Positions 1 to 64,000 of a DNA stretch of 64,000 nucleotides are shown here, in pieces. The notes below the pieces were generated by a model. The model was given only the letters and a program-made list of their open reading frames with translations, made no database searches and was not told the origin of the DNA. Numbering within the stretch: the first letter of the stretch is position 1; the number at the start of each line of letters is the position of its first letter. A program made the translations under genes and the position numbers. The DNA comes from Candidatus Goldiibacteriota bacterium HGW-Goldbacteria-1 (GTDB taxonomy: Bacteria > Oederibacteriota > PGYV01). The stretch spans positions 1 through 64,000 of the forward strand of contig PGYV01000009.1 in assembly GCA_002839855.1 (NCBI GenBank), read 5' to 3'.

Positions 1-106
1 GAACACCAATTTGCGGCGCGTACTGAAAAAATATACCTAACCCCTGTGAAACCCAGGGACGGATACACAGATGGCCGGATGGAAAGAAGTAAATAAAAAA
101 TCAACT

Positions 107-160
107 GCCGCGCATAATACCGAGCAATTTTATTATAGGCTCGGTATTAAAAGGCGCGCC
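107..160. repeat. Imperfect inverted repeat at left edge
   Basis: Arms AATACCGAG (116-124) and CTCGGTATT (140-148) pair perfectly, flanked by GC-rich outer segments (GCCGCGC at 107 and GGCGCGCC at 153). The outer part resembles the GGCGCGCC/GGCGCGGC intergenic repeat at 59505-59530. No gene is visible in positions 1-203. Probably a degenerate copy of the dispersed palindromic repeat family of this genome. Confidence 0.5.
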
Positions 161-203
161 TGCCACTTCATTCCCCCAACCCCGGTAAGACCAGAAGTAA
201 AAT

Positions 204-234
204 AAAAAAGGCGCCCGGTTAAAGGCGCCTTTTT
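204..234. terminator. Bidirectional rho-independent terminator
   Basis: A-tract, GGCGCC stem (210-215), 8-nt loop, GGCGCC (224-229), then a T-tract. On the minus strand it lies directly downstream of the stop codon of the gene at 252-920, so it most likely ends that transcript. Confidence 0.8.
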
Positions 235-251
235 CTATTGCTGTCTGATTA

Positions 252-920
252 TTACTTTTTTCCTTTGCCTTTTTCTTCCTTTACTTTCTTGGCTGCGTCT
301 TCAACCGCGCCCTTAATTTCTTCTGTTTTACCCTTCATTTCTTTTTTCATCTTTTCTTCTTTGGATTTATTTTCCTTCATCATCTTCTTTTCTTCTTTGG
401 ACATGCCGTTCCATCTTTCTTTTGCCTTTGCAAGCTTTTCAGCCCTTTTTTCTTCGCTCATATTTGTCCAGCGTTTTTCTGCTTTTGCAACAAGTTCAGC
501 CCTTTTTTCAGGCGTAAGGCCGTTTATTTTTTCCTGCGCCTTTGCCTTTATCTGCGCTTTTTCCGCTTCCGGAAGGGCATTCATCTTTTCAGCCGCTTTT
601 GCCTTAACCGCTTCTTTCTGTTCTTCTGTCAATCCATTAAACTTTTTTTCAACTTTTGCCTGTTCTGCGGCTTTCTTCTTGTCATTCATCTTTGCGTACT
701 TTTTTTCAAGTTTCTTTCCGGCTGCCACTTTTCCTGCTTCTGTCATTTTACCAGTTGCTTCCGCAATTGCCGCTTCCTGCTGCTGTACCGGGAGAGCTTC
801 ATAAACCACTTCTTCCACTACTGCTTCATCCTTTGCAATGTCTGTTGCTTCATCCGCAATTGCTGCAGCTGCGAATGTCATGAAAAACATTACCATAAAA
901 AAACCAAGTCCTTTTTTCAT
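252..920 (-). CDS. Secreted Ala/Lys/Glu-rich 19-residue-repeat protein
   Basis: A 222-aa exported protein of unknown function. Residues 1-22 form a signal peptide with a likely cut after AIA (AIA-DEA). Residues 76-189 contain six consecutive 19-residue repeats with the pattern NGLTxExRAExxAKAxxRW; each starts with an Asn/Thr-Gly/Met turn and continues as a charged amphipathic helix. The LTPEKR-type core recalls the LTxxQ motif of Spy/CpxP-like chaperones and DUF3106 proteins, so an extended helical periplasmic protein is plausible, but this is inference. The C-terminus is Lys/Glu-rich. The start ATG has an AGAAGGAG ribosome site. It has its own promoter (1010-1038) and an about 80-nt leader with a hairpin, so it is a separate transcript. 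Confidence 0.8.
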   Translation of the reverse strand: MKKGLGFFMVMFFMTFAAAAIADEATDIAKDEAVVEEVVYEALPVQQQEAAIAEATGKMTEAGKVAAGKKLEKKYAKMNDKKKAAEQAKVEKKFNGLTEEQKEAVKAKAAEKMNALPEAEKAQIKAKAQEKINGLTPEKRAELVAKAEKRWTNMSEEKRAEKLAKAKERWNGMSKEEKKMMKENKSKEEKMKKEMKGKTEEIKGAVEDAAKKVKEEKGKGKK

Positions 921-949
921 TTCTATTTCTCCTTCTTTGGAATAAATTT

Positions 950-971
950 CTGTTATTCACAAGAATAACAG
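950..971 (-). promoter_or_regulatory. Perfect 9-bp stem-loop in leader
   Basis: CTGTTATTC, a 4-nt loop ACAA and GAATAACAG. It sits in the 5' untranslated region of the repeat-protein gene, about 30 nt downstream of the predicted transcription start and 30 nt ahead of its ATG. It could stabilise the mRNA or act as an operator; no T-tract follows, so it is not a standard terminator. Confidence 0.45.
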
Positions 972-1009
972 TAGAATTTTTAGCGTGAATTTTTGATGTG
1001 TTAATTTGA

Positions 1010-1038
1010 ATTATATTCTCATAATACTCCTTTGTCAA
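1010..1038 (-). promoter_or_regulatory. Sigma-70 promoter of the repeat-protein gene
   Basis: On the minus strand: TTGACA (1038-1033), 17-bp spacer, TATAAT (1015-1010). Both boxes match consensus exactly. Predicted start near 1003, giving a leader of about 80 nt. Confidence 0.85.
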
Positions 1039-1046
1039 GTACCGGG

Positions 1047-1805
1047 TCAAATCTGCTGAATTTCCGCGCTCAGGATTTTGTAAAACTTTTCAGACGCCCC
1101 TTTTTCCAGCCATGGCGTGTGTCCGCAGTTTTCAATAAGGATAAATTTTGAATTTTTAACCGCCTGTTCAAGCGGTATCTTCACCCCATCCGCCGGATGC
1201 GGGTCATAATCACCGTGAATTGCCGTTACAGGGCACTGTACTTCCCTTAAAAAATTAATCAGCCCGCCGCTTTTTCTTAATTCTGCCGCTTCTTTCCAGA
1301 CTTTATTGAATATTTCTGCGTTTAATTTTACTTCATCTTTGCTGTCTATCGGGTCATAACTGTCCGCCCTGCCAAATATTTCACCAAACCTTTTAAAAGC
1401 AGCCGGGCTTTGCATATGCGCGCTTAACTTTTCAAGTTCTTCTTTTTCTTTTGGCTCAAGCCTTTCCATGCGGGTCTTTTCTATCTGCAGGGCATATTCT
1501 TCTTCAAACGGCCCGCTTGATATAAGGATAAGCTTTTTTACATGTGAAGGATACGCGGCGGCGAATATAACGGAAAGCCAGGCCCCCCAGGAATAACCGA
1601 TAAGTACAACAGGAATATCCGCGTACTTTTCAATACAATCTTTAAGCTCATTAACCTGCCCTTTTATTGTATCCTGTTTCTGATACGGCTCTAAAACTCC
1701 GGTCAATTCAGACAACTCTTCTGACACAGGCGCCATCTCACCCGCTGCCCCCGGGCCGCCATGAATAACCGCAACAGTATAAGGAGCAATACCGTATTTT
1801 TTCAT
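1047..1805 (-). CDS. Alpha/beta-hydrolase fold protein
   Basis: A 252-aa cytoplasmic alpha/beta hydrolase of the proline-iminopeptidase-like group. Visible motifs: HGGPG (15-19) forming the oxyanion hole, nucleophile elbow GYSWG (70-74, Ser72), acidic residue in HGDYD (Asp199 or Asp201) and catalytic His229 in NCGHTPW. The helical cap lies between residues about 100 and 185. The HGGPG motif is typical of iminopeptidases and related esterases; the substrate cannot be read from sequence. It is monocistronic or shares a transcript with the structured leader/ncRNA upstream (1908-2144), whose 3' end is about 100 nt before the ATG. Confidence 0.85.
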   Translation of the reverse strand: MKKYGIAPYTVAVIHGGPGAAGEMAPVSEELSELTGVLEPYQKQDTIKGQVNELKDCIEKYADIPVVLIGYSWGAWLSVIFAAAYPSHVKKLILISSGPFEEEYALQIEKTRMERLEPKEKEELEKLSAHMQSPAAFKRFGEIFGRADSYDPIDSKDEVKLNAEIFNKVWKEAAELRKSGGLINFLREVQCPVTAIHGDYDPHPADGVKIPLEQAVKNSKFILIENCGHTPWLEKGASEKFYKILSAEIQQI

Positions 1806-1907
1806 ATATCCCCTTTTTTGTTTATAAAAATATTTCTGCTTACCTGCATAATTATATACATAAACATTGAAATATTAAATAAAATTCAGGGATTTTTTAT
1901 GAGATAT

Positions 1908-2001
1908 AAAAAAAGAACGGCGGTTTTGGCAACTGTCGGAGGGGCTTCTTTTTCATGTAGGGCTGCGAACCCTTTTGCCCGTGACTGTTTCCAAAACCGC
2001 C
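1908..2001 (-). terminator. Long-stem terminator ending the candidate ncRNA
   Basis: On the minus strand GGCGGTTTTGG (2001-1991) pairs with CCAAAACCGCC (1929-1919), extended inward by AACAGTC/GACAGTT with one mismatch, and is followed by GTTC and seven T (1914-1908). The apical part contains a further small hairpin GGGTTCGCAGCCC. Confidence 0.75.
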
Positions 2002-2144
2002 TGCCGGTACTGCTGATGCTGCTTCCGGCACTCCCTGTCTGGAGCTCTTTCCAGTTCCGGTGCACTTTCTGTTGCTTTGCACTTTCCGGTTCCGGTGCTG
2101 TTTCTGTTTCTTTTCTCTATCCCGTTCTATTTCCTTTCTCTTGC
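1908..2144 (-). ncRNA. Candidate structured non-coding RNA (about 237 nt)
   Basis: The 480-bp gap between the hydrolase and the ACT-protein gene has no convincing protein gene but carries a complete minus-strand transcription unit: a strong promoter (2179-2151), a purine-rich 5' segment without start codons, several GC-rich stem-loops (CTGGA/TCCAG near 2050-2035, GCCGG/CCGGC near 2030-2003) and a long-stem terminator (2001-1908). CCGGAA is repeated in the 5' half. It does not contain the conserved cores that I know for SRP RNA, RNase P RNA, tmRNA or the GEMM c-di-GMP riboswitch. It could be a free small RNA or a terminated leader controlling the hydrolase downstream. Confidence 0.65.
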
Positions 2145-2150
2145 ATATTA

Positions 2151-2179
2151 ATTATACTTCATAAAATGCAAATAATCAA
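2151..2179 (-). promoter_or_regulatory. Sigma-70 promoter of the candidate ncRNA
   Basis: Minus strand TTGATT (2179-2174), exactly 17 bp, TATAAT (2156-2151). Predicted start near 2144. Confidence 0.8.
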
Positions 2180-2288
2180 ATTTCACACAAAAATAAATAC
2201 CGCCTTTAAAATATTTTTTTCATAAACTGCTGTTTGCTTTTTTGCCTTTACGATATATAATTAGATAAATAAACCTTAGGAGGACGGG

Positions 2289-2534
2289 ATGAAAAAAGAA
2301 CTTATTATTGTTTCAATCACAAAAAGGCTGGACGACGCGGTGCCTGTACAGAAAGTGCTTACCGAACACGGCTGCAGCATTAAAACAAGGCTTGGAATTC
2401 ACGACGCAACCGCCACCACCTGCAGCAATACCGGGCTTTTAATACTGGAAATCATTAACCCCAAAGACGCCGCTATAATGACAACAAAACTTAAGAAAAT
2501 TAAAGGAGTAAATGTAAAAGCCATCAGCATCTAA
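2289..2534 (+). CDS. ACT-like iron-only hydrogenase system regulator family protein
   Basis: An 81-aa single-domain protein with the beta-alpha-beta-beta-alpha-beta pattern of ACT/ferredoxin-like folds. Its size, the opening strand (ELIIVSITKRLDD), the central TRLGIHDA turn and the closing LKKIKGVNVKAISI match the small TM1266-type proteins annotated as putative iron-only hydrogenase system regulators. These are thought to sense a ligand or bind DNA, but the function is not proven. A clear AGGAGG ribosome site precedes the ATG. No hydrogenase gene is in this window. The gene is alone on the plus strand and ends at a terminator shared with the convergent helicase gene. Confidence 0.7.
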   Translation: MKKELIIVSITKRLDDAVPVQKVLTEHGCSIKTRLGIHDATATTCSNTGLLILEIINPKDAAIMTTKLKKIKGVNVKAISI

Positions 2535-2545
2535 ATCAATATATT

Positions 2546-2590
2546 AAAGGCGGGAGGCGGAATTATTATTCTGCCTTCCGCCTTTATTTA
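2546..2590. terminator. Bidirectional terminator between convergent genes
   Basis: AAAGGCGG...AGGC...GAA pairs with TTC...GCCT...CCGCCTTT (about 15 bp with two bulges) around a TTATTA loop, followed by T-rich sequence on both strands. It overlaps the last codon of the helicase gene at 2584. Confidence 0.8.
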
Positions 2591-4491
2591 TTAAAAAAGT
2601 TTATAACATTATCCATGTTGCTTGTAATATCCGCATCCGGAAGGGATTTAATGAAACTTTTACCGTAGGTTTTTTTTGTGATACGTGTATCAAGTATTAT
2701 AACCGCGCCGCGGTCTTCCTTGCCCCTTATTAACCTGCCAAATCCCTGCTTTAACATAAAGACAGCCCTTGGCAGCGCAATGTCCGCGAAATCATTCCCG
2801 CCCTGCTCTTTCACGTGCCTGTATATGGCTTTCTGAAGCGGGTGTTCCGGCACTTCAAACGGAAGTTTAGTTATAACCACGCATTTTAAAGCGTCGCCTT
2901 TTATGTCCACTCCCTGCCAGAAAGAACTTGTAGCAAATAAAACAGCGGGCCCTTCCCTGAACTTTTCAATAAGTTTCACGGCGTTAAACTGCCCCTGCAT
3001 AAGAAATTTTATACCCCTAAATTTAGGCTTTAACGCTTCATACGATTTTTTCATAAGGTCAATACTGGTAAAAAGTATCAGAGTGGCGCCGCCTGTAATC
3101 TCTATCACTTCCTGAAGCCTGCCTGTCAAAGCGGGTGCAAACTCTTTTTCAGAAGGCAGCGGCAGTTCTTTTTCAAGGTACAGGATACTCTGTTTTTTAT
3201 AATCAAACGGGGATTTTAAAACCCCCTGATTCGCGGAATGCACGCCGAATTGTTTTGTGATGTATGAAAAATCCTCCCCCGCGGCAAGCGTGGCAGAAGT
3301 CATAATTACACTTTCATAAGACGAAGCTATCTTTTCTTCAAAATCCTCATCAAGCCTGTAAGGGGTTATCCATAGGTTCACATTGCTGTCAGGTTCCTGT
3401 TCCAGCCAGTAAAAGTATTTTGGATTGTTCCTGTTCAGCCAGTCCTTAACGGTAATGGCGGAACCTTCCAGCGAGCCGAATAAATATTCAGCGTATTTGC
3501 GCTCGTCAGAAGTGTCTGCCTCGGCGGCTTTTCCCTTCAATATATACATAAGGTCTGCAAGTTCTTTTTGCAGGTCAATAAATGAAGAAACCTGCCTGTC
3601 TATAAGCGCGGTATTTTTTCTGTCAAGCTGCAGTTCCCTTTCTGATAACAGCAGGCGTATGAATTCATCCACGGATTTTTTAACAGCTGCCGTACTGGAA
3701 TTTTTATCTTTTTTTCTGCTTTTTCCCGCCCCATAAACAAAATCCGCGGCTTCCGCAAGCAGCGATGCAAAACCAAATGAGGAAAAGCACCTGCTTATCA
3801 TCTCCCTCATCACCTCTTCAAGCTTGTGCGCTTCATCAAAAACCACACATGACGCTTCCGGCAGTATCTTCGCGCCGAAAACTATATCGCTGAAAAACAG
3901 GTGGTGATTTACCACAACAATGTGGCACTTGCTTAAACGCCTTCTCATTGTCCAGTAATGGCACTTGCGAAAATGCTCGCATGATTCTTCCGCGCACTGG
4001 TTTTTATCCCTGTTAATGGACGACCATACTTCTTCGGGTATGTGAAAAGGGCTGTTTTCTTTCAACCCCTGCGCGTTATTTAGAAAATCAATAATATTGC
4101 CGGAACCTCCCGCGTCCTGAAACAGCGTACTCTTATCCTGCAGCGCGAAAGCGCGCCTGCGGCACATATAATTGGACATTCCATACGCGGCTTCAAATTT
4201 TAATTCCGGAAATATCTTCTGCACCACAGGAAGGTCTTTTTTGATAATCTGCGACTGCAGCGTCCTTGAATAAGTGGTGATTATCACCCTGGTATCATTT
4301 TTTATGGCGTGTTCCGCGGCCGGTATAAGGTAGCCAAGCGTTTTACCCACGCCTGTGCCTGCTTCTATTAAAAGATTTTCCCCGCGCGATATGGCCTTAT
4401 GCACCGCTTTGGCCATTGCTATCTGTTCAGGCCTCTCTTCAAAGTCCGGTATTACCGAAGGCACATCTTCTGTAAAATATTTTTCAATCAT
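2584..4491 (-). CDS. dinG: DinG/YoaA-family ATP-dependent DNA helicase
   Basis: A 635-aa superfamily-2 helicase of the XPD/Rad3 (DinG/YoaA) type, which unwinds DNA 5'-3' during repair. Visible: Q-like element PEQIAMAKAV (21-30), Walker A EAGTGVGKT (43-51), four cysteines for the 4Fe-4S cluster (Cys110, 166, 171, 177), DEAH box (219-222), VVNHHLFF just before it, and C-terminal motif VI QGFGRLIRGKEDRG. The length is that of YoaA and of DinG proteins without an exonuclease domain. Start ATG chosen because the helicase domain begins about 15 residues in. It stands alone; the upstream gap holds a MITE-like inverted repeat. Confidence 0.93.
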   Translation of the reverse strand: MIEKYFTEDVPSVIPDFEERPEQIAMAKAVHKAISRGENLLIEAGTGVGKTLGYLIPAAEHAIKNDTRVIITTYSRTLQSQIIKKDLPVVQKIFPELKFEAAYGMSNYMCRRRAFALQDKSTLFQDAGGSGNIIDFLNNAQGLKENSPFHIPEEVWSSINRDKNQCAEESCEHFRKCHYWTMRRRLSKCHIVVVNHHLFFSDIVFGAKILPEASCVVFDEAHKLEEVMREMISRCFSSFGFASLLAEAADFVYGAGKSRKKDKNSSTAAVKKSVDEFIRLLLSERELQLDRKNTALIDRQVSSFIDLQKELADLMYILKGKAAEADTSDERKYAEYLFGSLEGSAITVKDWLNRNNPKYFYWLEQEPDSNVNLWITPYRLDEDFEEKIASSYESVIMTSATLAAGEDFSYITKQFGVHSANQGVLKSPFDYKKQSILYLEKELPLPSEKEFAPALTGRLQEVIEITGGATLILFTSIDLMKKSYEALKPKFRGIKFLMQGQFNAVKLIEKFREGPAVLFATSSFWQGVDIKGDALKCVVITKLPFEVPEHPLQKAIYRHVKEQGGNDFADIALPRAVFMLKQGFGRLIRGKEDRGAVIILDTRITKKTYGKSFIKSLPDADITSNMDNVINFFNK

Positions 4492-4550
4492 ATATTGTAA
4501 ACATCCTTTTTAATGCTGATTTATCCAATAAACTGTTATCCCGTATCTGC

Positions 4551-4693
4551 TTAGATGCTTGGACGCTTGGATGCTTGGTAAAAACCCAAATCAACTGCCG
4601 CGGGCTAAAGACTCGCATCTACTAAAACGTCCAAACTGCTGAGCAATCTTGTTTTTTTGTACTTGCCAAGCATCCAAGCCTCTAACCATCTAA
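4551..4693. repeat. MITE-like element with 28-bp inverted ends
   Basis: Left end 4551-4578 and right end 4666-4693 are inverted copies matching at 25 of 28 positions; the inner 14 bp (GCTTGGATGCTTGG at 4565-4578, CCAAGCATCCAAGC at 4666-4679) are perfect. The 87-bp core carries CCGCGGGCTAAAGACTCGC, a degenerate copy of the CGCGGGCT...AGACCCGCG repeat. No coding capacity. It occupies the spacer between the TPR gene and the helicase gene. Confidence 0.65.
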
Positions 4694-4705
4694 CCTTCCG
4701 CCTTC

Positions 4706-5479
4706 TTACCAGTCCTTCTCATTTGAATTCGGGTCTTTTTGCCCCTGCTGCGGTTCATTCATCTGCCGCTGCATATACTGCATTATCTCTTCAGGGGACA
4801 TACGCATCATATCAAAGGGATTAAGCTGCCGTGTATTATTTTGCTTCTGCTGCTCTTTTCCCTGCCTGTTAAAATACTGCTGAAGCTGTTTTTCCTGTTT
4901 CTGCATCATATTAAGCATTGCCTGCGCTTCATCTTCACTCATCCCGCCAAGCTTCTGCTTTCTTGCTTCCTGTTGTTCTTTTGCCTGCTGCTCTTCTGAT
5001 TTGCCGGCGCCGTCTTCGGACTGCTTCTCATCACCGGCTTTATTTTTATCAGGCTGCTGCTTGTCCTGATTTTTCTGTTGTTCCTGTTTATCGCCCTGCC
5101 CTTTATCATTATTTTCTTTCTGCTTATCCTGCTTGTTATCCTTATTGTCCTGTTTCTTTTGAGGCTGTTCTTTTATCTTCTCTTGTGTCACTTTTATATT
5201 GTACTTTATATCTTCATCCTTAGGTTTTAATTCTTCCGCTTTTTTATACATAGACAGGGCGTCTTCGTACTGTTCCATTCTAAAAAGGGAGTTTCCGGCA
5301 TTATAATACCCTTCATAATACTTTGGGTGTTTTTTTATAAATTCATTATAGTCAGACACGGCTTTATCATACTGCCCGTTTAAGTAGTTTTTATTGCCTT
5401 CTTTAAAATAATTTTTGGCGTATGCCGGAATGGCTGCAAACACCATAAGCACTGTTATTATTAACAATTTTTTCATCAT
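4706..5479 (-). CDS. Secreted TPR protein with Gln/Lys-rich tail
   Basis: A 257-aa exported protein. Signal peptide 1-21 (cleavage after AYA), then about three TPR helices pairs (residues 24-125; e.g. YLNGQYDKAVSDYNEFIKKHP), then a low-complexity Lys/Gln/Asp-rich segment (about 115-170) and a helical Gln-rich tail ending in PNSNEKDW. Layout resembles the TPR subunit BatC/BatE of aerotolerance operons, which also have charged low-complexity C-termini; however no MoxR/BatA/BatB genes are adjacent, so only a scaffold role is supportable. Monocistronic, flanked by the repeat element on its 3' side. Confidence 0.8.
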   Translation of the reverse strand: MMKKLLIITVLMVFAAIPAYAKNYFKEGNKNYLNGQYDKAVSDYNEFIKKHPKYYEGYYNAGNSLFRMEQYEDALSMYKKAEELKPKDEDIKYNIKVTQEKIKEQPQKKQDNKDNKQDKQKENNDKGQGDKQEQQKNQDKQQPDKNKAGDEKQSEDGAGKSEEQQAKEQQEARKQKLGGMSEDEAQAMLNMMQKQEKQLQQYFNRQGKEQQKQNNTRQLNPFDMMRMSPEEIMQYMQRQMNEPQQGQKDPNSNEKDW

Positions 5480-5581
5480 TACCTCTTTAAATAATTTTAA
5501 AAATTATAAGGTAATCAATTCAAAATGTAAAGGGTTTCACGCAGATTGGACGTAATAAAAGTGAAAAAGGCTGCCGGTTTA

Positions 5582-6709
5582 TCAGCTTACTGTTTTTTTA
5601 AACTGCTTTATGGCAATGGCAAAAATTATGCCGCCAAACGCAATAAGCGCAAGTGTTTGCGGCAAAAGTTCCATAAATCCAAGGTCTTTTAAAAAAATTC
5701 CTTTAAGTATTACATTGTAATGCGTCAGCGGAAGGCCGTAAGCAATAAACTGCAGCGCGGCAGGCATGTTGTTTATGGGAAAGATGAACCCTGAAAGCAG
5801 TATGTTTGGAACAATAAAGAACATGGATGTCAGCATAGCCTGCTGCTGTGTGGAAGAAACCGTGGAAATAAGGATGCCAAGCCCCAGATTGGCAAATATC
5901 ATAAACATGGAAAGCGTCAACAGGAGGATAAAACTGCCTTCAAGGCTTATTCTGAAAAGTAAAAGGCACAGCACTGTTATAAGCACAATATCTATCAGCG
6001 CAAATATTATATAGGGTACTGTTTTTCCTGTAATAATTTCCATTGGTTTTATGGGCGTTACCACAAGCTGCTCTATATTACCGTTCTCTTTCTCCCGCAC
6101 TATTGATACAGCTGTTATGATAATGGTTATAATCATAAGAATCATCCCCATTACCCCCGGGACCATTGTCTGCGCGCTTTTAAGCTCCGGATTGTACCAG
6201 ACCCGCTCTTCAAGCTTTATTTCAGGCAGGTTGCCGATAAGCGGCTTCATTATTTCCATTTTTTCCGCGAATACATCCGCGGAGAAACCCTGAATTATTG
6301 ATGACGCCCTGTTCATGGAAATAAGCGATGCATTGCTGTCGCTGCCGTCAATTATTACCTGCACTTTTACCGGCCTGCCTTTTTTTATCAAAGTGTCAAA
6401 ATCCCCCGGTATCCTTATGGCTATTAACGCTTTGCTTTTGCCGAGTATTTCATCAATTTCTTCAGGATTATTTATGACGTATTTTACGTTAAAATATTCG
6501 CTGTTTATAAATTTATCCGCAAGGCCGCGCGCCTGCGCCGACGGTTTTTCAATACATATTGCCGTGGACACATGCTTAATATCGGTCGTTGCCACGTATC
6601 CAAAAATAATCATCTGTATTATAGGCGCCACAATAAGCATTTTTATCATGCCGGTCCTTTTAATTTCTGTCATCTCTTTTTTTATCATGTAAAATATGGG
6701 ATGTTTCAT
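5582..6709 (-). CDS. ABC-2 type permease (YbhR/YbhS-like), second copy
   Basis: Inner-membrane permease of 375 aa from the ATG at 6709 (GAGG site upstream; the open frame extends 34 codons further into the neighbouring gene, with unlikely Cys-rich sequence). One N-terminal helix (about 20-40), a periplasmic domain of about 140 residues containing EERVWYNPELKS, then five C-terminal helices including TAVSIVREKENGNIEQLVVTP, the ABC-2 signature region before the membrane. It pairs with the homologous permease at 6723-7880 (13 bp upstream) and two ATPases to form an exporter like YbhFSR, which in E. coli exports drugs/Na+. Last gene of the operon. Confidence 0.9.
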   Translation of the reverse strand: MKHPIFYMIKKEMTEIKRTGMIKMLIVAPIIQMIIFGYVATTDIKHVSTAICIEKPSAQARGLADKFINSEYFNVKYVINNPEEIDEILGKSKALIAIRIPGDFDTLIKKGRPVKVQVIIDGSDSNASLISMNRASSIIQGFSADVFAEKMEIMKPLIGNLPEIKLEERVWYNPELKSAQTMVPGVMGMILMIITIIITAVSIVREKENGNIEQLVVTPIKPMEIITGKTVPYIIFALIDIVLITVLCLLLFRISLEGSFILLLTLSMFMIFANLGLGILISTVSSTQQQAMLTSMFFIVPNILLSGFIFPINNMPAALQFIAYGLPLTHYNVILKGIFLKDLGFMELLPQTLALIAFGGIIFAIAIKQFKKTVS

Positions 6710-6722
6710 TGTTATTTCGGCC

Positions 6723-7880
6723 TCACATGTATTTTCTGAATCTTTTCGCGGATGCAGCCACAAAAAATAATCCAAACACAAGCAGCAGCAGCGCTTCCGG
6801 ATACAGGACATTAAACCCCACCCCGGGTTTTAAAAACAGCGACCTTAAAGCGGTTAGAAAATATTTGGCCGGCACAACATAACTTATTACCTGTATTATT
6901 TTCGGCATTGAAGCCACCGGAAAAACAAACCCCGACAGCAGTATGGAAGGCAGCATTGTCGCCATTACAGTGCCTATAACGGCAACTGTCTGATTGGGCG
7001 CCACACTGGAAATAAGCATTCCCATTCCCATAGCGGTAAATATAAACATTACCGACATTAAGAGGAAAGCTATCAAATCCCCCCTGAACGGCACTTTAAA
7101 CCACAGCATCCCCACAACCGCCACTATTATCACATCCACAAATCCTATTATCACATACGGAAAAAGTTTCCCCGCCATCAGTTCAAGCGGTTTTACCGGT
7201 GTGGATATCAGCTGCTCAAATGTACCGCGCTCTTTTTCCCTGACAACAGTAAGCGATGTAAGCGTACCCGCGATAAGCATCATAAGAATTGCAATTAAAC
7301 CCGGCACGATAAAATTTACGCTTTTCATCTGCGGGTTATACCAGACCCTTGGTTCTGCCATAACAGCCGGAATATTTTTTGGGTTTACACCGCGCATCTT
7401 TACCTTTTCAAGTATTATGCCGCGCGAATATATAATCGTAATGGCAGAGACATAACCTATAGCCACTGTGGACGTATTTGGTTCTGACCCGTCGCAAATA
7501 AGCTGCACAGAGGTTTTTCTATTGCTTTTTAAATCCGAAGAAAAACCTTTTGGCACTGAAAGTATTGCCCTTACTTTATTTACCCTTAAAGCCTCCACGC
7601 TTTTTTTCATGTCATTATACGCGGGTTCATACAGGGTAAAATATCCCGATGCTTCAAATTTTGACACGTACTGCCTGCTGTAAGCGGTGTTGTCATAATC
7701 AACCACCGATATGTTTATGTTCTTTATGTCAAAAGTAACCGCGTAACCATAAAGGATAAGCAGCACCACGGGTGCTAAAAGCGCTATTCCAAGCGAGCGC
7801 GGATCCCGTTTTATCTGCAAAAATTCCTTTCGCATGACGGGAATTACCCTTTTTATGTCAAGCCTGCCCTGCCCTTTCAC
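6723..7880 (-). CDS. ABC-2 type permease (YbhS/YbhR-like), first copy
   Basis: A 385-aa inner-membrane permease with the same plan as its neighbour: N-terminal helix (about 27-48), periplasmic domain with AEPRVWYNPQMKS, then helices with LTVVREKERGTFEQLISTP preceding the C-terminal membrane domain. Starts at GTG 7880 with GGAAGGTG upstream, 13 bp after the ATPase stop codon. The two permeases are clearly paralogous and likely form a heterodimer. The RVWYNP motif in the periplasmic loop is characteristic of YbhS/YbhR-type exporters. Confidence 0.9.
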   Translation of the reverse strand: MKGQGRLDIKRVIPVMRKEFLQIKRDPRSLGIALLAPVVLLILYGYAVTFDIKNINISVVDYDNTAYSRQYVSKFEASGYFTLYEPAYNDMKKSVEALRVNKVRAILSVPKGFSSDLKSNRKTSVQLICDGSEPNTSTVAIGYVSAITIIYSRGIILEKVKMRGVNPKNIPAVMAEPRVWYNPQMKSVNFIVPGLIAILMMLIAGTLTSLTVVREKERGTFEQLISTPVKPLELMAGKLFPYVIIGFVDVIIVAVVGMLWFKVPFRGDLIAFLLMSVMFIFTAMGMGMLISSVAPNQTVAVIGTVMATMLPSILLSGFVFPVASMPKIIQVISYVVPAKYFLTALRSLFLKPGVGFNVLYPEALLLLVFGLFFVAASAKRFRKYM

Positions 7881-7893
7881 TTTTCACCTTCCA

Positions 7894-8817
7894 TTATTTT
7901 CTTACCAGCTTTACAAACACATCTTCCATAGTGGGTTGTGAAATACTCAGCCTGCCATGAATAATTCCGGCTTTGTTAAGAAGCCCGCTTATTTTATCCT
8001 GCAGGGTTTCCATTAAAATCCCGGAAATAACATGCAGCATGGCACCGTGCATTGAGACTTCTCCAATTTCTGCATCACCGGCCAGAAGTTTGTATGCTTT
8101 GCTTACATCCTCTGTTTCCATTTCATATACCGGCAGTTTAAACGCGTGATTTTTAAGCTCCCGTATATTTCCTTCGGCAATAATCTTTCCGCCGTCCATA
8201 AGGGATATTCTGCCGCAGTTTTCCACCTCGTCCATGTAATGGGTGGTCACAAATACGGTGGTACCCTGTTTTGAAATATTATCTATTATTTCCCAGAACT
8301 TTCTGCGCAGTATGGGGTCCACTCCCGCGGTTGGCTCGTCAAGAAATACAATTTCAGGCCTGTGCGCTATAGCGCAGGCAAGGGCTATTCTCTGCCTTAT
8401 CCCGCCTGCAATACCGGACACAAGCCTGTCCGCTGTTTCATCAAGCCCCAGCTGGTGCATAACCTCTTTGCTGCGGACTTTTATGTCATCATCTTTCATT
8501 CCGTAAATACCGCCGTAAAACTCAATGTTTTCAGCGGCGGTAAGGTTTGTATAAAGGGCAAATTTCTGCGACATATATCCAAGTTTTTTCTTTATCTCTT
8601 CCGGGTCTTTTTTTACGCTGTAACCCGCCACAATGGCGTCGCCTTTTGTGGGTTCAAGCAGCCCGCACAGGATACGTATAGTGGTGGTTTTTCCCGCGCC
8701 ATTTGCACCCAAAAAACCGTATACTTCACCCTTTTTTACTTTAAAAGAAATATCATTAACGGCGGTAAAACTGCCGAAAATTTTTGTAAGATTTTGTGCT
8801 TCTACCGCAAAATTCAA
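7894..8817 (-). CDS. ABC transporter ATPase (second half of a split YbhF)
   Basis: A 307-aa nucleotide-binding protein: Walker A GANGAGKTT (37-45), Q-loop Gln84, a signature reading SGIAGGIRQR (134-143) rather than the usual LSGGM, Walker B IVFLDEP (156-162), and a C-terminal extension of about 80 residues ending KLVRK. In E. coli the two ATPase halves of YbhF are fused; here they are separate genes 11 bp apart. The degenerate signature (Ala-Gly-Gly) matches the asymmetric C-terminal half of YbhF-like proteins. It energises export through the two permeases downstream. Confidence 0.92.
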   Translation of the reverse strand: MNFAVEAQNLTKIFGSFTAVNDISFKVKKGEVYGFLGANGAGKTTTIRILCGLLEPTKGDAIVAGYSVKKDPEEIKKKLGYMSQKFALYTNLTAAENIEFYGGIYGMKDDDIKVRSKEVMHQLGLDETADRLVSGIAGGIRQRIALACAIAHRPEIVFLDEPTAGVDPILRRKFWEIIDNISKQGTTVFVTTHYMDEVENCGRISLMDGGKIIAEGNIRELKNHAFKLPVYEMETEDVSKAYKLLAGDAEIGEVSMHGAMLHVISGILMETLQDKISGLLNKAGIIHGRLSISQPTMEDVFVKLVRK

Positions 8818-8828
8818 ATTATTTCCCC

Positions 8829-9725
8829 TTAAGTTATTTTTTCTATGAATACATCCTCAATAGTCACGGCTGCTTTTCTTATTTGCGCGTCAGCGCCAAT
8901 TCTCTGCCTGAAAATTTCCATATCAGATTCATCACTTATCACAATCCTGTAATGGGCTCCCAGCGGCCGTAAGTCTTCAAGTGAAGCAAGCCCTTTTGCG
9001 GACTCCTTTATTTTTTCACTGTTACCTGTCACTTCGTAAACCGAACTTTTAATGCTTTTTTTCAGTTCTACCGGGCTTCCGGACATCAGAAATTTTCCCG
9101 CGTACATAAGGCCCACCCTGGAACACCACTCGGCCTCGTCCATGTAAGGAGTGCTTACAATCAAAGTTACCCCTTCAGTTCTAATTTCCTGAAGTATTTC
9201 CCAGAACTCCCTGCGCGACACGGGGTCAACTCCCGTGGTGGGTTCGTCAAGTATTAGCAGCTTTGGCCTGTGAATAAGCGTGCACATCAAAGCAAGTTTT
9301 TGTTTCATTCCCCCGGATAAATTTCCGGCAAGCCTGTCCTTGAAAGGTTCCAGCCTGGTCATTTTTAACAACGGCTCCAGCCTTTTAGCAAGCGTCATCC
9401 TGTCTATGCTGAAAATATCGGCAAAAAATTCCATATTTTCCTGAACGGTCAGATCGGTATATAAAGAGAATTTTTGCGGCATGTATCCCATATGCTCTTT
9501 GGCGCCTTCCGCCTCTTTTGGAAGGCGATATCCCAGCACAGTGCATTCCCCTGAATCCTGGTGCATAATACCCGCAAGCATCCTTAGAGTGGTGGTTTTG
9601 CCGGCGCCATCCGGGCCTATAAGCCCAAAAATTTCTCCGGAATTTATTTCAAAAGAACATCCGGACACCGCTTCCACTTTTCCAAAACTCTTTTTTAAAT
9701 TATTTACAGATACTATGCTTCCCAT
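8829..9725 (-). CDS. ABC transporter ATPase (first half of a split YbhF)
   Basis: A 298-aa ABC ATPase: Walker A GPDGAGKTT (37-45; the Pro-Asp-Gly variant is typical of YbhF N-terminal halves), Q-loop in GYMPQKFSLY, canonical LSGGMKQKLAL signature, Walker B LLILDEPTTGVDP, and a C-terminal domain of about 75 residues. Its gene lies between the adaptor and the second ATPase in a seven-gene minus-strand cluster. Because this half keeps a canonical signature and the other does not, the heterodimer probably has one consensus and one degenerate ATP site. Confidence 0.92.
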   Translation of the reverse strand: MGSIVSVNNLKKSFGKVEAVSGCSFEINSGEIFGLIGPDGAGKTTTLRMLAGIMHQDSGECTVLGYRLPKEAEGAKEHMGYMPQKFSLYTDLTVQENMEFFADIFSIDRMTLAKRLEPLLKMTRLEPFKDRLAGNLSGGMKQKLALMCTLIHRPKLLILDEPTTGVDPVSRREFWEILQEIRTEGVTLIVSTPYMDEAEWCSRVGLMYAGKFLMSGSPVELKKSIKSSVYEVTGNSEKIKESAKGLASLEDLRPLGAHYRIVISDESDMEIFRQRIGADAQIRKAAVTIEDVFIEKIT

Positions 9726-9793
9726 TTTGCTCCTTTATTTATCCGTTCTCATCTTTCCTTTAATTTTAGTATTTATGGGCTGTGGCTTATACT

Positions 9794-10558
9794 TTATAAG
9801 TTAATAACCACATCAGCCGGTATTCCGGGCTTTAACATGCCTTCATCATTTTTGACGGTTATTTCAACGGCAAATACCTGTTTTACCCTTTCATCTTTTG
9901 TCTGGACATTTTTTGGCGTAAATTCCGCGTCCTGTGATATACGGGAAACACTTCCCTTAAACACTTTATCCTTATACGCGTCTATTTTTACAGAAGCCGT
10001 ACTGCCCAGTTTTACCCTGCTCATATCAATAAGCGGGATGTAAATTGTAACCTTCGCGGTATTCATATCACCCAGAGTGAAAACCGGAGTGTTTGGAGAT
10101 ACAAGTTCGCCCTCTTCCACATGTACTTCCATTATTAAACCATCCCACGGCGCCTTAACCTGCGCTTCTTTTAACATTTCATCCGCTGTAATGTAAGCTG
10201 ACCTTGCCTGGTTATACTGCGCTTCCGATGCTTCAACCTGCTGCTTTGAAATTGAAGCGGAAGAATACAGCTCTTTAGCCCTGTCATAGGCGGCTTTTGC
10301 GGTATTATAGGAAGAATACGCCCCCTGCTGCTGCGCCTGTACTATTACACTTTCAAGGACGGCAACAGTTTCACCGGCTTTTACGGTTTCCCCCGCATCC
10401 TTTAATTTTTTTATCACCCTTGCTGAAATTTTAGGCGCCACATCCACCTCTTTTATTTCAACAGTCCCGGAACCTGATATGGCCGTATTTTGTTTTGAAC
10501 AGCCCGCAATTGCAAATATGGAAAGTACAACAATTAGAAGCGCAGTATTTTTTTTCAT
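9794..10558 (-). CDS. HlyD-family periplasmic adaptor lipoprotein (YbhG-like)
   Basis: A 254-aa membrane-fusion protein. N-terminal signal with lipobox FAIAGC (Cys20), a first lipoyl half (VAPKISARVIKKLKDAGETVKAGETVAVLES), a short coiled-coil hairpin (about 70-140), second lipoyl half (APWDGLIMEVHVEEGELV) and beta-barrel domain to the C-terminus. It is shorter than E. coli YbhG (about 330 aa), so the hairpin is abbreviated. It would link the ABC exporter to an outer-membrane channel. The ATG at 10558 follows the TetR stop codon without any spacer, with AGGAGG inside the end of the TetR gene, implying translational coupling. Confidence 0.88.
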   Translation of the reverse strand: MKKNTALLIVVLSIFAIAGCSKQNTAISGSGTVEIKEVDVAPKISARVIKKLKDAGETVKAGETVAVLESVIVQAQQQGAYSSYNTAKAAYDRAKELYSSASISKQQVEASEAQYNQARSAYITADEMLKEAQVKAPWDGLIMEVHVEEGELVSPNTPVFTLGDMNTAKVTIYIPLIDMSRVKLGSTASVKIDAYKDKVFKGSVSRISQDAEFTPKNVQTKDERVKQVFAVEITVKNDEGMLKPGIPADVVINL

Positions 10559-11230
10559 TTACTGTTTCCTCCTTTTATCTTCCGGCAGCATTGAGCTTTT
10601 AAAATTATCCATAATATATTTTTTTCTGTCTTTTACGAATTTGCCTACTATTAACCTGTTAAATCCAATTTTGCCCGCAATATCTTCCGCCATAGGTTTA
10701 ACCATATACACGGGTGCAAGCTGAACAATAAAACTGATTAAAAACTGATAGATATTTACTTTTTTCATTCTGCCTTCTTTCATCTCTTTACTAAGATACT
10801 TATACAGTTTTCCGTTTACCGGATTAAAGGGTATTTTGCTGAAATTTTCAATTATTATCTTTGGCATATGTTTTGCACCGCTTATCACTTCATATACCAT
10901 CAGTTTAAGATGGCTTCTGTATTCATCAAACATCCTTTCATAAACATTAAGTATTTCTTCCATAACTTTCTCTGTCTTCCCGCCATTTTCAAAATCAATC
11001 GCGTTTATCCTTTCTATCAATATGCCAAAAACCGTCCTTAAAACCTGCTCATATATGTTTTCTTTTGATGAATAATAGTAATGAAGCAGCGCTTTATTCA
11101 CTTTTGCCCTGTCTGCTATCCTCTGCGTCCTTGCGCCGTAAAACCCGTATTCAACAAATTCATCAGACGCGGCTTTAAGTATTCTTTCTTTTGCCTTTAA
11201 CTCTTTTTCCGGATCCTGTTTTTTTGACAC
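10559..11230 (-). CDS. TetR-family regulator of the ABC exporter (CecR-like)
   Basis: A 223-aa repressor from the GTG at 11230, chosen because GGAGG lies 7 nt upstream; the frame is open 19 codons further. N-terminal helix-turn-helix (about 12-55, ILKAASDEFVEYGFYGARTQ then IADRAKVNKALLHYYYSSKE) and a helical ligand domain. In E. coli the TetR regulator CecR heads the ybhGFSR operon, and the same order is seen here. The palindrome TTTAACCATCTGGTTAAA upstream of the GNAT gene (12518-12535) is a candidate binding site if GNAT and exporter are co-transcribed (81-bp gap). Confidence 0.9.
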   Translation of the reverse strand: MSKKQDPEKELKAKERILKAASDEFVEYGFYGARTQRIADRAKVNKALLHYYYSSKENIYEQVLRTVFGILIERINAIDFENGGKTEKVMEEILNVYERMFDEYRSHLKLMVYEVISGAKHMPKIIIENFSKIPFNPVNGKLYKYLSKEMKEGRMKKVNIYQFLISFIVQLAPVYMVKPMAEDIAGKIGFNRLIVGKFVKDRKKYIMDNFKSSMLPEDKRRKQ

Positions 11231-11311
11231 TTTTAACCTCCGTATTCTTTCCGGCGAAAATAAAGTAAAAATTCCACTCCGGAACAAAAATTTTTATTTC
11301 AGCAGATTTTT

Positions 11312-12487
11312 TCATAGGAAATCAAAGTCCATATATAAAGGTTTAAGCAAAGGGAATGCCGCCTTTAATATTTTACTGTTACTTCCGGCCTTATATTTTA
11401 TTCCAAGCACCATTTTCATAAATATGCCTTCGTTAACTTGCGCTATTATTTTTTGATTGTAGTAAAACGTTATCTTTCCCCGCGGGCCTTTTTCTGTCCT
11501 TTTCATATCAAATGTACCGTTTATCCCGGCTTTTTTAAACCGCTTTAATATGAGAGGAACAATTACTTTTTTTAATCCTTCAAAATTGCCGATTCTGTAC
11601 ATTCTGATATATTTGGGAGTGATATATAAATCAATCTCTTTTTTTACAGGTTTTCTGGAACCTTCTATTTCTATCCCTTTGCCATTGTCATAATATATTT
11701 TATTTAAACCTTTTTGTTTTACATATTCAAATGCCTTTGCCGCAAGTGCTTTTGCGGCTTCTTCATGCCCCGGTAAATAACACAGCTCGGATATTTTTAG
11801 CGTATTTTTTTCAATATGATTTACAGGGCCCATTAAAAGATAACCGCATGCTTTTTTATTTTTATATGCTATATAAGCCGGAGATATCCCGACTCCTTCC
11901 GACAATCCTTCTTTGTGAATGTATTTACACCCCAGTACCCATGTATTAAGCGGCCTTACCACCGGGCCTGTTTTATCCGCGCAGAATTTTTCATGTATTT
12001 GTGCCATTGTTCTGATATTATTTTTTTTCAACGGATCCGCTTTTTTTACAGCGTACCCGTATTGTATTTTTAGTTTGTCATCCAAATCCATAACTTTAAA
12101 CGGAAACATAACCGGTGAAAACCCAAACTGCTTATAATAGGAGGTTTTGTAAGGATTAAGGTATGTAAGCGGATACCCTTCTTTTTTAATAAATTCCAGT
12201 GCGTCTCGTGTTATTACGGCAGCGTACCCTTTTCCCCTTTCATCCGGCGCGGTTGCCACTCCGGCTATACCTGCCGCTTTTACCTTTATACCGTCTATAT
12301 ATATTTCCCTTGGCAGAACGCACGCCATGCTGACAAGTTTTTTACCTTCATATAACAACCTTATGTTTTTATATGAGAACTGTTCTTCTTTCATTATGGA
12401 TGTATTAAGAAAAGATGAATTAAAGACTTCAGCGCTTAATTTTACCGCGTCTTTGATGTTGATTTGATTTGCCTGTTTTATTTCCAT
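11312..12487 (-). CDS. Eis-like GNAT acetyltransferase
   Basis: A 391-aa protein with an N-terminal GNAT domain: acetyl-CoA motif VATAPDERGKGYA (77-89, Arg84-Gly-Lys-Gly) preceded by the beta-strand AAGIAGV, then KTSYYKQFGF; a second degenerate GNAT half (about 155-290) and a C-terminal SCP2-like domain. This three-domain plan is that of Eis-type acetyltransferases that acylate amines such as aminoglycosides; the actual substrate is unknown. It precedes the TetR-exporter genes by 81 bp and may be the first gene of that operon, which would fit a drug-tolerance unit. Expression is probably controlled by the palindromic operator just downstream of its -10 box. Confidence 0.82.
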   Translation of the reverse strand: MEIKQANQINIKDAVKLSAEVFNSSFLNTSIMKEEQFSYKNIRLLYEGKKLVSMACVLPREIYIDGIKVKAAGIAGVATAPDERGKGYAAVITRDALEFIKKEGYPLTYLNPYKTSYYKQFGFSPVMFPFKVMDLDDKLKIQYGYAVKKADPLKKNNIRTMAQIHEKFCADKTGPVVRPLNTWVLGCKYIHKEGLSEGVGISPAYIAYKNKKACGYLLMGPVNHIEKNTLKISELCYLPGHEEAAKALAAKAFEYVKQKGLNKIYYDNGKGIEIEGSRKPVKKEIDLYITPKYIRMYRIGNFEGLKKVIVPLILKRFKKAGINGTFDMKRTEKGPRGKITFYYNQKIIAQVNEGIFMKMVLGIKYKAGSNSKILKAAFPLLKPLYMDFDFL

Positions 12488-12517
12488 TACAGCCGCCTGT
12501 TTAATTTAACTGATTAG

Positions 12518-12562
12518 TTTAACCATCTGGTTAAATTATACAGTATTGACTTCAGAAATCAA
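12518..12562 (-). promoter_or_regulatory. Promoter with palindromic operator for GNAT/exporter cluster
   Basis: Minus strand TTGATT (12562-12557), 16-bp spacer, TATAAT (12540-12535), immediately followed by the perfect palindrome TTTAACCATCTGGTTAAA (8-bp arms, 12518-12535) covering the predicted start site. This is the classical position for a repressor; the TetR protein encoded at 10559-11230 is the obvious candidate. Confidence 0.7.
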
Positions 12563-12594
12563 CAGCTTTTTTTAATTAAATTTGTCGGCTTGTT

Positions 12595-12786
12595 TTACTG
12601 TGCCCTGTAATTGCCGCATTTAGCAAAACTATTTGTTTCGGCAAACCCGCAGCAGATATCTGTCTGATCCCCGCCTTTATTGCAGTTTTCTCTTTTTAAA
12701 GCGCATACCCTGCGGTTTTTTTCCACCCATCCCTGTTCATTAGCCGCTTCCGAATAATCAATTTCTTCTTCTAAAAATCTGCACAT
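12595..12786 (-). CDS. Small Cys-rich protein
   Basis: A 63-aa hypothetical protein with six cysteines (positions 2, 28, 35, 45, 46, 57) and the C-terminal stretch CCGFAETNSFAKCGNY. No signal peptide. A strong AGGAGGG site lies 4 nt before the ATG, which is the main reason to accept it. The spacing of cysteines suggests metal binding, but I recognise no family. It lies between the AMMECR1 gene and the GNAT promoter and may be transcribed from the AMMECR1 side. Confidence 0.55.
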   Translation of the reverse strand: MCRFLEEEIDYSEAANEQGWVEKNRRVCALKRENCNKGGDQTDICCGFAETNSFAKCGNYRAQ

Positions 12787-12885
12787 GCCGCCCTCCTAAA
12801 ATAGGTTTTTTTAGCCCGTTAGGATTGTCTTTAACACTAAAATCAATTTCCGCATATGCTGCCGTTTTAAATAACGGTTTGTTGT

Positions 12886-13440
12886 TCAGCGATTCTCTTT
12901 TTCCCCAAAAACCTGCGCTTCAAAGACATATATTTCGGTTTTAGGGTCAAGATACGCGTCCTTTGACAATCCGGCTTTTCCTTCACAAAGGTGTTCCATA
13001 AATTCTTTTTTACTCCACCCGGTTTCATCAGCCACCTGAGGAAGAAATACGCCTGCCGCAAAACCTTTTTTAACTATTACGCCGTGCCTGCCAAGTTCAA
13101 TTTCATCAATACCGGACACCCTTCGCTTGGGTGACAGTATGGATACTTCCACATCAATATCTTTAAGCTCCTCTTCATTTACAGGTTCAAACCTTGGATC
13201 CTGTGTTGCAGACTCTATTGCCATTTCTTCAACTGTTTTATGTATTGGTTCATTGCTTTCTATTGTTCCAATACAGCCCCTAAGCTGCCCATTATTATGA
13301 ATAGTGACAAAAGCGCCGCCGGTCTGATTAAACTCCGGGTCAGTGGAATTAAACCGCGGAATAATACTTTTTGTTATATATTGCTCTATCGTATTTCTGG
13401 CAAGTTTTAAGATTTCATCCTGCTGCTGTTTATTCAGCAT
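12886..13440 (-). CDS. AMMECR1-domain protein (AmmeMemoRadiSam system protein A)
   Basis: A 184-aa AMMECR1-family protein: the hallmark LRGCIG is at 53-58, followed by AIESATQDPRF and the C-terminal FLPQVADETGWSKKEFMEHLC region. Members are proposed to act with a Memo-like protein and a radical-SAM enzyme in an uncharacterised modification pathway; neither partner is in this window. The start overlaps the end of the MBL-fold gene by 11 bp and has AAGGT upstream, so the two are co-transcribed. Confidence 0.93.
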   Translation of the reverse strand: MLNKQQQDEILKLARNTIEQYITKSIIPRFNSTDPEFNQTGGAFVTIHNNGQLRGCIGTIESNEPIHKTVEEMAIESATQDPRFEPVNEEELKDIDVEVSILSPKRRVSGIDEIELGRHGVIVKKGFAAGVFLPQVADETGWSKKEFMEHLCEGKAGLSKDAYLDPKTEIYVFEAQVFGEKENR

Positions 13441-14173
13441 TTTTTACCTTCTTTTCTTCAGGTATAAATACCTTTATATTTTTATTTTTAATAAGTTTTT
13501 TAAATTCTTCCCCGTCATTTTTATTTCCCACAATAAGCCCGTAATGCATTGGAACCGCGATTTCAGGCTTTATCAAATCCACAGCTTCTGCCGCTTCTTT
13601 TGGTGTCATTACATAAGTGCCGGATACAGGCACAAGCGCCACTGATATTTTACCCAAACTCTTCATTTCGTCTATCAGGTCAGTGTCGCCCATATGGTAT
13701 GTTCTTGTTCCTTCATAATTCAGGATATACCCCACTTTGCCGTCTTTTTTTGGATGAAATGGTTTTTTATTATTATATGCCGCAACCGCTTCCACTTTTA
13801 TATTGCCAAGCATGATAGAATCCCCGGGTTTTACTATTTTAAGATTATAGCCTTTAAGTTTATCAGCGCATTTTTCCGTACATACTACTACTGTGTTTTT
13901 TGACGTGATTTTTTTTATATCCTCAGGCGAACAGTGGTCATGATGTTCGTGGGTAATCAGGATATAATCTGCCGGTATCCCGGCATCAAGTTTAAAAGGG
14001 TCTATATAAATGATTTTTTTATCAAGTTTCAGCATAAATGAGTCGTGGTGAAACCATGTCATATTTTTTATTATCTGCTCTGCCGTCATATTGTTTTCCA
14101 TGGCAAATCCCCCCGATACTGAAATTAAAATGAATACCTGCAGCAGAAACAGTTTAATAATGCCTTTACCCAT
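13430..14173 (-). CDS. Exported MBL-fold metal-dependent hydrolase (UlaG-like)
   Basis: A 247-aa metallo-beta-lactamase-fold protein. An N-terminal hydrophobic segment (6-24) looks like a signal peptide. Metal ligands: THEHHDH (74-80), His159 region (YHMGDTD) and C-terminal PMHYG. The sequence follows the UlaG/UPF0173 subgroup, which hydrolyses phosphoesters or lactones; the substrate here is unknown. GGGAGG precedes the ATG. It heads a two- to three-gene minus-strand operon with AMMECR1. Confidence 0.88.
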   Translation of the reverse strand: MGKGIIKLFLLQVFILISVSGGFAMENNMTAEQIIKNMTWFHHDSFMLKLDKKIIYIDPFKLDAGIPADYILITHEHHDHCSPEDIKKITSKNTVVVCTEKCADKLKGYNLKIVKPGDSIMLGNIKVEAVAAYNNKKPFHPKKDGKVGYILNYEGTRTYHMGDTDLIDEMKSLGKISVALVPVSGTYVMTPKEAAEAVDLIKPEIAVPMHYGLIVGNKNDGEEFKKLIKNKNIKVFIPEEKKVKNAE

Positions 14174-14206
14174 AACAACCTCCCTGCATACTTCTTTATT
14201 ATTCCC

Positions 14207-14234
14207 TTGACATTATACCTTAAAAAAATATAAT
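14207..14234 (+). promoter_or_regulatory. tRNA promoter
   Basis: TTGACA (14207-14212), 16-bp spacer, TATAAT (14229-14234). Predicted start about 22 nt before the tRNA. Confidence 0.8.
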
Positions 14235-14262
14235 ATAAAACACTTTGAAATTAACAAAAAGT

Positions 14263-14339
14263 GGGCCCTTAGCTCAGTTGGTTAGAGCAGTAGACTCATA
14301 ATCTATTGGTCGTAGGTTCAAGTCCTACAGGGCCCACCA
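14263..14339 (+). tRNA. tRNA with CAT anticodon, probably Ile2 (lysidine type)
   Basis: A 77-nt cloverleaf: acceptor GGGCCCT pairs with AGGGCCC, D-arm AGCTCAGTTGGTTAGAGC, anticodon loop CTCATAA, T-arm GTAGGTTCAAGTCCTAC, discriminator A and encoded CCA. The anticodon CAT could belong to elongator Met or Ile2. The TTAGCTCAG after the acceptor and the ATAATCTATTGGTCG region resemble bacterial Ile2 tRNAs (modified by TilS to read AUA). A perfect G1-C72 pair excludes initiator tRNA. Confidence 0.95.
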
Positions 14340-14341
14340 TT

Positions 14342-14384
14342 TAAAATAAAAAAAGCGTACCTTGTGTACGCTTTTTTTATTTTA
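14342..14384 (+). terminator. tRNA terminator
   Basis: A perfect 19-bp inverted repeat; the GC core is GCGTAC/GTACGC around loop CTTGT, flanked by A7 and T7. It starts 3 nt after the tRNA CCA end. Confidence 0.92.
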
Positions 14385-14434
14385 TGGCCCTGCAGGGCTT
14401 GAATGGTTTTGCCAAAGTACTTTAAGTTCTTAAT

Positions 14435-14580
14435 GTAGAGACGCAATATATTGCGTCTCGTTTTTATACCCACCTTTAGCTTACACGGTTTATATGTAAT
14501 ATAGGAGTGTTTACAATTAGATACATTTTATCTCACAGATTTAAAAACAAAACCTTAGACGCAATATATTGCGTCTCTAC
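14435..14580. repeat. Paired GAGACGCAATA palindromes
   Basis: Two palindromic units: 14438-14459 (11-bp arms GAGACGCAATA/TATTGCGTCTC) and 14557-14576 (AGACGCAATA/TATTGCGTCT). The outer flanks GTA (14435) and TAC (to 14580) are also inverted, so the 146-bp block is symmetric overall. A third unit lies at 25194-25215. The sequence between the units holds no gene. Confidence 0.75.
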
Positions 14581-14581
14581 T

Positions 14582-15661
14582 TTATAAACCAAGTTCTTTT
14601 AAATCAATACCTTCAAACTTTAACGCGTCAATAAACGCCTTTATCTCTGCGGAGTCCTGCATTATTTCAGGCCTATAATTTACAAGTTTTACCGGTATAA
14701 ACTTAACTTTTTTTATTACTTTATTTTCTATTTCAAGATTTATTATGCCGCTTTTGTGTGTGTCTTCACGTTCAAGGTCAAATACAAAATTCCCAAGGCC
14801 ATAAAATATATATTTACCGTTGTATTTTTCAACGTCCTGAAACAGGTGCGTATGAGAACCAAAAACAAAATCAACTCCGGAATCAATTAATTTTCTTGCG
14901 AATTTTTTCTGATAATTTTTTACCTCTTCATATTCCCTCCCCCAGTGAAGATAAACAATTAAAATATCACTCTCTTTTCTGTGGGCCTTTATGTCTTTTT
15001 GTATTTCATCCATAAGCGCGGGTATTGTACCGTATCTGTCTTTGCCCGCGAAAAAGGTTTCATGGGATACGTTTGAATAACATAAAAATGAGACCTTTGC
15101 TCCATTGACATACTTCACGCACGGAACATTTGGTTTCCAAAGGTTATTTTTTCTTATTCCGCAGTGGTCAATACCCGTTTTTTCAAGCGCCTGCACAGTC
15201 TGTGTAAGCCCATACTGCCCGTAATCCAAAATATGATTATTAGCAAGTGATACTATATTGATTCCAGCGTCTGCCAGTGCCCGGGCATCCCTTTCAAAAC
15301 CATAAAGATGAACAGACTTATCCTTTCCCTGCTTTTTTAAATTTAAAAGGCTTTCTTTATTTACTAAAGGGGCTTCCAGGTTCCCAAACACAACTGATGA
15401 TTTTTTAAACAGTTCTTTAACTTTTTCATATGGGTACCCAATTCCATTAACATCTATCAAAGGGGAAAGTTTTCTTCCCGGCATTATATCGCCCACAAGC
15501 GTTATAATATTTGAACCATTTATGTTCTGCGTAATTACGCCTTTATCCTGCTGTAACTGCGCCTTATCTTCCGGCTTCACCGTAGCGCATCCCGCAGATA
15601 ACCCGATTAAACCAAGCAGTGCTGCCGCGGACGCTATTTTCCAAAAAGTTGTTTTATTAAT
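14582..15661 (-). CDS. CapA-family lipoprotein (metallophosphatase fold), ATT start
   Basis: CapA/PgsA-type protein with the poly-gamma-glutamate synthesis accessory fold: GDIMPGR, FGNLEAPL, SLANNHILDYG, YLHWGREYE and GSHTHLFQ motifs of the calcineurin-like core. The first ATG/GTG-type codon in frame is GTG at 15580, but that would cut into the protein: upstream in the same frame lies a perfect lipoprotein signal (NKTTFWKIAS ... IGLSAGC) that begins after an ATT codon at 15661, with GAGG 7 nt ahead. I therefore propose initiation at ATT, giving 359 aa with lipid-modified Cys25. It overlaps the end of the AsmA gene by 28 bp, implying coupling. Substrate unknown; CapA homologues act in capsule or cell-wall polymer handling. 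Confidence 0.8.
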   Translation of the reverse strand: MNKTTFWKIASAAALLGLIGLSAGCATVKPEDKAQLQQDKGVITQNINGSNIITLVGDIMPGRKLSPLIDVNGIGYPYEKVKELFKKSSVVFGNLEAPLVNKESLLNLKKQGKDKSVHLYGFERDARALADAGINIVSLANNHILDYGQYGLTQTVQALEKTGIDHCGIRKNNLWKPNVPCVKYVNGAKVSFLCYSNVSHETFFAGKDRYGTIPALMDEIQKDIKAHRKESDILIVYLHWGREYEEVKNYQKKFARKLIDSGVDFVFGSHTHLFQDVEKYNGKYIFYGLGNFVFDLEREDTHKSGIINLEIENKVIKKVKFIPVKLVNYRPEIMQDSAEIKAFIDALKFEGIDLKELGL

Positions 15662-17787
15662 TTTCCACCCTCTTTTTCCATGTACTTTTTGCCTTCTTCT
15701 TCGAGCTTTTTAGCAAGGTTCCTTTTTATATTATCCATCATCCTTGACTGTGAATAGTCGTACTTCTTCTGCGCTGTCGTGTTATATACACGGAAATCAA
15801 AAGGCATCCAGCCTTCTTTATCATAAGCGTATCCCGCATCTTTTATTCCAAAATTCGCGGCAATATTTGCTTCAAACTGTTTTGCAAGTTTTGGGCTAAT
15901 ATCAGTTTCTGCTTTAAAATCAAGAGCCCTGTCCACGGTTATCCATCCCGCGCCTTTCACTTTTATATCGCCTGCTTTTCCGTCAGCGCCTTTATCAAGG
16001 CGGAAGTTTTTTATGTCAATTTTACCGGAAGCCATATTAAAACTGCCGCCCATAGTGTCAAATTCTATCGCATTTCCAAAATCTGTTATCCCCGTTTTTT
16101 TAGCAATATCTTTTCCCATTTCCAGCGGCCCCACAAGGCCGTTTGACACATTAAAAAGACCGCTTCCTTTTACAGTATGTAAAACATCTTTAAATGTCAC
16201 GCCTGAAAATTTTGCATTAATGGCGGCTTTGCCCTGAACTTTTCCTTTTAAATCGTCAATAAACGTTTTCTTTGCAGGGTCTTTTCTTGGAAGCACCGCT
16301 ATCACGTCATCTATAAGGCGGGTCATCTGTACTTTAGAAGTTATAAAGTCAAATGAGTATGTCTCTTTATTAATGTCAGAAACCGCGCTGCTGTTTATGT
16401 TTCCACTGTAAGCGGCAGCTGAAGCTTCCATATAAAATTTATTATTAACAAGCCTTACATTTGCTATTGTCTTTCCAATTTCTATTTCTTTAAAGGAAAT
16501 TGCATCGGCTTTAATATTCAGATAAGCACCGGGTGCCTTTATGGCTTTTTTTGTTTTAGCAGCAGCTGTTTTTGTATTTACTAACTCTTTTTTTACAGCT
16601 GACTTTTCTTTTTTTGGTATCAATGCCAGCAGGTATTCCACGGCAAGTTTGGGCGAGTATATATCAATATTAAAAACTCCGTTATCCAAGCTTGTAACAT
16701 TGGTCCCGTTTATCTTTACGTTTACATTGTTACCGGCAAGTTTAAAGTCCATGTCTGATTTTAAATTATATGCAGATGTTATTTCTGCCATGCCGTTAAA
16801 GTTTTCCACCGCTTTTTTTCCAAGATACAACACTTCCGCCTTTTCAATAGCGGCTGAATCCGAAAATGTAAATTTACCGTTCATAATAGAAAATTTTATA
16901 TTATTTTTTACAACTCCGGAAAGAGTGACATCTTTCAACTTGGAAACAGTTGCTTCGGGCAGTATCTTTATTATACCGGGGATATCAGCAGTAGTTGTAA
17001 TTTTACCTGTTACATCTTTAAAATTGGCAAGCTTTATATTCCCTTCACTTACCGTTCCCGCAATTACAAGTTTTCCCACGGCAATATCCGCGTCTTTTGA
17101 TTTAAGGTCAAGCCTTACCTGTGATTTTAAATCCACCGGTATGTTATAAGAACCATAAACAGCGGTAAAATCAGATTTAATATCCACCGGAACCGCGGCG
17201 CTTAACAGCAGATTGCCTGTTGAAAAATTAAAATCTTTTAACTGCACGTTTACCGCTTTAACTTTTGAAACATCGGAATATATAAAATTTCCTTTTTTTA
17301 CCGCCACCCCTGTAACTATTATGTTATTAAATAAGGGTTTATCTGATTTTTTATCTTTCTTCAGGTTTTTCTTTTTTGCCGCTTTCTTTTCGCTGTTTAA
17401 CATATCAGAAAAGTTAAACTTACCGTCCGGCTTTTTAATTATTTTGGCGTAGGGTGAAACAAGTTCTATTCTGTTGATAATAAGATCTTTTTTTAGCAGG
17501 GCTAAAAGATTATACTTGAATACAACACTTTCGGATTTAAGAAAGTTTTCCTTATTAGCGGCTCCGCCCTCTTTTATATAAACATTACTTATCTCTATAC
17601 CTTTAAAAATATTAAATTTAAGTTCTCCAAGCCCTATTTCACGTCCCGTAGCTTCAGATGCTTCTTTTATTACAATCTGTTTTATCTTTTCCGGCGGAAA
17701 CATAATGTAGACAGCTGCCGTGGCAGCGCCAAGCAATAAGACTATTATTCCTGTAATTATTAACACAACCTTTAAGAATTTTTTCAT
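15634..17787 (-). CDS. AsmA-family inner-membrane protein
   Basis: A 717-aa protein with one N-terminal membrane helix (5-27) followed by a long beta-rich periplasmic region. The opening FPPEKIKQIVIKEASEATGREIGLGELKFNIFKGIEISNV-type segment (about 30-70) is the AsmA N-terminal domain; the last 200 residues (KGSGLFNVSNGLVGPLEMGKDIAKKTGI region) match the AsmA C-terminal domain. AsmA-like proteins bridge the envelope and are implicated in phospholipid transport to the outer membrane. AAGGAGG precedes the ATG. The 28-bp overlap with the CapA lipoprotein suggests joint expression. Confidence 0.88.
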   Translation of the reverse strand: MKKFLKVVLIITGIIVLLLGAATAAVYIMFPPEKIKQIVIKEASEATGREIGLGELKFNIFKGIEISNVYIKEGGAANKENFLKSESVVFKYNLLALLKKDLIINRIELVSPYAKIIKKPDGKFNFSDMLNSEKKAAKKKNLKKDKKSDKPLFNNIIVTGVAVKKGNFIYSDVSKVKAVNVQLKDFNFSTGNLLLSAAVPVDIKSDFTAVYGSYNIPVDLKSQVRLDLKSKDADIAVGKLVIAGTVSEGNIKLANFKDVTGKITTTADIPGIIKILPEATVSKLKDVTLSGVVKNNIKFSIMNGKFTFSDSAAIEKAEVLYLGKKAVENFNGMAEITSAYNLKSDMDFKLAGNNVNVKINGTNVTSLDNGVFNIDIYSPKLAVEYLLALIPKKEKSAVKKELVNTKTAAAKTKKAIKAPGAYLNIKADAISFKEIEIGKTIANVRLVNNKFYMEASAAAYSGNINSSAVSDINKETYSFDFITSKVQMTRLIDDVIAVLPRKDPAKKTFIDDLKGKVQGKAAINAKFSGVTFKDVLHTVKGSGLFNVSNGLVGPLEMGKDIAKKTGITDFGNAIEFDTMGGSFNMASGKIDIKNFRLDKGADGKAGDIKVKGAGWITVDRALDFKAETDISPKLAKQFEANIAANFGIKDAGYAYDKEGWMPFDFRVYNTTAQKKYDYSQSRMMDNIKRNLAKKLEEEGKKYMEKEGGKLIKQLFGK

Positions 17788-17872
17788 TGTATTACCTCCT
17801 TACATTTGACGTCATTTTAGCAGAAAGGGTTGCATAATGCATATACAAAACTTATATATTCAGTTTTATACC

Positions 17873-17920
17873 CTATAAAAACAAAATGGCCGGCGGGGCC
17901 TCACAGGGCCCGCGCCGGCC
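17873..17920 (-). terminator. Terminator of the lexA-recA operon
   Basis: On the minus strand a GC-rich hairpin (GGCCGGCGCGGGCCC pairing with GGCCCCGCCGGCC, 17920-17888) is followed by ATTTTGTTTTTAT. A second smaller hairpin ACGGTTTA/TAAACCGT (17943-17970) lies just before it. Confidence 0.75.
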
Positions 17921-17995
17921 GGAAAACAAAGGGCGTCAATAAACGGTTTATGGTTTTTGCCTTAAACCGTGATATATGCTAATGGGGTAACATTA

Positions 17996-18409
17996 TTATA
18001 CAGCCGCCTTTAAGTTTTCCTTTTTGTTTTTATCTTTATAAGCGGTGAATTTTTCCCGCGTGGACTTTATTGCAGAACCGCAGATCTGGGAAATTGCACC
18101 AGCTTCTTTTACCAGTTCATTAAACAAACCTTCCTTTTCAAGCCCGGCAAGCTGCAGGACTTCCATAAGATGCTTTGCCTCGTTTGAAAGCCTTTCTGTT
18201 TCTTCTAATCTTGAAAGAAAATCTTTTCCGGAACTGCTTTTACACGCCGCCCTGTAACTTGCGCCGGCCAAAGACGCGCATCTGACAATCATTTCTCCCA
18301 GAATGTCTGCCTCTGTCTTGTCCGGAAGTTTCGCGCACGCTGTTGCCGCGTCTGCCCCAAATTTCAAAGTCCTTTCACACATTTCTTTGCTGAACTGTTC
18401 TTTTTCCAT
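17996..18409 (-). CDS. Four-helix-bundle protein (23S rRNA intervening-sequence protein family)
   Basis: A 137-aa all-helical protein. The segment SLAGASYRAACKSSSGKDFLSRLEE and the following NEAKHLMEVL match the four-helix-bundle family first seen as proteins encoded in 23S rRNA intervening sequences, now found free-standing and near diversity-generating elements. Function unknown. Four cysteines are scattered. It follows recA by 48 bp and ends at the operon terminator, so it is probably SOS-induced with lexA and recA. Confidence 0.75.
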   Translation of the reverse strand: MEKEQFSKEMCERTLKFGADAATACAKLPDKTEADILGEMIVRCASLAGASYRAACKSSSGKDFLSRLEETERLSNEAKHLMEVLQLAGLEKEGLFNELVKEAGAISQICGSAIKSTREKFTAYKDKNKKENLKAAV

Positions 18410-18457
18410 AGCTCTACCCCTCTTTTTTCGGGACTCCCTGTCCCATAAATTTAAAAC

Positions 18458-19597
18458 CTATTTCTTTTTTGCCCCTTTTTTAGGTTTTTCAGTTTCTTCC
18501 GCTTTTACTTCTTCAGTGCCTTCCAAGTCTTCTAAATCATCTTCTTCCTCTTCTTCAACCGGCTCCGGCGCCTGGCCTGCCGCTTTTGCAAAGAACTTTT
18601 CTTTTGTTTCTTCTTCTATAGTTGTGGTAATTTCCGGATGTGCCGTCAGATAATTAACTGAATTTTCTTTGCCCTGCCCGATTTTTTCACCTTTGTATAT
18701 GTACCAGCTTCCGCTTTTTTCCACCACTCCAAAATCTACAGCAGCTTCCAGCGTGGCAGGCTCCCTTAAAATTCCCTTGCCAAAGATGATGTCAAAGAAG
18801 GCTTCCCTGAAAGGGGGCGCGACTTTGTTTTTTACAATTTTTGCTTTTACCCTGTTGCCCACCATTTCTTCGCCCTTCTTTATTGTTTCCACCCTTCTAA
18901 TATCTATTCTGATGGATGAGTAAAACTTAAGCGCGCGTCCGCCCGGTGTGGTTTCCGGATTGCCAAACATAACGCCTATTTTTTCCCTTATCTGGTTAAT
19001 GAAAATGACGATACACTTTGATTTATTTATTATGCCCGTCAATTTTCTCATTGCCTGTGACATAAGGCGTGCCTGAAGCCCCATATGGCTGTCGCCCATA
19101 TCGCCTTCAATTTCGGCTTTAGGTACAAGGGCTGCCACAGAGTCCACTACAATTATGTCAACAGCGCCGCTTCTTACAAGTTTTTCAACAATTTCAAGCC
19201 CCTGTTCCCCGGTATCCGGCTGGGAGATAAGAAGTTCGCCCACATCAACGCCCACTTTAGCCGCGTATTCCGCGTCCATGGCGTTTTCCGCGTCCACATA
19301 AGCGGCCACGCCGCCAAGTTTCTGCGCCTGCGCCACGATGTTAAGCGCAAGTGTGGATTTACCGGAAGATTCCGGCCCGAATACTTCAATTATTCTTCCC
19401 TTGGGTATACCGCCTCCACCAAGCGCTAAATCTAAAGATAAAGCCCCGGTAGGTATTGATTCTATCTTTCCTGTCTGTGTCTGTCCCAGTTTCATAATGG
19501 ACCCCTTGCCGAATTCCTTTTCAATCTGCGCTATTGCAAGGCTTAACGCTTTTTTCTTTTCACTTTTACTTTCTTCCCTTTTGCTCTCTTCGCTCAT
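18458..19597 (-). CDS. recA: Recombinase A
   Basis: A 379-aa RecA: Walker [10 protein letters not shown] (74-82), Walker B region [12 protein letters not shown], the L1/L2 loops including [19 protein letters not shown], and a C-terminus ending in a Glu-rich then Lys-rich tail ([19 protein letters not shown]) typical of the regulatory tail. Forms filaments on single-stranded DNA, promotes strand exchange and stimulates LexA self-cleavage. GGGAGG lies upstream of the ATG. It is the third gene of the lexA operon; no separate palindrome of the lexA type is visible in the 92-bp spacer, so co-transcription from the lexA promoter is likely. Confidence 0.99.
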
Positions 19598-19689
19598 TTC
19601 TGTTGCCTCCCTTTGTTTTCCTCTATGTTTTTTTGTACTGCGCCCTTTGTTTCCTTCTTGCCGGATAATTCTGCCGCTTTCCTATTATA

Positions 19690-19965
19690 TTAATTCAGAT
19701 ACTCGTTTAAGTTTCTGCCGTTCACGAATATTTCCGCCACAAGGTCTTTTCCCTTCACCTTTACAACCTTTCCAACATGTATTCTTTTTCCAAGCACAAG
19801 CGCGGTTAACATCTTTACGGCTTTTTCATAACCCGGATTGCCCTTTCTTGGCCCGTGATAATTGGCAAGCCTTATAAAAGCGCCGCTTCTGCTTCCCATT
19901 TTCCACCCGTACATTACCCTAAACGCGTCCACTTCACTTACAGCACTTACAATAAATGGCGACAT
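19690..19965 (-). CDS. Small SNase-like OB-fold protein between lexA and recA
   Basis: A 91-aa protein. The pattern DAFRVMYGWKMGSRSGAFIR ... GYEKAVKMLTALVLGKRIHV ... AEIFVNGRNLNEYL resembles the second half of staphylococcal-nuclease (TNase) domains, in which a beta-barrel strand is followed by a helix with ALVLGK and the closing VNGxxLNEYL. The catalytic Arg/Glu set of true SNases is not evident, so it may bind nucleic acid without cutting it. Position between lexA (15 bp upstream) and recA makes an SOS role likely. GGAGG precedes the ATG. Confidence 0.65.
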   Translation of the reverse strand: MSPFIVSAVSEVDAFRVMYGWKMGSRSGAFIRLANYHGPRKGNPGYEKAVKMLTALVLGKRIHVGKVVKVKGKDLVAEIFVNGRNLNEYLN

Positions 19966-19980
19966 ATTTTCATCCTCCTG

Positions 19981-20601
19981 TTATAGTCCCGGTATGGTTG
20001 TGACAACAATTCCCTGTATCATGAAATCATTTGTCAGTATTATCGGTTTGTGTTTAAGGTTGCTTGATTTTGGTTTTAAAAGGACCATATCCCCGCTTTT
20101 GTTGAATTCCTTTATTGTGGCTTCGTCGTCAATAAGCGCCACCACAATTTCTTTGTTGCGGGCAGTGCCCTGCTGCCTTACAAGCACAGCGTCCCCGTCG
20201 TTGATTCCGGCAAGGTTCATGGAATCGCCCTTTGCGCGCAGCATGTAATACCTGTATGGCGGCGACGCAATGCGCGTGGACACCGGTATCATCTGTTCTA
20301 TGTTCTCTTCCGCCAGAATGGGCGAACCGCACGCCACCTGCCCCACAAGCGGCACTTCAACGGTCTGGACCCTGCTTTCATCACCGGAAAAGTTTTCAAT
20401 GATCTGCAGGCCGCCTTCCGCGTTTCTTCTTACATAGCCCTTTGCCGCGAGTTTTTTAATAAGCTCCGCGGTTGACCGCGGCGACTTATAACCAAGCTCC
20501 TCCATAAGCTCTCTCACGCTTGGGCTGTGCCCCTTCATCAGGGTGTTTCTTACAGCCTTAATCAACTCTGTTTCCTTTGAACTAAGTGTATGTTTCTTCA
20601 T
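19981..20601 (-). CDS. lexA: LexA repressor
   Basis: A 206-aa LexA from the ATG at 20601: winged helix 1-65 (SVRELMEELGYKSPRSTAELIKKL) and a Peptidase S24 domain with catalytic Ser127 in GDSM and Lys164 in ATIKEF. The self-cleavage site reads VACG (Cys91-Gly92) where the usual residues are Ala-Gly, so the P1 residue is Cys. The frame is open to a GTG at 20616, but that codon lies inside the operator/-10 region. The promoter predicts a transcript starting within a base or two of the ATG, and no Shine-Dalgarno is present, so the mRNA is probably leaderless. Represses the SOS operon lexA - SNase-like - recA - four-helix-bundle. Confidence 0.97.
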   Translation of the reverse strand: MKKHTLSSKETELIKAVRNTLMKGHSPSVRELMEELGYKSPRSTAELIKKLAAKGYVRRNAEGGLQIIENFSGDESRVQTVEVPLVGQVACGSPILAEENIEQMIPVSTRIASPPYRYYMLRAKGDSMNLAGINDGDAVLVRQQGTARNKEIVVALIDDEATIKEFNKSGDMVLLKPKSSNLKHKPIILTNDFMIQGIVVTTIPGL

Positions 20602-20607
20602 GGCACA

Positions 20608-20636
20608 AGTATACACAATGTATACATTTGTGTCAA
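20608..20636 (-). promoter_or_regulatory. lexA promoter with self-operator
   Basis: Minus strand TTGACA (20636-20631), 17-bp spacer, TATACT (20613-20608). The palindrome GTATACACAATGTATAC (20609-20625) spans the spacer and -10 box and is the likely LexA (SOS) box of this lineage. It differs from both the E. coli CTGT-N8-ACAG and the Bacillus GAAC-N4-GTTC boxes. Predicted start is at about 20601, the first base of the lexA ATG. Confidence 0.8.
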
Positions 20637-20900
20637 CAAAAATATACAGGTTATTTTAATTATTTTTATAGGGTATTTTTGTTAATTTGAATATGTTATT
20701 AATCACTTAAAAAAACCGGTTTATTTTAAAACCGTCATATTGCCTCTTTCTGCGCATCAAGTGGATAATAAAACCAGGATCCGGATCTGATTTCAGCATT
20801 TAACCCATTTTTTAATCGCAATAAATATAACACCTGATTTTAAGTTTTTTCAATAATTGCGCATATACATGCATCCCAAACAAATACTTGTTCAAACCGC

Positions 20901-20933
20901 TTGACAATTGTAATATTTATATTACAATTGTCA
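20901..20933 (+). promoter_or_regulatory. Promoter with 32-bp perfect palindrome
   Basis: TGACAATTGTAATA (20902-20915) and TATTACAATTGTCA (20920-20933) are perfect inverted 14-mers around TTTA. The palindrome covers the -35 box TTGACA (20901-20906) and a -10 box TACAAT (20923-20928, 16-bp spacer). It should be the operator of the HTH-nucleotidyltransferase gene that starts 24 bp downstream. The rest of the 340-bp gap (20637-20900) shows nothing recognisable. Confidence 0.75.
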
Positions 20934-20956
20934 TATAAATCAAATATAGGTGGATT

Positions 20957-21574
20957 ATGAAACTAAACAGCAGCCTTTCAGAATTATTTAATACACAGTC
21001 AAAAATTACACTTATTAATTATATACTTACATCCGGATTCAACATGACAGGCAGGGAACTTTCGCGTGTATCCGGAATTTCCCATTCACAGGTAATTCTT
21101 ATATTAAAAATATTTGAATCATATAATCTGGTACTTGGAAGGCGTGCCGGAAAATCAGTTGTATGGAGCGCAAAACCCGGCAGCTATGCATTCAAATCTT
21201 TAGTTCGCATCTTTAAAAACAGTGAATTGCTGAATCCCGTTTCTGATTTAATAAAGCGGCTTCAGCAGTGGAGCCTGAATAACAGCAGCCTTATATACAA
21301 ATCTATATTATTTGGGTCTGTATCATCAGGTTCTGAAAGATTATCAAGTGATATTGACTTTTATGTCCTTGCCGTTTCAACAGAAGCAAAAGACAAAACC
21401 TTAAAACAACTTGAAGAATTATCCTTATCATTTGTTTACTTATACGGCAATACACTTAGCCCATACATATTGACCAAAAAAGAACGGTCAGCCATAAAAA
21501 ATAAAGCATTATTAAAAAACATAGACGGGGGGATAGTTATTTATGACAAGGAAGGTAAAAACAAAAGAAGTTGA
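20957..21574 (+). CDS. Winged-HTH fused to MNT-type nucleotidyltransferase (antitoxin-like)
   Basis: A 205-aa two-domain protein. Residues 1-80 form a winged helix (MTGRELSRVSGISHSQV recognition region). Residues 112-200 are a minimal nucleotidyltransferase domain with FGSVSSGSERLSSDID (Gly120-Ser121, Asp132 and Asp134 as metal ligands). Standalone MNT domains are antitoxins that AMPylate HEPN toxins; here the DNA-binding module is built in and probably autoregulates through the adjacent palindrome. The downstream gene overlaps by 32 bp and looks HEPN-like. The gene pair is isolated on the plus strand, as expected for a mobile toxin-antitoxin unit. Confidence 0.82.
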   Translation: MKLNSSLSELFNTQSKITLINYILTSGFNMTGRELSRVSGISHSQVILILKIFESYNLVLGRRAGKSVVWSAKPGSYAFKSLVRIFKNSELLNPVSDLIKRLQQWSLNNSSLIYKSILFGSVSSGSERLSSDIDFYVLAVSTEAKDKTLKQLEELSLSFVYLYGNTLSPYILTKKERSAIKNKALLKNIDGGIVIYDKEGKNKRS

Positions 21575-21962
21575 AAAACATTTTTATATTAACTACCTGA
21601 AAAAGGCTTTTGAAAACTGTGATTCAGCCGGGAATGCTTTAAAAGAAAAAGCTTTCAACGCAGCGGCCGTAAGCGCTGTTCATTCAGCCATATCTTCAGC
21701 AGACACCTTATGTGTTTATGGACTTGGCAAAAGATGCGCTTCAGAAGACCACAAGGACGTTATTTCATTAATTATGGATTCTTCACATGCAAAAAAAGAA
21801 AATTCCGAAATTGTTAAACTTTTTGATACAATAATCAAAATGAAGAATATGGCGGAATATGAAGAACGCCTTATTAAACCCGGAGAAGCAGAAAAAGCCG
21901 TTTCTATAGCAACAGATTTGCTTAACCTTGTCATACTACAACTGCCAAAACAGCAGCAATAA
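21543..21962 (+). CDS. HEPN-like protein, probable toxin partner of the MNT gene
   Basis: A 139-aa helical protein: YLKKAFENCDSAGNALKEKA, then AAVSAVHSAISSADTLCVYG and SEDHKDVISLIMDS. This is the helix pattern of HEPN-domain proteins, with a DHKDV segment at the place where DHRDV is seen in some HEPN families; the canonical RNase RxxxxxH motif is not obvious. It starts inside the end of the nucleotidyltransferase gene (32-bp overlap), so the two are translationally linked. The likely role is an RNase toxin neutralised by its neighbour; this is inference from architecture. Confidence 0.7.
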   Translation: MTRKVKTKEVEKHFYINYLKKAFENCDSAGNALKEKAFNAAAVSAVHSAISSADTLCVYGLGKRCASEDHKDVISLIMDSSHAKKENSEIVKLFDTIIKMKNMAEYEERLIKPGEAEKAVSIATDLLNLVILQLPKQQQ

Positions 21963-22007
21963 AGTCACAAACCGGTACTTAGCCATATATTTTGCAGAAA
22001 CAAATAA

Positions 22008-22628
22008 TTACAGGTATTTTACCACCACATCAAGTTCGTGTTTGGAAGGCTGAACGCCCGGCTTGGCCGGATAGCCGATTGGAATAATTGCCACAAATTC
22101 GCCTTCGGGCTCCCCAAGAAAACCAAGCACATCCTTCTGCATTAAAGCAAGCACGCCAAGCCACACAGTGCCCAGCCCCAGCGATGTTGCGGCAATCAGC
22201 ATGTTCTGCACGCTGGCCGCGGAGCTTTGAACCTCCATTATCCTGAAAAAGTCGTGCGCTGTTTCTTTATCAATTTTAAAAAGCTCTGTACCTCTTCTAA
22301 TCAGTTCGCCTGTGTTCATTACACCCACCACTACCGGCGCGTTTATAATGCTGCGCGACGCCATCCTTAGAAGCACGGCGGAAGGCTTGGGAAAATTTGA
22401 TGAACGTTCGGCCACCATTGCCGCAAGGTCGTTTTTTGCCTTATCTTTTAGAACAATAAATTTCCACGACTGCTGATTGTGGGCGGACGGCGCCTGATGA
22501 GCCGCGTGAAGTATTGTTAACAGGTCATCATCACTGATATTCTTATCTAAAAACGTGCGTATGCTTCTTCTGTCCCTTATACTGCGCAGAGTTTCATTCC
22601 TATCAAGGTATTGATTTGAATTTTGCAT
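22008..22628 (-). CDS. Nitroreductase-family FMN-dependent oxidoreductase
   Basis: A 206-aa nitroreductase-fold protein: RDRRSIRTF (FMN phosphate binding, 18-26), AAHQAPSAHNQQSWKFIV (52-69), central SSAASVQNMLIAATSLGLGTVWLG and C-terminal IPIGYPAKP. Reduces quinones, nitro-compounds or related substrates with NAD(P)H; specificity cannot be deduced. It lies 22 bp downstream of the pldA-like gene and may share its transcript. Confidence 0.9.
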   Translation of the reverse strand: MQNSNQYLDRNETLRSIRDRRSIRTFLDKNISDDDLLTILHAAHQAPSAHNQQSWKFIVLKDKAKNDLAAMVAERSSNFPKPSAVLLRMASRSIINAPVVVGVMNTGELIRRGTELFKIDKETAHDFFRIMEVQSSAASVQNMLIAATSLGLGTVWLGVLALMQKDVLGFLGEPEGEFVAIIPIGYPAKPGVQPSKHELDVVVKYL

Positions 22629-22650
22629 TATTACCTCCTGAAATTTTGTT

Positions 22651-23409
22651 TTAAAACCCTATACCTGCCCTGAAAACTGTACGTTCTACCTTGTAATCTA
22701 TCAGCCTTTCCCCATATCCATGAAAAAACTGCAGAACTACAACCGGAAGAAACTGTTTCATGATAAACAAATTTCCGCGAAACGTTATTTCCTGCCCGCC
22801 TTTTAAAAGATCAACAGATGACGGGCCGCCCGGGTATAACCTTATTGTAATGTCACTTCTGTCAAAAAATACTTTTGCAATATTATTTATAATAACCTGC
22901 AGTTCAAACGTGCCCCTGTAACGCTGCAAGTCAGGAGAAGTGGGGTCAGGCACATATGGATACCACACTTTAAATGTCCAGTGCAGCTCGTTCTCCTGCC
23001 CTATAAACATACCGTCTGTGTATCGCAGATAAAGTTTGTTCCAACTGCGCGAATCTTCACCCTGCATCCCGTTAGATTCATGGTCTAAAAGCCCTATGTC
23101 AAGCCAGGCAGAACGTTTGTTTTCAACAACTATCCTGAAAAACATGTCAGGGTTGTAATTAACGTCATACATGGGATGCGAATCTTCCCAAAGCCCCCAG
23201 TACATCTGCTGCGTGTAGGCGACAAAAAGCCCGCCATCCTGAACAGCGCGGAATTTTGTGCTTATCTGCATTTTGGAATCAGGCACGCCCAATATAAAAT
23301 AATTTGAATTATAACCTTCCCCGGGCCAGTGCGGCGGATTGAATTCATTGGAATAGGAATATGCCGTCACAGGCAATAAAAGCATTATCAATATTTTCAG
23401 TATCTTCAT
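22651..23409 (-). CDS. pldA: Outer-membrane phospholipase A
   Basis: A 252-aa exported beta-barrel protein. Signal peptide about 1-17. The OMPLA catalytic signature is complete: DHESNG supplies His110 and Ser112, and SRSWNK supplies Asn124, exactly 12 residues after the serine as in E. coli (His142, Ser144, Asn156); Ser120 matches the calcium-binding Ser152. Alternating hydrophobic strands run to a C-terminal Phe. It hydrolyses acyl chains of phospholipids that reach the outer leaflet, so the organism has an outer membrane. The ATG at 23409 has GGTG upstream and was preferred to the GTG two codons earlier. Confidence 0.9.
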   Translation of the reverse strand: MKILKILIMLLLPVTAYSYSNEFNPPHWPGEGYNSNYFILGVPDSKMQISTKFRAVQDGGLFVAYTQQMYWGLWEDSHPMYDVNYNPDMFFRIVVENKRSAWLDIGLLDHESNGMQGEDSRSWNKLYLRYTDGMFIGQENELHWTFKVWYPYVPDPTSPDLQRYRGTFELQVIINNIAKVFFDRSDITIRLYPGGPSSVDLLKGGQEITFRGNLFIMKQFLPVVVLQFFHGYGERLIDYKVERTVFRAGIGF

Positions 23410-23484
23410 GTTCACCGTCGTTTTTAAAACATTATACGCCCGTGCAGCGGCCTTTTCAAGGCACAGCTTTTATTTATAAATCCG

Positions 23485-23733
23485 TCATCCATGAATTGCG
23501 TGGCGCGGTTTTCTTAAATCTTTTACAGTCCGGCACACGCTTTTCTTGTGCTTTGCCCACATCCCAAAAGCCGGATCTTCCAAAAGATTATATACCCCTT
23601 CCGGCACTAAATTAATAGGATATATAACACCCTTTTCTTTTCCCCTGTGGGTAAGTATCACTTTTTCTTTTTTATCCATAGCGGATAAAATTAATTTCAT
23701 TTTTCTTTTAACATTAAAAAAAGATACTTTCAT
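23485..23733 (-). CDS. Phd/YefM-like antitoxin without a toxin
   Basis: An 82-aa protein from the ATG at 23733, which has a strong AAAGGAG site (the frame is open 22 codons further without a site). SFFNVKRKMKLILSAMDKKEKVILTHRGKEKGVIYP is the Phd/YefM DNA-binding fold pattern (strand, helix, VILTHRGK strand). The C-terminal half (DPAFGMWAKHKKS ... LRKPR) would wrap a toxin. No toxin gene is adjacent: pldA follows downstream and a 150-bp gap precedes. It may be an orphan or a solitary regulator. Confidence 0.72.
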   Translation of the reverse strand: MKVSFFNVKRKMKLILSAMDKKEKVILTHRGKEKGVIYPINLVPEGVYNLLEDPAFGMWAKHKKSVCRTVKDLRKPRHAIHG

Positions 23734-23880
23734 TTTTTCTCCTTTAAGAAACCTGTAAAACTCCGGCAGATAAATTGAATATATAATTGTGTTTTTCAAC
23801 TTCTACCTGCGCTTTGTACCTGAATTCAATCCCTCCACATTCCCCTGATAAACCTATTTTCTTCTATTTCATTAAATATC

Positions 23881-24390
23881 TTATTTAAATCCATATTTTT
23901 TTACACTTTCATCTTTTGGTTTTTCTATCATTCTTCTTAAAGTTTCAAAAATTGCGTATATGTTTTTTTCACCTTTTTCCATTCTCACTTCAATTTCCCT
24001 TATCTTTTTAAGAATCTCTTTATGTGATTCTATCATCTGCCTTAATTTCACAAATGTCCTCATAATAAGTATGTTTACCTGTACTGCCCTTTTGCTCCGA
24101 AGAATTCCGGACAACATAGCAACACCCTGTTCCGTGAATGCCCTTGGAAGTTTTCTTGTTCCTCCCCAACTTGATGTTCCAAAATGGAACTTCAAGTTTT
24201 GGAATTCTTCCTCTTTCAGTACAAACATAAAATCTTCCGGAAACCTATCAAGATTTCTTGATACAGCCTTATTTAGATTTTTAGTACTTACGCCATATAA
24301 GGATGCAATATCCTTATCCAAAATTACTTTATGCGAACGTATTACAAGTATTTTACTCTCTATCATTTCAACCGGAACAAGAGAATTCAT
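23881..24390 (-). CDS. ORF6N-domain DNA-binding protein
   Basis: A 169-aa protein with an N-terminal ORF6N (phage KilA-N-associated) domain: IESKILVIRSHKVILDKDIA, LYGVSTKNLNKAVSRN, FPEDFMFVLKEEEF and RAFTEQGVAMLSGILRSKRA. A coiled-coil C-terminus (about 120-165) follows. Such proteins are common in phage-derived and accessory regions; the function is usually unknown. No good Shine-Dalgarno is seen before its ATG; instead it overlaps by ATGA with a 14-codon leader ORF. Confidence 0.88.
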   Translation of the reverse strand: MNSLVPVEMIESKILVIRSHKVILDKDIASLYGVSTKNLNKAVSRNLDRFPEDFMFVLKEEEFQNLKFHFGTSSWGGTRKLPRAFTEQGVAMLSGILRSKRAVQVNILIMRTFVKLRQMIESHKEILKKIREIEVRMEKGEKNIYAIFETLRRMIEKPKDESVKKYGFK

Positions 24391-24431
24391 TGAATATAAC
24401 CGAAAAAAAACAAGGACATAATTTTATTCAT
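24387..24431 (-). CDS. 14-residue leader ORF coupled to the ORF6N gene
   Basis: ATG at 24431 with GAGGGG five nt upstream, encoding MNKIMSLFFFGYIQ, with its TGA overlapping the ORF6N ATG (ATGA at 24390-24387). The main gene lacks its own ribosome site, so re-initiation from this leader is a reasonable model. The gene is too short to test by similarity. Confidence 0.5.
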   Translation of the reverse strand: MNKIMSLFFFGYIQ

Positions 24432-24473
24432 AATACCCCTCTATGAGTTTTTATGAGATTTAAATACTTTGTA

Positions 24474-24501
24474 AGTATAATTCAGACTCTATTTTTGTCA
24501 A
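24474..24501 (-). promoter_or_regulatory. Promoter of the ORF6N gene
   Basis: Minus strand TTGACA (24501-24496), 16-bp spacer, TATACT (24479-24474). Predicted start about 24467, leaving a leader of about 36 nt before the small upstream ORF. Confidence 0.7.
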
Positions 24502-24524
24502 TTAAAAAAAATACTTTTAATATT

Positions 24525-25085
24525 TCATACGAATTTTCTTAATTTTAAACAGTAATTCTTTTTTGCTGCGGTTACATCAAGAACTTCATGCATTACTTTT
24601 GCCCTTTCTTTTATATCCATCCCAGCGGAGTCATTTTTTGCCTTAACAATTACCTGCCGTAATTCTTCCGCAGTCATAACGGTGGCCGCGATACAGTAAT
24701 AACTTTTAGAGCGGCCTTCATTAAAATCATTCAGCATTTCTTTCAACAGTTTTTCTTTTACTTTCTGTCCCTTAATAAACTCTTTAACACCGTATTTTTG
24801 AACAAAAGCAATATCACCCTCAAGTGTCTGATAGCATTTAAAAGAGTCGTGCTTTTTCCCGGCTTCCCTGTGTTTTTTCCATTTACCGCACGTTTTATTT
24901 TCTTCACAATCCCAGCAGAATTCAATCCCTTTATTTTTTACAGCACAGGTGATAAACGGGCATCCCGCGGACATTCTATAAGCGCTTTTACACCCCGGGC
25001 ATCTGCTTTTTGCGTCTGTGTGATAATTGGGGCAAAGCCTGCACGATAACCCGCATATCCCCATTTCAGGATGTTTTATTTTCAT
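24525..25085 (-). CDS. DUF3795-type Cys-rich protein
   Basis: A 186-aa protein from the ATG at 25085 (GGGAT upstream; another ATG lies four codons earlier without a site). The N-terminal 80 residues are packed with cysteines: CGLSCRLCPNY, RCPGCKS, GCPFITCAV, FCWDCEENKTCGKW, as in DUF3795 proteins, suggesting a zinc or iron-sulfur binding domain. The C-terminus is helical. Function unknown. It stands alone between ORF6N and a repeat-filled spacer. Confidence 0.82.
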   Translation of the reverse strand: MKIKHPEMGICGLSCRLCPNYHTDAKSRCPGCKSAYRMSAGCPFITCAVKNKGIEFCWDCEENKTCGKWKKHREAGKKHDSFKCYQTLEGDIAFVQKYGVKEFIKGQKVKEKLLKEMLNDFNEGRSKSYYCIAATVMTAEELRQVIVKAKNDSAGMDIKERAKVMHEVLDVTAAKKNYCLKLRKFV

Positions 25086-25144
25086 AACATATCCCATAAT
25101 GAATTTTTAATTCCCGATAACCGCTCCCGTTTAAAAACTAAACC

Positions 25145-25218
25145 CGCGGGCTGAAGACCCGCGTCTACCACTGCAAATTCAACTAATCAAAGCGAGACGC
25201 AATATATTGCGTCTCTAC
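25145..25218. repeat. Two palindromic repeats, one of each family
   Basis: CGCGGGCTGAAGACCCGCG (25145-25163) followed by TCTACC, then the 22-bp palindrome with arms GAGACGCAATA/TATTGCGTCTC (25194-25215). Both families occur here within 75 bp, showing that they target the same kind of spacer. Confidence 0.75.
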
Positions 25219-25259
25219 TATAAAGAACGAATAATAACCGCGGACGGAGTTTATGGCAA

Positions 25260-25637
25260 TTACGGCGTATATGTTTTCTGCCTGACCACGCTTCCATTCC
25301 TATAATACTCTGACTTTATCAGTTTGCCCTGTTTGTCATAATATTTAAATTCGCCGACGCGTTTGCCTTTTTTTATAACACCTTCGTGTTCTTTCACATT
25401 ACCCTCGTAGTAAAAAACTATCATGCCGTTGGCTGAGCCTTTTTTAACTTCCTGCGTTATCTTTATATCGCCGGATTCGTAATACCAGATAAGTTTGCCG
25501 TGCTTAAGCCCTTTGACAATGGGTATTTCTGCCAGCAGCTTTCCTGAAGGATAAAATACCTTTTCTATTTTTTCAGGTTTGGCCGTACACGCCGCCATTA
25601 ACAGCAGCGCTATAAAAATTACCGAGATTTTTTTCAT
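25260..25637 (-). CDS. YwqK/MORN_2-repeat lipoprotein
   Basis: A 125-aa lipoprotein: signal with lipobox LLMAAC (Cys17) and four to five MORN_2-type repeats (YPSGKLLAEIPIVKGLKHGK, YYESGDIKITQEVKKGSANG, YYEGNVKEHEGVIKKGKRVG, YYDKQGKLIKSEYYRNG). Proteins with this repeat are often labelled YwqK-family antitoxins, but the lipobox argues for an envelope location. The ATG overlaps the upstream stop codon by one base (TGATG). It is the last gene of the long operon that starts at 32139. Confidence 0.82.
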   Translation of the reverse strand: MKKISVIFIALLLMAACTAKPEKIEKVFYPSGKLLAEIPIVKGLKHGKLIWYYESGDIKITQEVKKGSANGMIVFYYEGNVKEHEGVIKKGKRVGEFKYYDKQGKLIKSEYYRNGSVVRQKTYTP

Positions 25638-25849
25638 CAGATTCGTTTCCCGTCCTTATATTTTGCCTTTGTATCAGGTTTTATTTCCTGCTGCTCTTTT
25701 TCAAGCACTTCTTTTTCTTTTTTAATAAGTTCTTCTTTAAAGTTTTTTTTATGCTTTCCTTTGTTGTGCGCGGGCTGGACTGCATTGTGCCTCTGGTCAA
25801 TGCGCATTGACCTGTCAGTGTCAATAGGAGTCAGTTTTTCATCGCTCAT
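25637..25849 (-). CDS. Small hydrophilic protein of unknown function
   Basis: A 70-aa Lys/Glu-rich protein without cysteines, signal peptide or membrane helix. Start ATG 25849 chosen because GGGGGTG lies 6 nt upstream. The C-terminal half (FKEELIKKEKEVLEKEQQEI) should form a helix. It sits between aroE and the YwqK-like lipoprotein with tight spacing (23 bp and a one-base overlap), which supports that it is translated. I do not recognise a family. Confidence 0.6.
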   Translation of the reverse strand: MSDEKLTPIDTDRSMRIDQRHNAVQPAHNKGKHKKNFKEELIKKEKEVLEKEQQEIKPDTKAKYKDGKRI

Positions 25850-25872
25850 ACAACACACCCCCTTAAAACAAT

Positions 25873-26709
25873 TTATTTTTTATTAAAGTATTTATTAAGT
25901 TTCTCTTTTATAAGCGGATAGTCGGATTTTTTTCCTGTCCATATTTTAAAAGATTCCATCCCCTGATAAATTAGCATATCCAGCCCGTTTATTATTTTCG
26001 CGCCCATCTTTTCCCCGCGCGCCAGAAACTCCGTTTTTTCGGGGTTGTAAATAATATCATAAACAACCGCGCCTTTTTTTAACTTTTCAATTTCATACAC
26101 CACGTGATTGCCGTGCATGCCGACTGACGTGCAGTTAATTATAAAATCCGCGGAGGCAATAACTTTATCTTTTGCAGCGCTTTTTTTAATATCCCCTATC
26201 ACGGCTTTTTTTAATCCCAGTTTCTTAACAAGATTTTTTGTCATTGGAATATCTATGTTATAAATATAAAAGTTGGAAGGTTTCTGTGTCATCAAAGCGT
26301 AGCCAATTGCATGCGCCGCGCCGCCGGCTCCCAGCATTACCGCTTTTTTGCCTTTAAGATTTATCTTTGCTTTTTTCAGAGTGGCAAGAAACCCCAGATA
26401 GTCCGTATTGTATCCCGTAAGCCTGCCATTGACGTTTTTAACGGTATTAACCGCACCTATTCGTTCTGCCGCTGCGTCAATTTCATCCAGCAGAGGCATT
26501 ACAGCGTGCTTGTGCGGAATTGTGACGTTAATACCCTTTATATTTTCTTTTCTTACGCGCTCTATCATGGCGGGTACATTTTCCGGTTCTGTTTCAAACA
26601 CCCTGTATTCCCAGTTCATTTTGTATTTTTTAAACACAGCGTTGTGCATTACAGGTGATAAGGTATGGGAAAGAGGAAACCCGATTATTCCGGTGATTGT
26701 TTTTTTCAT
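25873..26709 (-). CDS. aroE: Shikimate dehydrogenase
   Basis: A 278-aa AroE that reduces 3-dehydroshikimate with NADPH in the chorismate pathway. Substrate site FPLSHTLSP (11-19), catalytic Lys67 in NVTIPHK, Asp103 in GYNTD, nucleotide-binding loop GAGGAAHA (127-134) and C-terminal NGLDMLIYQG. No other aro gene is nearby. It follows pmbA by 20 bp in the same operon. Confidence 0.97.
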   Translation of the reverse strand: MKKTITGIIGFPLSHTLSPVMHNAVFKKYKMNWEYRVFETEPENVPAMIERVRKENIKGINVTIPHKHAVMPLLDEIDAAAERIGAVNTVKNVNGRLTGYNTDYLGFLATLKKAKINLKGKKAVMLGAGGAAHAIGYALMTQKPSNFYIYNIDIPMTKNLVKKLGLKKAVIGDIKKSAAKDKVIASADFIINCTSVGMHGNHVVYEIEKLKKGAVVYDIIYNPEKTEFLARGEKMGAKIINGLDMLIYQGMESFKIWTGKKSDYPLIKEKLNKYFNKK

Positions 26710-26729
26710 TATCTGCTCCTGATTATCTT

Positions 26730-28046
26730 TTATCTTCCTGCAGCTGTCATATCCCCTATTACAATTGTGGGGCTTCCATAATTAAAATAAAATACGCTGT
26801 CCTCACATACATCTTTCACATTCATTAACACGTCTTTTATATTGCCTGTTACAAGCATTTCCTTTACCGCCTGCTTTATTTCCCCTTTTTCCAGCAGCCA
26901 CCCGTTTAAACCAAGCGAAAAATTACCGGACACAGGGTCAGCGGTATGAAGCCCCATTAAAGAGTTTATTATAAGGCCGCTGCCTTTCATTATTTTATCT
27001 TTCCTGGAATCCCCCGGCACAATGTAGAAGTTGGACACCCCGCATTCCGGAAGCGTCTTAAAACTGCCGCGTATGCCGTTGCCGCCCGGCGTTTTTTTAA
27101 AGAAATCCGCGGATGATATGTCATATAAAAATTCCATAAGCCTGCCGTGTTTAATAAGCATTTTATTGGCGCCGGCAGTCCCTTCGCCGTCTGTTCCAAA
27201 ACTGCCCGCGCGAAAAGTCAGAAGCGCATCATCATTAATATTAAGTATGGACGAAGCAACCGTGTCGCCTTCTTTATTGGCGCCAAAAAGCGATTTGCCC
27301 TTGCGGATATTGGAAGCGTAAAATAACGGCGCAAGTATCTGCAAAAAATCCACAGCAGCCTGAGGCGGCAGTATAAGGTCGTATCTTCCTGTCTTTAACG
27401 CGCCGCCGCCTAAAAGCATATCCGCTTTTTGTGCGGCCTCACGGCCAAGCGCTTCAGCGTTAATATCCTTAAATACACACGAACCTGTCATAACCTCTGA
27501 CGCTTCCTGAACGGCGCCGTCTGAAGATATTGCGGAAGTAAAACAGTAAAAATAAGTCTTGTCAGATGAAGAAACAGCGCCCTGCGTGTTCATGTAATGG
27601 GAGCTGCTTTTTACGTCTGTAAGATTTGTATCCCTTACAAACTTAACTTTTTTTCCGTATTTTTTTACCGCCGCTTCAGTTTCAAGCGCCTTGTCCTGCC
27701 TTATCTTTGAAGTGATACTGCTGTAATCAGGGTCAATGGTATCCGGAGGGGTGCATTTGCAGAAAGACGGCATTGTATATGTTTCATATCCTTCTATAAG
27801 GGCCGTGTCAGCGGCTTTATGAACCGCATTCTTTGCCTCTGCCGCATCTTTAGCCGTGAAATATGAAAAACCCATTTTTCCGTTTTTAAAAACCCTTACA
27901 GCACACCCAAAAGAATCTGACTGCCTTATCTGGTCAATTTCACCGTCGTTAACCATTGTTTCATTTTTAAGGTTTTCTTCGCAGTAAGCGTCGCCTTTTA
28001 ACCCAAGCGCGTTTATTTCTGCAAGTACAGTTTTTAAGATTTCCAC
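26730..28046 (-). CDS. pmbA: TldE/PmbA-family metallopeptidase subunit
   Basis: A 438-aa protein of the TldD/PmbA family: N-terminal domain with RQSDSFGCAVRVFKNGKMGFSY, central region and C-terminal GNFSLGLNGWLLEKGEIKQAVKEMLVTGNI, typical of PmbA (TldE). TldD and TldE form a heterodimeric zinc peptidase that degrades unfolded or RiPP-type peptides; the metal site is in TldD, which is not in this window. The gene overlaps the rsmE end by 13 bp. Confidence 0.92.
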   Translation of the reverse strand: MEILKTVLAEINALGLKGDAYCEENLKNETMVNDGEIDQIRQSDSFGCAVRVFKNGKMGFSYFTAKDAAEAKNAVHKAADTALIEGYETYTMPSFCKCTPPDTIDPDYSSITSKIRQDKALETEAAVKKYGKKVKFVRDTNLTDVKSSSHYMNTQGAVSSSDKTYFYCFTSAISSDGAVQEASEVMTGSCVFKDINAEALGREAAQKADMLLGGGALKTGRYDLILPPQAAVDFLQILAPLFYASNIRKGKSLFGANKEGDTVASSILNINDDALLTFRAGSFGTDGEGTAGANKMLIKHGRLMEFLYDISSADFFKKTPGGNGIRGSFKTLPECGVSNFYIVPGDSRKDKIMKGSGLIINSLMGLHTADPVSGNFSLGLNGWLLEKGEIKQAVKEMLVTGNIKDVLMNVKDVCEDSVFYFNYGSPTIVIGDMTAAGR

Positions 28047-28783
28047 GTGCTTCTCCTTATCGCCTGCACCAGAACAGTTGCCGCCGCAATGGCCGCGGTT
28101 TCCGCCCTTAAAATGGTATCGCCTATGCTGACCGGTATGAATTCTTTTTTTATCAGGATTTCCGCTTCTGATTCGTCAAAGCCGCCTTCGGGCCCTATTA
28201 TAAAATATACCTTTTCTTCAAACCCTTCAAGTTTTACCGCTTCATCTATCAAAAAATTCTTTTCTTCTTTTTCATAAATAAAAAATTTAAGCGAATGTTC
28301 AGCAGTTTCAAGCGCGGATACGCTTTCAACAACCGGCAGTAATTTTGGTTTGTTCATTCTGCCGCACTGTTTTACGGCTGTATAAATTATCTTTTCCCAC
28401 CTGTCATTCTTTTTTTCTTCATCCTTAATTTTTATTATAGTGCGGTTTGTTATTACGGGTATTATTTCATCCACGCCAAGTTCGGTTAATTTTTCAAGCA
28501 TAAGTTCCATCTTATCTTTTTTAATAAGCGAAATTATGGCGCATATCTGCGCTGTGCTTTTCTTTCTGTCCCGTATTTTATTTAAGACTTTAATCCTTAT
28601 TACCCCGTCGTGCCTGTCTATTTCTTTTATTTCCGCTTCATATTCGCCGTGTTCATAGTTGAACACATTAACTTTCTCGCCCGGTTCCATCCGCAGCACG
28701 GTTACGGCGTGGTTGTAATCATTTCCTGTTATTTCCGCGCTTTCTTGTGATATCTTATTTACAAAAAACCTGTGGCGTGCCAT
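28034..28783 (-). CDS. rsmE: 16S rRNA (uracil1498-N3)-methyltransferase
   Basis: A 249-aa RsmE from the ATG at 28783 (AAGGAG upstream; the frame is open 16 codons further). N-terminal PUA-like part beginning MARHRFFVN, then a SPOUT domain with knot motifs: ELGVDEIIPVIT, IGPEGGF and SIGDTILRAETAAIAA. Methylates U1498 in the ribosomal decoding region. Embedded in the operon between the propeller lipoprotein and pmbA. Confidence 0.96.
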   Translation of the reverse strand: MARHRFFVNKISQESAEITGNDYNHAVTVLRMEPGEKVNVFNYEHGEYEAEIKEIDRHDGVIRIKVLNKIRDRKKSTAQICAIISLIKKDKMELMLEKLTELGVDEIIPVITNRTIIKIKDEEKKNDRWEKIIYTAVKQCGRMNKPKLLPVVESVSALETAEHSLKFFIYEKEEKNFLIDEAVKLEGFEEKVYFIIGPEGGFDESEAEILIKKEFIPVSIGDTILRAETAAIAAATVLVQAIRRSTWKS

Positions 28784-28820
28784 AAAACTCCTTATGCAGA
28801 CAATCTTCCTTTTTTTCCAG

Positions 28821-29693
28821 TTACGGTTCAAATACCTTTATGCTTGCCGCGTTTTCAACATAAACAAAAGTGTTGTTTACATCTATTAAAGACGGTTTTA
28901 TAACTTTACCGTTTCCTTCGCCGTAATCCGCCCACGTCTTTAATTTATTTCCGTTTGAACAGCTGTATTCCATTATCCCAGCTTCACAAGGCACATACAA
29001 AATTCCGTCTTTAACGTCTATTCCTTTTATATCCGTACCGGGCTCTATTTTTCTTAAAAAACCGCCGCTTAGATTTAAAAACGATATCCTGTCAAGCTCT
29101 GAATCCGCGACTACTATTTCATTATTATAAAAACACATATCAGAAATTTCCATAAACTGCCCGTCAGCCGTCCCCGCGGAGCCAATAATAATATTTGTGG
29201 AATTCAGTTTGTTTAAAATTATATCTTTATTGTACTTTTCAATATACGTCTCATAGGCTATATAAATAAAGCTGTCATCCACAATTACTTTATGGGCGTT
29301 AGCGGTAAGATTCACCGCAAAATCAGATAAAATACCCGATGTTGATATAACTGTTAAAGTATTTCCATCCGGCGCGCCCCACGCGTCAAGCACATAAATA
29401 TATGAATTATTCAGATGTACACTTTTGGGCGCTTTAAAAACATCCGGTTCTGTTTCCCATTTTTCATCGCCGTTTTTATCAAAACAATAAAGAAGCGCGG
29501 CGGTTTCATCAACAATAAAAATATCATTGCCATAAGCGTCAAAATCCGTCACTTCAGATAAATTGCCTATGCTTCCGGTATAGTGCATTCCGGCATAATT
29601 GGATGCTGCAGGGTCGGTGGGGTTAACACGTTTCATGTCCTTGCAGGATATTATAAATATAACTGCAATAACCATTACAATAATTTTTTTCAT
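28821..29693 (-). CDS. Propeller-type lipoprotein, module copy 2
   Basis: A 290-aa lipoprotein from the ATG at 29693 (AAGGTGG upstream). Lipobox FIISC near residue 17, the linker NPTDPAASNYAGMHYTG, then five to six short beta-blade repeats (FDAYGNDIFIVD, LNNSYIYVLDAW, VDDSFIYIAYE, FYNNEIVVADSE). C-terminal WADYGEGNGKV ... IKVFEP is homologous to the end of the gene at 30519-31385. Probably an exported six-bladed propeller of unknown ligand. The gene begins 2 bp after the stop of its TPR partner. Confidence 0.78.
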   Translation of the reverse strand: MKKIIVMVIAVIFIISCKDMKRVNPTDPAASNYAGMHYTGSIGNLSEVTDFDAYGNDIFIVDETAALLYCFDKNGDEKWETEPDVFKAPKSVHLNNSYIYVLDAWGAPDGNTLTVISTSGILSDFAVNLTANAHKVIVDDSFIYIAYETYIEKYNKDIILNKLNSTNIIIGSAGTADGQFMEISDMCFYNNEIVVADSELDRISFLNLSGGFLRKIEPGTDIKGIDVKDGILYVPCEAGIMEYSCSNGNKLKTWADYGEGNGKVIKPSLIDVNNTFVYVENAASIKVFEP

Positions 29694-29695
29694 AT

Positions 29696-30511
29696 TTACC
29701 ACCTTATTTCCGCGGACGCCATAACCGCGCCGCTTTCATTTATATACACAACACCTCTGGCTTCGGGGCTGTTATAACTTAACCCCGCGTCCACAATGCC
29801 GGCGGCATAAAGCCCGCCCGCTACCAGCCCGAAAATAAGCGCGCTTGTCGCGGCTTCTTCCGCTTTTTTAAAAGCCGCTTCCTGGTTTTCATTTGTCTTT
29901 AAATACTTGTCATATTTTGTATGCTGGTCTGCCACATTGTAAATTGTAAGGGCTGTACTAAGGGCAAATGACGCGCCCACTAATACCCCTTTTAAATGCT
30001 GCCCATTATGCATCTGCCCGAACCCAGGCAGCACGGCTGAACGCCAGATAGAATCTATGGGTTCCCTTGGCTGCGTGGCTTTCTGCTTTTTTTCTATAAA
30101 AGAATTATAATATTCCATAAAATCTTTGGCATCTTTATCTTCGGGGTCAAGTTCCATCACTTTTCTGAAAAGCGGAAGCGCGTATTTATGCTGTTTCATC
30201 TGATAGTAGCAGAATCCCGTATTTTTCCACCCTTCTTTAAACGTGGGGTCTATTTTAACCGACGCGTAAAAAAACCTTGCAGCATTTTTATAATCTTTTG
30301 CCTTAAACAGAGCTTCTCCCTTTTTAAAATACAACATTGCCTTGTCGCGCACAGGGTTTTTCATTTTTTCGGATTCAGTTTGCACCTGCTGAAGAAATAC
30401 AGACATGGCTTCATCTTCGCTCTGTGCTTTTTCTGTTTCTTCATAAAAAGCAGATGCCGCAGATGAAACGATTAAACAAATTATTATCATGAACAAAATA
30501 CTTTTTTTCAT
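29696..30511 (-). CDS. TPR-DUF5683 membrane protein, module copy 2
   Basis: A 271-aa exported protein: signal peptide (1-21), TPR pairs (about 55-130, YFKKGEALFKAKDYKNAARFF), then SIWRSAVLPGFGQMHNGQHL, the signature of DUF5683, with two C-terminal membrane helices (about 168-190 and 222-245). Homologous throughout to the protein at 31387-32139. Likely an outer- or inner-membrane scaffold. It alternates with a propeller lipoprotein in a duplicated two-gene module. Confidence 0.8.
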   Translation of the reverse strand: MKKSILFMIIICLIVSSAASAFYEETEKAQSEDEAMSVFLQQVQTESEKMKNPVRDKAMLYFKKGEALFKAKDYKNAARFFYASVKIDPTFKEGWKNTGFCYYQMKQHKYALPLFRKVMELDPEDKDAKDFMEYYNSFIEKKQKATQPREPIDSIWRSAVLPGFGQMHNGQHLKGVLVGASFALSTALTIYNVADQHTKYDKYLKTNENQEAAFKKAEEAATSALIFGLVAGGLYAAGIVDAGLSYNSPEARGVVYINESGAVMASAEIRW

Positions 30512-30518
30512 CTTATTT

Positions 30519-31385
30519 TTACTCCCCGAATTTCTTTATAGTTGAACCGTCCTGGATATATATTAACCCGTCAGCGGCATTATAGGCAATACTTTTTCCG
30601 TTTAAAACCCTGCCCGGCCCTTCGCCAAAATCCCCCCACTTAAGCAAAACTTCAAGCGCGCCGTCTGTTTTGTAAACCGCGCTTTCCGACAATATTTGCA
30701 GCGCGCCTTCCTGAATACATGCATCTATAATATTGGCGGTAAAATCAATTACCTGCGGATTGCTTAAATTCTGGTCGTATTTAATTACCTGTTTTTTATT
30801 AAGTTTGTTTACCACATATACGGAAGTGTTGAACTTAAAAATCTCCCCCGGAGTAAAGTAACCCTGCGCGGTCACGCTTACAGGTACAGTTAACTGCGCG
30901 CCGCCGGTGTCAGAAATACGGTATATTTCATTGTCATATTCGTTGGAAATGTATAAATTGCCGTTCATCCATTCTATATATAAGCTGTCAATTCCCGAAG
31001 AAGCGGTAAAGGCAAGCGGGGTTATCGTATTAAACATATCATTCTGAATTTTCTGCACGTTTTCGGACCTGTCAACGCCATAAATATTTCCGCTGTCATC
31101 CGCGCATATATCAGAAATTCCGCTAAACAAACCAAGCGGCGTACCTGATGCCGTTTTTACAACGCAGCCGCCGTAATTTTCTTTTGTCACAGCGTAAGCA
31201 ATATAGCCGCCGGCGTAAGCAATTGATTCTATCTGAAAATCTGCAGGATAAAGTTCTTCCCCTTTATAGGTAATTCCCCTGTAGTCTGCCGAAGACGGAT
31301 CACACGGATTTTTCCGTGAAAGTTCGCTGCATCCGGAAAAAACAGCTGTTAAAATCAGTATGAAAAGAAGGTTAAATTTACGCAT
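30519..31385 (-). CDS. Propeller-type lipoprotein, module copy 1
   Basis: A 288-aa lipoprotein: lipobox VFSGC (Cys19), linker KNPCDPSSADYRGITYKG, and repeated short blades such as FSGISDICADDSGNIYGVD and WMNGNLYISNEYDNEIYRIS. The C-terminus LLKWGDFGEGPGRVL ... STIKKFGE matches copy 2. A second Cys follows in the NPCDP linker. It starts one base after the stop of the upstream TPR gene, so the two must be translated together. Confidence 0.78.
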   Translation of the reverse strand: MRKFNLLFILILTAVFSGCSELSRKNPCDPSSADYRGITYKGEELYPADFQIESIAYAGGYIAYAVTKENYGGCVVKTASGTPLGLFSGISDICADDSGNIYGVDRSENVQKIQNDMFNTITPLAFTASSGIDSLYIEWMNGNLYISNEYDNEIYRISDTGGAQLTVPVSVTAQGYFTPGEIFKFNTSVYVVNKLNKKQVIKYDQNLSNPQVIDFTANIIDACIQEGALQILSESAVYKTDGALEVLLKWGDFGEGPGRVLNGKSIAYNAADGLIYIQDGSTIKKFGE

Positions 31386-31386
31386 A

Positions 31387-32139
31387 TTAATACCTGTAGT
31401 TTATGATATTAAAGGCAAGCATATCGCCTTTTATTTCTATCATAGAATTCATTTTGTTCATATCCACACCGATTTTATCATACTCCGCGCCTGTCATGAA
31501 GCCGTCCACTATGGAAATAAGCCACACGGTTCCAAGCATGGCAAGCGGTATGATTACGCGGCTGTTAGCATCCTGCGCGGCCTTATATTTTAAATCAAAA
31601 TCAGTATTGGCGTTGTAATAAGCGTCCACAGCCTGCTGCTGATCAATTGTATATTTAATTACCGCAGCGGTGCTGGCAAGAAATGAGAGCGAGTATATGT
31701 ACCCTTTTACAAGCTCGTCATTGTAAAACTGCCCAAGGCCCGGAAACACCGCGGAGCGCCACATAATATCGCCTTTTAATTTCTTCTGCTTTTTTCCTGC
31801 TGCGGCTGTTTTGGAAGGCTCATTTATTTTGGGGTTTATCATATCCAGATATTTTTCAGCAGTTTTTTCGCCGGGTTTTATCATAAGCACGTATTTGAAA
31901 ATAAGCTTGGCATTACGGTACTTTTTCATGTTGTAATAGCACATTCCAAGCCCAAGCCACGCCTGCCACATTTTTTTATCTTTCTTGACTGCAGCATTAT
32001 AATATTGAAGGGCCTTATTAAGGTCATTCTGCTTATGGTAGGTTATGGCATATTTGTAATATTTGACAGCCAGACTGTCAGCGGCAAAAACATTTGTGAT
32101 AAAAACAGTAAGTAATACCGTTATTACAAGCCTTTTCAA
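31387..32139 (-). CDS. TPR-DUF5683 membrane protein, module copy 1
   Basis: A 250-aa exported protein starting at TTG 32139: signal peptide (cleavage after VFA), TPR region (about 25-105, YYKYAITYHKQNDLNKALQYY), then IMWRSAVFPGLGQFYNDELV as in DUF5683, followed by two membrane helices (about 150-170 and 198-217). First gene of a nine-gene minus-strand operon running to 25260. A promoter is not obvious in the 118-bp spacer upstream. Confidence 0.8.
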   Translation of the reverse strand: MKRLVITVLLTVFITNVFAADSLAVKYYKYAITYHKQNDLNKALQYYNAAVKKDKKMWQAWLGLGMCYYNMKKYRNAKLIFKYVLMIKPGEKTAEKYLDMINPKINEPSKTAAAGKKQKKLKGDIMWRSAVFPGLGQFYNDELVKGYIYSLSFLASTAAVIKYTIDQQQAVDAYYNANTDFDLKYKAAQDANSRVIIPLAMLGTVWLISIVDGFMTGAEYDKIGVDMNKMNSMIEIKGDMLAFNIINYRY

Positions 32140-32257
32140 CTCTTTGCCACCCCGTGATATTTTGTCGGTTATCTTAAATTTACCAAAAAATCTGGCAAAA
32201 TGAAAGGTATATTTGGGTTTTTCAATACGGGACAGGTGTATTAAAAGTACCCGCCAA

Positions 32258-33838
32258 TTATAAAATTTTATATATAATTAATTCATTTTCTTTGCCTTCA
32301 TTAAAAATTTTAACTGATATAAATCCGTATTTTTCCGCTTCTTTTGGTGACATTAAAAATTTAAGGTTATTTCTTAATTGAAACATAAATCTTTTATCCG
32401 CAATTATATAATCCACTTCATTTTCAGCAAAAAATCTTTTAATATCAGGTATCTTCGTATCAACAGATGGAAGTTTAACTTGCCAGGCATCGCAATAATA
32501 AATTACAAAACTTTTGCGTGAACTGATTCTTAAAGAAGCAGGCAAAATATGATTTTCTTTAAGCCATAAACCTGCATCTCTATGTTCAACAGGGTAGTTG
32601 TCTTTTATATAATCATAATTAAAATGACTGGCCGTCAGCTTTATATTAAACAGCAGAAAAACCGGTATAACCAGCAATAACAATACAGCAGTTATATCAG
32701 TTGTTCTGGAATTTGAATTAAATAACGACATAATTAAACAAATCACCAAAAAAGAATAAGAATATAAATATCTTTCCTCCGCGTGAAAAATAAAATATAC
32801 AAAAATTAACAGCAGAAATATGACTGTTGTTGCTAAAAAACGAATATTGATTTTCGGCTTTTCTTTAGTTAGCTTCGTCAAAATTAACAACAGTAAAATA
32901 ATAATAAAAATATAACCTGCGCCGTTTTCTTTTAATAGAAAATTCAGCGTTCTGGCGCCGTGATATGAAACAATTTTAACAACCATAAAAGGATCCGAAA
33001 TTATGTCAGAAAATAAAGTTGATTTATTTTTTTCTGTTTCTTCCCACGAATACTTATCAGAAACAAAAGATTTTGATTGCGAATAAACCAGATTGGATTT
33101 ACCGGATATTTTAAACTCACCCGTTTTAGATTTTATAAACATAATATATGGAGAAACAGTAATTAATACAAAAACAACAAGTAAAAAAGCATGTAATATT
33201 TTCTTTTTTAAAGACGATTGTTTTAAAAAAATAATTATAACAATGTATAACAGCAGCAGAAAGACAGCTTCCGGCCTTGCAAAATATAATAAACCTATTA
33301 AAAAACCTGAAAGTATAGTTTCATTAAAACCAAGAGATGTATTCTTTAATGATAATAAAAATAAAAGACATAATAAAAATGAAAACACAGCTTCACCAAG
33401 GGCGCTGCCCGATAAGAAAAATAAATGAGGATGAAACAGTAAAACCGATGACGAAGCAAATAGCACAAAAATATTTACTTTATCTTTTAGACTGACAAAA
33501 AGCAACAATGGGATAAGCGTTGTAACAACGCTGTTAAAAATTTTCGCCCATAAGAATACATCATTTGTAATCAGCGATATAAATCCAAGTATTGCGGGAT
33601 AAAGAGGGCTTCTTAATAAATTAAAACCTGTTCCGGTTTTAGGCGATTCGTAACCATACCCATGTAAAAGATTATAACCAAGCTCTTCCATTGCGATGTA
33701 GTCTGTAGGAGGAATTGGAATATTAAAAACATATAACATTTTGTTAAAAAAAGATATCCCAAGTAAACTGAAAAAAATCCAATTTAAAGTTTTTACAGAG
33801 TAATTAACAGGCTCCATAAACTTAAAAAGCTTCAACAT
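32258..33838 (-). CDS. GT39-like multi-pass glycosyltransferase (GT-C fold)
   Basis: A 526-aa membrane protein with about eleven predicted helices and a C-terminal soluble part (about 425-526). The loop PPTDYIAMEELGYNLLHGYG in the first periplasmic loop carries the acidic residue expected of GT-C enzymes using polyprenyl-phosphate sugars. Sequence type resembles PMT/ArnT-like transferases, which glycosylate lipids or proteins on the periplasmic side. It is the last gene of the minus-strand arm 34925-32258 of the glycan locus. Confidence 0.75.
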   Translation of the reverse strand: MLKLFKFMEPVNYSVKTLNWIFFSLLGISFFNKMLYVFNIPIPPTDYIAMEELGYNLLHGYGYESPKTGTGFNLLRSPLYPAILGFISLITNDVFLWAKIFNSVVTTLIPLLLFVSLKDKVNIFVLFASSSVLLFHPHLFFLSGSALGEAVFSFLLCLLFLLSLKNTSLGFNETILSGFLIGLLYFARPEAVFLLLLYIVIIIFLKQSSLKKKILHAFLLVVFVLITVSPYIMFIKSKTGEFKISGKSNLVYSQSKSFVSDKYSWEETEKNKSTLFSDIISDPFMVVKIVSYHGARTLNFLLKENGAGYIFIIILLLLILTKLTKEKPKINIRFLATTVIFLLLIFVYFIFHAEERYLYSYSFLVICLIMSLFNSNSRTTDITAVLLLLVIPVFLLFNIKLTASHFNYDYIKDNYPVEHRDAGLWLKENHILPASLRISSRKSFVIYYCDAWQVKLPSVDTKIPDIKRFFAENEVDYIIADKRFMFQLRNNLKFLMSPKEAEKYGFISVKIFNEGKENELIIYKIL

Positions 33839-34073
33839 TCCCCCTTTTTACCCCAAAAATAGGCGCTATTTTCCATGCCGCCAGGAAAAAATTCACCATT
33901 AAAAGTTTTATCAAATATTTCGCCAAGGTTAACCCGGTCAAGGTTGTCATGAATAAGCACAACAGAATCTTTTCCCTTAATAATGTATCTTGTGAAAAAA
34001 TTAAAAATGCCGCGGCTGTAAACAGTAACAATAGTTTTTTTGACGAAAGGTTAATAACGAATCCCCCCTGCAT
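33822..34073 (-). CDS. Small membrane protein
   Basis: An 83-aa protein with two hydrophobic stretches (about 11-27 and 34-62). It fits between the GT2 gene (12 bp) and the GT39-like gene (17-bp overlap). The ATG at 34073 has no ribosome site; a GGGGGG run lies just inside the frame, in front of an ATT codon (7th codon), so initiation may be non-canonical. No family recognised. Confidence 0.45.
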   Translation of the reverse strand: MQGGFVINLSSKKLLLLFTAAAFLIFSQDTLLREKILLCLFMTTLTGLTLAKYLIKLLMVNFFLAAWKIAPIFGVKRGNVEAF

Positions 34074-34085
34074 ACTTTAATTATT

Positions 34086-34925
34086 TTATTCTCCGGTGTC
34101 TTTTCTGAAAGAAGCGATAATGAATCCGGAAGTTATTGCAAAATCAATCATTATTTTAAAAAATAAAAATAACGGGCTTTTGAATTTCAATGATTTATAT
34201 AATCCTATGGGAATTGACCTGAATATTGAATATTTTAAAAGCAATTTTATAACCGCGGCAGCGTTTTTTACGTGGTGTATTCTTCCTTTGCCGTATTTTT
34301 TTGCGTCATTATATGCCCTTTCAAGGGTATCGGGATTATAATGAAAAGCCACCGAATCCTTAACAATAAATGCCTTACGCCCCACCCTGTCCGCAATGAC
34401 ATCCTGTCCCTGAGCCCTTTCAACATGATTTCCGCCGCAATTTATAAATACATCTTTCTTAATGGCTCTGAATACGTCATAATACTCCGCATCAGCGCCT
34501 ATCGGAAAAGCCTTTCTGTCAAAAGGTTCATTATGGGCTATGCTCCACAGCCTTGAAACTTTATTTTCAGGATTCGCAACCTTTTCAATCCCTATAAATG
34601 TACCCGCTTCTTTCCCGTCCAAAATAGGTTTAACCAGTTTCTCAATTGTATCTTCCTGCAAAAACATATCTCCGTCAATAAATACCAGTATCTGCCCCTT
34701 TGCTTCTTTGGCTCCCCAATTTCTTGCCGTACCCGCCCCCTTATGTTCCTGGCGAAGAATTACAACATCTTCCTTTTTAAGGATTTCAAGGGTACTGTCT
34801 TTTGAACCGTCATCAATAACAATAATTTCAATACCATGCGGATATGTCTGGTTTTTTATTGAATCAATACATTTTTTAATGTATTTTTCTTCATTATATA
34901 CGGGAATAATCACGGAAACCTGCAT
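34086..34925 (-). CDS. GT2-family glycosyltransferase
   Basis: A 279-aa GT-A transferase: VSVIIPVYNEEKYIKKCIDS (N-terminal nucleotide-sugar strand), IDDGSKDST, GAGTARNWG, and the metal-binding Asp84-Gly-Asp86 in FIDGDM. C-terminal hydrophobic segment (about 225-275) may attach it to the membrane. Acts in surface polysaccharide assembly; donor and acceptor unknown. GGAGG precedes the ATG and a good promoter lies upstream. Confidence 0.92.
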   Translation of the reverse strand: MQVSVIIPVYNEEKYIKKCIDSIKNQTYPHGIEIIVIDDGSKDSTLEILKKEDVVILRQEHKGAGTARNWGAKEAKGQILVFIDGDMFLQEDTIEKLVKPILDGKEAGTFIGIEKVANPENKVSRLWSIAHNEPFDRKAFPIGADAEYYDVFRAIKKDVFINCGGNHVERAQGQDVIADRVGRKAFIVKDSVAFHYNPDTLERAYNDAKKYGKGRIHHVKNAAAVIKLLLKYSIFRSIPIGLYKSLKFKSPLFLFFKIMIDFAITSGFIIASFRKDTGE

Positions 34926-34954
34926 TAATTCCTCCTCTGCGGTTATTGTTCAGT

Positions 34955-34983
34955 ATTGTAAACTACTTTTAAGTGGAAATCAA
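34955..34983 (-). promoter_or_regulatory. Promoter of the GT2 gene arm
   Basis: Minus strand TTGATT (34983-34978), 17-bp spacer, TACAAT (34960-34955). Predicted start near 34948, 23 nt before the ATG. For the divergent neuB gene a TATAAT sits at 35021-35026 but no -35 box is at proper spacing. Confidence 0.65.
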
Positions 34984-35040
34984 TATTTACTTGTTGTATA
35001 CTCATTTTACGCAGAAAAAATATAATATTCCGGATAAAAA

Positions 35041-36096
35041 ATGAAAAAAACACTTAAAAACGCAGAGTATTTGGACCCTTATATTATTGCCGAAATCGGC
35101 GTTAATCACGGCGGCAGTATGGATCTGGCTAAAAAAATAATACAACTGGCTGCCGCAGCAGGGGCTGATGCCGCAAAATTTCAAACTTACAAAGCCGATA
35201 AACTGGCATCAAAAGGACATTCTCCTTATTATTGGGATATTAACGAAGAACCTGCTGAAAATCAGCACTCTCTTTTTTCAATGTATGACAAATTTGGAGA
35301 AACTGAATACAAAGAACTTAAAAAATGCTGTGATGAAAATAATATTGATTTTTTGTCCACCCCGTTTGACCTGGAATCAGCAGATATGATTGACCCGCTT
35401 GTGCCGTTTCACAAAATCGCATCGGCAGACATTACCAATATCCCATTATTGCGTAAAATAGCGTCAAAGAAAAAAACAATACTTCTTTCCACGGGAGCAT
35501 CCACAAACAAAGAAATAACAAACGCGATAAATACCTTATACAACCCGGACTTATCTGAAATATATCTGCTACACTGCGTTCTTAATTACCCCACCCCCAA
35601 AGAACACGCGCAATTGGCCCTTTTGACAAATCTTAAAGCGGATTTTAAAAACGTTTCGGGATTCGGCTATTCCGATCACGTTGCCCCAAACACAGACGGA
35701 ACAATGCCGGCGCTTGAAATGGCGGCGATTCAGGGCGCGGTTATTATAGAAAAACATTTTACCCATGACAAAAAACTTAAAGGCAACGATCATTATCACG
35801 CAATGGATGAAAAAGACCTGAAAGCTTTCAGGATAAAACTTTCAGAATATAAAGAAATTTACGGCAGCGGAAAAAGAAATCTTGAATGGGAAAAAAAAGC
35901 CGTAACAAATGCAAGAAGGCGCATTGTCGCATCCAAAAACATTAAAACCGGCGATGAAATCAATGAAGGCAACATTATTGCATTAAGGGCAAATACAGGA
36001 ATAGAAGTATCTTTCTGGGATAATATTATCGGAAAAAAAGCGGCAGCGGACATTCCTTCAGGAAAGCCGCTTGAAAACAATGATATTTCTGAATAA
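35041..36096 (+). CDS. neuB: NeuB-type nonulosonate (sialic-acid family) synthase
   Basis: A 351-aa synthase condensing phosphoenolpyruvate with a hexosamine-derived sugar. N-terminal TIM barrel: IIAEIGVNHGG, KFQTYKADKL, LSTPFDLESADMI, LLHCVLNYPTP, GYSDH and VIEKHFT; C-terminal SAF (antifreeze-like) domain from about 285 (RRRIVASKNIKTGDEI). Which sugar (Neu5Ac, legionaminate, pseudaminate) cannot be read, but the PseG-like domain at 39748-41385 favours a bacterial diacylated nonulosonate. First gene of a four-gene plus-strand cassette. Confidence 0.92.
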   Translation: MKKTLKNAEYLDPYIIAEIGVNHGGSMDLAKKIIQLAAAAGADAAKFQTYKADKLASKGHSPYYWDINEEPAENQHSLFSMYDKFGETEYKELKKCCDENNIDFLSTPFDLESADMIDPLVPFHKIASADITNIPLLRKIASKKKTILLSTGASTNKEITNAINTLYNPDLSEIYLLHCVLNYPTPKEHAQLALLTNLKADFKNVSGFGYSDHVAPNTDGTMPALEMAAIQGAVIIEKHFTHDKKLKGNDHYHAMDEKDLKAFRIKLSEYKEIYGSGKRNLEWEKKAVTNARRRIVASKNIKTGDEINEGNIIALRANTGIEVSFWDNIIGKKAAADIPSGKPLENNDISE

Positions 36097-36117
36097 TTTT
36101 TTATCCCCGGTGCCTCT

Positions 36118-37119
36118 ATGATAATAACCATAACAGGCGCTTTTAGAAACGCGGGAGACCACCTGATTGTTGACCGCGCATTAACGCTTCTGCGGAAATA
36201 TTCTGACAAAGACATAATAAACATTAACAGAAAACATATTAAAGAAACTGATTACCGGCTTTTTAATAAAGCAAAAGCCGTTATCCTGTGCGGCGGGCCC
36301 GCATATCAGGAAAATATTTACCCTGAAATATATAACCTTGATTTAAACAGAATAAACGCCCCCGTCATTCCGCTTGGGCTTGGTTATAAACAAGCATCGG
36401 AAAAATTCAGTTTTTCAGAAAAAAGCCTTGATTTTATAAGGACTATACATAAAAAAATTAAAAATTCAAGCGCCAGGGATATAATGACAAAAGAAGTTTT
36501 AAAAAAGATTAAAATCAACAACGTTATAATGACGGGATGCCCGGCTTGGTATAATATGGATAAGTTAAATAAAAATTTTACCTTTAAAAAAGAATCGCAG
36601 ATTAATAAAGTTGCTTTTTCAGTACCCGCAAAAGTAACAGCGGATACAATTAAAATAATGAAGTATATATCAGAAAGATTTTCCGAAAAAAAACTTATAT
36701 GCACTTTTCATCACGGTTTTTTCACCAGATTTGACAGGGACGGCATTAAAACCATGATTGGCTTTTTAAAATGCGCGTCTTACGCAAAAAAATACGGCTT
36801 TAAAACAGAAGATATGAATTCAAGTTCTTCAAAATTTAAAATCTATGACGATGTGGACCTTCACATAGGTTACAGGGTTCATGCCCATATATTCTTCCTT
36901 TCAGAAAGAAAAGCCACACTTCTTATTTCAGAAGACAGCAGGGCCAAAGGGCAGTCAGCCACCCTTGGCACCCCGGATATATGCGGAATTGATACGGTAT
37001 CCGCCCTAAAAAAAGAAATTGACGCCCACTTTCATACAAAAGGAACGGCAATTAAACGCGCCGTAAATAAAATGAAAAAAACATTTCCTGTCATGAAAAA
37101 TTTTTTAAAGGGCATATAA
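36118..37119 (+). CDS. Polysaccharide pyruvyltransferase family protein
   Basis: A 333-aa protein of the CsaB/WcaK type: ITGAFRNAGDHLIVDRAL at the N-terminus, LCGGPAYQE, then GYRVHAHIFFLSERKATLLIS and DSRAKGQSATLG near the C-terminus. These GT-B-like enzymes attach a pyruvate ketal to sugars, although several homologues transfer other groups. Located 21 bp after neuB and abutting the flippase gene. Confidence 0.85.
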   Translation: MIITITGAFRNAGDHLIVDRALTLLRKYSDKDIININRKHIKETDYRLFNKAKAVILCGGPAYQENIYPEIYNLDLNRINAPVIPLGLGYKQASEKFSFSEKSLDFIRTIHKKIKNSSARDIMTKEVLKKIKINNVIMTGCPAWYNMDKLNKNFTFKKESQINKVAFSVPAKVTADTIKIMKYISERFSEKKLICTFHHGFFTRFDRDGIKTMIGFLKCASYAKKYGFKTEDMNSSSSKFKIYDDVDLHIGYRVHAHIFFLSERKATLLISEDSRAKGQSATLGTPDICGIDTVSALKKEIDAHFHTKGTAIKRAVNKMKKTFPVMKNFLKGI

Positions 37120-38391
37120 TTGAAAAAAAATTCTTTATTAAACCATTTTACTTTTCATTTTGGAATATACTTTACTTCAACCATTATTTCAAAGATAATA
37201 CCTTTTTTACTGCTTCCGGTAATTACAAAAATTCTTATACCGGCAGAATACGGAAAATGGTCGGTTTTTTCTTCAATACTGGTTTTTACCGTCCCCTTTG
37301 CCGGCTTAATGATGAGATATCATATAGCAAGGTCATATTACAAATTATCCAGAGAAAAAATGGGGGAATTACTTTCTAATGTCATTTTTATAACCCTGAT
37401 AAGCAGCATTTCCATTTTTCTTCTTTCTTTAATATTTTCATTGTTTTATAAAAACTTTTTTCTGGACTACCGTATATACCTGATTCCTTTATTGGCCTTT
37501 TTAACATGCATTTCCGAATATTTTACCACTATATTAAGATATGAAAAGAAACCCCTTCTTTACGCTGTTTTTGAATTAAGCGGCACCCTGATTCTTTGGA
37601 CAATCGCGGTCGCGCTGATTATATCGGATATTATGAAATGGGAAGGCATGCTTGCCGGTTCTGTCTTATCCGCCTTTTTAATAACCGTATTTTCGCTTAT
37701 ATATTTCAGAAAAAATGGTTTTCTTATTTTTAAATTTTCCAAAGAAGCGGTAAAATCAGCTGTAAAAATAGGAATACCTCTGCTTCCTCACGCGGCTGCC
37801 GCTTCAATAATCGCGATGAGCGACCGCCTTATTCTTGTAAAAATGACCACCACGGAAATAGTGGGTATATATTCCGTTGGATATGCCCTTGGAATGACTG
37901 TTAATATTTTTATTGAAGCCTTTAACAAAAATTGGGGCCCCTGGATATATGAAAAGCTTACGGAAATATCCGAAGAAATAAAAATTCTTATAGTAAAAAA
38001 TACATACATTTTTATTGCGGTATTAACGGCCGCTTTTATCGCGGTCTGTGCCGGAGGCAGCCTTTATATTAATTTCTTCATAGATCCAAAATACCATTCA
38101 GCGGTGCCTGTCCTTTATTGGGCCGCTTTAGCGGCGTTTTTTAGAGGGCTTTACATAGCAATCTTTCCATATATGACTTATCTTGGAATAACTTACATCT
38201 ATTCCGTAATTTCGGTAATATCAGGTGTTTTCAATGTAATACTTACCATTATCCTGGTTAAGTATTACGGAATGATAGGCGCCGCACAGGCGACAGCGGC
38301 GGCATTTTTTCTTATGTTTATTTTGCTCTTTATATTCAGTAATTCCAGATTTCCGATGCCGTGGCTTTTCTTTTTAAAAAGGGTTAAATAA
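37120..38391 (+). CDS. Polysaccharide flippase (Wzx/MATE-like)
   Basis: A 423-aa membrane protein with about twelve helices and the MOP-superfamily entry segment SKIIPFLLLPVITKILIP followed by EYGKWSVFSS. Moves lipid-linked oligosaccharide units across the inner membrane. Starts at TTG 37120, right after the previous stop codon, with AAGGG upstream. Its presence with glycosyltransferases indicates a Wzx/Wzy-type surface polymer. Confidence 0.92.
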   Translation: MKKNSLLNHFTFHFGIYFTSTIISKIIPFLLLPVITKILIPAEYGKWSVFSSILVFTVPFAGLMMRYHIARSYYKLSREKMGELLSNVIFITLISSISIFLLSLIFSLFYKNFFLDYRIYLIPLLAFLTCISEYFTTILRYEKKPLLYAVFELSGTLILWTIAVALIISDIMKWEGMLAGSVLSAFLITVFSLIYFRKNGFLIFKFSKEAVKSAVKIGIPLLPHAAAASIIAMSDRLILVKMTTTEIVGIYSVGYALGMTVNIFIEAFNKNWGPWIYEKLTEISEEIKILIVKNTYIFIAVLTAAFIAVCAGGSLYINFFIDPKYHSAVPVLYWAALAAFFRGLYIAIFPYMTYLGITYIYSVISVISGVFNVILTIILVKYYGMIGAAQATAAAFFLMFILLFIFSNSRFPMPWLFFLKRVK

Positions 38392-39753
38392 ATGGGAAAA
38401 AACCATTCCGTTAATGATGTATGCGGTTTTTTCTGGAACATAGAAAAAAAATATAACCTTTTAAACCGCAGCATTAACGGAATTTATATCTGGCAGGCTT
38501 TAAGAATAGACGTATATTATAAATTAACCGCCAAAATAGGCCTTTTTACCCCTCCTGCTCCCCCTCGCAAGAAAACAATTATGGGAAGGGCTTTAAAATT
38601 ATTGACAGAATTTTATTATTTTGTATTTAATAACCCTTTCTTAAAAACAAAAAACACAGACACTGCTGTCCTTCTTCATCCAAGAAAAATATCCCGGCAG
38701 GACATATATTCTTCTTCACTTCTAAAAGAATTTAAGAGAATTAACAAGGACATTTACATATTTGATGTTATGGGTTCTCCTGAAAATGATTACGTTACAT
38801 TTGATCCATATAAAAAAGCCGCGCATATATGGGCGGTTATCAATAAAAAATATATTTCGCTTTCCCCTGCCGATTTGGAAGTAATTAAAAACATAGAACA
38901 GGAAATATATTCCGAATACGCTGTCCGCCTTGACCTTTTACCGCTTATTAAATACAACATAATCAACTTTAAATTTCTTCTCGCCGTATATCGTAAATTT
39001 CTCAGGCAAAAAAAAGTTAAAAAACTTTATGTGGTCGTGGGGTATGTTAATACCCCTCTGATAGCCGCGGCTAAAAGCGTTAATACAGAAGTCATAGAAC
39101 TTCAGCACGGTATAATTACAAAATATCACCTTGGTTACAGTTATCCTGACAAAGGAAATATACACTACATGCCGGACAAGCTTTTGTGTTTTGGAAAATA
39201 CTGGTATGAATCAACACCCCTTCCTTCAAATACAAAAACAGCGGTTTTAGGCGCCCCTTTTATCCTTGAACCGGGTAAAAAATACAGCGCACAAAAAGAA
39301 AAAAACTCCGTCCTTTTTGTTTCTCAGGGCGTTATTGGAGAAAAACTTTTCAATTTTGCCCTTCAAACCGCGAAAATACTGCCTTCTTATAACATCAAAT
39401 TTAACCCGCATCCAAGTGAAAATTACAATGATTATGAAAAACTTTTTTCAGAAAATACTTTAAAGAATTTTTCATTAACAGAAAAAAAATACAACATATT
39501 TGAACTTCTGGCAATGTCAGAATATCAGGCGGGGGTCTTCTCAACCACCCTTTTTGAAGGAATGGTGCTTAATACAAAAATTATACTTATTGACATGGCA
39601 GGATCCGAATATATGGCGCCGGTTATTGAAAAAAAAGACGCCATTCTTGTAAAAACACCGGAAGAACTGGCTTTAAAAATAAACACAGCCGGATTAGCGG
39701 CAAATATTTCAGATTATTACGCGCAGCCGGCCGATAAAATCACGGATTTATAA
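38392..39753 (+). CDS. Capsule-type GT-B glycosyltransferase, possible nonulosonate transferase
   Basis: A 453-aa protein. After a basic N-terminal segment, residues 200-440 have a GT-B pattern: KLYVVVGYVNTPLIAAAKS, TEVIELQHGI, LCFGKYW, SVLFVSQGVIGEKL, KFNPHPSENYNDYE and GVFSTTLFEGMVL. The HG and HPSE motifs recall polysialyltransferase- and capsule-polymerase-like families. Being downstream of neuB and convergent with the CMP-sugar synthetase gene, it is the best candidate for the nonulosonate transferase. Its end overlaps the convergent gene by 6 bp. Confidence 0.7.
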   Translation: MGKNHSVNDVCGFFWNIEKKYNLLNRSINGIYIWQALRIDVYYKLTAKIGLFTPPAPPRKKTIMGRALKLLTEFYYFVFNNPFLKTKNTDTAVLLHPRKISRQDIYSSSLLKEFKRINKDIYIFDVMGSPENDYVTFDPYKKAAHIWAVINKKYISLSPADLEVIKNIEQEIYSEYAVRLDLLPLIKYNIINFKFLLAVYRKFLRQKKVKKLYVVVGYVNTPLIAAAKSVNTEVIELQHGIITKYHLGYSYPDKGNIHYMPDKLLCFGKYWYESTPLPSNTKTAVLGAPFILEPGKKYSAQKEKNSVLFVSQGVIGEKLFNFALQTAKILPSYNIKFNPHPSENYNDYEKLFSENTLKNFSLTEKKYNIFELLAMSEYQAGVFSTTLFEGMVLNTKIILIDMAGSEYMAPVIEKKDAILVKTPEELALKINTAGLAANISDYYAQPADKITDL

Positions 39754-41385
39754 TTCAACTTTTATTATATTGGATATTTTTCTGACTATTTCCCTGTTTG
39801 TCCGGCCTTTGACCGTTGTTTTGGCGTAAAAATGAAGTTTTTTCCTTAATTCATAGTTTTGTATCAGTTTATTTATCTCTTCAGATAATTTCTTATCGCT
39901 GATATCCGCGCCTAACCCCAGATTTATTACCCCGCATTCTTTTTTTGCGTGCGTGTGCGTGGTTTCCTTTTTATTCTGACACATACATAACACGGGAGTT
40001 CCCAGCGTCATAAGTTCCGTTATTGTCCTTCCGGCGCTTGAAAGCGCAATATCCGCTTCTTTCATTATTTTTGGCATATATTTTACATTGGTAAGCACTT
40101 CGCCTTTTAAACCGTATTCATTTAAATCTATCTTTCTGTTTTTTCTGCCAAGTCCCTGTACTGCCCTGACAAACCCCTTATATTTAATTGCTTTAAGCGC
40201 GTTTAAGGCTTTTATTGTAAGATTTGAAGGATCTGTCCCTCCAAAAAGCAGCAGAATATTATCAACAGATTTATTTATTTTCTTATCCGGATTAACCCAA
40301 GTAAATGAGGGGTGTAAAAAAGCATTTTGGACTCCTGTCAGTTGTTTGGCGTCTTCCACTTCCGGGTTTTTATACAGGTCGCTTATAAGAAGATCCGCAA
40401 TTTTAGCCCCGGGCCCCATATCCTCCAGTGTTATAACAACCGCACCCGTGGACTTCAACCGCTTTACATAATCATACCGTGTATCAAGCTGATCAAGAAT
40501 AATTATGTCCGGCTTCATTCTTTGGGAAAGTTTTACAAATTCAGAATCACTTTTTACGCCTATAAAATTATGGGGCATATCCTTAAAAAAAGAGCTGCTT
40601 AATTTTTTATTTCCATAAATATTTGAAACAATATACGTTTCATGTTCTGAAAGTTCATAAGCAATTGCGGAACTTCTGTACAGATGGCCCATGCCAATTT
40701 TCAGGCTTGAATCCGCTTTTATAAGTATTCTTTTCCTTTTTACTATATACTCTGCCGCGTACCAGTCTATATAATCATCGATATCCATGCCTTCAACTTT
40801 ATCAACCGAAATAACAGCAACCGGTTTTATTATTCTTGTTTTATGTTTTTGAATATCTTTTACCCTGGCTCCTATAATTGCGCCTGATTCAATGTAATTG
40901 GCAGGCAGTTCCTGCCTGTTTACCCTTTTTTTATACGCCGGAATCAGCTCCCCTTTGCTGTTCATTTTCCATGACAAAAACCTGTCATCCACAGCTGTCA
41001 AAATTGAACCATTATTTTTTATAAGCTTTTTTGCTTTAATTATGGTTTCGGTCTTTAAAAAAGGGCAGGTTGCCTGGACAGTAAAAAAATAATCATCCCC
41101 TTTTGCCCCTAATTTATAAAGTTCACTGAGTGTATTATAAGCCACATTATCAAGGGTTGCCTTGCCTGTTGTTTTTTCTTCCATTACAATATTAACTTCA
41201 TAACCGCGGGCAATTTCACTCAGTTCTGCATCATCAGTAACAACAACAACCTGTTTTTTATTTTCAACTTTCAAAATAGTTTCCAGAACATACGCCAAAA
41301 GGGGTTTGCCTCCAAGATTCCTGGCATTCTTTCTTAAAACATCTTTAGAACCGCCTCTGACGGGTATCATGTACCATGTTTTCAT
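39748..41385 (-). CDS. CMP-nonulosonate synthetase fused to a PseG-like domain
   Basis: A 545-aa fusion, start ATG 41385 (GGAG upstream; 29 further codons are open). Residues 1-215: cytidylyltransferase (NeuA/PseF type) with PVRGGSKDVLRKN (8-20), VQATCPFL and metal site region DIDDY (201-205). Residues 219-545: PseG/UDP-sugar hydrolase-like GT-B fold with KIGMGHLYRSSA (229-240), LLLFGGTDPSN and SSAGRTITELMTLGTP. PseG removes UDP from the precursor; PseF activates the product. Joining two enzymes that frame the NeuB step in one polypeptide may channel the sugar. Transcribed convergently to the neuB cassette. Confidence 0.88.
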   Translation of the reverse strand: MKTWYMIPVRGGSKDVLRKNARNLGGKPLLAYVLETILKVENKKQVVVVTDDAELSEIARGYEVNIVMEEKTTGKATLDNVAYNTLSELYKLGAKGDDYFFTVQATCPFLKTETIIKAKKLIKNNGSILTAVDDRFLSWKMNSKGELIPAYKKRVNRQELPANYIESGAIIGARVKDIQKHKTRIIKPVAVISVDKVEGMDIDDYIDWYAAEYIVKRKRILIKADSSLKIGMGHLYRSSAIAYELSEHETYIVSNIYGNKKLSSSFFKDMPHNFIGVKSDSEFVKLSQRMKPDIIILDQLDTRYDYVKRLKSTGAVVITLEDMGPGAKIADLLISDLYKNPEVEDAKQLTGVQNAFLHPSFTWVNPDKKINKSVDNILLLFGGTDPSNLTIKALNALKAIKYKGFVRAVQGLGRKNRKIDLNEYGLKGEVLTNVKYMPKIMKEADIALSSAGRTITELMTLGTPVLCMCQNKKETTHTHAKKECGVINLGLGADISDKKLSEEINKLIQNYELRKKLHFYAKTTVKGRTNREIVRKISNIIKVEL

Positions 41386-41477
41386 GCAGTCGCTCCATTT
41401 TACGGCTGTAATTATTTTTATTGATAAAATAACCTTATCTGACAGATTATTACACATTTTAATATAAATCAAACAAT

Positions 41478-41513
41478 AAAAAAAGGACGGCTTATAATAA
41501 GCCGTCCTTTTTT
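41478..41513 (-). terminator. Terminator of the ankyrin gene
   Basis: AGGACGGCTTA/TAAGCCGTCCT stem with a TAA loop, flanked by A-tract and T6. It is 16 bp after the ankyrin-gene stop codon on the minus strand and separates it from the nonulosonate gene. Confidence 0.92.
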
Positions 41514-41528
41514 ACTTAATAACTGTAT

Positions 41529-42419
41529 TTACTTATTCTTTTTTGCCCAGTCAGCTTCCGCCTGAACAAGCATTTCCTTAATATCCCACAATTTCAAATG
41601 ATTCGCGTATGACCTGGCTATTTTTCCGTTACTGTCCTTATAAGTGGGATCAGCGCCCATATCAAGAATAGTTTTAACCACGTCTATTTTTTTTGACTGA
41701 ACCGCATAAATAAGAACTGAATTACCCTGTTTATCTTTTGCATTTGGATTGGCGACTTTCACTTTTCTTTTTTTATCGCCTTCAATTATGGCATTCAAAA
41801 CATCTATTTTGCCTTTCCATGCAGCTGCTAAAAAAGCATCTATTCCCTGCGAATTTTTTATTGTCACGTCAGCACCGGCTTCAACAAGCATCAGGCCTAT
41901 CTTGCCGTCTCCCTTTCCGGTTGCAAGCGCAGTAATTAAGGCTGTATTTCCCTGGTTCTTTTCTTTTGCATTTAAATCAGCACCTGCTTCTATTAATAGA
42001 GGGAAAACATTCTTGTGTTTTTTAAACGCGGCATAAAGAAGAGGCGTTATTCCTTCTTTATCAACTATATTAACTTCTGCTCCGTTGGCTATAAGGCTTT
42101 TAACAATGTCAGCATTGCCGTCGGCTACGGCATAATAAAGCGCGCTTCTTCCGTCTTTATCCAGAACATTTATATCCCCTTTATAAGCAACAAGCGCTTT
42201 AAGAATTGCATTTACAATTTTTACCTGGCCTTTTGATGTAGCATACATAAGGGCTGTCCTTCCGCCGTCATCAACAGCATCCCTGTACTCTTTATCCTTC
42301 ATTAAATCCATTACATTACCTGTCTGCTCTGCCTGACTGAAAATCTTAATTAATTTATCATTTGCAATTAAAGATGAAGCAAAAACTAAAACAAACAAAA
42401 CAAGAATGATTTTTTTCAT
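41529..42419 (-). CDS. Secreted ankyrin-repeat protein
   Basis: A 296-aa exported protein: signal peptide (1-19) and seven ankyrin repeats from residue 50 (DDGGRTALMYATSKGQVKIV, DKDGRSALYYAVADGNADIV, DKEGITPLLYAAFKKH and so on to DSNGKIARSYANH). Likely a periplasmic protein-interaction scaffold. It is monocistronic, with its own promoter and terminator, inside the glycan locus but without an obvious link to it. Confidence 0.9.
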   Translation of the reverse strand: MKKIILVLFVLVFASSLIANDKLIKIFSQAEQTGNVMDLMKDKEYRDAVDDGGRTALMYATSKGQVKIVNAILKALVAYKGDINVLDKDGRSALYYAVADGNADIVKSLIANGAEVNIVDKEGITPLLYAAFKKHKNVFPLLIEAGADLNAKEKNQGNTALITALATGKGDGKIGLMLVEAGADVTIKNSQGIDAFLAAAWKGKIDVLNAIIEGDKKRKVKVANPNAKDKQGNSVLIYAVQSKKIDVVKTILDMGADPTYKDSNGKIARSYANHLKLWDIKEMLVQAEADWAKKNK

Positions 42420-42442
42420 TTAAACCTCCCATTTTTTTTTAA

Positions 42443-42471
42443 ATTTTACCACTTCTATGGCTGTCTTTCAA
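42443..42471 (-). promoter_or_regulatory. Promoter of the ankyrin gene
   Basis: Minus strand TTGAAA (42471-42466), 17-bp spacer, TAAAAT (42448-42443). A GGGAGG site follows about 7 nt before the ATG. The remaining gap (42472-42603) shows nothing recognisable. Confidence 0.65.
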
Positions 42472-42603
42472 GGAAAAATCACGGATATGTCAATGCTTTA
42501 AACCTGCAGGACTGTTCTGCGTCCAAAACTATATCAGTAAAAAGATAATACTTTTTCTTACTTTTCCGTTTATAGTGTCACGCAATCTGCCGTATTGAAA
42601 AAA

Positions 42604-43590
42604 TTATTTTTTTTGACTGTTAATTATGAAATTTTTATAGTACTCCATGGTCTCTTTCAGCCCCTGTTCAAGGGTATATTCGGTTTCAAAAGCAATTTTG
42701 TCCTTTGCCTTTTGATTAAGAGAACTTCTTCTCTCATAACCTTCCGGCCTTGAAGTATCATAAACAATCTTCACATTAAGCCCCGATATTTTAATTATTG
42801 TTTCTGCCACTTCTCTTATTGTGTATTCCCTGTCATTGCCAAGGTTTACGGGGTCAGCTTCCGGATATTTTTCGGCAGCAAGCATCATGCCTTTAACAGC
42901 GTCTTTTACATATAAAAGAGCCCTTGTCTGATTGCCGCTTCCCCACACCTGTATTGTGCCGTCAGCCGCGCCGTACACTTTATTAATAAGCGCGGCAACA
43001 ACATGCGAATGCTTTGGGTCAAATTTATCACGCGGCCCGTAGGCGTTATACGGCCTGACCACAGCCACATTTATTCCCTTATACTTTTTAAGGTACTTAG
43101 CGGAAAGTTCAAGCGCGCGTTTTGCCCAGCCATAGCCTTCGTTTGTTTCTTCCGGGTCAGAACGAAAACCTTCTGTTTCCGGCGTGGGGATTATGGCATC
43201 ATGCGGATAAACGCAAGCGGAGCTTACAAAAAGCGCTTCTTTTATATTGTTTTCTATTATGGATTTTGTAACCGCGGACAGCATAAGCAGATTATCCGCG
43301 TAAACTTCAGCCATATATTTCATATTGTATTCAATTCCGCCTACCCTGGCCGCTAAGTGCATTACCATATCCTGCCCTTTAAAATTTTCAATAACCTGCT
43401 TATAGTCAAAAAGGTCTGTCTTTAAAAACCTGATTTTATTTTTATGCACGCTTTGCCCTATATGCCCTTCATTTATATCCGCTGATGTCACTATAGCGCC
43501 AGCTTCACACAAAGCTTCACATAAATGTGACCCGATAAAACCCCCGCCGCCGGTGACTGTTACTTTTTTATCCTTCCAGAATGAAGACAT
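42604..43590 (-). CDS. NAD-dependent SDR epimerase/reductase (Fcl/ColC-like)
   Basis: A 328-aa extended SDR: Rossmann loop TGGGGFIGSH (13-22), catalytic Ser123/Ser124 region FVSSACVYP and YxxxK at Tyr153-Lys157. The AARVGGI motif (81-87) is typical of the GDP-fucose synthase (WcaG/Fcl) group, which epimerises and reduces GDP-4-keto-6-deoxymannose; GDP-colitose synthase ColC belongs to the same family. Third gene of the block gmd - 3-dehydrase - SDR, 11 bp after the 3-dehydrase gene. Confidence 0.85.
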   Translation of the reverse strand: MSSFWKDKKVTVTGGGGFIGSHLCEALCEAGAIVTSADINEGHIGQSVHKNKIRFLKTDLFDYKQVIENFKGQDMVMHLAARVGGIEYNMKYMAEVYADNLLMLSAVTKSIIENNIKEALFVSSACVYPHDAIIPTPETEGFRSDPEETNEGYGWAKRALELSAKYLKKYKGINVAVVRPYNAYGPRDKFDPKHSHVVAALINKVYGAADGTIQVWGSGNQTRALLYVKDAVKGMMLAAEKYPEADPVNLGNDREYTIREVAETIIKISGLNVKIVYDTSRPEGYERRSSLNQKAKDKIAFETEYTLEQGLKETMEYYKNFIINSQKK

Positions 43591-43601
43591 ATCTGCCCCC
43601 G

Positions 43602-44795
43602 TTATTTTAAAGCCGCGTCAAACGCCGCTTCTATTATTTTGATATCCTCTTTTTCTATATACTGGTGGCAGCCGATGTAAAAACCATTAGTCCCTATAAA
43701 TTCGGCCTCCGGTAATTTTCCCGCATATTCGTCTTTCAGATAGGAATAAGCAGGCTGCTGTGTCGGGATGCACCCAAACAGCGGGCGGCTTTCCACATTA
43801 TTTTTTGCAAGTTTTATACGCAGGTCACGCCTGCTGATTTTGGCTGATTTTTTTATAACCAAAGGATAAGCCAGATAGCTTACATTTTCCATGTATTCCG
43901 GCAGCCTGAATATATCTTCATATTTTTTAAGCGCTTTGTTTATCGCCGCAATATTCTGCCTGCGTTTTTCCATTATTTCATCAAAACGCTTTAACTGCAA
44001 AAGCCCCAGCGCGGCAGTAAATTCCATTGTTTTGAAATTATACCCGATCAGATTATGCGTGAACCTTGGGTCCATATCGCGTTCATCTTCCGGTTCGTGC
44101 GGGCATATGCCGTCATTCCTGGTACATACAAGGCAGTCGCAGACCCTGCCATTTGCCTTTATCTGCCTTACCAGGCGCGCAAGAGCCATATCATTGGTTG
44201 TCACCGCGCCCATCTCGCCCACCTGAATATTGTGGGCTATATAGAATGAATAATCCGCGAGAATGGAAAAGTTACCCACGTTTACGCCGTTTATCTTTGT
44301 ACCGTGTGCCTGCGCCGCGTCTTCAAAAATAAGCAGGCCATATTTAGCCGCGACTTCATTTATTTTAATCATGTCGCATGGGTATCCCATAAGGTGCACC
44401 GGAAGTATAAGCGAACACTTGTCCGCGCCTTCACGTTTTATCGCTTCTTCTATCTGACCGGGCCCAATGTTAAGCGTGCCGGGTTCAATATCCGCAAAAA
44501 CAGGCTTTAACCCGGCAAGCACAATAGCGCTTACCGTGGAGATATACGTGACGGGGGTTGTAATAACACTGCTGCCTTTTTTTATTTTACCCGAATAAAT
44601 CAGGGCAAGCAGCCCGGCTACAAGCGCCGATGTGCCTGACGATACCGCTATGCCGTGGCGTACGCCTATTTTTTCGGCGAATTCTCGTTCAAACTGTTTT
44701 ACATTTTTGCCTTCGGAAATATGCCCTGAATCCAGAACCGCGTTTATCGCGGCTTTTTCTTCCGGCCCTATTTTCATGTCTCCTACGTGTATCAT
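43602..44795 (-). CDS. DegT-fold PLP 3-dehydrase (E1/ColD-like), His at the lysine position
   Basis: A 397-aa fold-type I PLP protein. AQAHG and Asp159 in FEDAAQ bind the cofactor as in DegT aminotransferases, but the position of the Schiff-base lysine is His188 (SFYIAHN). This substitution defines the sugar 3-dehydrases ColD and E1 (RfbH/AscC), which remove the 3-hydroxyl to make 3,6-dideoxyhexoses. A Cys cluster (Cys219, 221, 224, 231) follows at the place where E1 binds a 2Fe-2S centre. Directly after gmd, so the substrate is presumably GDP-4-keto-6-deoxymannose. An ordinary aminotransferase role is unlikely without the lysine. Confidence 0.82.
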   Translation of the reverse strand: MIHVGDMKIGPEEKAAINAVLDSGHISEGKNVKQFEREFAEKIGVRHGIAVSSGTSALVAGLLALIYSGKIKKGSSVITTPVTYISTVSAIVLAGLKPVFADIEPGTLNIGPGQIEEAIKREGADKCSLILPVHLMGYPCDMIKINEVAAKYGLLIFEDAAQAHGTKINGVNVGNFSILADYSFYIAHNIQVGEMGAVTTNDMALARLVRQIKANGRVCDCLVCTRNDGICPHEPEDERDMDPRFTHNLIGYNFKTMEFTAALGLLQLKRFDEIMEKRRQNIAAINKALKKYEDIFRLPEYMENVSYLAYPLVIKKSAKISRRDLRIKLAKNNVESRPLFGCIPTQQPAYSYLKDEYAGKLPEAEFIGTNGFYIGCHQYIEKEDIKIIEAAFDAALK

Positions 44796-44808
44796 TATAT
44801 GGCTCCTG

Positions 44809-45798
44809 TTATTTATTTACACCGGCTTCCTTTAAATCGGCATCCACCATAATTTTCACAAGTTCCTTAAAATTTGTTTTTGGAACCCATCCAAGCTTTT
44901 CTTTAGCTTTTGTAGCATCGCCTATCAGAAGGTCCACTTCAGCCGGACGGAAATAACGCGGGTCTATTTCAACATATTTATTCCAGTCAAGCCCGGCATA
45001 TGAAAAAGCTTCCTGCAAAAATTCTTTAACCGAATGGGTTTCCCCGGTTGCTATTACATAATCATCCGGTTTATCCTGCTGCAGCATAAGCCACATGGCT
45101 TCAACATAATCTTTCGCGTAACCCCAGTCCCTTTTGGCATCAAGGTTGCCTAAAAATAATTTATCCTGTTTTTTGGCTGCAATATTTGCCAGTGCCCTTG
45201 TTATTTTCTTGGTGACAAAGGTACCGCCCCTTCTGGGGCTTTCATGGTTGAACAATATTCCATTACACGCAAACATATTATAACTTTCCCTGTAATTTAC
45301 CGCCATCCAGTAAGCGTACAATTTTGCGGCGCCATACGGGCTGCGCGGATAAAAGGGCGTGGTCTCTTTCTGAGGAACCTCCTGGGCAAGGCCGTACAAT
45401 TCGCTTGAAGACGCCTGATAAAATTTTGTCTCTATCTGCGTTTCCCTTACGGCTTCAAGAAGCCTTGTGGTACCCATTCCTGTAATATCGCCTGTATAAA
45501 CAGGAATATCAAAACTGACCCTTACGTGGCTTTGCGCTCCCAGGTTATATATTTCATCCGGTTTTATTTTTTCAAGCAGGCGGGAAAGGTTTGTTCCATC
45601 AGCCAAATCACCGTAATACATAAAAAGTTTATTATTCATTATTTCTTTATTGTCCATAAGGTGGTCAATTCTTTCCGTGTTAAACGCGCTTGAACGCCTC
45701 ATAATTCCATGAACTTCATAACCCTTGGAAATAAGAAATTCCGTAAGATAAGAACCATCCTGCCCCGTAATGCCCGTAATAAAAGCTTTTTTATTCAT
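44809..45798 (-). CDS. gmd: GDP-mannose 4,6-dehydratase
   Basis: A 329-aa extended [13 protein letters not shown] (9-18), active-site QASSSELYG (Ser131/132, Glu133), PYGAAK with Tyr155 and Lys159, and the Gmd markers FNHESPRRG and [14 protein letters not shown]. Converts GDP-mannose to GDP-4-keto-6-deoxymannose, the branch point for fucose, rhamnose, perosamine and colitose. First gene of the three-gene nucleotide-sugar block. Confidence 0.97.
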
Positions 45799-45831
45799 TT
45801 TATCCCTCTCAGCTTTTTATAATTTTATTAT

Positions 45832-46269
45832 TTAGGCGCGTTTTTTTGTCTTACCCTTTGACTTTGGCTTTACCTTAATTACTTTTGAACTTTTATTAAG
45901 CGTATTTACAAGCAGCTGTATTTTATCCGTGCTTTCAGCGCTTATTAAGTGCTGTATTTTGGAGGCTTCTTCTTTTGCCCTGTTTTCACCTGTTTTTACA
46001 GTGTTTTGAAGGAAGTCCAATAGTATTTCATATTTGCGGTTTATGGCTTCTGCCGCCTGTTTACCGCGCGGGGTCAGGGTGATAAACCCGTAGCGCTCGT
46101 GCTGAATAAGCTCCGCCCTTTTAAGGTAGTTGACGGCGGATACCACGCTTGCTTTTCTCACTTCCATTTTACGCCCAATATCCGAAACCCTGGCTACCTT
46201 TTTTTCCTTTTCAAGCAGGTATATTATCTTTAAATAATCCGCCATGGCGGCAGACAGCTTATTTTCCAT
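45832..46269 (-). CDS. DtxR/MntR-family metalloregulator-like protein
   Basis: A 145-aa protein: N-terminal winged helix (DYLKIIYLLEKEKKVARVSD, RKASVVSAVNYLKRAELI, RYGFITLTPRG) and helical dimer domain with KIQHLIS at the place of the metal-binding EH motif of DtxR proteins. The C-terminal tail is Lys-rich. It lacks the SH3 domain, as in MntR. No metal-transport gene is near. Its promoter carries an inverted repeat and may be self-regulated. Confidence 0.82.
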   Translation of the reverse strand: MENKLSAAMADYLKIIYLLEKEKKVARVSDIGRKMEVRKASVVSAVNYLKRAELIQHERYGFITLTPRGKQAAEAINRKYEILLDFLQNTVKTGENRAKEEASKIQHLISAESTDKIQLLVNTLNKSSKVIKVKPKSKGKTKKRA

Positions 46270-46295
46270 TTAAACCACCCTTTATTTGTTATATG

Positions 46296-46335
46296 AACCT
46301 AACAAGATTATATAAGATTAATAGGTTTACGTCAA
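46296..46335 (-). promoter_or_regulatory. Promoter with inverted repeat for the DtxR-like gene
   Basis: Minus strand TTGACG (46335-46330), 17-bp spacer, TATAAT (46312-46307). AACCTA (46296-46301 on plus) and TAGGTT (46322-46327) form an inverted pair on both sides of the -10 box, a possible operator half-site pair. Confidence 0.65.
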
Positions 46336-46361
46336 TGCGATGCAAGCTAAATTAAATACTG

Positions 46362-47210
46362 TTACTTTTCTGTATTCCTATATGCGTAAAGCAAAATGTC
46401 CTGAAATGTATTTTTTTTAAAAACAGGCAGTATATTGGTGCTTATCTGATACTTAAAACCGGCTTTAACCGCCTGATCAAGTATCACAGATGTTATTTCT
46501 TTGCTCATATCAATATTATGGTGTATTTCTATCACCATCTCTTTAATTTCATTTATCTTTTTACTCGCTGTAATTTCATTCATCACAGCATCTTCAGCGC
46601 CTTCAATATCCATTTTTAAAAAATCAATTTTTTCATTTATATACGAAGAAAGCATTGCGGTTTTTACAGGCAATTTATTGCCTTTGCTGTTTCTGTTTTC
46701 CGATATACTCATCTGCAGACTGCCTTTATTTTTATCAGGAATATAAAAATCAATTGTCTTTTCACTGTCATATAAAGCGGCATTTACAATTGTTGCATTA
46801 TTAATGCCATTTATTTCTACATTTTCTTTAAGCAGTCTGAATGTTTCCGGATCAGGTTCAAATGCAGTTATTTTCGCGTTTTTATACAGGTATTTGAAGT
46901 ATAGAACAGACATCCCCATATTGCTGCCGCAGTCAAGTATTTTTGGAGCAGCCTCTTGGGTTTCAAAATAATACTGTTTTGTAAGAAATATTTCTTCAAA
47001 TAATCCATAAAATGTATAAAACTCAAAAAAATTAACTTTAAATCCAAGAAATTTGGTTTTTAAAATTTTCAACCGCAGAAGTTTAACAAAAAATATGTAT
47101 TTTAAGAACAGCCCGGTATAAGTTGATGCCATTACAACCCTTTCTTTCCCTTTATAATTGCTGATTAACCTTTTAAAGTAGTAAAAAAACTCTCTAAATG
47201 CATATATCAT
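46362..47210 (-). CDS. FkbM-family methyltransferase
   Basis: A 282-aa protein: SAM-binding motif KILDCGSNMGMSVLYF (about 91-106), acidic AFEPDPETF, and KMDIEGAED typical of FkbM-type O-methyltransferases. The N-terminus (to about 85) is hydrophobic and helical. Probably methylates a hydroxyl of the surface glycan. Separate from neighbours by about 90-120 bp. Confidence 0.88.
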   Translation of the reverse strand: MIYAFREFFYYFKRLISNYKGKERVVMASTYTGLFLKYIFFVKLLRLKILKTKFLGFKVNFFEFYTFYGLFEEIFLTKQYYFETQEAAPKILDCGSNMGMSVLYFKYLYKNAKITAFEPDPETFRLLKENVEINGINNATIVNAALYDSEKTIDFYIPDKNKGSLQMSISENRNSKGNKLPVKTAMLSSYINEKIDFLKMDIEGAEDAVMNEITASKKINEIKEMVIEIHHNIDMSKEITSVILDQAVKAGFKYQISTNILPVFKKNTFQDILLYAYRNTEK

Positions 47211-47308
47211 TTCTCACCCCTGTCATTTATTAATAAAACCTTACATAAAAGGAGATGTGAAGTAAATATCCGGTATTGCGTACAATAAACCTAAAAATAT
47301 AAACCCCC

Positions 47309-47329
47309 CGGCAAATATCAGGTTTGCCG
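47309..47329 (-). terminator. Hairpin directly after the GT39-like gene
   Basis: CGGCAAA/TTTGCCG stem with a 7-nt loop, starting right after the stop codon on the minus strand and followed by GGGGG and a T-rich run. Plausible but not ideal terminator. Confidence 0.45.
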
Positions 47330-48925
47330 CTATTGCCATCTGCGCTCCATTTTATATATTACAGTGCCGTAATACTTTTTTGTCTCTTTTATATTAAACC
47401 GGTCTTTAACCCATTTAATTTCTTCCGCGTTTAAAGGTGATTCAAATTTATTTTTGGAATGCCACACACTGCCTGCGGGCAGCCACGGCTGTTTGATTCC
47501 GATACTGTCATCATTTACAAACCACACTTCCCTGTAATTTCTGATAATACCGGCAAGTTCATTTTCTGTTATAAGGTTTTTGTCTTCCCCGCCGCGTATT
47601 TCAAGTTTAAACTTTTTTACCAGAATTTCGTCCCTGAACTTTTCCCATTTTACCCTTATGTTATATCTTAACCCTTTTTTCTTTGTTTCAGTTACTTTGC
47701 CTATGTACCTGTTTTCAAAATTACTTCTGTGTTTAACCCTGTTATAAAATTCAAAGGCAGAATAGGAATTTATGCTGCTGTGAACGACAAACGCGCCTTC
47801 TTTTGCGTCTTTAACAAATTCAGAATACTGTTTTTTATAATCAATCTTCCTGTATTTTTCATTTCCGTAATAATTATAAAAAGCCACGCCATAAAATATG
47901 AACATCACCGACAGCGCCAGTATAATGCCTTCTCTTGATAAATAAGATATGCCTATTGCTAAAAGCACAAGTACAAGCGCGCATAAAAGGATAAGCCCGC
48001 TTTCCGGATATATGAACCTGCCAAAAGCAGCTGCCAGCCACGGTATGACAAAATAAAGAAGAGTAACCCAGGAGATAACCGAAATAATTTTCATGTTCTT
48101 ATGCCTGTATGTGAAAACCGCCATTATAATAAGGTAAAGGACTCCCGCAAAACCTATTCCGGAAATAAAATTAAAATCAGCCGTAAAGCCAAACAGATAA
48201 TCCTTAAGCGCTATAAACGGCGCCAGCAGGGTATTTGCCTTTAAAACCACCCCTGAAACACCCTTTAAAAGAAAAGGCAATGCCGGCAGAATAAGGATAA
48301 GTATTATCACCTGCGCCTTTATCCACAGGTTTATCCTGATTTCATCCCTGTATTTTATGAAAATAAGCAGGTTAAAAATAATAAGAAGCACAGCGGTAAG
48401 GCTGTGGGTATATATTCCCACTACCGACCATAAGACAAAAGGTTTCAGCAGAAAACTGTTGTACTTTACCGACATCAGAAAATAATATGTCAGAAGAAGG
48501 GAAACAAATAAAAACATACTGAAAACCGCGGCTTCCTGCGAGTAATAAACAAGGTACGGGTTTAAAGCAAACAGAAAGAAAGCTGTAAGGCTTATTGTCT
48601 CGCTGAAAAACGCGCGCACAAGGCGGTAAAACACAAGCATTGAGGCAATTGAAAATAAAAGCGGCAGCAGCCTTAATGATGTTTCCGAGTACCCGAAAAT
48701 ATTACAGGTAATATGCTGCATCATGTAAAACAGAGGCGGATGCGGCTGTGACGCGAAACTGTTCCAGAAAACCGTAATTAAATTTGAATCTGCCGCGAAA
48801 CGCGCGGTTATAAATTCATCCGGCCCTATGCTTTGGCCTGAAATGCCGATTACCCTTAAAGCCGTCCCTGCCAGAAATAAAAGCACAAGATACAGCCCGC
48901 TGTTTGCGTTAATGTTCAGTTTCAT
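47330..48925 (-). CDS. GT39-like multi-pass glycosyltransferase
   Basis: A 531-aa membrane protein with about eleven to twelve helices and a 150-residue C-terminal soluble domain. First loop SIGPDEFITARFAAD with Asp-Glu and the HPPLFYMMQH motif are typical of PMT/ArnT-type GT-C transferases (family GT39). Overlaps the GT4 gene by 17 bp, so they are expressed together. Not closely similar to the other GT39-like protein at 32258. Confidence 0.85.
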   Translation of the reverse strand: MKLNINANSGLYLVLLFLAGTALRVIGISGQSIGPDEFITARFAADSNLITVFWNSFASQPHPPLFYMMQHITCNIFGYSETSLRLLPLLFSIASMLVFYRLVRAFFSETISLTAFFLFALNPYLVYYSQEAAVFSMFLFVSLLLTYYFLMSVKYNSFLLKPFVLWSVVGIYTHSLTAVLLIIFNLLIFIKYRDEIRINLWIKAQVIILILILPALPFLLKGVSGVVLKANTLLAPFIALKDYLFGFTADFNFISGIGFAGVLYLIIMAVFTYRHKNMKIISVISWVTLLYFVIPWLAAAFGRFIYPESGLILLCALVLVLLAIGISYLSREGIILALSVMFIFYGVAFYNYYGNEKYRKIDYKKQYSEFVKDAKEGAFVVHSSINSYSAFEFYNRVKHRSNFENRYIGKVTETKKKGLRYNIRVKWEKFRDEILVKKFKLEIRGGEDKNLITENELAGIIRNYREVWFVNDDSIGIKQPWLPAGSVWHSKNKFESPLNAEEIKWVKDRFNIKETKKYYGTVIYKMERRWQ

Positions 48926-50066
48926 TTTTCACCGCTGATAGGTATATTTTTAATGTCTCCTGTGCTGTTTCTTTCCAGGAAAAAGTTTTTACCCTTTCAA
49001 GTCCAAGTTCCGTTAACGCTTTTCTTTTTGCCTCGCTTTTTTCCAGTTCTGTCATTGCCCTTACCATGTCTTCGGCGGAAAAAGGGTCAATGAACATGGC
49101 CGCATCCCCCGCCACCTCTTTTAAAGAGGTGTTGTCGGATGTAATTACAGGCAGGCCGCACGCGAAAGCTTCAAGCACCTGCAGGCCAAACCCTTCCCAC
49201 ATCGACGGAAAAAAGAAAAATAAAGCGTTATTATACAGCATTACCATGTCATCATCCCCGACATATTCAGTTATGATTACATATTTTTCAAGATTCTTTT
49301 CCTTTATTACTTTTTCTATATTTGTGGTCTGAAGTTCTTTTTTCCCTATGGACGTGATAACCAGCTGGTATTTATACTCGCATATGTTATTAAAAAGGTT
49401 AAAAGCGTGAAGCGCGCGTTCGGTATTTTTTCTTAAATCCGCGGCAGCGCTTATCATTACATAAGGCTTGGTAATTTTATATTTTGCTTTTACTTTTTCG
49501 CTTCTGTTTTTGTCATTTACTATTTTATATTTTTTATCAACGCCTTCTTTTATTACCGCAATCTTTTCTGCTTTAACACCCGCGTGCTTTATTATGTCGT
49601 TTTTTGAATACTCAGATACGGTTATCACCTTATCCGCCGTCTTTCCGGATATGGGTATTGAAATCTTATTGTAAATATCCACCAGCCTCTGTTTTAAACT
49701 GGGTTTTAAAATGGCTTTTGTTATGGGCCTTATGAACATTGTATCGTGAATGGTCACCACTTTTTTGCCACGAAACAGCGGCATCATATATGGGATTGTG
49801 TTGTCCGTGCCGTGCAGAACGTCTATTTTATCTTTTGCCGCGGCAAGAGGCAGGTGAAACTGTTCATACATAAATGCGTTAGTTGTGTTTAATCTGCGGA
49901 TGACGCAGTTTTTTGCGGTGATAAGGTCGGCCAGCACGGTATTACGGTCAAGGTAAATAAAATAATGATTTTCCCTGTCTTCGGCAAGCAGATGGCTGAA
50001 CAGGTTTGCAATATAGCGGCCCACTCCCCGCCTGTACATTATTCTGGCGTCTATCCCTATGCGCAT
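48909..50066 (-). CDS. GT4-family glycosyltransferase
   Basis: A 385-aa GT-B transferase: GIDARIMYRRGVGRYIANL (N-terminal acceptor region), PYVMISAAADLRKN at the domain linker, and the C-terminal donor motif MWEGFGLQVLEAFACGLPVI with Glu-x7-Glu. Retaining enzyme of LPS or capsule synthesis; sugar unknown. Confidence 0.93.
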   Translation of the reverse strand: MRIGIDARIMYRRGVGRYIANLFSHLLAEDRENHYFIYLDRNTVLADLITAKNCVIRRLNTTNAFMYEQFHLPLAAAKDKIDVLHGTDNTIPYMMPLFRGKKVVTIHDTMFIRPITKAILKPSLKQRLVDIYNKISIPISGKTADKVITVSEYSKNDIIKHAGVKAEKIAVIKEGVDKKYKIVNDKNRSEKVKAKYKITKPYVMISAAADLRKNTERALHAFNLFNNICEYKYQLVITSIGKKELQTTNIEKVIKEKNLEKYVIITEYVGDDDMVMLYNNALFFFFPSMWEGFGLQVLEAFACGLPVITSDNTSLKEVAGDAAMFIDPFSAEDMVRAMTELEKSEAKRKALTELGLERVKTFSWKETAQETLKIYLSAVKNETEH

Positions 50067-50088
50067 ATAATAAAATCCCTGTTGGTTT

Positions 50089-50838
50089 TCATTTCTTTCC
50101 CGTCACTATGAAACTTCCGCCTTTTTTATTTAGCAAAAGCGAACCTACAGCATCTGTCAGGTTAAGAAGCCCAAACACAAAACCCTGCGGCATTTTGCCA
50201 AGCGCGTCTTCAAGGCCATACGGCAGCCTTAAATAATTGGTGTTTATTATTTTAACAGACTGAAAACCGGCGTTTTTAAAAAGTTCAGCCGTTTCATCCG
50301 GGCTGAAGTTAAACAGGTGGTCTTTGTGTTCTTCTTCCAGCTGCTTTGCCTTTTTCTTAAATAATGCCTTATAATAAGAATTTTTATTGGTTAAAGTGAC
50401 TATAAGGGAGCCGCCTGTATTAAGCGCGGTATAAGCGTTTTTTATCACTGTCTGCGGCTCATAACAGTGGTCAAGCACCTCTTTTATAAGAACCGCGTCA
50501 AATTCATCTTTATATGTTATTTCTTCCCCTGTACCCCTTTTAAGCTGGTATTCTTCTTCATTTATGTCAAATTCAAGCATAGCTTCAGAAGGTTCTATAC
50601 CCACATACCTTTTAACAATATCCTTTACTTCCCCAAAAAACTCTCCCCTGCCCGCCCCGATATCCAGCATTGTGATATATCCGTTCTGTTCCACAACTTC
50701 ATCAGCAATAATACGGCATATTTTTTTATTAAGCCTTACCCACCTTTTTTTCATAAGGGCATTGGCTTTATATTTTAGAAAATCCTTATCATCCCATTTT
50801 AACTGCGTCTCTTCCCACTGCTTTTTTTTGTCTTCCAA
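50089..50838 (-). CDS. Class I SAM methyltransferase
   Basis: A 249-aa methyltransferase: motif I ITMLDIGAGRGEFFGE (about 55-70), VLIKEVLDHCYEPQTVI at motif II-III and SLIVTLTNKN. Probably acts on a sugar or lipid of the glycan pathway; the substrate cannot be named. Follows the second methyltransferase gene in the minus-strand series. Confidence 0.88.
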   Translation of the reverse strand: MEDKKKQWEETQLKWDDKDFLKYKANALMKKRWVRLNKKICRIIADEVVEQNGYITMLDIGAGRGEFFGEVKDIVKRYVGIEPSEAMLEFDINEEEYQLKRGTGEEITYKDEFDAVLIKEVLDHCYEPQTVIKNAYTALNTGGSLIVTLTNKNSYYKALFKKKAKQLEEEHKDHLFNFSPDETAELFKNAGFQSVKIINTNYLRLPYGLEDALGKMPQGFVFGLLNLTDAVGSLLLNKKGGSFIVTGKK

Positions 50839-50874
50839 AAAGCCCTCCGCTTGTCATTTAAATTTTCTAAAAAA

Positions 50875-51771
50875 TTACCGCTTTTTACGCGCACCAACAA
50901 AAAAACCGTTGCTTAACCCGAAAAGTTTCCACGGCAGCTCCAGAAATTCCATTACCGGCCGCAGTATGTAAAAAAAACGGTATACCGCCTTCTTTTTTCC
51001 GCCCGCTGTATCCACAGGCGTTTTTTTAACATTATTACCTTTCATTTTATTCCTCACCATTTTAAACAATAACTCATCCGCAAGCAACGTAAAAAAAGAG
51101 TGAAGAAACCCTATTTTAACATCAGGGCAGCCAAGTTTATATACGGCATGTGCTGTTTTGTATGGCTCGGCAAACTGCTCCCTGAAATGGCCGCCTTCGG
51201 TATCCTGTCCAAGTTTTCCAAAGGTAATTAAACGCAGGAACCAGTGCCATGTGAATATATCCCTTTTGGAAATTGCATAAATTAAAAGTTTTCCTCCGGG
51301 TTTTAATACCCTAACCATTTCTGATAAAACCTTTTCCTTGCTTTCCACATGTTCCAGTACATCAAAAGAAACAACGGCATCAAAATAGTTTTTATCAAAA
51401 GGCATTTTTTCAAGCACGGAATTTTTGTAAGTTATTTTTTTTGAACCCGCTTCTTTGGCGCGCTGAAGCGCAAGTTTGGACAGGTCACAGCCATACCCTT
51501 TTATTTTGTACATTGCTTCCAGCTGATTAATAAGGACTCCGGGGCCGCACCCCGCGTCCAAAACTTTCATACCCGGCTTTAATTCAAGTTTTTCAAGTTC
51601 TTTAATATTACGGGCGGCTTTAAAACTTACGCCCAGCATCCTGTTATCACGCGCGTCAGCAACGTGGGATTTCATATATTCAATAAAAAACTTTTTATCT
51701 TCATATATAGGCCTGTATTCTTTGTCTTTGCCGTCATACAGGTCTTTTTGAATTTTTGTAATTTTTTTCAT
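50875..51771 (-). CDS. Class I SAM methyltransferase (UbiE-like)
   Basis: A 298-aa protein: KVLDAGCGPGVLINQLE (69-85) motif I, VVSFDVLEHVESKEKVL, and MVRVLKPGGKLLIYA as post-motif. The C-terminal 120 residues are helical. Likely a sugar or lipid methylase in the same polysaccharide pathway as its neighbour. Confidence 0.9.
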   Translation of the reverse strand: MKKITKIQKDLYDGKDKEYRPIYEDKKFFIEYMKSHVADARDNRMLGVSFKAARNIKELEKLELKPGMKVLDAGCGPGVLINQLEAMYKIKGYGCDLSKLALQRAKEAGSKKITYKNSVLEKMPFDKNYFDAVVSFDVLEHVESKEKVLSEMVRVLKPGGKLLIYAISKRDIFTWHWFLRLITFGKLGQDTEGGHFREQFAEPYKTAHAVYKLGCPDVKIGFLHSFFTLLADELLFKMVRNKMKGNNVKKTPVDTAGGKKKAVYRFFYILRPVMEFLELPWKLFGLSNGFFVGARKKR

Positions 51772-51800
51772 GATTGCCTCTCATGTCATTTTCCTGCTGC

Positions 51801-52871
51801 CTAAAACAGTTCGTCCTCTTTTACATACTGTATTATATTGTGTTTCTGTTTGTTTTTTAATATCCTGTCCGCAATAGAATGGATGAATTCCGGGGGAATT
51901 TCAAGGCATATCTTTCCCCTGTCGCATTCTGCCTGCTGGCACTTAGCGCACGGCACGTCTTTTGTGACTATGTATGAATTTTTACCCAAAGCACCCCACT
52001 CTTTATAATCCGCCGCGCCGGAAAAAACGGTAAGTGATTTCACGTTAAAAGCGGATGCAATATGCACAGCCGCGGAGTCATTGCCTATCACTATCTGCGC
52101 GCGCTTTATAAGCGAACCCATCTCCCTTACTGTTATTATTCCCGAAAGGTTGACTATATTTTTGCCTTTAATTGACATTATATCGCCGTCTGTTTTATTG
52201 CCCACCACCACCACGTTGATTTTTTTTGCAAGCATGGCCGCAAGGTTTCTGTAATTATCAATCCCCCAGTCCTTTGAAGAATGGCCGGAAACCGGGTGCA
52301 ATACGGCGAATTTTTCCACTTCGCCTTTTTTTAAAAGCCTTGTGATATTTTCTTCGCTCTGTTTTGACAGCGCAAAACCAAGTTTTACCGGGTATTTTTT
52401 TCCGGTAATACGCTGCAAAAATAAAATATGTTTTTCAGTTTCATGAATGTTTCTTTTGGGAGATGCCATTTTTCTGTTAATGCCAAAACCCGCCCCGTTT
52501 ACATCATACCCGTATTTATCGCGGGCATTTGAAAATGACAGTATTAAGGAGCTTAACCTGTCCTGCCACCTAAGCGAAATAAGCGTGTCAAAATGGTGTT
52601 TGTTTACATGTTTTAAAACAGATAAAGCAGAACCCCACCTTTCAAACAGTGATTTCTTTTCATATGACAGCCATAATGGATTTATTACCTCTATTTTATC
52701 AAACAACCCAAGCCCTTCAAGCGCTTCTTTGCCCGCGGGGCTTAAAAAAGCGGTAATGTGCGCGTGTTTATAGTGCTGCCTTAAACCGAAAAAAAACGGA
52801 GACGCAAGTACTGCGTCTCCGATTCCGTCTGCTTTAATCACGCCTATCCTGATTTTACGGTTTTTTTCCAT
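51801..52871 (-). CDS. GT9 heptosyltransferase-like protein
   Basis: A 356-aa GT-B enzyme of the ADP-heptose transferase family: IGDAVLASPFFFGLR (N-terminal), HPVSGHSSKDWGIDNYRNLA and GNDSAAVHIASAFNVKSLTVF. A C-terminal Cys-rich segment CAKCQQAECDRGKICL is common in GT9 members with a zinc-like motif. The N-terminal GDAVLAS codons coincide with a perfect DNA palindrome. Supports LPS-like glycan assembly. Confidence 0.9.
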   Translation of the reverse strand: MEKNRKIRIGVIKADGIGDAVLASPFFFGLRQHYKHAHITAFLSPAGKEALEGLGLFDKIEVINPLWLSYEKKSLFERWGSALSVLKHVNKHHFDTLISLRWQDRLSSLILSFSNARDKYGYDVNGAGFGINRKMASPKRNIHETEKHILFLQRITGKKYPVKLGFALSKQSEENITRLLKKGEVEKFAVLHPVSGHSSKDWGIDNYRNLAAMLAKKINVVVVGNKTDGDIMSIKGKNIVNLSGIITVREMGSLIKRAQIVIGNDSAAVHIASAFNVKSLTVFSGAADYKEWGALGKNSYIVTKDVPCAKCQQAECDRGKICLEIPPEFIHSIADRILKNKQKHNIIQYVKEDELF

Positions 52872-52883
52872 TATGCTCCGTTT

Positions 52884-53003
52884 AAAAAATAGCGCTTTAA
52901 CGAATTAAGCATTTAAGCTATAGCGAGAACACTGCTGCTTTTCATATTTTTCTTTGCTTATCTTAATTGCTTAACTGCTTATATGTTTAATACGCTATTT
53001 TTT
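52884..53003. repeat. Long inverted repeat after rpoD
   Basis: Arms 52884-52918 and 52969-53003 are inverted, matching at 28 of 35 positions (perfect ends AAAAAATAGCG). The right arm touches the rpoD stop codon. On the minus-strand transcript the hairpin ends in six T, so it can act as rpoD terminator. The TTAAGC/GCTTA-type content resembles the ends of the element at 4551-4693. Confidence 0.6.
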
Positions 53004-54737
53004 TTAGTCCATGAACCCTTTTAAGTTTTTTGCCCTTGCAGGGTGCCTTAATTTTCTTAACGCTTTTGCCTCTATCTGCCTTACGCGTTCGCGCGTAACC
53101 TTGAATATTTTTCCCACTTCTTCAAGGGTGTGCGGCACTCCGTCGCCTATTCCAAAACGCAGGCGCAGGACTTCCGCTTCCCTTTCCTTTAATGTATGCA
53201 GCACTTTTTCAATCTGTTCTTTTAACAGTACGTTAACCGCCGCTGCTGCCGGCGATATTGCGTCTTTATCTTCAATGAAATCGCCAAGGTGAGAATCTTT
53301 TTCCTCGCCTATGGGTGTTTCAAGCGAAATAGGGTGCTGTGATATTTTAAGCACAGAACGCACTTTTTCCGCGGACATACCCATTTTTTTTGCTATTTCT
53401 TCCGGCTTTGGTTCGCGGCCATACTGCTGCACAAACTGGCGCGCCACTTTATTTAGTTTATTTATGGTCTCTATCATGTGCACTGGTATGCGGATTGTGC
53501 GCGCCTGATCCGCGATAGCCCTTGTAATTGCCTGCCTTATCCACCATGTGGCGTAAGTGGAGAACTTATAGCCGCGCTTGTATTCAAACCGCTCTACAGC
53601 GCGCATTAGCCCAATATTTCCTTCCTGAATAAGATCAAGGAAAGACAGCCCTTTATTGATATACTTTTTTGCGATGGATACAACAAGCCTTAAATTGGCC
53701 ACAACAAGTTCTTTTCTTGTTATGCGCGCTTCAAGCATATTCTTTTTTATCTTGTAGGCAATGGACTTTAAATCTTCCTTTTTCATCCCTACAAAATCTT
53801 CTTCCCGTTTAATGCTGTTTTTTATATCCTTTACTTCTTTTAAAACATCCGTGAACCTTGCCTTGTTCATTCTTTTCTTTTTTAAAAATTCATTAAGCTG
53901 TTTTCCGCCCCTGCCAAGCGAAACAAATTCTTCCGCTGTCTTGCCGTACTTCTTTTCATATACAAGCAGGTCGCGTTCATCCTTGTTTATTTTTCCCACA
54001 ATACCCATTATCTTTTTGGCAATAAGGTTAATCTGCTCGTTATTAAGCTTAAGCATGTGCAGATCATCAAGTTTTTTACGGATATGCCTGTCGCGTACTT
54101 TTTCAAGTTTTTCTTTTCTGGCCGGGGTTAACCCCTTCTTTTGAAGCGCTGCTTTTACTTTTGCCGCTTCTTTTTCTTTTTTATCCGCGCTTTTAATATA
54201 CTTGCTGAAACGGTCTATAAGCCTGCTTTCCACCGACGGCGGGATTTCCCCTTCAAGCTTTGTCTTGATTATATCAACTATTTTTATCGTGCCTGAATGA
54301 AGGTCATCGTCAAGCTTCTTTATTTCGTCATACCCTATCTTTGTGTCAAATATAATATTCTTTACGTTTATTTCCGCTGTCTCTATTTTCTTTGCTATCC
54401 TGACTTCGTCCTCACGGCGCTCTAAAAGCGGCACCTTTCCCATCTCGTGAAGGTACATCTGCACGGGGTCAGCCGAAAAACCGTCCGTGTCAGCTTCAAG
54501 ATAGTCCACATCTTCCGCTTTTTCCGCAGGTTTTTCCGCGTTAACCGGCTGCTTGCCGTCTTCCTTTATTTCTATGTCAAACTCTTCCATGATATTAAGC
54601 ATGTTATCAATGTCTTCAACAGACGTAAAATCATTGGGAAGCGAATCGTTTAACTCTTCATAAGTTAAGAAACCTTTTTCTTTTCCTTTTTTTATCAGTT
54701 CCTGTACTGCCGGCATATTCTTTAAATTCTTACTCAA
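53004..54737 (-). CDS. rpoD: Primary sigma factor RpoD (sigma-70)
   Basis: A 577-aa group 1 sigma factor. Region 1.1 (1-75), region 1.2 [21 protein letters not shown], non-conserved insert (about 130-320), regions 2.1-2.4 ([48 protein letters not shown]), region 3 and region 4.2 [20 protein letters not shown]. Recognises the TTGACA/TATAAT promoters listed here. Proposed start is TTG 54737, with GAGGTG 6 nt upstream; a GTG three codons earlier lies within that site. It overlaps dnaG by 8 bp. Last gene of the macromolecular-synthesis operon. Confidence 0.98.
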
Positions 54738-56538
54738 GATGTTCACCTCTTTGGCTTAGTATGTTCTGAATTTCCTGCTTTTCCTTTATATACTGCGTTA
54801 CCCTATCAAAATCTTTTTCCAGCTCTGCCTGCTTTATCTTTGCCTGCAGTTCGGCCAACTTTACCGTTACCTTGTCGCCAAGAATCCTGGCTAAACAGTC
54901 GTCCATCATATTCTTAATGTCTTCTGTGGCCGACTTTGCGGTATCGCGGCTTAACGCTTCAGAGATAAAAGCAATGGCGTCATTGTCCTGCCCGAAATCA
55001 ATCTGCAGGCGCGACATCACGTTTTTTTCACCCAAAGCATAAAGCTCTTCCGTCTTTTTTAATACCGCGGAATAAAGAGCGTTTAAAAAATCATCGTGTG
55101 CGATGCCTAACAGTTCGCGCTTGTTTGTCAGATGCCTTAAAAGGACATCACGATCGTCGCGCTCAAAGGCGCAAAGCGCGTAAACGGTCAACAGCCGCTC
55201 CGCTGATTCTCTTCCTTTCTCTTTCATTCCCGCCGGTTTTTTTTCTTCCGGCGCCTTAATTATTTCCGGTTCCTGTTTTTCTTTTCCGGAAACATATCTA
55301 TCAATTATACCTTCCGGAATGTCAAAAAGCAAAGAAGCGCGCTTTACGCACTCCCGCCTGATAACGGGGCTGTCGGCTTTCGCGATTAGGGAGGCAATCT
55401 CCCTTGCTGCCGTTTCCTTATAATAAGGATTTTTTATATCACCCGCTTCTATCAGGCGCTGTACCCTGAAATCAAAAAACGGAACGGCTGAATCAATTCG
55501 TTTTTTGAATTCTTCAGCTCCGAACTTTTTGATGAACTCATCAGGGTCCTTTGCACCTTCAAAACTTACCACACCCGCGTCTATTCCCGCTTCAAAAAGA
55601 TTGTCGCCTCCGCGCACTGCTCCGGCTTTGCCGGCTTCATCCATATCATAGATAAGGTACGCTTTCTGAGTGTATCTTTTTAAAAGCCTGGCCTGGTCGG
55701 GCGTTAAAGCCGTGCCTAAAGACGCGGCTGTATTTTTAAACCCGGCAGTGTACATTGCAATCGCGTCCATATACCCTTCGGTAATGTTCACGGAACCTGC
55801 CGCGTGTTTTCTTGCGTTATTTAAATTATATAAGTTCTTTCCTTTTGAATACGCCGGTGTCTCGGCGGAATTAATGTATTTTGGCAGCGAATCATCAAGC
55901 ACCCTTGCGCCAAACGCCACAGGGTCGTTGTAGACATTCAGAATGGGAAATATTATCCTGTTTCTGAATACGTCATATCCGCCGCCTGTGTCGCCTTTCT
56001 TGCAAATCCAGGCTTTGTATATAAGTTCTTCTGAATACCCTTTTGATTTTAACAGGCCGAATAATCCCGAACCCGGGGGCGCGTAGCCAAGCATAAATTC
56101 ATCCACAGTTTCCTGTGAAATACCGCGCGCCTTGATATATTCTTTGGCGGCAGGATTTTTTTCCAGGTTTTCCCTGAAATAATCCAAAGCTGCTTTATTG
56201 ATGGCTATTATTTTTTCACGCTCATCAAACTTTCCGCCCGTGTACTGCTGTTCTTCAATCTGTATGCCGGAGCGCCTTGCAAGAAGCCTTACCGCTTCCA
56301 CAAAGTTCAGGTTCTCCTGTTTTTGAATGAACGTAAATACGTTTCCGCCGGCGCCGCAGCCAAAGCAGTGATATATCTGCTTGTCAGGGCTGACCATAAA
56401 CGACGCGGTCTTTTCGCCGTGAAAAGGGCACCTTGCCTTAAAATTGCTCCCGGATTTCTTAAGTTCCAGATATTCGGAAAGCACTTCAACTATGTCGCTT
56501 GCGCTTTTTATGTCCTCTATCTTTTCGGGCGGTATCAT
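54730..56538 (-). CDS. dnaG: DNA primase
   Basis: A 602-aa DnaG. N-terminal zinc domain with Cys37, His40, Cys58, Cys61 (CPFH ... [10 protein letters not shown]), catalytic core LLARRSGIQ ..., TOPRIM signature [27 protein letters not shown] with YDMDEAGK, and a C-terminal helicase-binding domain after a linker at about 430. Makes RNA primers at the replication fork. The ATG overlaps the UPF0178 stop codon (ATGA). Confidence 0.98.
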
Positions 56539-56987
56539 ATGTGTGAACCCGTTATTGCCTTTTCTACAGCGGTTAAAAGCCTGTTTTTATCCTCATCCGT
56601 AAAAGCATGCGGCCCTTTAATTCTTATTTTTCCTGTTTTCTTTCTGCGCGACTTTTTTGCTTTTGACGCGGCTTCCATGGCGCCGCGCGCCGTGTCCGCG
56701 TCAAGCAGAAACCCGCGGCTGTTTATCGTAATTACGCCTTTGCCCTGCAGCACGTATGCCAGCGGGCTGTCCTGCGTTATGGCTATGTCGCCCGGCTGCG
56801 CTATGTTCATTATTTTTATGTCCGCCGCCTGAGGCTCGCTTTCAACATTTATAATCTCTTCGCCGTCTTCTTTTTCCGTGTGGTGCGCAAAGCTCATTAC
56901 CGACACCGCTTTTATTCCGCGCGCTTTGGCAAGTTTTATGATTTCTTTCCTGCAGGGCTGCGCGTCCGCGTCTATTACTATTTTCAC
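56535..56987 (-). CDS. UPF0178 (YaiI/YqxD) PIN-like protein
   Basis: A 150-aa protein: MKIVIDADAQPCRKEIIKLA, NIAQPGDIAITQDSPLA and GFLLDADTARGAM, the conserved Asp pattern of UPF0178. It has a PIN/NYN-like nuclease fold in structure-based work on the family, but activity is not established. Starts with GTG overlapping the NIF3 stop by 4 bp and hands over to dnaG by ATGA, so translation is chained. Confidence 0.92.
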   Translation of the reverse strand: MKIVIDADAQPCRKEIIKLAKARGIKAVSVMSFAHHTEKEDGEEIINVESEPQAADIKIMNIAQPGDIAITQDSPLAYVLQGKGVITINSRGFLLDADTARGAMEAASKAKKSRRKKTGKIRIKGPHAFTDEDKNRLLTAVEKAITGSHI

Positions 56988-57940
56988 TTACGTTTAAACC
57001 TTATAAAACCGGAGCTGTCCACCACATTAAGCTTTCCGCATTTCTTTTCTATAGCATCCAGCACAATGTTCATTCCAACCACGTCAGAAGAAATATGCCC
57101 GGCTATGACAACGTTCAAATTTGCTTTTTCAAGTTCTTTCTTGTGGTCAGCCGAAAAATGCATGCCCACTATTGTGTCCACGCCCGCGGCCGCTATTTTT
57201 TCATAAATTTCCTTGGGGCCTTCCGTGCCGCCTGTCATATCCACCATTACTTTCTTAACAGAGCGGTCCTTATTGCCTACAAGTATTTCCGGGCCGTTGC
57301 CCCTTTTCGCGTATTCCTTATATTCAGGTTCTTCCATCAGCATGTCTATAATATCGGATACTTTTTTTGGTTTTTCGGAATCAAACCTTTTCTGCAGGTA
57401 CTTTACAACGCTATTATCAGCCGGCGTGTGCATGTTCATCATGGATATATTCAGGAGCTTTGCCGCGTCCTGTACCCTGTAATGGTTGCCGGCGCTTACG
57501 CGCTCTCCCACTTCTTTTTTTCTTTTATCAAGCAGCGCTTCAGAGGCGGCTATGTTTACCCCGAAACTGTTAAAGATATCCGCCTGCATGGACATTACCT
57601 CATAAAAGTTCACCATGGCGCACCCTTCGGGGTGGTGGGCGATAACCGCGTCTATCTTCATCCCTTTTTCATTAAGCCTGTCCATTAAAAGCAGTTCGGG
57701 AACTTCCATATCTATTCCCACAAGCACGGTCTTTATATTGTTGCCCGCGTCGTGAAGTATCCTGGAATCGGCGTAAGGGTTATACAGTTTTTGCGTATCA
57801 TAGTATTTTTTACGGTCAGGGCTTAAGCCGGAATATTTTTTTGAAGTTTCTTTTAATATCGCATTTACAGCTGCAGCGCCGCGTGGGTCATTGTTTATCC
57901 CTGTTTCCACAGCTGCTTTATATATTTCGGTAAGTTTCAT
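56984..57940 (-). CDS. NIF3-like metal-binding protein
   Basis: A 318-aa protein with the NIF3/DUF34 pattern: VIAHHPEGCAMV (dimetal His residues), MNMHTPADN, MVDMTGGTEGPKE, VGMHFSADHKKEL and VVIAGHISSDVVGMN at the C-terminus. It carries an additional N-terminal segment of about 70 residues. Function of the family is not settled (metal-dependent hydrolase or metal chaperone). Overlaps UPF0178 by 4 bp. Confidence 0.85.
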   Translation of the reverse strand: MKLTEIYKAAVETGINNDPRGAAAVNAILKETSKKYSGLSPDRKKYYDTQKLYNPYADSRILHDAGNNIKTVLVGIDMEVPELLLMDRLNEKGMKIDAVIAHHPEGCAMVNFYEVMSMQADIFNSFGVNIAASEALLDKRKKEVGERVSAGNHYRVQDAAKLLNISMMNMHTPADNSVVKYLQKRFDSEKPKKVSDIIDMLMEEPEYKEYAKRGNGPEILVGNKDRSVKKVMVDMTGGTEGPKEIYEKIAAAGVDTIVGMHFSADHKKELEKANLNVVIAGHISSDVVGMNIVLDAIEKKCGKLNVVDSSGFIRFKRK

Positions 57941-57953
57941 AGGTCCCTCCGCG

Positions 57954-58562
57954 TCATGGTTTTGAAACGTAACTGTTTCCCTTTATGTAAAATCTCCACT
58001 TTAAATTCAGCCCGGTCTTTATGCCTATTCTGCTTTTGGCTGCAACGCTGAACTTTTCTTTTGGCCCGTCGCATACATATATTTCATTTTTCATCAAATC
58101 CGCTTTATTCTGTTCTTTTCCTATTGCCATTGCCTGCGTAAACTTTGCCGGCCCGTTGGTAAGATTTATGCCTTCGGCATTTCTGTTCTTCTTCATTTCT
58201 TTTATTCCGCTTACAGGTTCTACCGCCCTGATAAGGACAGCTGCCGCAATACCTTCAGGCTCCGTGACTATGTTAAAAAGGTGGTGATTTCCGTAACAGA
58301 AGTAAACGTAAGCCCGCCCCGGTGGACCAAACATAACTTCGTTTCTTGGCGTTCTTTTTTTAAACGCGTGGCTTCCGGGATCTTTTTTCCCCCTGTACGC
58401 TTCGGTTTCAACTATTTTCGCGGCCATAATAACCGCTCCCTGTCTGCGCACCAGATATTTTCCAAGAAGCGCTTTGGCTGCGCTTACAGAATTCTGAAGA
58501 TAAAAACCGGCTTTAATTTTTCTTAACTTCAATTTATTTAAGAAACTCTTTGACAATAACAC
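57954..58562 (-). CDS. DNA-3-methyladenine glycosylase (AAG/Mpg family)
   Basis: A 202-aa monofunctional base-excision glycosylase. Catalytic Glu in KIVETEAYRG, GSHAFKKRTPRNEVMFGPPGRAYVYFCYGNHHLFNIV, and VLIRAVEP, all hallmarks of the AAG fold. Removes alkylated purines. The start is uncertain: GTG at 58562 overlaps yqeY by 29 bp; TTG at 58532, two bases after the yqeY stop, is an alternative giving 192 aa. Part of the rpsU-dnaG-rpoD operon. Confidence 0.9.
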   Translation of the reverse strand: MLLSKSFLNKLKLRKIKAGFYLQNSVSAAKALLGKYLVRRQGAVIMAAKIVETEAYRGKKDPGSHAFKKRTPRNEVMFGPPGRAYVYFCYGNHHLFNIVTEPEGIAAAVLIRAVEPVSGIKEMKKNRNAEGINLTNGPAKFTQAMAIGKEQNKADLMKNEIYVCDGPKEKFSVAAKSRIGIKTGLNLKWRFYIKGNSYVSKP

Positions 58563-58977
58563 CTATTTTAGTGCCGTCTGCCCTGCCTTTTACCTTTGGC
58601 ATTACGGCGCCCATTACTTTTCCCATTTCCTTGGCTGACTGCGCGTTTACCGCGGTAATTGTCTCTTTGACAATTTCCCTTAATTCATCATCGGTAAGCT
58701 GCTTGGGAAGGTATCCCATTATGATTTCAAGTTCCTGTTTTTCTTTTTCCGCCAGTTCCGGCCTGTTGCCTTTTGTGAAGCTTTCAATGGATTCGTTGTG
58801 GGCTTTGGATAAAGAAAAGATGACGGAGACGATATCGTCATCCGTCATCTCTTTTTTTAACTTTATCTCTGCGTTCATGACAGCGGTCTTTATCTGCCTT
58901 ATTACGGCAGTTTTAGTTTCGTCTTTCGCTTTCATGGACGCTTTTAAATCTTCTGACAGTTTTTCGTTTAAGCTCAT
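58534..58977 (-). CDS. yqeY: GatB/YqeY-domain protein
   Basis: A 147-aa YqeY-type protein from ATG 58977 (ATGA overlap with the rpsU stop; the frame is open 15 codons further). LNEKLSEDLKASMKAKDETK, TAVMNAEI, YLPKQLTDDELREIV and MGAVMPKVKGRADGTKI are the conserved helical segments shared with the tail of the amidotransferase GatB. Often follows rpsU. May bind tRNA. Confidence 0.93.
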   Translation of the reverse strand: MSLNEKLSEDLKASMKAKDETKTAVIRQIKTAVMNAEIKLKKEMTDDDIVSVIFSLSKAHNESIESFTKGNRPELAEKEKQELEIIMGYLPKQLTDDELREIVKETITAVNAQSAKEMGKVMGAVMPKVKGRADGTKIGVIVKEFLK

Positions 58978-59168
58978 TTCTTTATGGGCCTTTTTTTCTT
59001 GCGTTTTTTGCTGGCAGCCCACATTTTCTGTTTCTTTCTTACTGACGGCGGTTCGTAATACTCCCTTTTCTTCATTTCCTGAAGAATACCGGCGTCCTGC
59101 ACTTTTTTCTTAAAGCGCTTCATTGCGTCGTCTAAGCTTTCATTTTCCTTTATTGAAATCTCAGCCAT
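58974..59168 (-). CDS. rpsU: Ribosomal protein bS21
   Basis: A 64-aa S21: ENESLDDAMKRFKKKVQDAG, MKKREYYEPPSVRKK and a Lys/Arg-rich tail. Start ATG 59168, with GGAGGGA 10 nt upstream. First gene of the operon rpsU - yqeY - AAG - NIF3 - UPF0178 - dnaG - rpoD, an extended version of the macromolecular-synthesis operon of E. coli. S21 is involved in initiation complex formation on mRNAs. Confidence 0.97.
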   Translation of the reverse strand: MAEISIKENESLDDAMKRFKKKVQDAGILQEMKKREYYEPPSVRKKQKMWAASKKRKKKRPIKK

Positions 59169-59244
59169 GTAAAATAATCCCTCCAAACTGTTCTGGAATA
59201 AAATTTTTCCCTGTATTTACAGCAATTAACATAAATACAAAGTC

Positions 59245-59266
59245 AAAAAAAAGCAAAAATTGCTTT
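59245..59266 (-). terminator. Attenuator-like hairpin in the rpsU leader
   Basis: On the minus strand AAAGCAA/TTGCTTT (7 bp, 3-nt loop, 59266-59250) followed by an eight-T run. It begins within a few bases of the predicted transcription start and about 80 nt before rpsU, so it may cause early termination of part of the transcripts. Weak stem. Confidence 0.45.
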
Positions 59267-59271
59267 GAACA

Positions 59272-59300
59272 ATTATACAGATTATGCGACGGAAAGTCAA
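59272..59300 (-). promoter_or_regulatory. Promoter of the rpsU-dnaG-rpoD operon
   Basis: Minus strand TTGACT (59300-59295), 17-bp spacer, TATAAT (59277-59272). Predicted start about 59265. Leader of about 97 nt, including the small T-rich hairpin and the palindrome CTGTATTTACAG (59211-59222). Confidence 0.8.
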
Positions 59301-59454
59301 TAAATAGATAAAGCCCATACATAAGCCCATAGATAATAAGCCATATCCCATAAATAATGATTAAATGCCTATTTTGGGATTATTTAATAGATAAATAATG
59401 CCTTTTCATCTAACTACACGGCATGTATTGCGCCTTATTCTTATGTTCAGCCTT

Positions 59455-59583
59455 GGTAGACGCGGGTCTTCAGCCCGCGGTAGTTTGTTTTGGATTTAAG
59501 TACTGGTAGGCGCGCCTTTTAAGGCGCGGCAGTTGCTTTAAAAATTATTAAAAAAACGCGCGGGCTAAAGACCCGCGTCTACC
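59455..59583. repeat. Cluster of three palindromic repeat units
   Basis: GGTAGA + CGCGGGTCTTCAGCCCGCG (59461-59479), GGTAGG + CGCGCC/GGCGCG unit (59511-59528), and CGCGGGCTAAAGACCCGCG (59559-59577) + TCTACC in opposite orientation. The 486-bp gap 59187-59672 otherwise has only the rpsU promoter at one end and AT-rich sequence with CCCATA repeats near 59310-59360. No gene seen. Confidence 0.75.
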
Positions 59584-59672
59584 AAACCACTCTCACGAGC
59601 TGCTTCTTTTACCCGATTTTGCTTATCAAATTATGAAACTGTATTTGTTTGTATTATAAAAACCGGCGTATT

Positions 59673-59972
59673 TTATATCAATTTTAGAACAAGGCGTTTA
59701 TTAACGCCATGGGCTATTTTTGAGAGCGTGGCAACTTCCGCGTTTTCCCCATTGTCAAAAACCCGCGATACCACCTGTGGTTTTAAACCCGCCTTTTTTG
59801 CCAGAGCGTATTTGGTCATATGTTTTTTATCAAGTTCTTTTTCAACGCTTGATAAAAAATCACACAAAGCCAATTCATCTTTAAATTCGCTCTGCGAAAC
59901 ATTAATATTATCAAAAAAATTCTTAACATTTTCTTTCTTTGCGGTTGTAACCTGTTTTTTTGTAAGTTTCAT
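59673..59972 (-). CDS. HigA-like XRE-family antitoxin
   Basis: A 99-aa protein. Residues 45-95 are a Cro/CI-type helix-turn-helix (HMTKYALAKKAGLKPQVVSRVFDN, then ATLSKIAHGVNKRLVLKL). The N-terminal 40 residues (ENVKNFFDN ... SEFKDELALCDFL) should contact the toxin. It follows the toxin gene by 1 bp, the toxin-first order of HigBA modules. It probably binds the 20-bp palindrome upstream of the toxin gene. Confidence 0.88.
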   Translation of the reverse strand: MKLTKKQVTTAKKENVKNFFDNINVSQSEFKDELALCDFLSSVEKELDKKHMTKYALAKKAGLKPQVVSRVFDNGENAEVATLSKIAHGVNKRLVLKLI

Positions 59973-59973
59973 A

Positions 59974-60312
59974 TCATTTTCTCCCTTCTCTTGCTATTCT
60001 TATTTTTTCTGCCGTTTCATACTCTCTTTGGTTTGTCTTTTTGTTTCCGCGTTCATAAAAAGTATGTATTATCTGCGCAGACTTGCCTTTCCAATAAAAC
60101 AACATCCTGAATTCAATATTGTGAAAATGCGGCCTTAATTCAAATAAGCCCTTGTATCCTTCCACCTTGTCCATATATTGCGAAGGAAGATTAAAACCGC
60201 GCAATTCAAGCAGCTCAATATATACTTTAATCTTCTTTTTAAGCCCTTCTTCTTTTATTTCCTGTACCGCTTCTAAAACCGCTTCGGTCATGTCATAAGA
60301 AAACAGATTCAT
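59974..60312 (-). CDS. HigB/Gp49-like RelE-superfamily toxin
   Basis: A 112-aa protein from ATG 60312 (AAGGAG upstream). AVQEIKEEGLKKKIKVYIELLELRG, then LPSQYMDKVEGYKGLFELRPHFHNIEFRMLFYW and IIHTFYERGNKKTNQREYETAEKIR match Gp49/HigB-like mRNA interferases: strand FELR, strand FRMLFYW and the helix after KKTNQ. Expected to cleave mRNA at the ribosome when free of HigA. Confidence 0.88.
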   Translation of the reverse strand: MNLFSYDMTEAVLEAVQEIKEEGLKKKIKVYIELLELRGFNLPSQYMDKVEGYKGLFELRPHFHNIEFRMLFYWKGKSAQIIHTFYERGNKKTNQREYETAEKIRIAREGRK

Positions 60313-60327
60313 GTTAACTCCTTTCAA

Positions 60328-60356
60328 AGTATACAATTTAAATTGTATAGTGTCAA
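60328..60356 (-). promoter_or_regulatory. higBA-type promoter with palindromic operator
   Basis: Minus strand TTGACA (60356-60351), 17-bp spacer, TATACT (60333-60328). The 20-bp perfect palindrome TATACAATTTAAATTGTATA (60330-60349) fills the spacer and enters the -10 box, as expected for antitoxin autorepression. Confidence 0.85.
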
Positions 60357-60424
60357 GTTATTATGATTTAAAGCGTGATTTTTTACCAAACCCTCCCACA
60401 GGGCATTGCATAAATCTAAAACCA

Positions 60425-60498
60425 CGCGCCCTAAAAGGACGCGGCTACCAAATCTTACATTTAAATTCACTTCCGTGGGCTGAAGACCCGCGTGTACC
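60425..60498. repeat. Two palindromic repeat units
   Basis: CGCGCCCTAAAAGGACGCG + GCTACC (60425-60449) and GTGGGCTGAAGACCCGCG + TGTACC (60475-60498). Both end in TACC like the copies at 25145 and 59559. The following sequence (ACCAAACCACTCTC, GCTGATTCTTTTACCCGC) also recurs after the unit at 59577. The 304-bp gap has no gene. Confidence 0.7.
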
Positions 60499-60640
60499 AA
60501 ACCACTCTCTTTAACTGCCGAGCTGATTCTTTTACCCGCTTCTGCTTATCTGCTTATTGCTTAACCCTCTATTCTTTTCATTCCCCGGCACCGACATCAG
60601 AACTCCATTATCTTTATATAACAACATCATAAATAATTAA

Positions 60641-61579
60641 TTAAAATAAAAATTTAATGCTATTATTCTCTCTGTTCTTCATCATTTTCCTTCCTATATC
60701 CATCCATACAGATGTATCCTCTTTATTAAAAAATACAAAATCATTTATAATAGAAGTTATTAATTTGTTTAACCATGAAACAAGCTGTTTTTTTCTTAAA
60801 CGAAACATTCTTCCAGTTCTTAAAAAATCATAATTCTTTTTATATTCCTGGTATACATTCCAACTAAGCCATTTATTATTATCACTTGAACCAACCGGAA
60901 ATTTTCCAAGCTTCGATTTGATTATTATCATACCCAGCCTCTTACTTTCTTCGTCAAACTCAATTTTTAATATTCTCGATTGATTGTTGGTAAAATATAT
61001 CTCAAAATTAAAGTATTTTTTTTGCTTATATAAGTAACTGTAAGAATTATTTTTTAAAAACACATTCATTTCTTTTAAACAGATACTGACAAATTCATTA
61101 AAACCAACAAAAGGATTTTTCTTGTTGTTAATTTGCAGGCGTATCATCAAACGCTTAGATATATTGACACCATCAAAAGAACCTTCTTCAATAGCATTCT
61201 TCAATATTTTTCTATTTTCAATAAATTTAATTATATTTGTATTTGTATTTTTTATACATTCTTTAATTAAAATAAAATTATTATTATCGTATTTTAAAAT
61301 TAACTCATTAATTAATTCCCTGTATTCGAAATATTTACCAACATCCTCCCCTATTTGAAACCAAATATCAAATTTTTTAACGCCGATAGCAGTTCTCTTA
61401 ATGTCTTTTAAACAATTAATTCCTATCTTTATACTTGCAGAACCATCTTTTTTTGATACATTTAGAAAAAAAACAATCACACCAGAGGGTAAATATTTAA
61501 TAAACTTATTTCGATTTTGCTTATAACCCAATTTTTCAAAAATTAAGTATAATTTTTTAATAAACAGATTATTATCCAT
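60641..61579 (-). CDS. DUF4304-like protein, very AT-rich gene
   Basis: A 312-aa protein from ATG 61579 (the frame is open 16 codons further to a TTG). The first 60 residues (LFIKKLYLIFEKLGYKQNRNKF, then VVFFLNVSKKDGSASIKIGIN-like strands) follow the DUF4304 pattern, a family of unknown function often seen near immunity or defence genes. The rest is Asn/Lys/Ile-rich and not recognised. Codon usage is far more AT-rich than the neighbouring NHL gene, pointing to recent transfer. It lies next to a toxin-antitoxin pair in a repeat-rich patch. Confidence 0.6.
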   Translation of the reverse strand: MDNNLFIKKLYLIFEKLGYKQNRNKFIKYLPSGVIVFFLNVSKKDGSASIKIGINCLKDIKRTAIGVKKFDIWFQIGEDVGKYFEYRELINELILKYDNNNFILIKECIKNTNTNIIKFIENRKILKNAIEEGSFDGVNISKRLMIRLQINNKKNPFVGFNEFVSICLKEMNVFLKNNSYSYLYKQKKYFNFEIYFTNNQSRILKIEFDEESKRLGMIIIKSKLGKFPVGSSDNNKWLSWNVYQEYKKNYDFLRTGRMFRLRKKQLVSWLNKLITSIINDFVFFNKEDTSVWMDIGRKMMKNRENNSIKFLF

Positions 61580-61680
61580 AGTGTTTTTTATTCTCCCGTT
61601 CAGATACAAAATATCTCCCTTAAACAAACGTTAAATTTCCACTACATTTATATATTAAATCAAATAACAAAACCGCAAGG

Positions 61681-63054
61681 TTAATATATAAACGACGCTT
61701 TTTCTACCTTTTCTATATGCGGGTAGGAGGAGTATGTGGCCATGACCCTTATATTGGTGTTATAGGTCATTCCCGGCAGAAATAACGGCACATATTCCAG
61801 CGGTATTTCCCATGAAATTGAATTTTCGCCCTGTTCCAGTTGTATGTTTTTGCATACAGTGACTTTCTTGTCCTTATCCAGTTCTATTTCCATTGTCACA
61901 AAACTCTTTTCCGTCAGGAAAAAATCAAACTGCATGGCGTTCACCGGCGGCACCGCCTGTATCCTGCCCACGCGGAAATTTGTCACATCGCTTCCTATCC
62001 AGAAATACTGCGCCGATTCTTTATCTGATACTATTACCTGCCCATAATGCCTGTATATGGAAATTCCGGTTGGTTTTTCAAATTTATAGTCATCCGTGCC
62101 GTAGGAGCCGTAAGAGGTAATATACGCAAGGTCAGGCGAGAATTTATGTATCTGGGAATTAAAATAATCCACAAGGTAAATATTGCCGTAATAATCATAA
62201 TCAAGGGTGGTTAAAACCACTTTTCTTCCCAGCTTTTCGTCCACCCTTACGCCGCGGACAATATTCCCGTTTAAATCAAATTTCTGCAGCCTGTTAAAAT
62301 TTCCGTCTATCACATACATATAATTCTGTTTGTATCCCAGATATCGCTGTCCGTCGTCAATAACGCAGATGCCGCGCGGGTTGGAAATGCCTTTTGTCTG
62401 GTCAATTGAATATAAATATCCGCCGGACTTGGAAAAAACCTGTATTCTGTTATTGCCGTTATCCGACACATACAGTTTTCCGCCGGAATCAAGCTTTACA
62501 TATAACGGCCTGTTGAATTCCCCGTCGCCGCTTCCCCCTTTTCCTATATTTCTTATAAACCTAAGTTTTCCATCTTTATAAAACAGCCTTACTATCCTGT
62601 TATTGCCGGTATCGGCCACATAAACGTCGCCGTATTCATTACACGAAATGCCCGTAGGCCTGTTGAATTCGCCGTCGCCCGTGCCCACGTTTCCATACAC
62701 GGCAAGACCGCTCATTGATACATTATAAATTATTTCCCCGCGCCCTGAATTAACACCAAATGCCGTAAGCTGCCAGTCGTCCTTGCCGGGGTTTATTCCG
62801 CCGTAATCTGAAAGCATCTTTGTGGTCGCCACATCCTGCGGGTCTGAAAAATATGTTTTGTTGCCCAGAAAAACTTTAAGCCAGAAAGCCGTGCCGCGGT
62901 GCACCCCAAACGGGGTGTGCCAGAAACTTGGATAGACAAGCGTGGACGGCACATTTGTAAGGGTTACAAGTTCATCTTCTTTTTTACTCTCCGCGAAAGA
63001 AAAAGATGAAAGTAATAATATGAATGCTGTAAGGAGCACAAACTTTTTTTTCAT
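61681..63054 (-). CDS. Secreted NHL-repeat protein
   Basis: A 457-aa exported protein: signal peptide (1-21), a leading segment (to about 115), five to six NHL blades (GTGDGEFNRPTGISCNEYG, DVYVADTGNNRIVRLF, GSGDGEFNRPLYVKL, KLYVSDNGNNRIQVFS, GTDDYKFEKPTGISIY) and a C-terminal FlgD/Ig-like domain (about 370-457). Likely a surface or periplasmic propeller. It is followed 19 bp upstream by the PAP2 gene in the same operon. Confidence 0.9.
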   Translation of the reverse strand: MKKKFVLLTAFILLLSSFSFAESKKEDELVTLTNVPSTLVYPSFWHTPFGVHRGTAFWLKVFLGNKTYFSDPQDVATTKMLSDYGGINPGKDDWQLTAFGVNSGRGEIIYNVSMSGLAVYGNVGTGDGEFNRPTGISCNEYGDVYVADTGNNRIVRLFYKDGKLRFIRNIGKGGSGDGEFNRPLYVKLDSGGKLYVSDNGNNRIQVFSKSGGYLYSIDQTKGISNPRGICVIDDGQRYLGYKQNYMYVIDGNFNRLQKFDLNGNIVRGVRVDEKLGRKVVLTTLDYDYYGNIYLVDYFNSQIHKFSPDLAYITSYGSYGTDDYKFEKPTGISIYRHYGQVIVSDKESAQYFWIGSDVTNFRVGRIQAVPPVNAMQFDFFLTEKSFVTMEIELDKDKKVTVCKNIQLEQGENSISWEIPLEYVPLFLPGMTYNTNIRVMATYSSYPHIEKVEKASFIY

Positions 63055-63073
63055 CTTTTATCCTTATACTTTT

Positions 63074-63838
63074 TTAAAAACGGTACTTAACAGTCATATA
63101 ATCCATTCCATACCCGCTTTCAACGGATAGTTCCGCCTTCAGCCTGTCGTGCAGTTCATCCACCACAAAAGCGGAAAATATGCCAAGCGCGGCGCCTGCA
63201 AACACATCAGACACCCAGTGCTTATCTTTATAGACGCGCGCCGCAGCCACTGTGATGGCGGCGGGGTAAGTGATAAAATACAGCCAGCGGTTGTAATGTT
63301 CCGGTATCATTGTCGCCCACATAAAAGCGGTGGACGTGTGCCCCGACGGAAATGACATGTCCGAAAATGACACGTGCCAAAAGCTGAACTGATTATCTGT
63401 CTGCGAAGGCCTTTGCCTTCCTGTAACTGTTTTTACAACGTATCCGGTAAGCCCGGATAAGGCAAGCCCTTCAAGCAGTTTGGCGCCGAATTCTTTTTCA
63501 CGCGGGCTGTCCAGCGCGTAAAACACCGCCGCGCCTGCCATTACAACCATTCCATCCCCTGCATAGTTGGCTATATCAAATATTGTGTCTTTTGTTTTGT
63601 CGTGATATTTGCTTATCCCATTACTTAACCATAAATCATTATTTATAAGCAGCGCGGTTGCCCCCGCAATACCGCCAAGAATTAAAGTTGTTTTTAACGG
63701 GTTTTCAATTATTGCCCCGCCCATGGCAGGGTAATCTTTAAATATAATATGTTCCAATACCGGCTCCGGCTGTTCTGCCGCGTAACAAAACGCGATTGCC
63801 GTAAGGATAAGCGATATGATAAATATAATCCTTTTCAT
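63074..63838 (-). CDS. PAP2-superfamily membrane phosphatase
   Basis: A 254-aa protein with a signal or membrane anchor (1-20) and the complete PAP2 signature: KTVTGRQRP, SFPSGHTS and ARVYKDKHWVSD. Several hydrophobic helices. Dephosphorylates lipid phosphates such as undecaprenyl pyrophosphate or phosphatidic acid. Lies between nadD and the NHL gene. Confidence 0.92.
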   Translation of the reverse strand: MKRIIFIISLILTAIAFCYAAEQPEPVLEHIIFKDYPAMGGAIIENPLKTTLILGGIAGATALLINNDLWLSNGISKYHDKTKDTIFDIANYAGDGMVVMAGAAVFYALDSPREKEFGAKLLEGLALSGLTGYVVKTVTGRQRPSQTDNQFSFWHVSFSDMSFPSGHTSTAFMWATMIPEHYNRWLYFITYPAAITVAAARVYKDKHWVSDVFAGAALGIFSAFVVDELHDRLKAELSVESGYGMDYMTVKYRF

Positions 63839-63871
63839 CCTGCCTCCGCTTATTATTAAAACTGCCTGTTT

Positions 63872-64000
63872 CTATTTGTACAGCTGATTTTTATTGATGT
63901 ATTCCCACACCGCAGCGCCCACTTCTTCGCGGATATTATTGCCGTACTTTATGCGCGTCCTTAATTCTGACGCTGACAGGTCAATTAAGTGCGGGTTTGC
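63872..64000 (-). CDS. nadD: Nicotinate-nucleotide adenylyltransferase, 3' end only
   Basis: The last 42 codons of a gene that runs off the right edge (stop codon TAG at 63874-63872). Encoded end ANPHLIDLSASELRTRIKYG then NNIREEVGAAVWEYI matches the C-terminal helix of NadD, where the ISSTxIR-type motif (here LSASELR) binds the ATP phosphates. The active-site N-terminal part is outside the window. It is 33 bp ahead of the PAP2 gene. Confidence 0.82.
   Translation of the reverse strand, partial: ANPHLIDLSASELRTRIKYGNNIREEVGAAVWEYINKNQLYK

Follow-up and report, generated by a model that had tools for sequence, protein, structure and literature searches.

A conserved small structured RNA family without an Rfam counterpart, probably acting as a free-standing RNA, in an uncultured bacterial lineage

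Several kinds of bacterial RNA stand close to the locus analysed here. The staphylococcal Rsa RNAs are independent of Hfq and have a conserved C-rich stretch that could pair with ribosome-binding sites, while sponge RNAs of the CsrB/RsmZ type carry repeated purine-rich units within one RNA. Our locus, which lies in a 64-kb stretch of DNA that we call the window, shares features with both of these, with 6S RNA and with terminated riboswitch and attenuator leaders. As in Hfq-independent small RNAs such as the Rsa RNAs, there is a promoter and a C-rich stretch that could pair with ribosome-binding sites, and the gene would be free-standing, with an intrinsic terminator and no need of Hfq; however, no similarity to the Rsa RNAs in sequence or structure is evident, and part of the C-rich stretch is base-paired here, within a terminator hairpin that has a loop region of about 60 nt. 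Repeated purine-rich units are common to our RNA and to CsrB/RsmZ, but no CsrA was found in the order, and the units here are RGAAAGYG-like and are weak or absent in several members. The length and the long hairpin recall 6S RNA (RF00013), yet there is no large central bubble and no match to the 6S model, and a true 6S gene lies elsewhere in the same genome. Terminated leaders are alike in promoter, fold and terminator, and one of our copies (the paralogue b described below) stands directly before a gene, whereas the downstream genes are unrelated and have promoter-like sites of their own for most members. The RNA belongs among the bacterial small structured RNAs as a previously uncatalogued family, one for which literature searches on the lineage and on candidate structured RNAs gave no description in the titles and abstracts listed.

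Read on the minus strand, positions 2179 to 1908 of the window form a compact transcription unit, in which a promoter is followed by a purine-rich 5' domain, an 83-nt hairpin and a run of seven T (Table 1). A preliminary description had proposed just such a unit, with a promoter TTGATT-17-TATAAT, a purine-rich segment, CCGGAA repeats and a T run after a stem, and we recover each of these elements. Taken singly the promoter is not rare: sites of its quality number 2 in the 64-kb stretch against 1.7 +/- 1.2 in shuffles. It stands above chance because it is conserved in relatives, as part of a motif of the form AAAtTTGNTT...TATAAT. The motif is not exclusive to these RNAs, since its four genomic sites comprise the two RNA copies, one site before a protein gene and one within a coding frame. 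Both the promoter and the T-run are present and conserved across members. A terminator scan reported no simple short-loop terminator at the hairpin, because the loop region of about 60 nt is itself folded.

Table 1. Coordinates of the RNA and of neighbouring or related features (window positions unless a contig is named)
Feature	Position	Strand	Remarks
Sigma-70-type promoter TTGATT-17-TATAAT	2151..2179	-	10/12 consensus matches
Predicted transcription start	about 2144-2146	-	judged from distance to the -10 box
5' domain, purine-rich, U-poor	2002..2146	-	145 nt, 73% purine, 7% T
3' structured domain, stems P1 (11 bp), P1b, P2, P2b, P3	1919..2001	-	folding, covariance model, pair counts
Apical hairpin P3, AGGGTT-CGC-AGCCCT, 6 bp	1959..1973	-	folding
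CCCCWCCG (CCCCTCCG in the window)	1937..1944	-	invariant in 10/10 members; partly unpaired, 3' side of P2
Seven T following the hairpin, where intrinsic termination presumably occurs	1908..1914	-	sequence
Separate promoter-like site of the hydrolase gene, TTAATA-16-TATAAT, outside the RNA	1851..1878	-	also conserved in L009
Copy b (locus L040/L115)	G000:C4:341054-341144	-	second copy in the genome, 33-nt 5' domain

The outer stem P1 of the 3' domain is formed by GGCGGTTTTGG (2001-1991) and CCAAAACCGCC (1929-1919), which bears out the 11-bp stem described before; the inner stem, put then at 7 bp, has 6. The 83-nt hairpin folds with -35.7 kcal/mol (z = -4.1 against dinucleotide shuffles), and all ten members of the family, folded separately, give one general shape, in which P1 (about 11 bp) is followed by a small internal loop, then by P2 and P2b, with the hairpin P3 at the apex. 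The covariance-model match covers 1909-2003. In the model alignment, which was fitted to the structure, 89% of paired cells hold a pair against 79% in shuffles, nine pairs are changed on both sides, and the covariation score is 0.305, compared with 0.131 in shuffles (0 of 500 reach 0.305) and at most 0.164 in slid structures. Some of the P1 changes are a register shift between members rather than single substitutions, and P2 and P3 are under-counted, since the model alignment there places the window type one column off. A MAFFT alignment with an unforced RNAalifold structure also yields seven pairs with changes on both sides. The fold is conserved, with compensatory changes. Moreover, the P1 cells contain nine G-U and no A-C pairs, and sense matches score 77-86 bits against about 26 or less for antisense, both of which support transcription of the minus strand. 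As far as sequence can show, then, the 3' domain is under selection for base pairing on that strand.

The 5' domain behaves differently. A purine strand bias as strong as that seen here occurs in only about 1.2% of 140-nt windows across the 64 kb, and the domain carries repeated units of the RGAAAGYG or CCGGAA type: CCGGAA occurs four times, and RGAAAGYG, a motif picked after looking, twelve times against 0.49 expected. The units are absent or weak in G010, in G012 and in the b copies, and are therefore not essential to the whole family, a point against the action in trans proposed below. The length of the domain varies between species, from 47 to 155 nt among free-standing members. The "several GC-rich stems" once noted in it find no support, as the domain alone folds no more stably than shuffles (z = -1.4).

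How widely is the RNA spread? A BLAST search with the whole unit finds it in both other genomes of the genus, at 82% and 77% identity. Starting from a match in G007, which belongs to another family of the same order, we reached G013, G010 and G012 as well as a second copy, shorter than the first, that each of the three genomes of the genus carries. The covariance model built on the hairpin (R1) recovers ten members, spread over 7 of the 14 genomes of the order, at E <= 1.7e-17; as these are the sequences from which R1 was built, what counts is the gap to all other matches. Below the members come hairpins that are short or unrelated and members read in antisense, and the other 377 genomes of the 384-genome set contain no member at E <= 1e-4. 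Within what was searched, the family is confined to two families of one order, with one copy per genome in the second family and two in the window's genus, namely the window copy (a) and the shorter paralogue (b).

Identity follows the boundaries of the unit, beginning at the promoter and ending at the T-run. For G007 against G013 the promoter and the hairpin each show 0.89 and the 5' domain 0.75, compared with 0.40 for the spacer that leads to the next promoter. Among b copies, values are again higher for the promoter (0.88-0.91) and the hairpin (0.90-0.97) than for what lies ahead of the promoter (0.33-0.53); the short spacer that follows the hairpin shows 0.32-0.41 against G002, yet 0.86 between G000 and G001. 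Apart from this last comparison, selection therefore acts on blocks running from promoter to T-run. With its conserved promoter, fold and T-run and no coding signature, the RNA family is, at the level of sequence, well supported as real, and the earlier suggestion of a candidate new structured RNA stands up to the Rfam, conservation and covariation checks that were proposed with it.

Other candidate matches fell away on inspection. Short DNA matches in the distant genomes G003, G004, G008, G011, G030 and G034 proved to be AT-rich or promoter- or terminator-like chance matches, weak model matches of about 40 nt seem, from their length, to be plain hairpins, and two weak matches in G007 (L105, 30 bits, and L078) read as unrelated hairpins. 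At L105 1522-2253 we saw by eye an ORF resembling REP-associated transposases beside GC-rich hairpins. A DNA pattern used to scan genome contigs, too narrow in that it required four T in the stem, regained only three known members; its nine other matches, and likewise three matches in viral contigs, were unconfirmed by the model.

What would such an RNA do? We consider it probable, with appreciable room for doubt, that the window encodes a small non-coding RNA, about 235 nt long and free-standing, which belongs to an uncatalogued family and acts in trans without Hfq or CsrA. RNA polymerase would start near 2145, and the 3' hairpin would both terminate transcription and protect the 3' end. The largely unpaired purine-rich 5' domain could then mediate action in trans, its RGAAAGYG-type repeats offering a contact surface either for an RNA-binding protein, in the manner of a sponge, or for pyrimidine-rich segments of mRNAs. 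CCCCWCCG, being able to pair with ribosome-binding sites rich in G, may either serve as a second contact or be part of the fold. The molecular function, and with it the action in trans, is something we infer, with putative targets and a putative protein partner. Hfq was found in none of the 45 genomes of the phylum (G000-G044) and CsrA in none of the 14 genomes of the order (4 of the 44 genomes searched have it), while positive-control genomes matched in both searches; the two proteins are therefore ruled out as partners. Much of small-RNA biology centres on Hfq and CsrA, and a partner or target found in hosts that appear to lack both would point to another route of RNA regulation. More generally, ten copies in seven genomes make up a structured RNA family without Rfam counterpart, and RNA regulation in the uncultured lineage that carries it seems to be unstudied.

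The main rival, which applies chiefly to the b copy, is a leader acting in cis, like an attenuator or riboswitch, in which the hairpin stops transcription unless a ligand, a protein or a ribosome event intervenes. We regard this as unlikely overall. In all ten members the next gene lies downstream of the RNA and points the same way, an arrangement that a role in cis would explain, and this codirection, together with the tight linkage of the b copy to a single gene, counts against action in trans. In G000, G001 and G002 a distance of 20-35 nt separates the T-run of b from the start of one and the same downstream kinase gene, which encodes SBP_bac_3-PAS-HisKA-HATPase domains (Pfam, run on G000). 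In two of these three species b adjoins pstB-phoU, which it follows in G000; G001 has a different upstream gene. Between b and the kinase gene no consensus promoter was seen in G000, a weak point since the same scan also missed the RNA's own promoter. The b copy may thus act as a leader or attenuator, and the two paralogues, one free-standing and one leader-like, would offer a test case for one fold moving between use in trans and in cis.

The neighbours of the other members fit a leader poorly. The window copy is flanked by a divergent 81-aa gene (2289-2534), which has a weak TM1266-like match below the Pfam cut-off, and by an alpha/beta hydrolase gene. A promoter-like site of the same style, TTTGCTTTTTTGCCTTTACGATATATAAT, precedes the divergent gene at 2233-2261 (+). 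In G002 a MerR/TipAS regulator gene intervenes between the RNA and the hydrolase, with a TTGACT...TATAAT site, read by eye, that encloses a palindrome. This palindrome, ATGACGTTACGTCAT (L118 6997-7011), is a likely operator of the MerR/TipAS regulator, a regulator that G000 and G001 lack at the corresponding place. Elsewhere the next gene encodes a topoisomerase zinc-ribbon protein (G007 and G013), an RfbA-like nucleotidyltransferase (G012, named from its sequence rather than by a Pfam search) or a FecR-domain protein (G010). No common pathway joins these genes; the association is constant only within a genus and differs between genera. In the window, G007, G013 and G012 the next gene has a promoter-like site of its own. 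Finally, no alternative antiterminator pairing was noticed in a non-systematic look at the folds. The preliminary description had left the choice between a free small RNA and a terminated leader of the hydrolase; because the genes downstream vary from genus to genus and mostly come with a promoter of their own, the free RNA fits the window copy better and the hydrolase leader is disfavoured there.

A reading that combines trans and cis action is rather less likely still than the leader. Here a lineage without Hfq and CsrA would use a dedicated RNA family whose hairpin is terminator and functional core at once and whose 5' repeat arm captures an RNA-binding regulator, with one paralogue turned into a leader that acts in cis on a sensor-kinase gene and, in two of the three species, adjoins pst-phoU.

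Could the hairpin be merely an oversized intrinsic terminator after a meaningless purine-rich transcript? The T-run at its end and the quickly changing length of the 5' domain would agree with this. However, the unit carries a promoter itself, and there is no upstream gene in the window that it would terminate; the copies are as few as one or two per genome; and the inner architecture of the 83 nt (P2, P2b, P3 and CCCCWCCG) is kept between families, something that termination does not require. We think this explanation improbable.

We give very little credence to the idea that the RNA is a diverged member of a known family, such as 6S, SRP, CsrB/RsmZ-like or GEMM RNAs, although its size resembles 6S and it is GGA-rich like CsrB. 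No Rfam 15 family reaches its gathering score at the RNA, and permissive E-values give only chance-level matches: over 901 bases the lowest is E = 1 (rliA, 16.8 bits against a cut-off of 50), and the lower values of a further scan (0.0011 and above) fall away from the RNA. The sole Rfam match of the window is a tRNA. In G000 the 6S model finds a single gene at C4:78928-79105 and the SRP RNA model (RF00169) one at C7:256018-256115, and both leave the RNA locus unmatched. Links to 6S, SRP, CsrA and Hfq were all rejected. 6S RNA itself is present in 37 of 44 genomes of the phylum.

Equally remote is a small mRNA, with a leaderless ORF from an ATG at 2146 encoding a K/R/E/Q-rich peptide: the frame is open for about 53 codons in G001 and 68 in G002, and its 12- and 18-nt purine repeats would be translated into repeats of the peptide, but in the window it meets a stop at codon 10 after nine open codons, G012 has no ATG at that place, non-synonymous changes predominate in almost every frame, and overlapping ORFs that were tested have no Pfam match. 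Six pairwise comparisons in all six frames show no consistent synonymous excess, and the indels (one of 35 nt between G000 and G001, three of 1 nt between G007 and G013) are not multiples of three; on substitution pattern and indels, coding readings of both strands were rejected. The earlier statement that the unit holds no protein gene is right in substance, though a 61-aa ORF with a GTG start, without Pfam match, does exist on the RNA's strand.

Some further features of the window may be recorded. At 252-920 (-) lies a gene for a DUF3106-family protein, K/E/A-rich and secreted-looking, with repeat-like stretches, after which comes a GC-rich hairpin with T-rich sequence at about 200-235. The word AAATCAACTGCCGCG occurs three times, once with a mismatch, against 0.21 expected (98-112, 4588-4602 and 59539-59525 on the minus strand); it is apparently intergenic at least at the first two sites and is possibly part of an interspersed repeat. 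The region 4550-4700 also carries repeated words resembling GCTTGGATGCTTGG.
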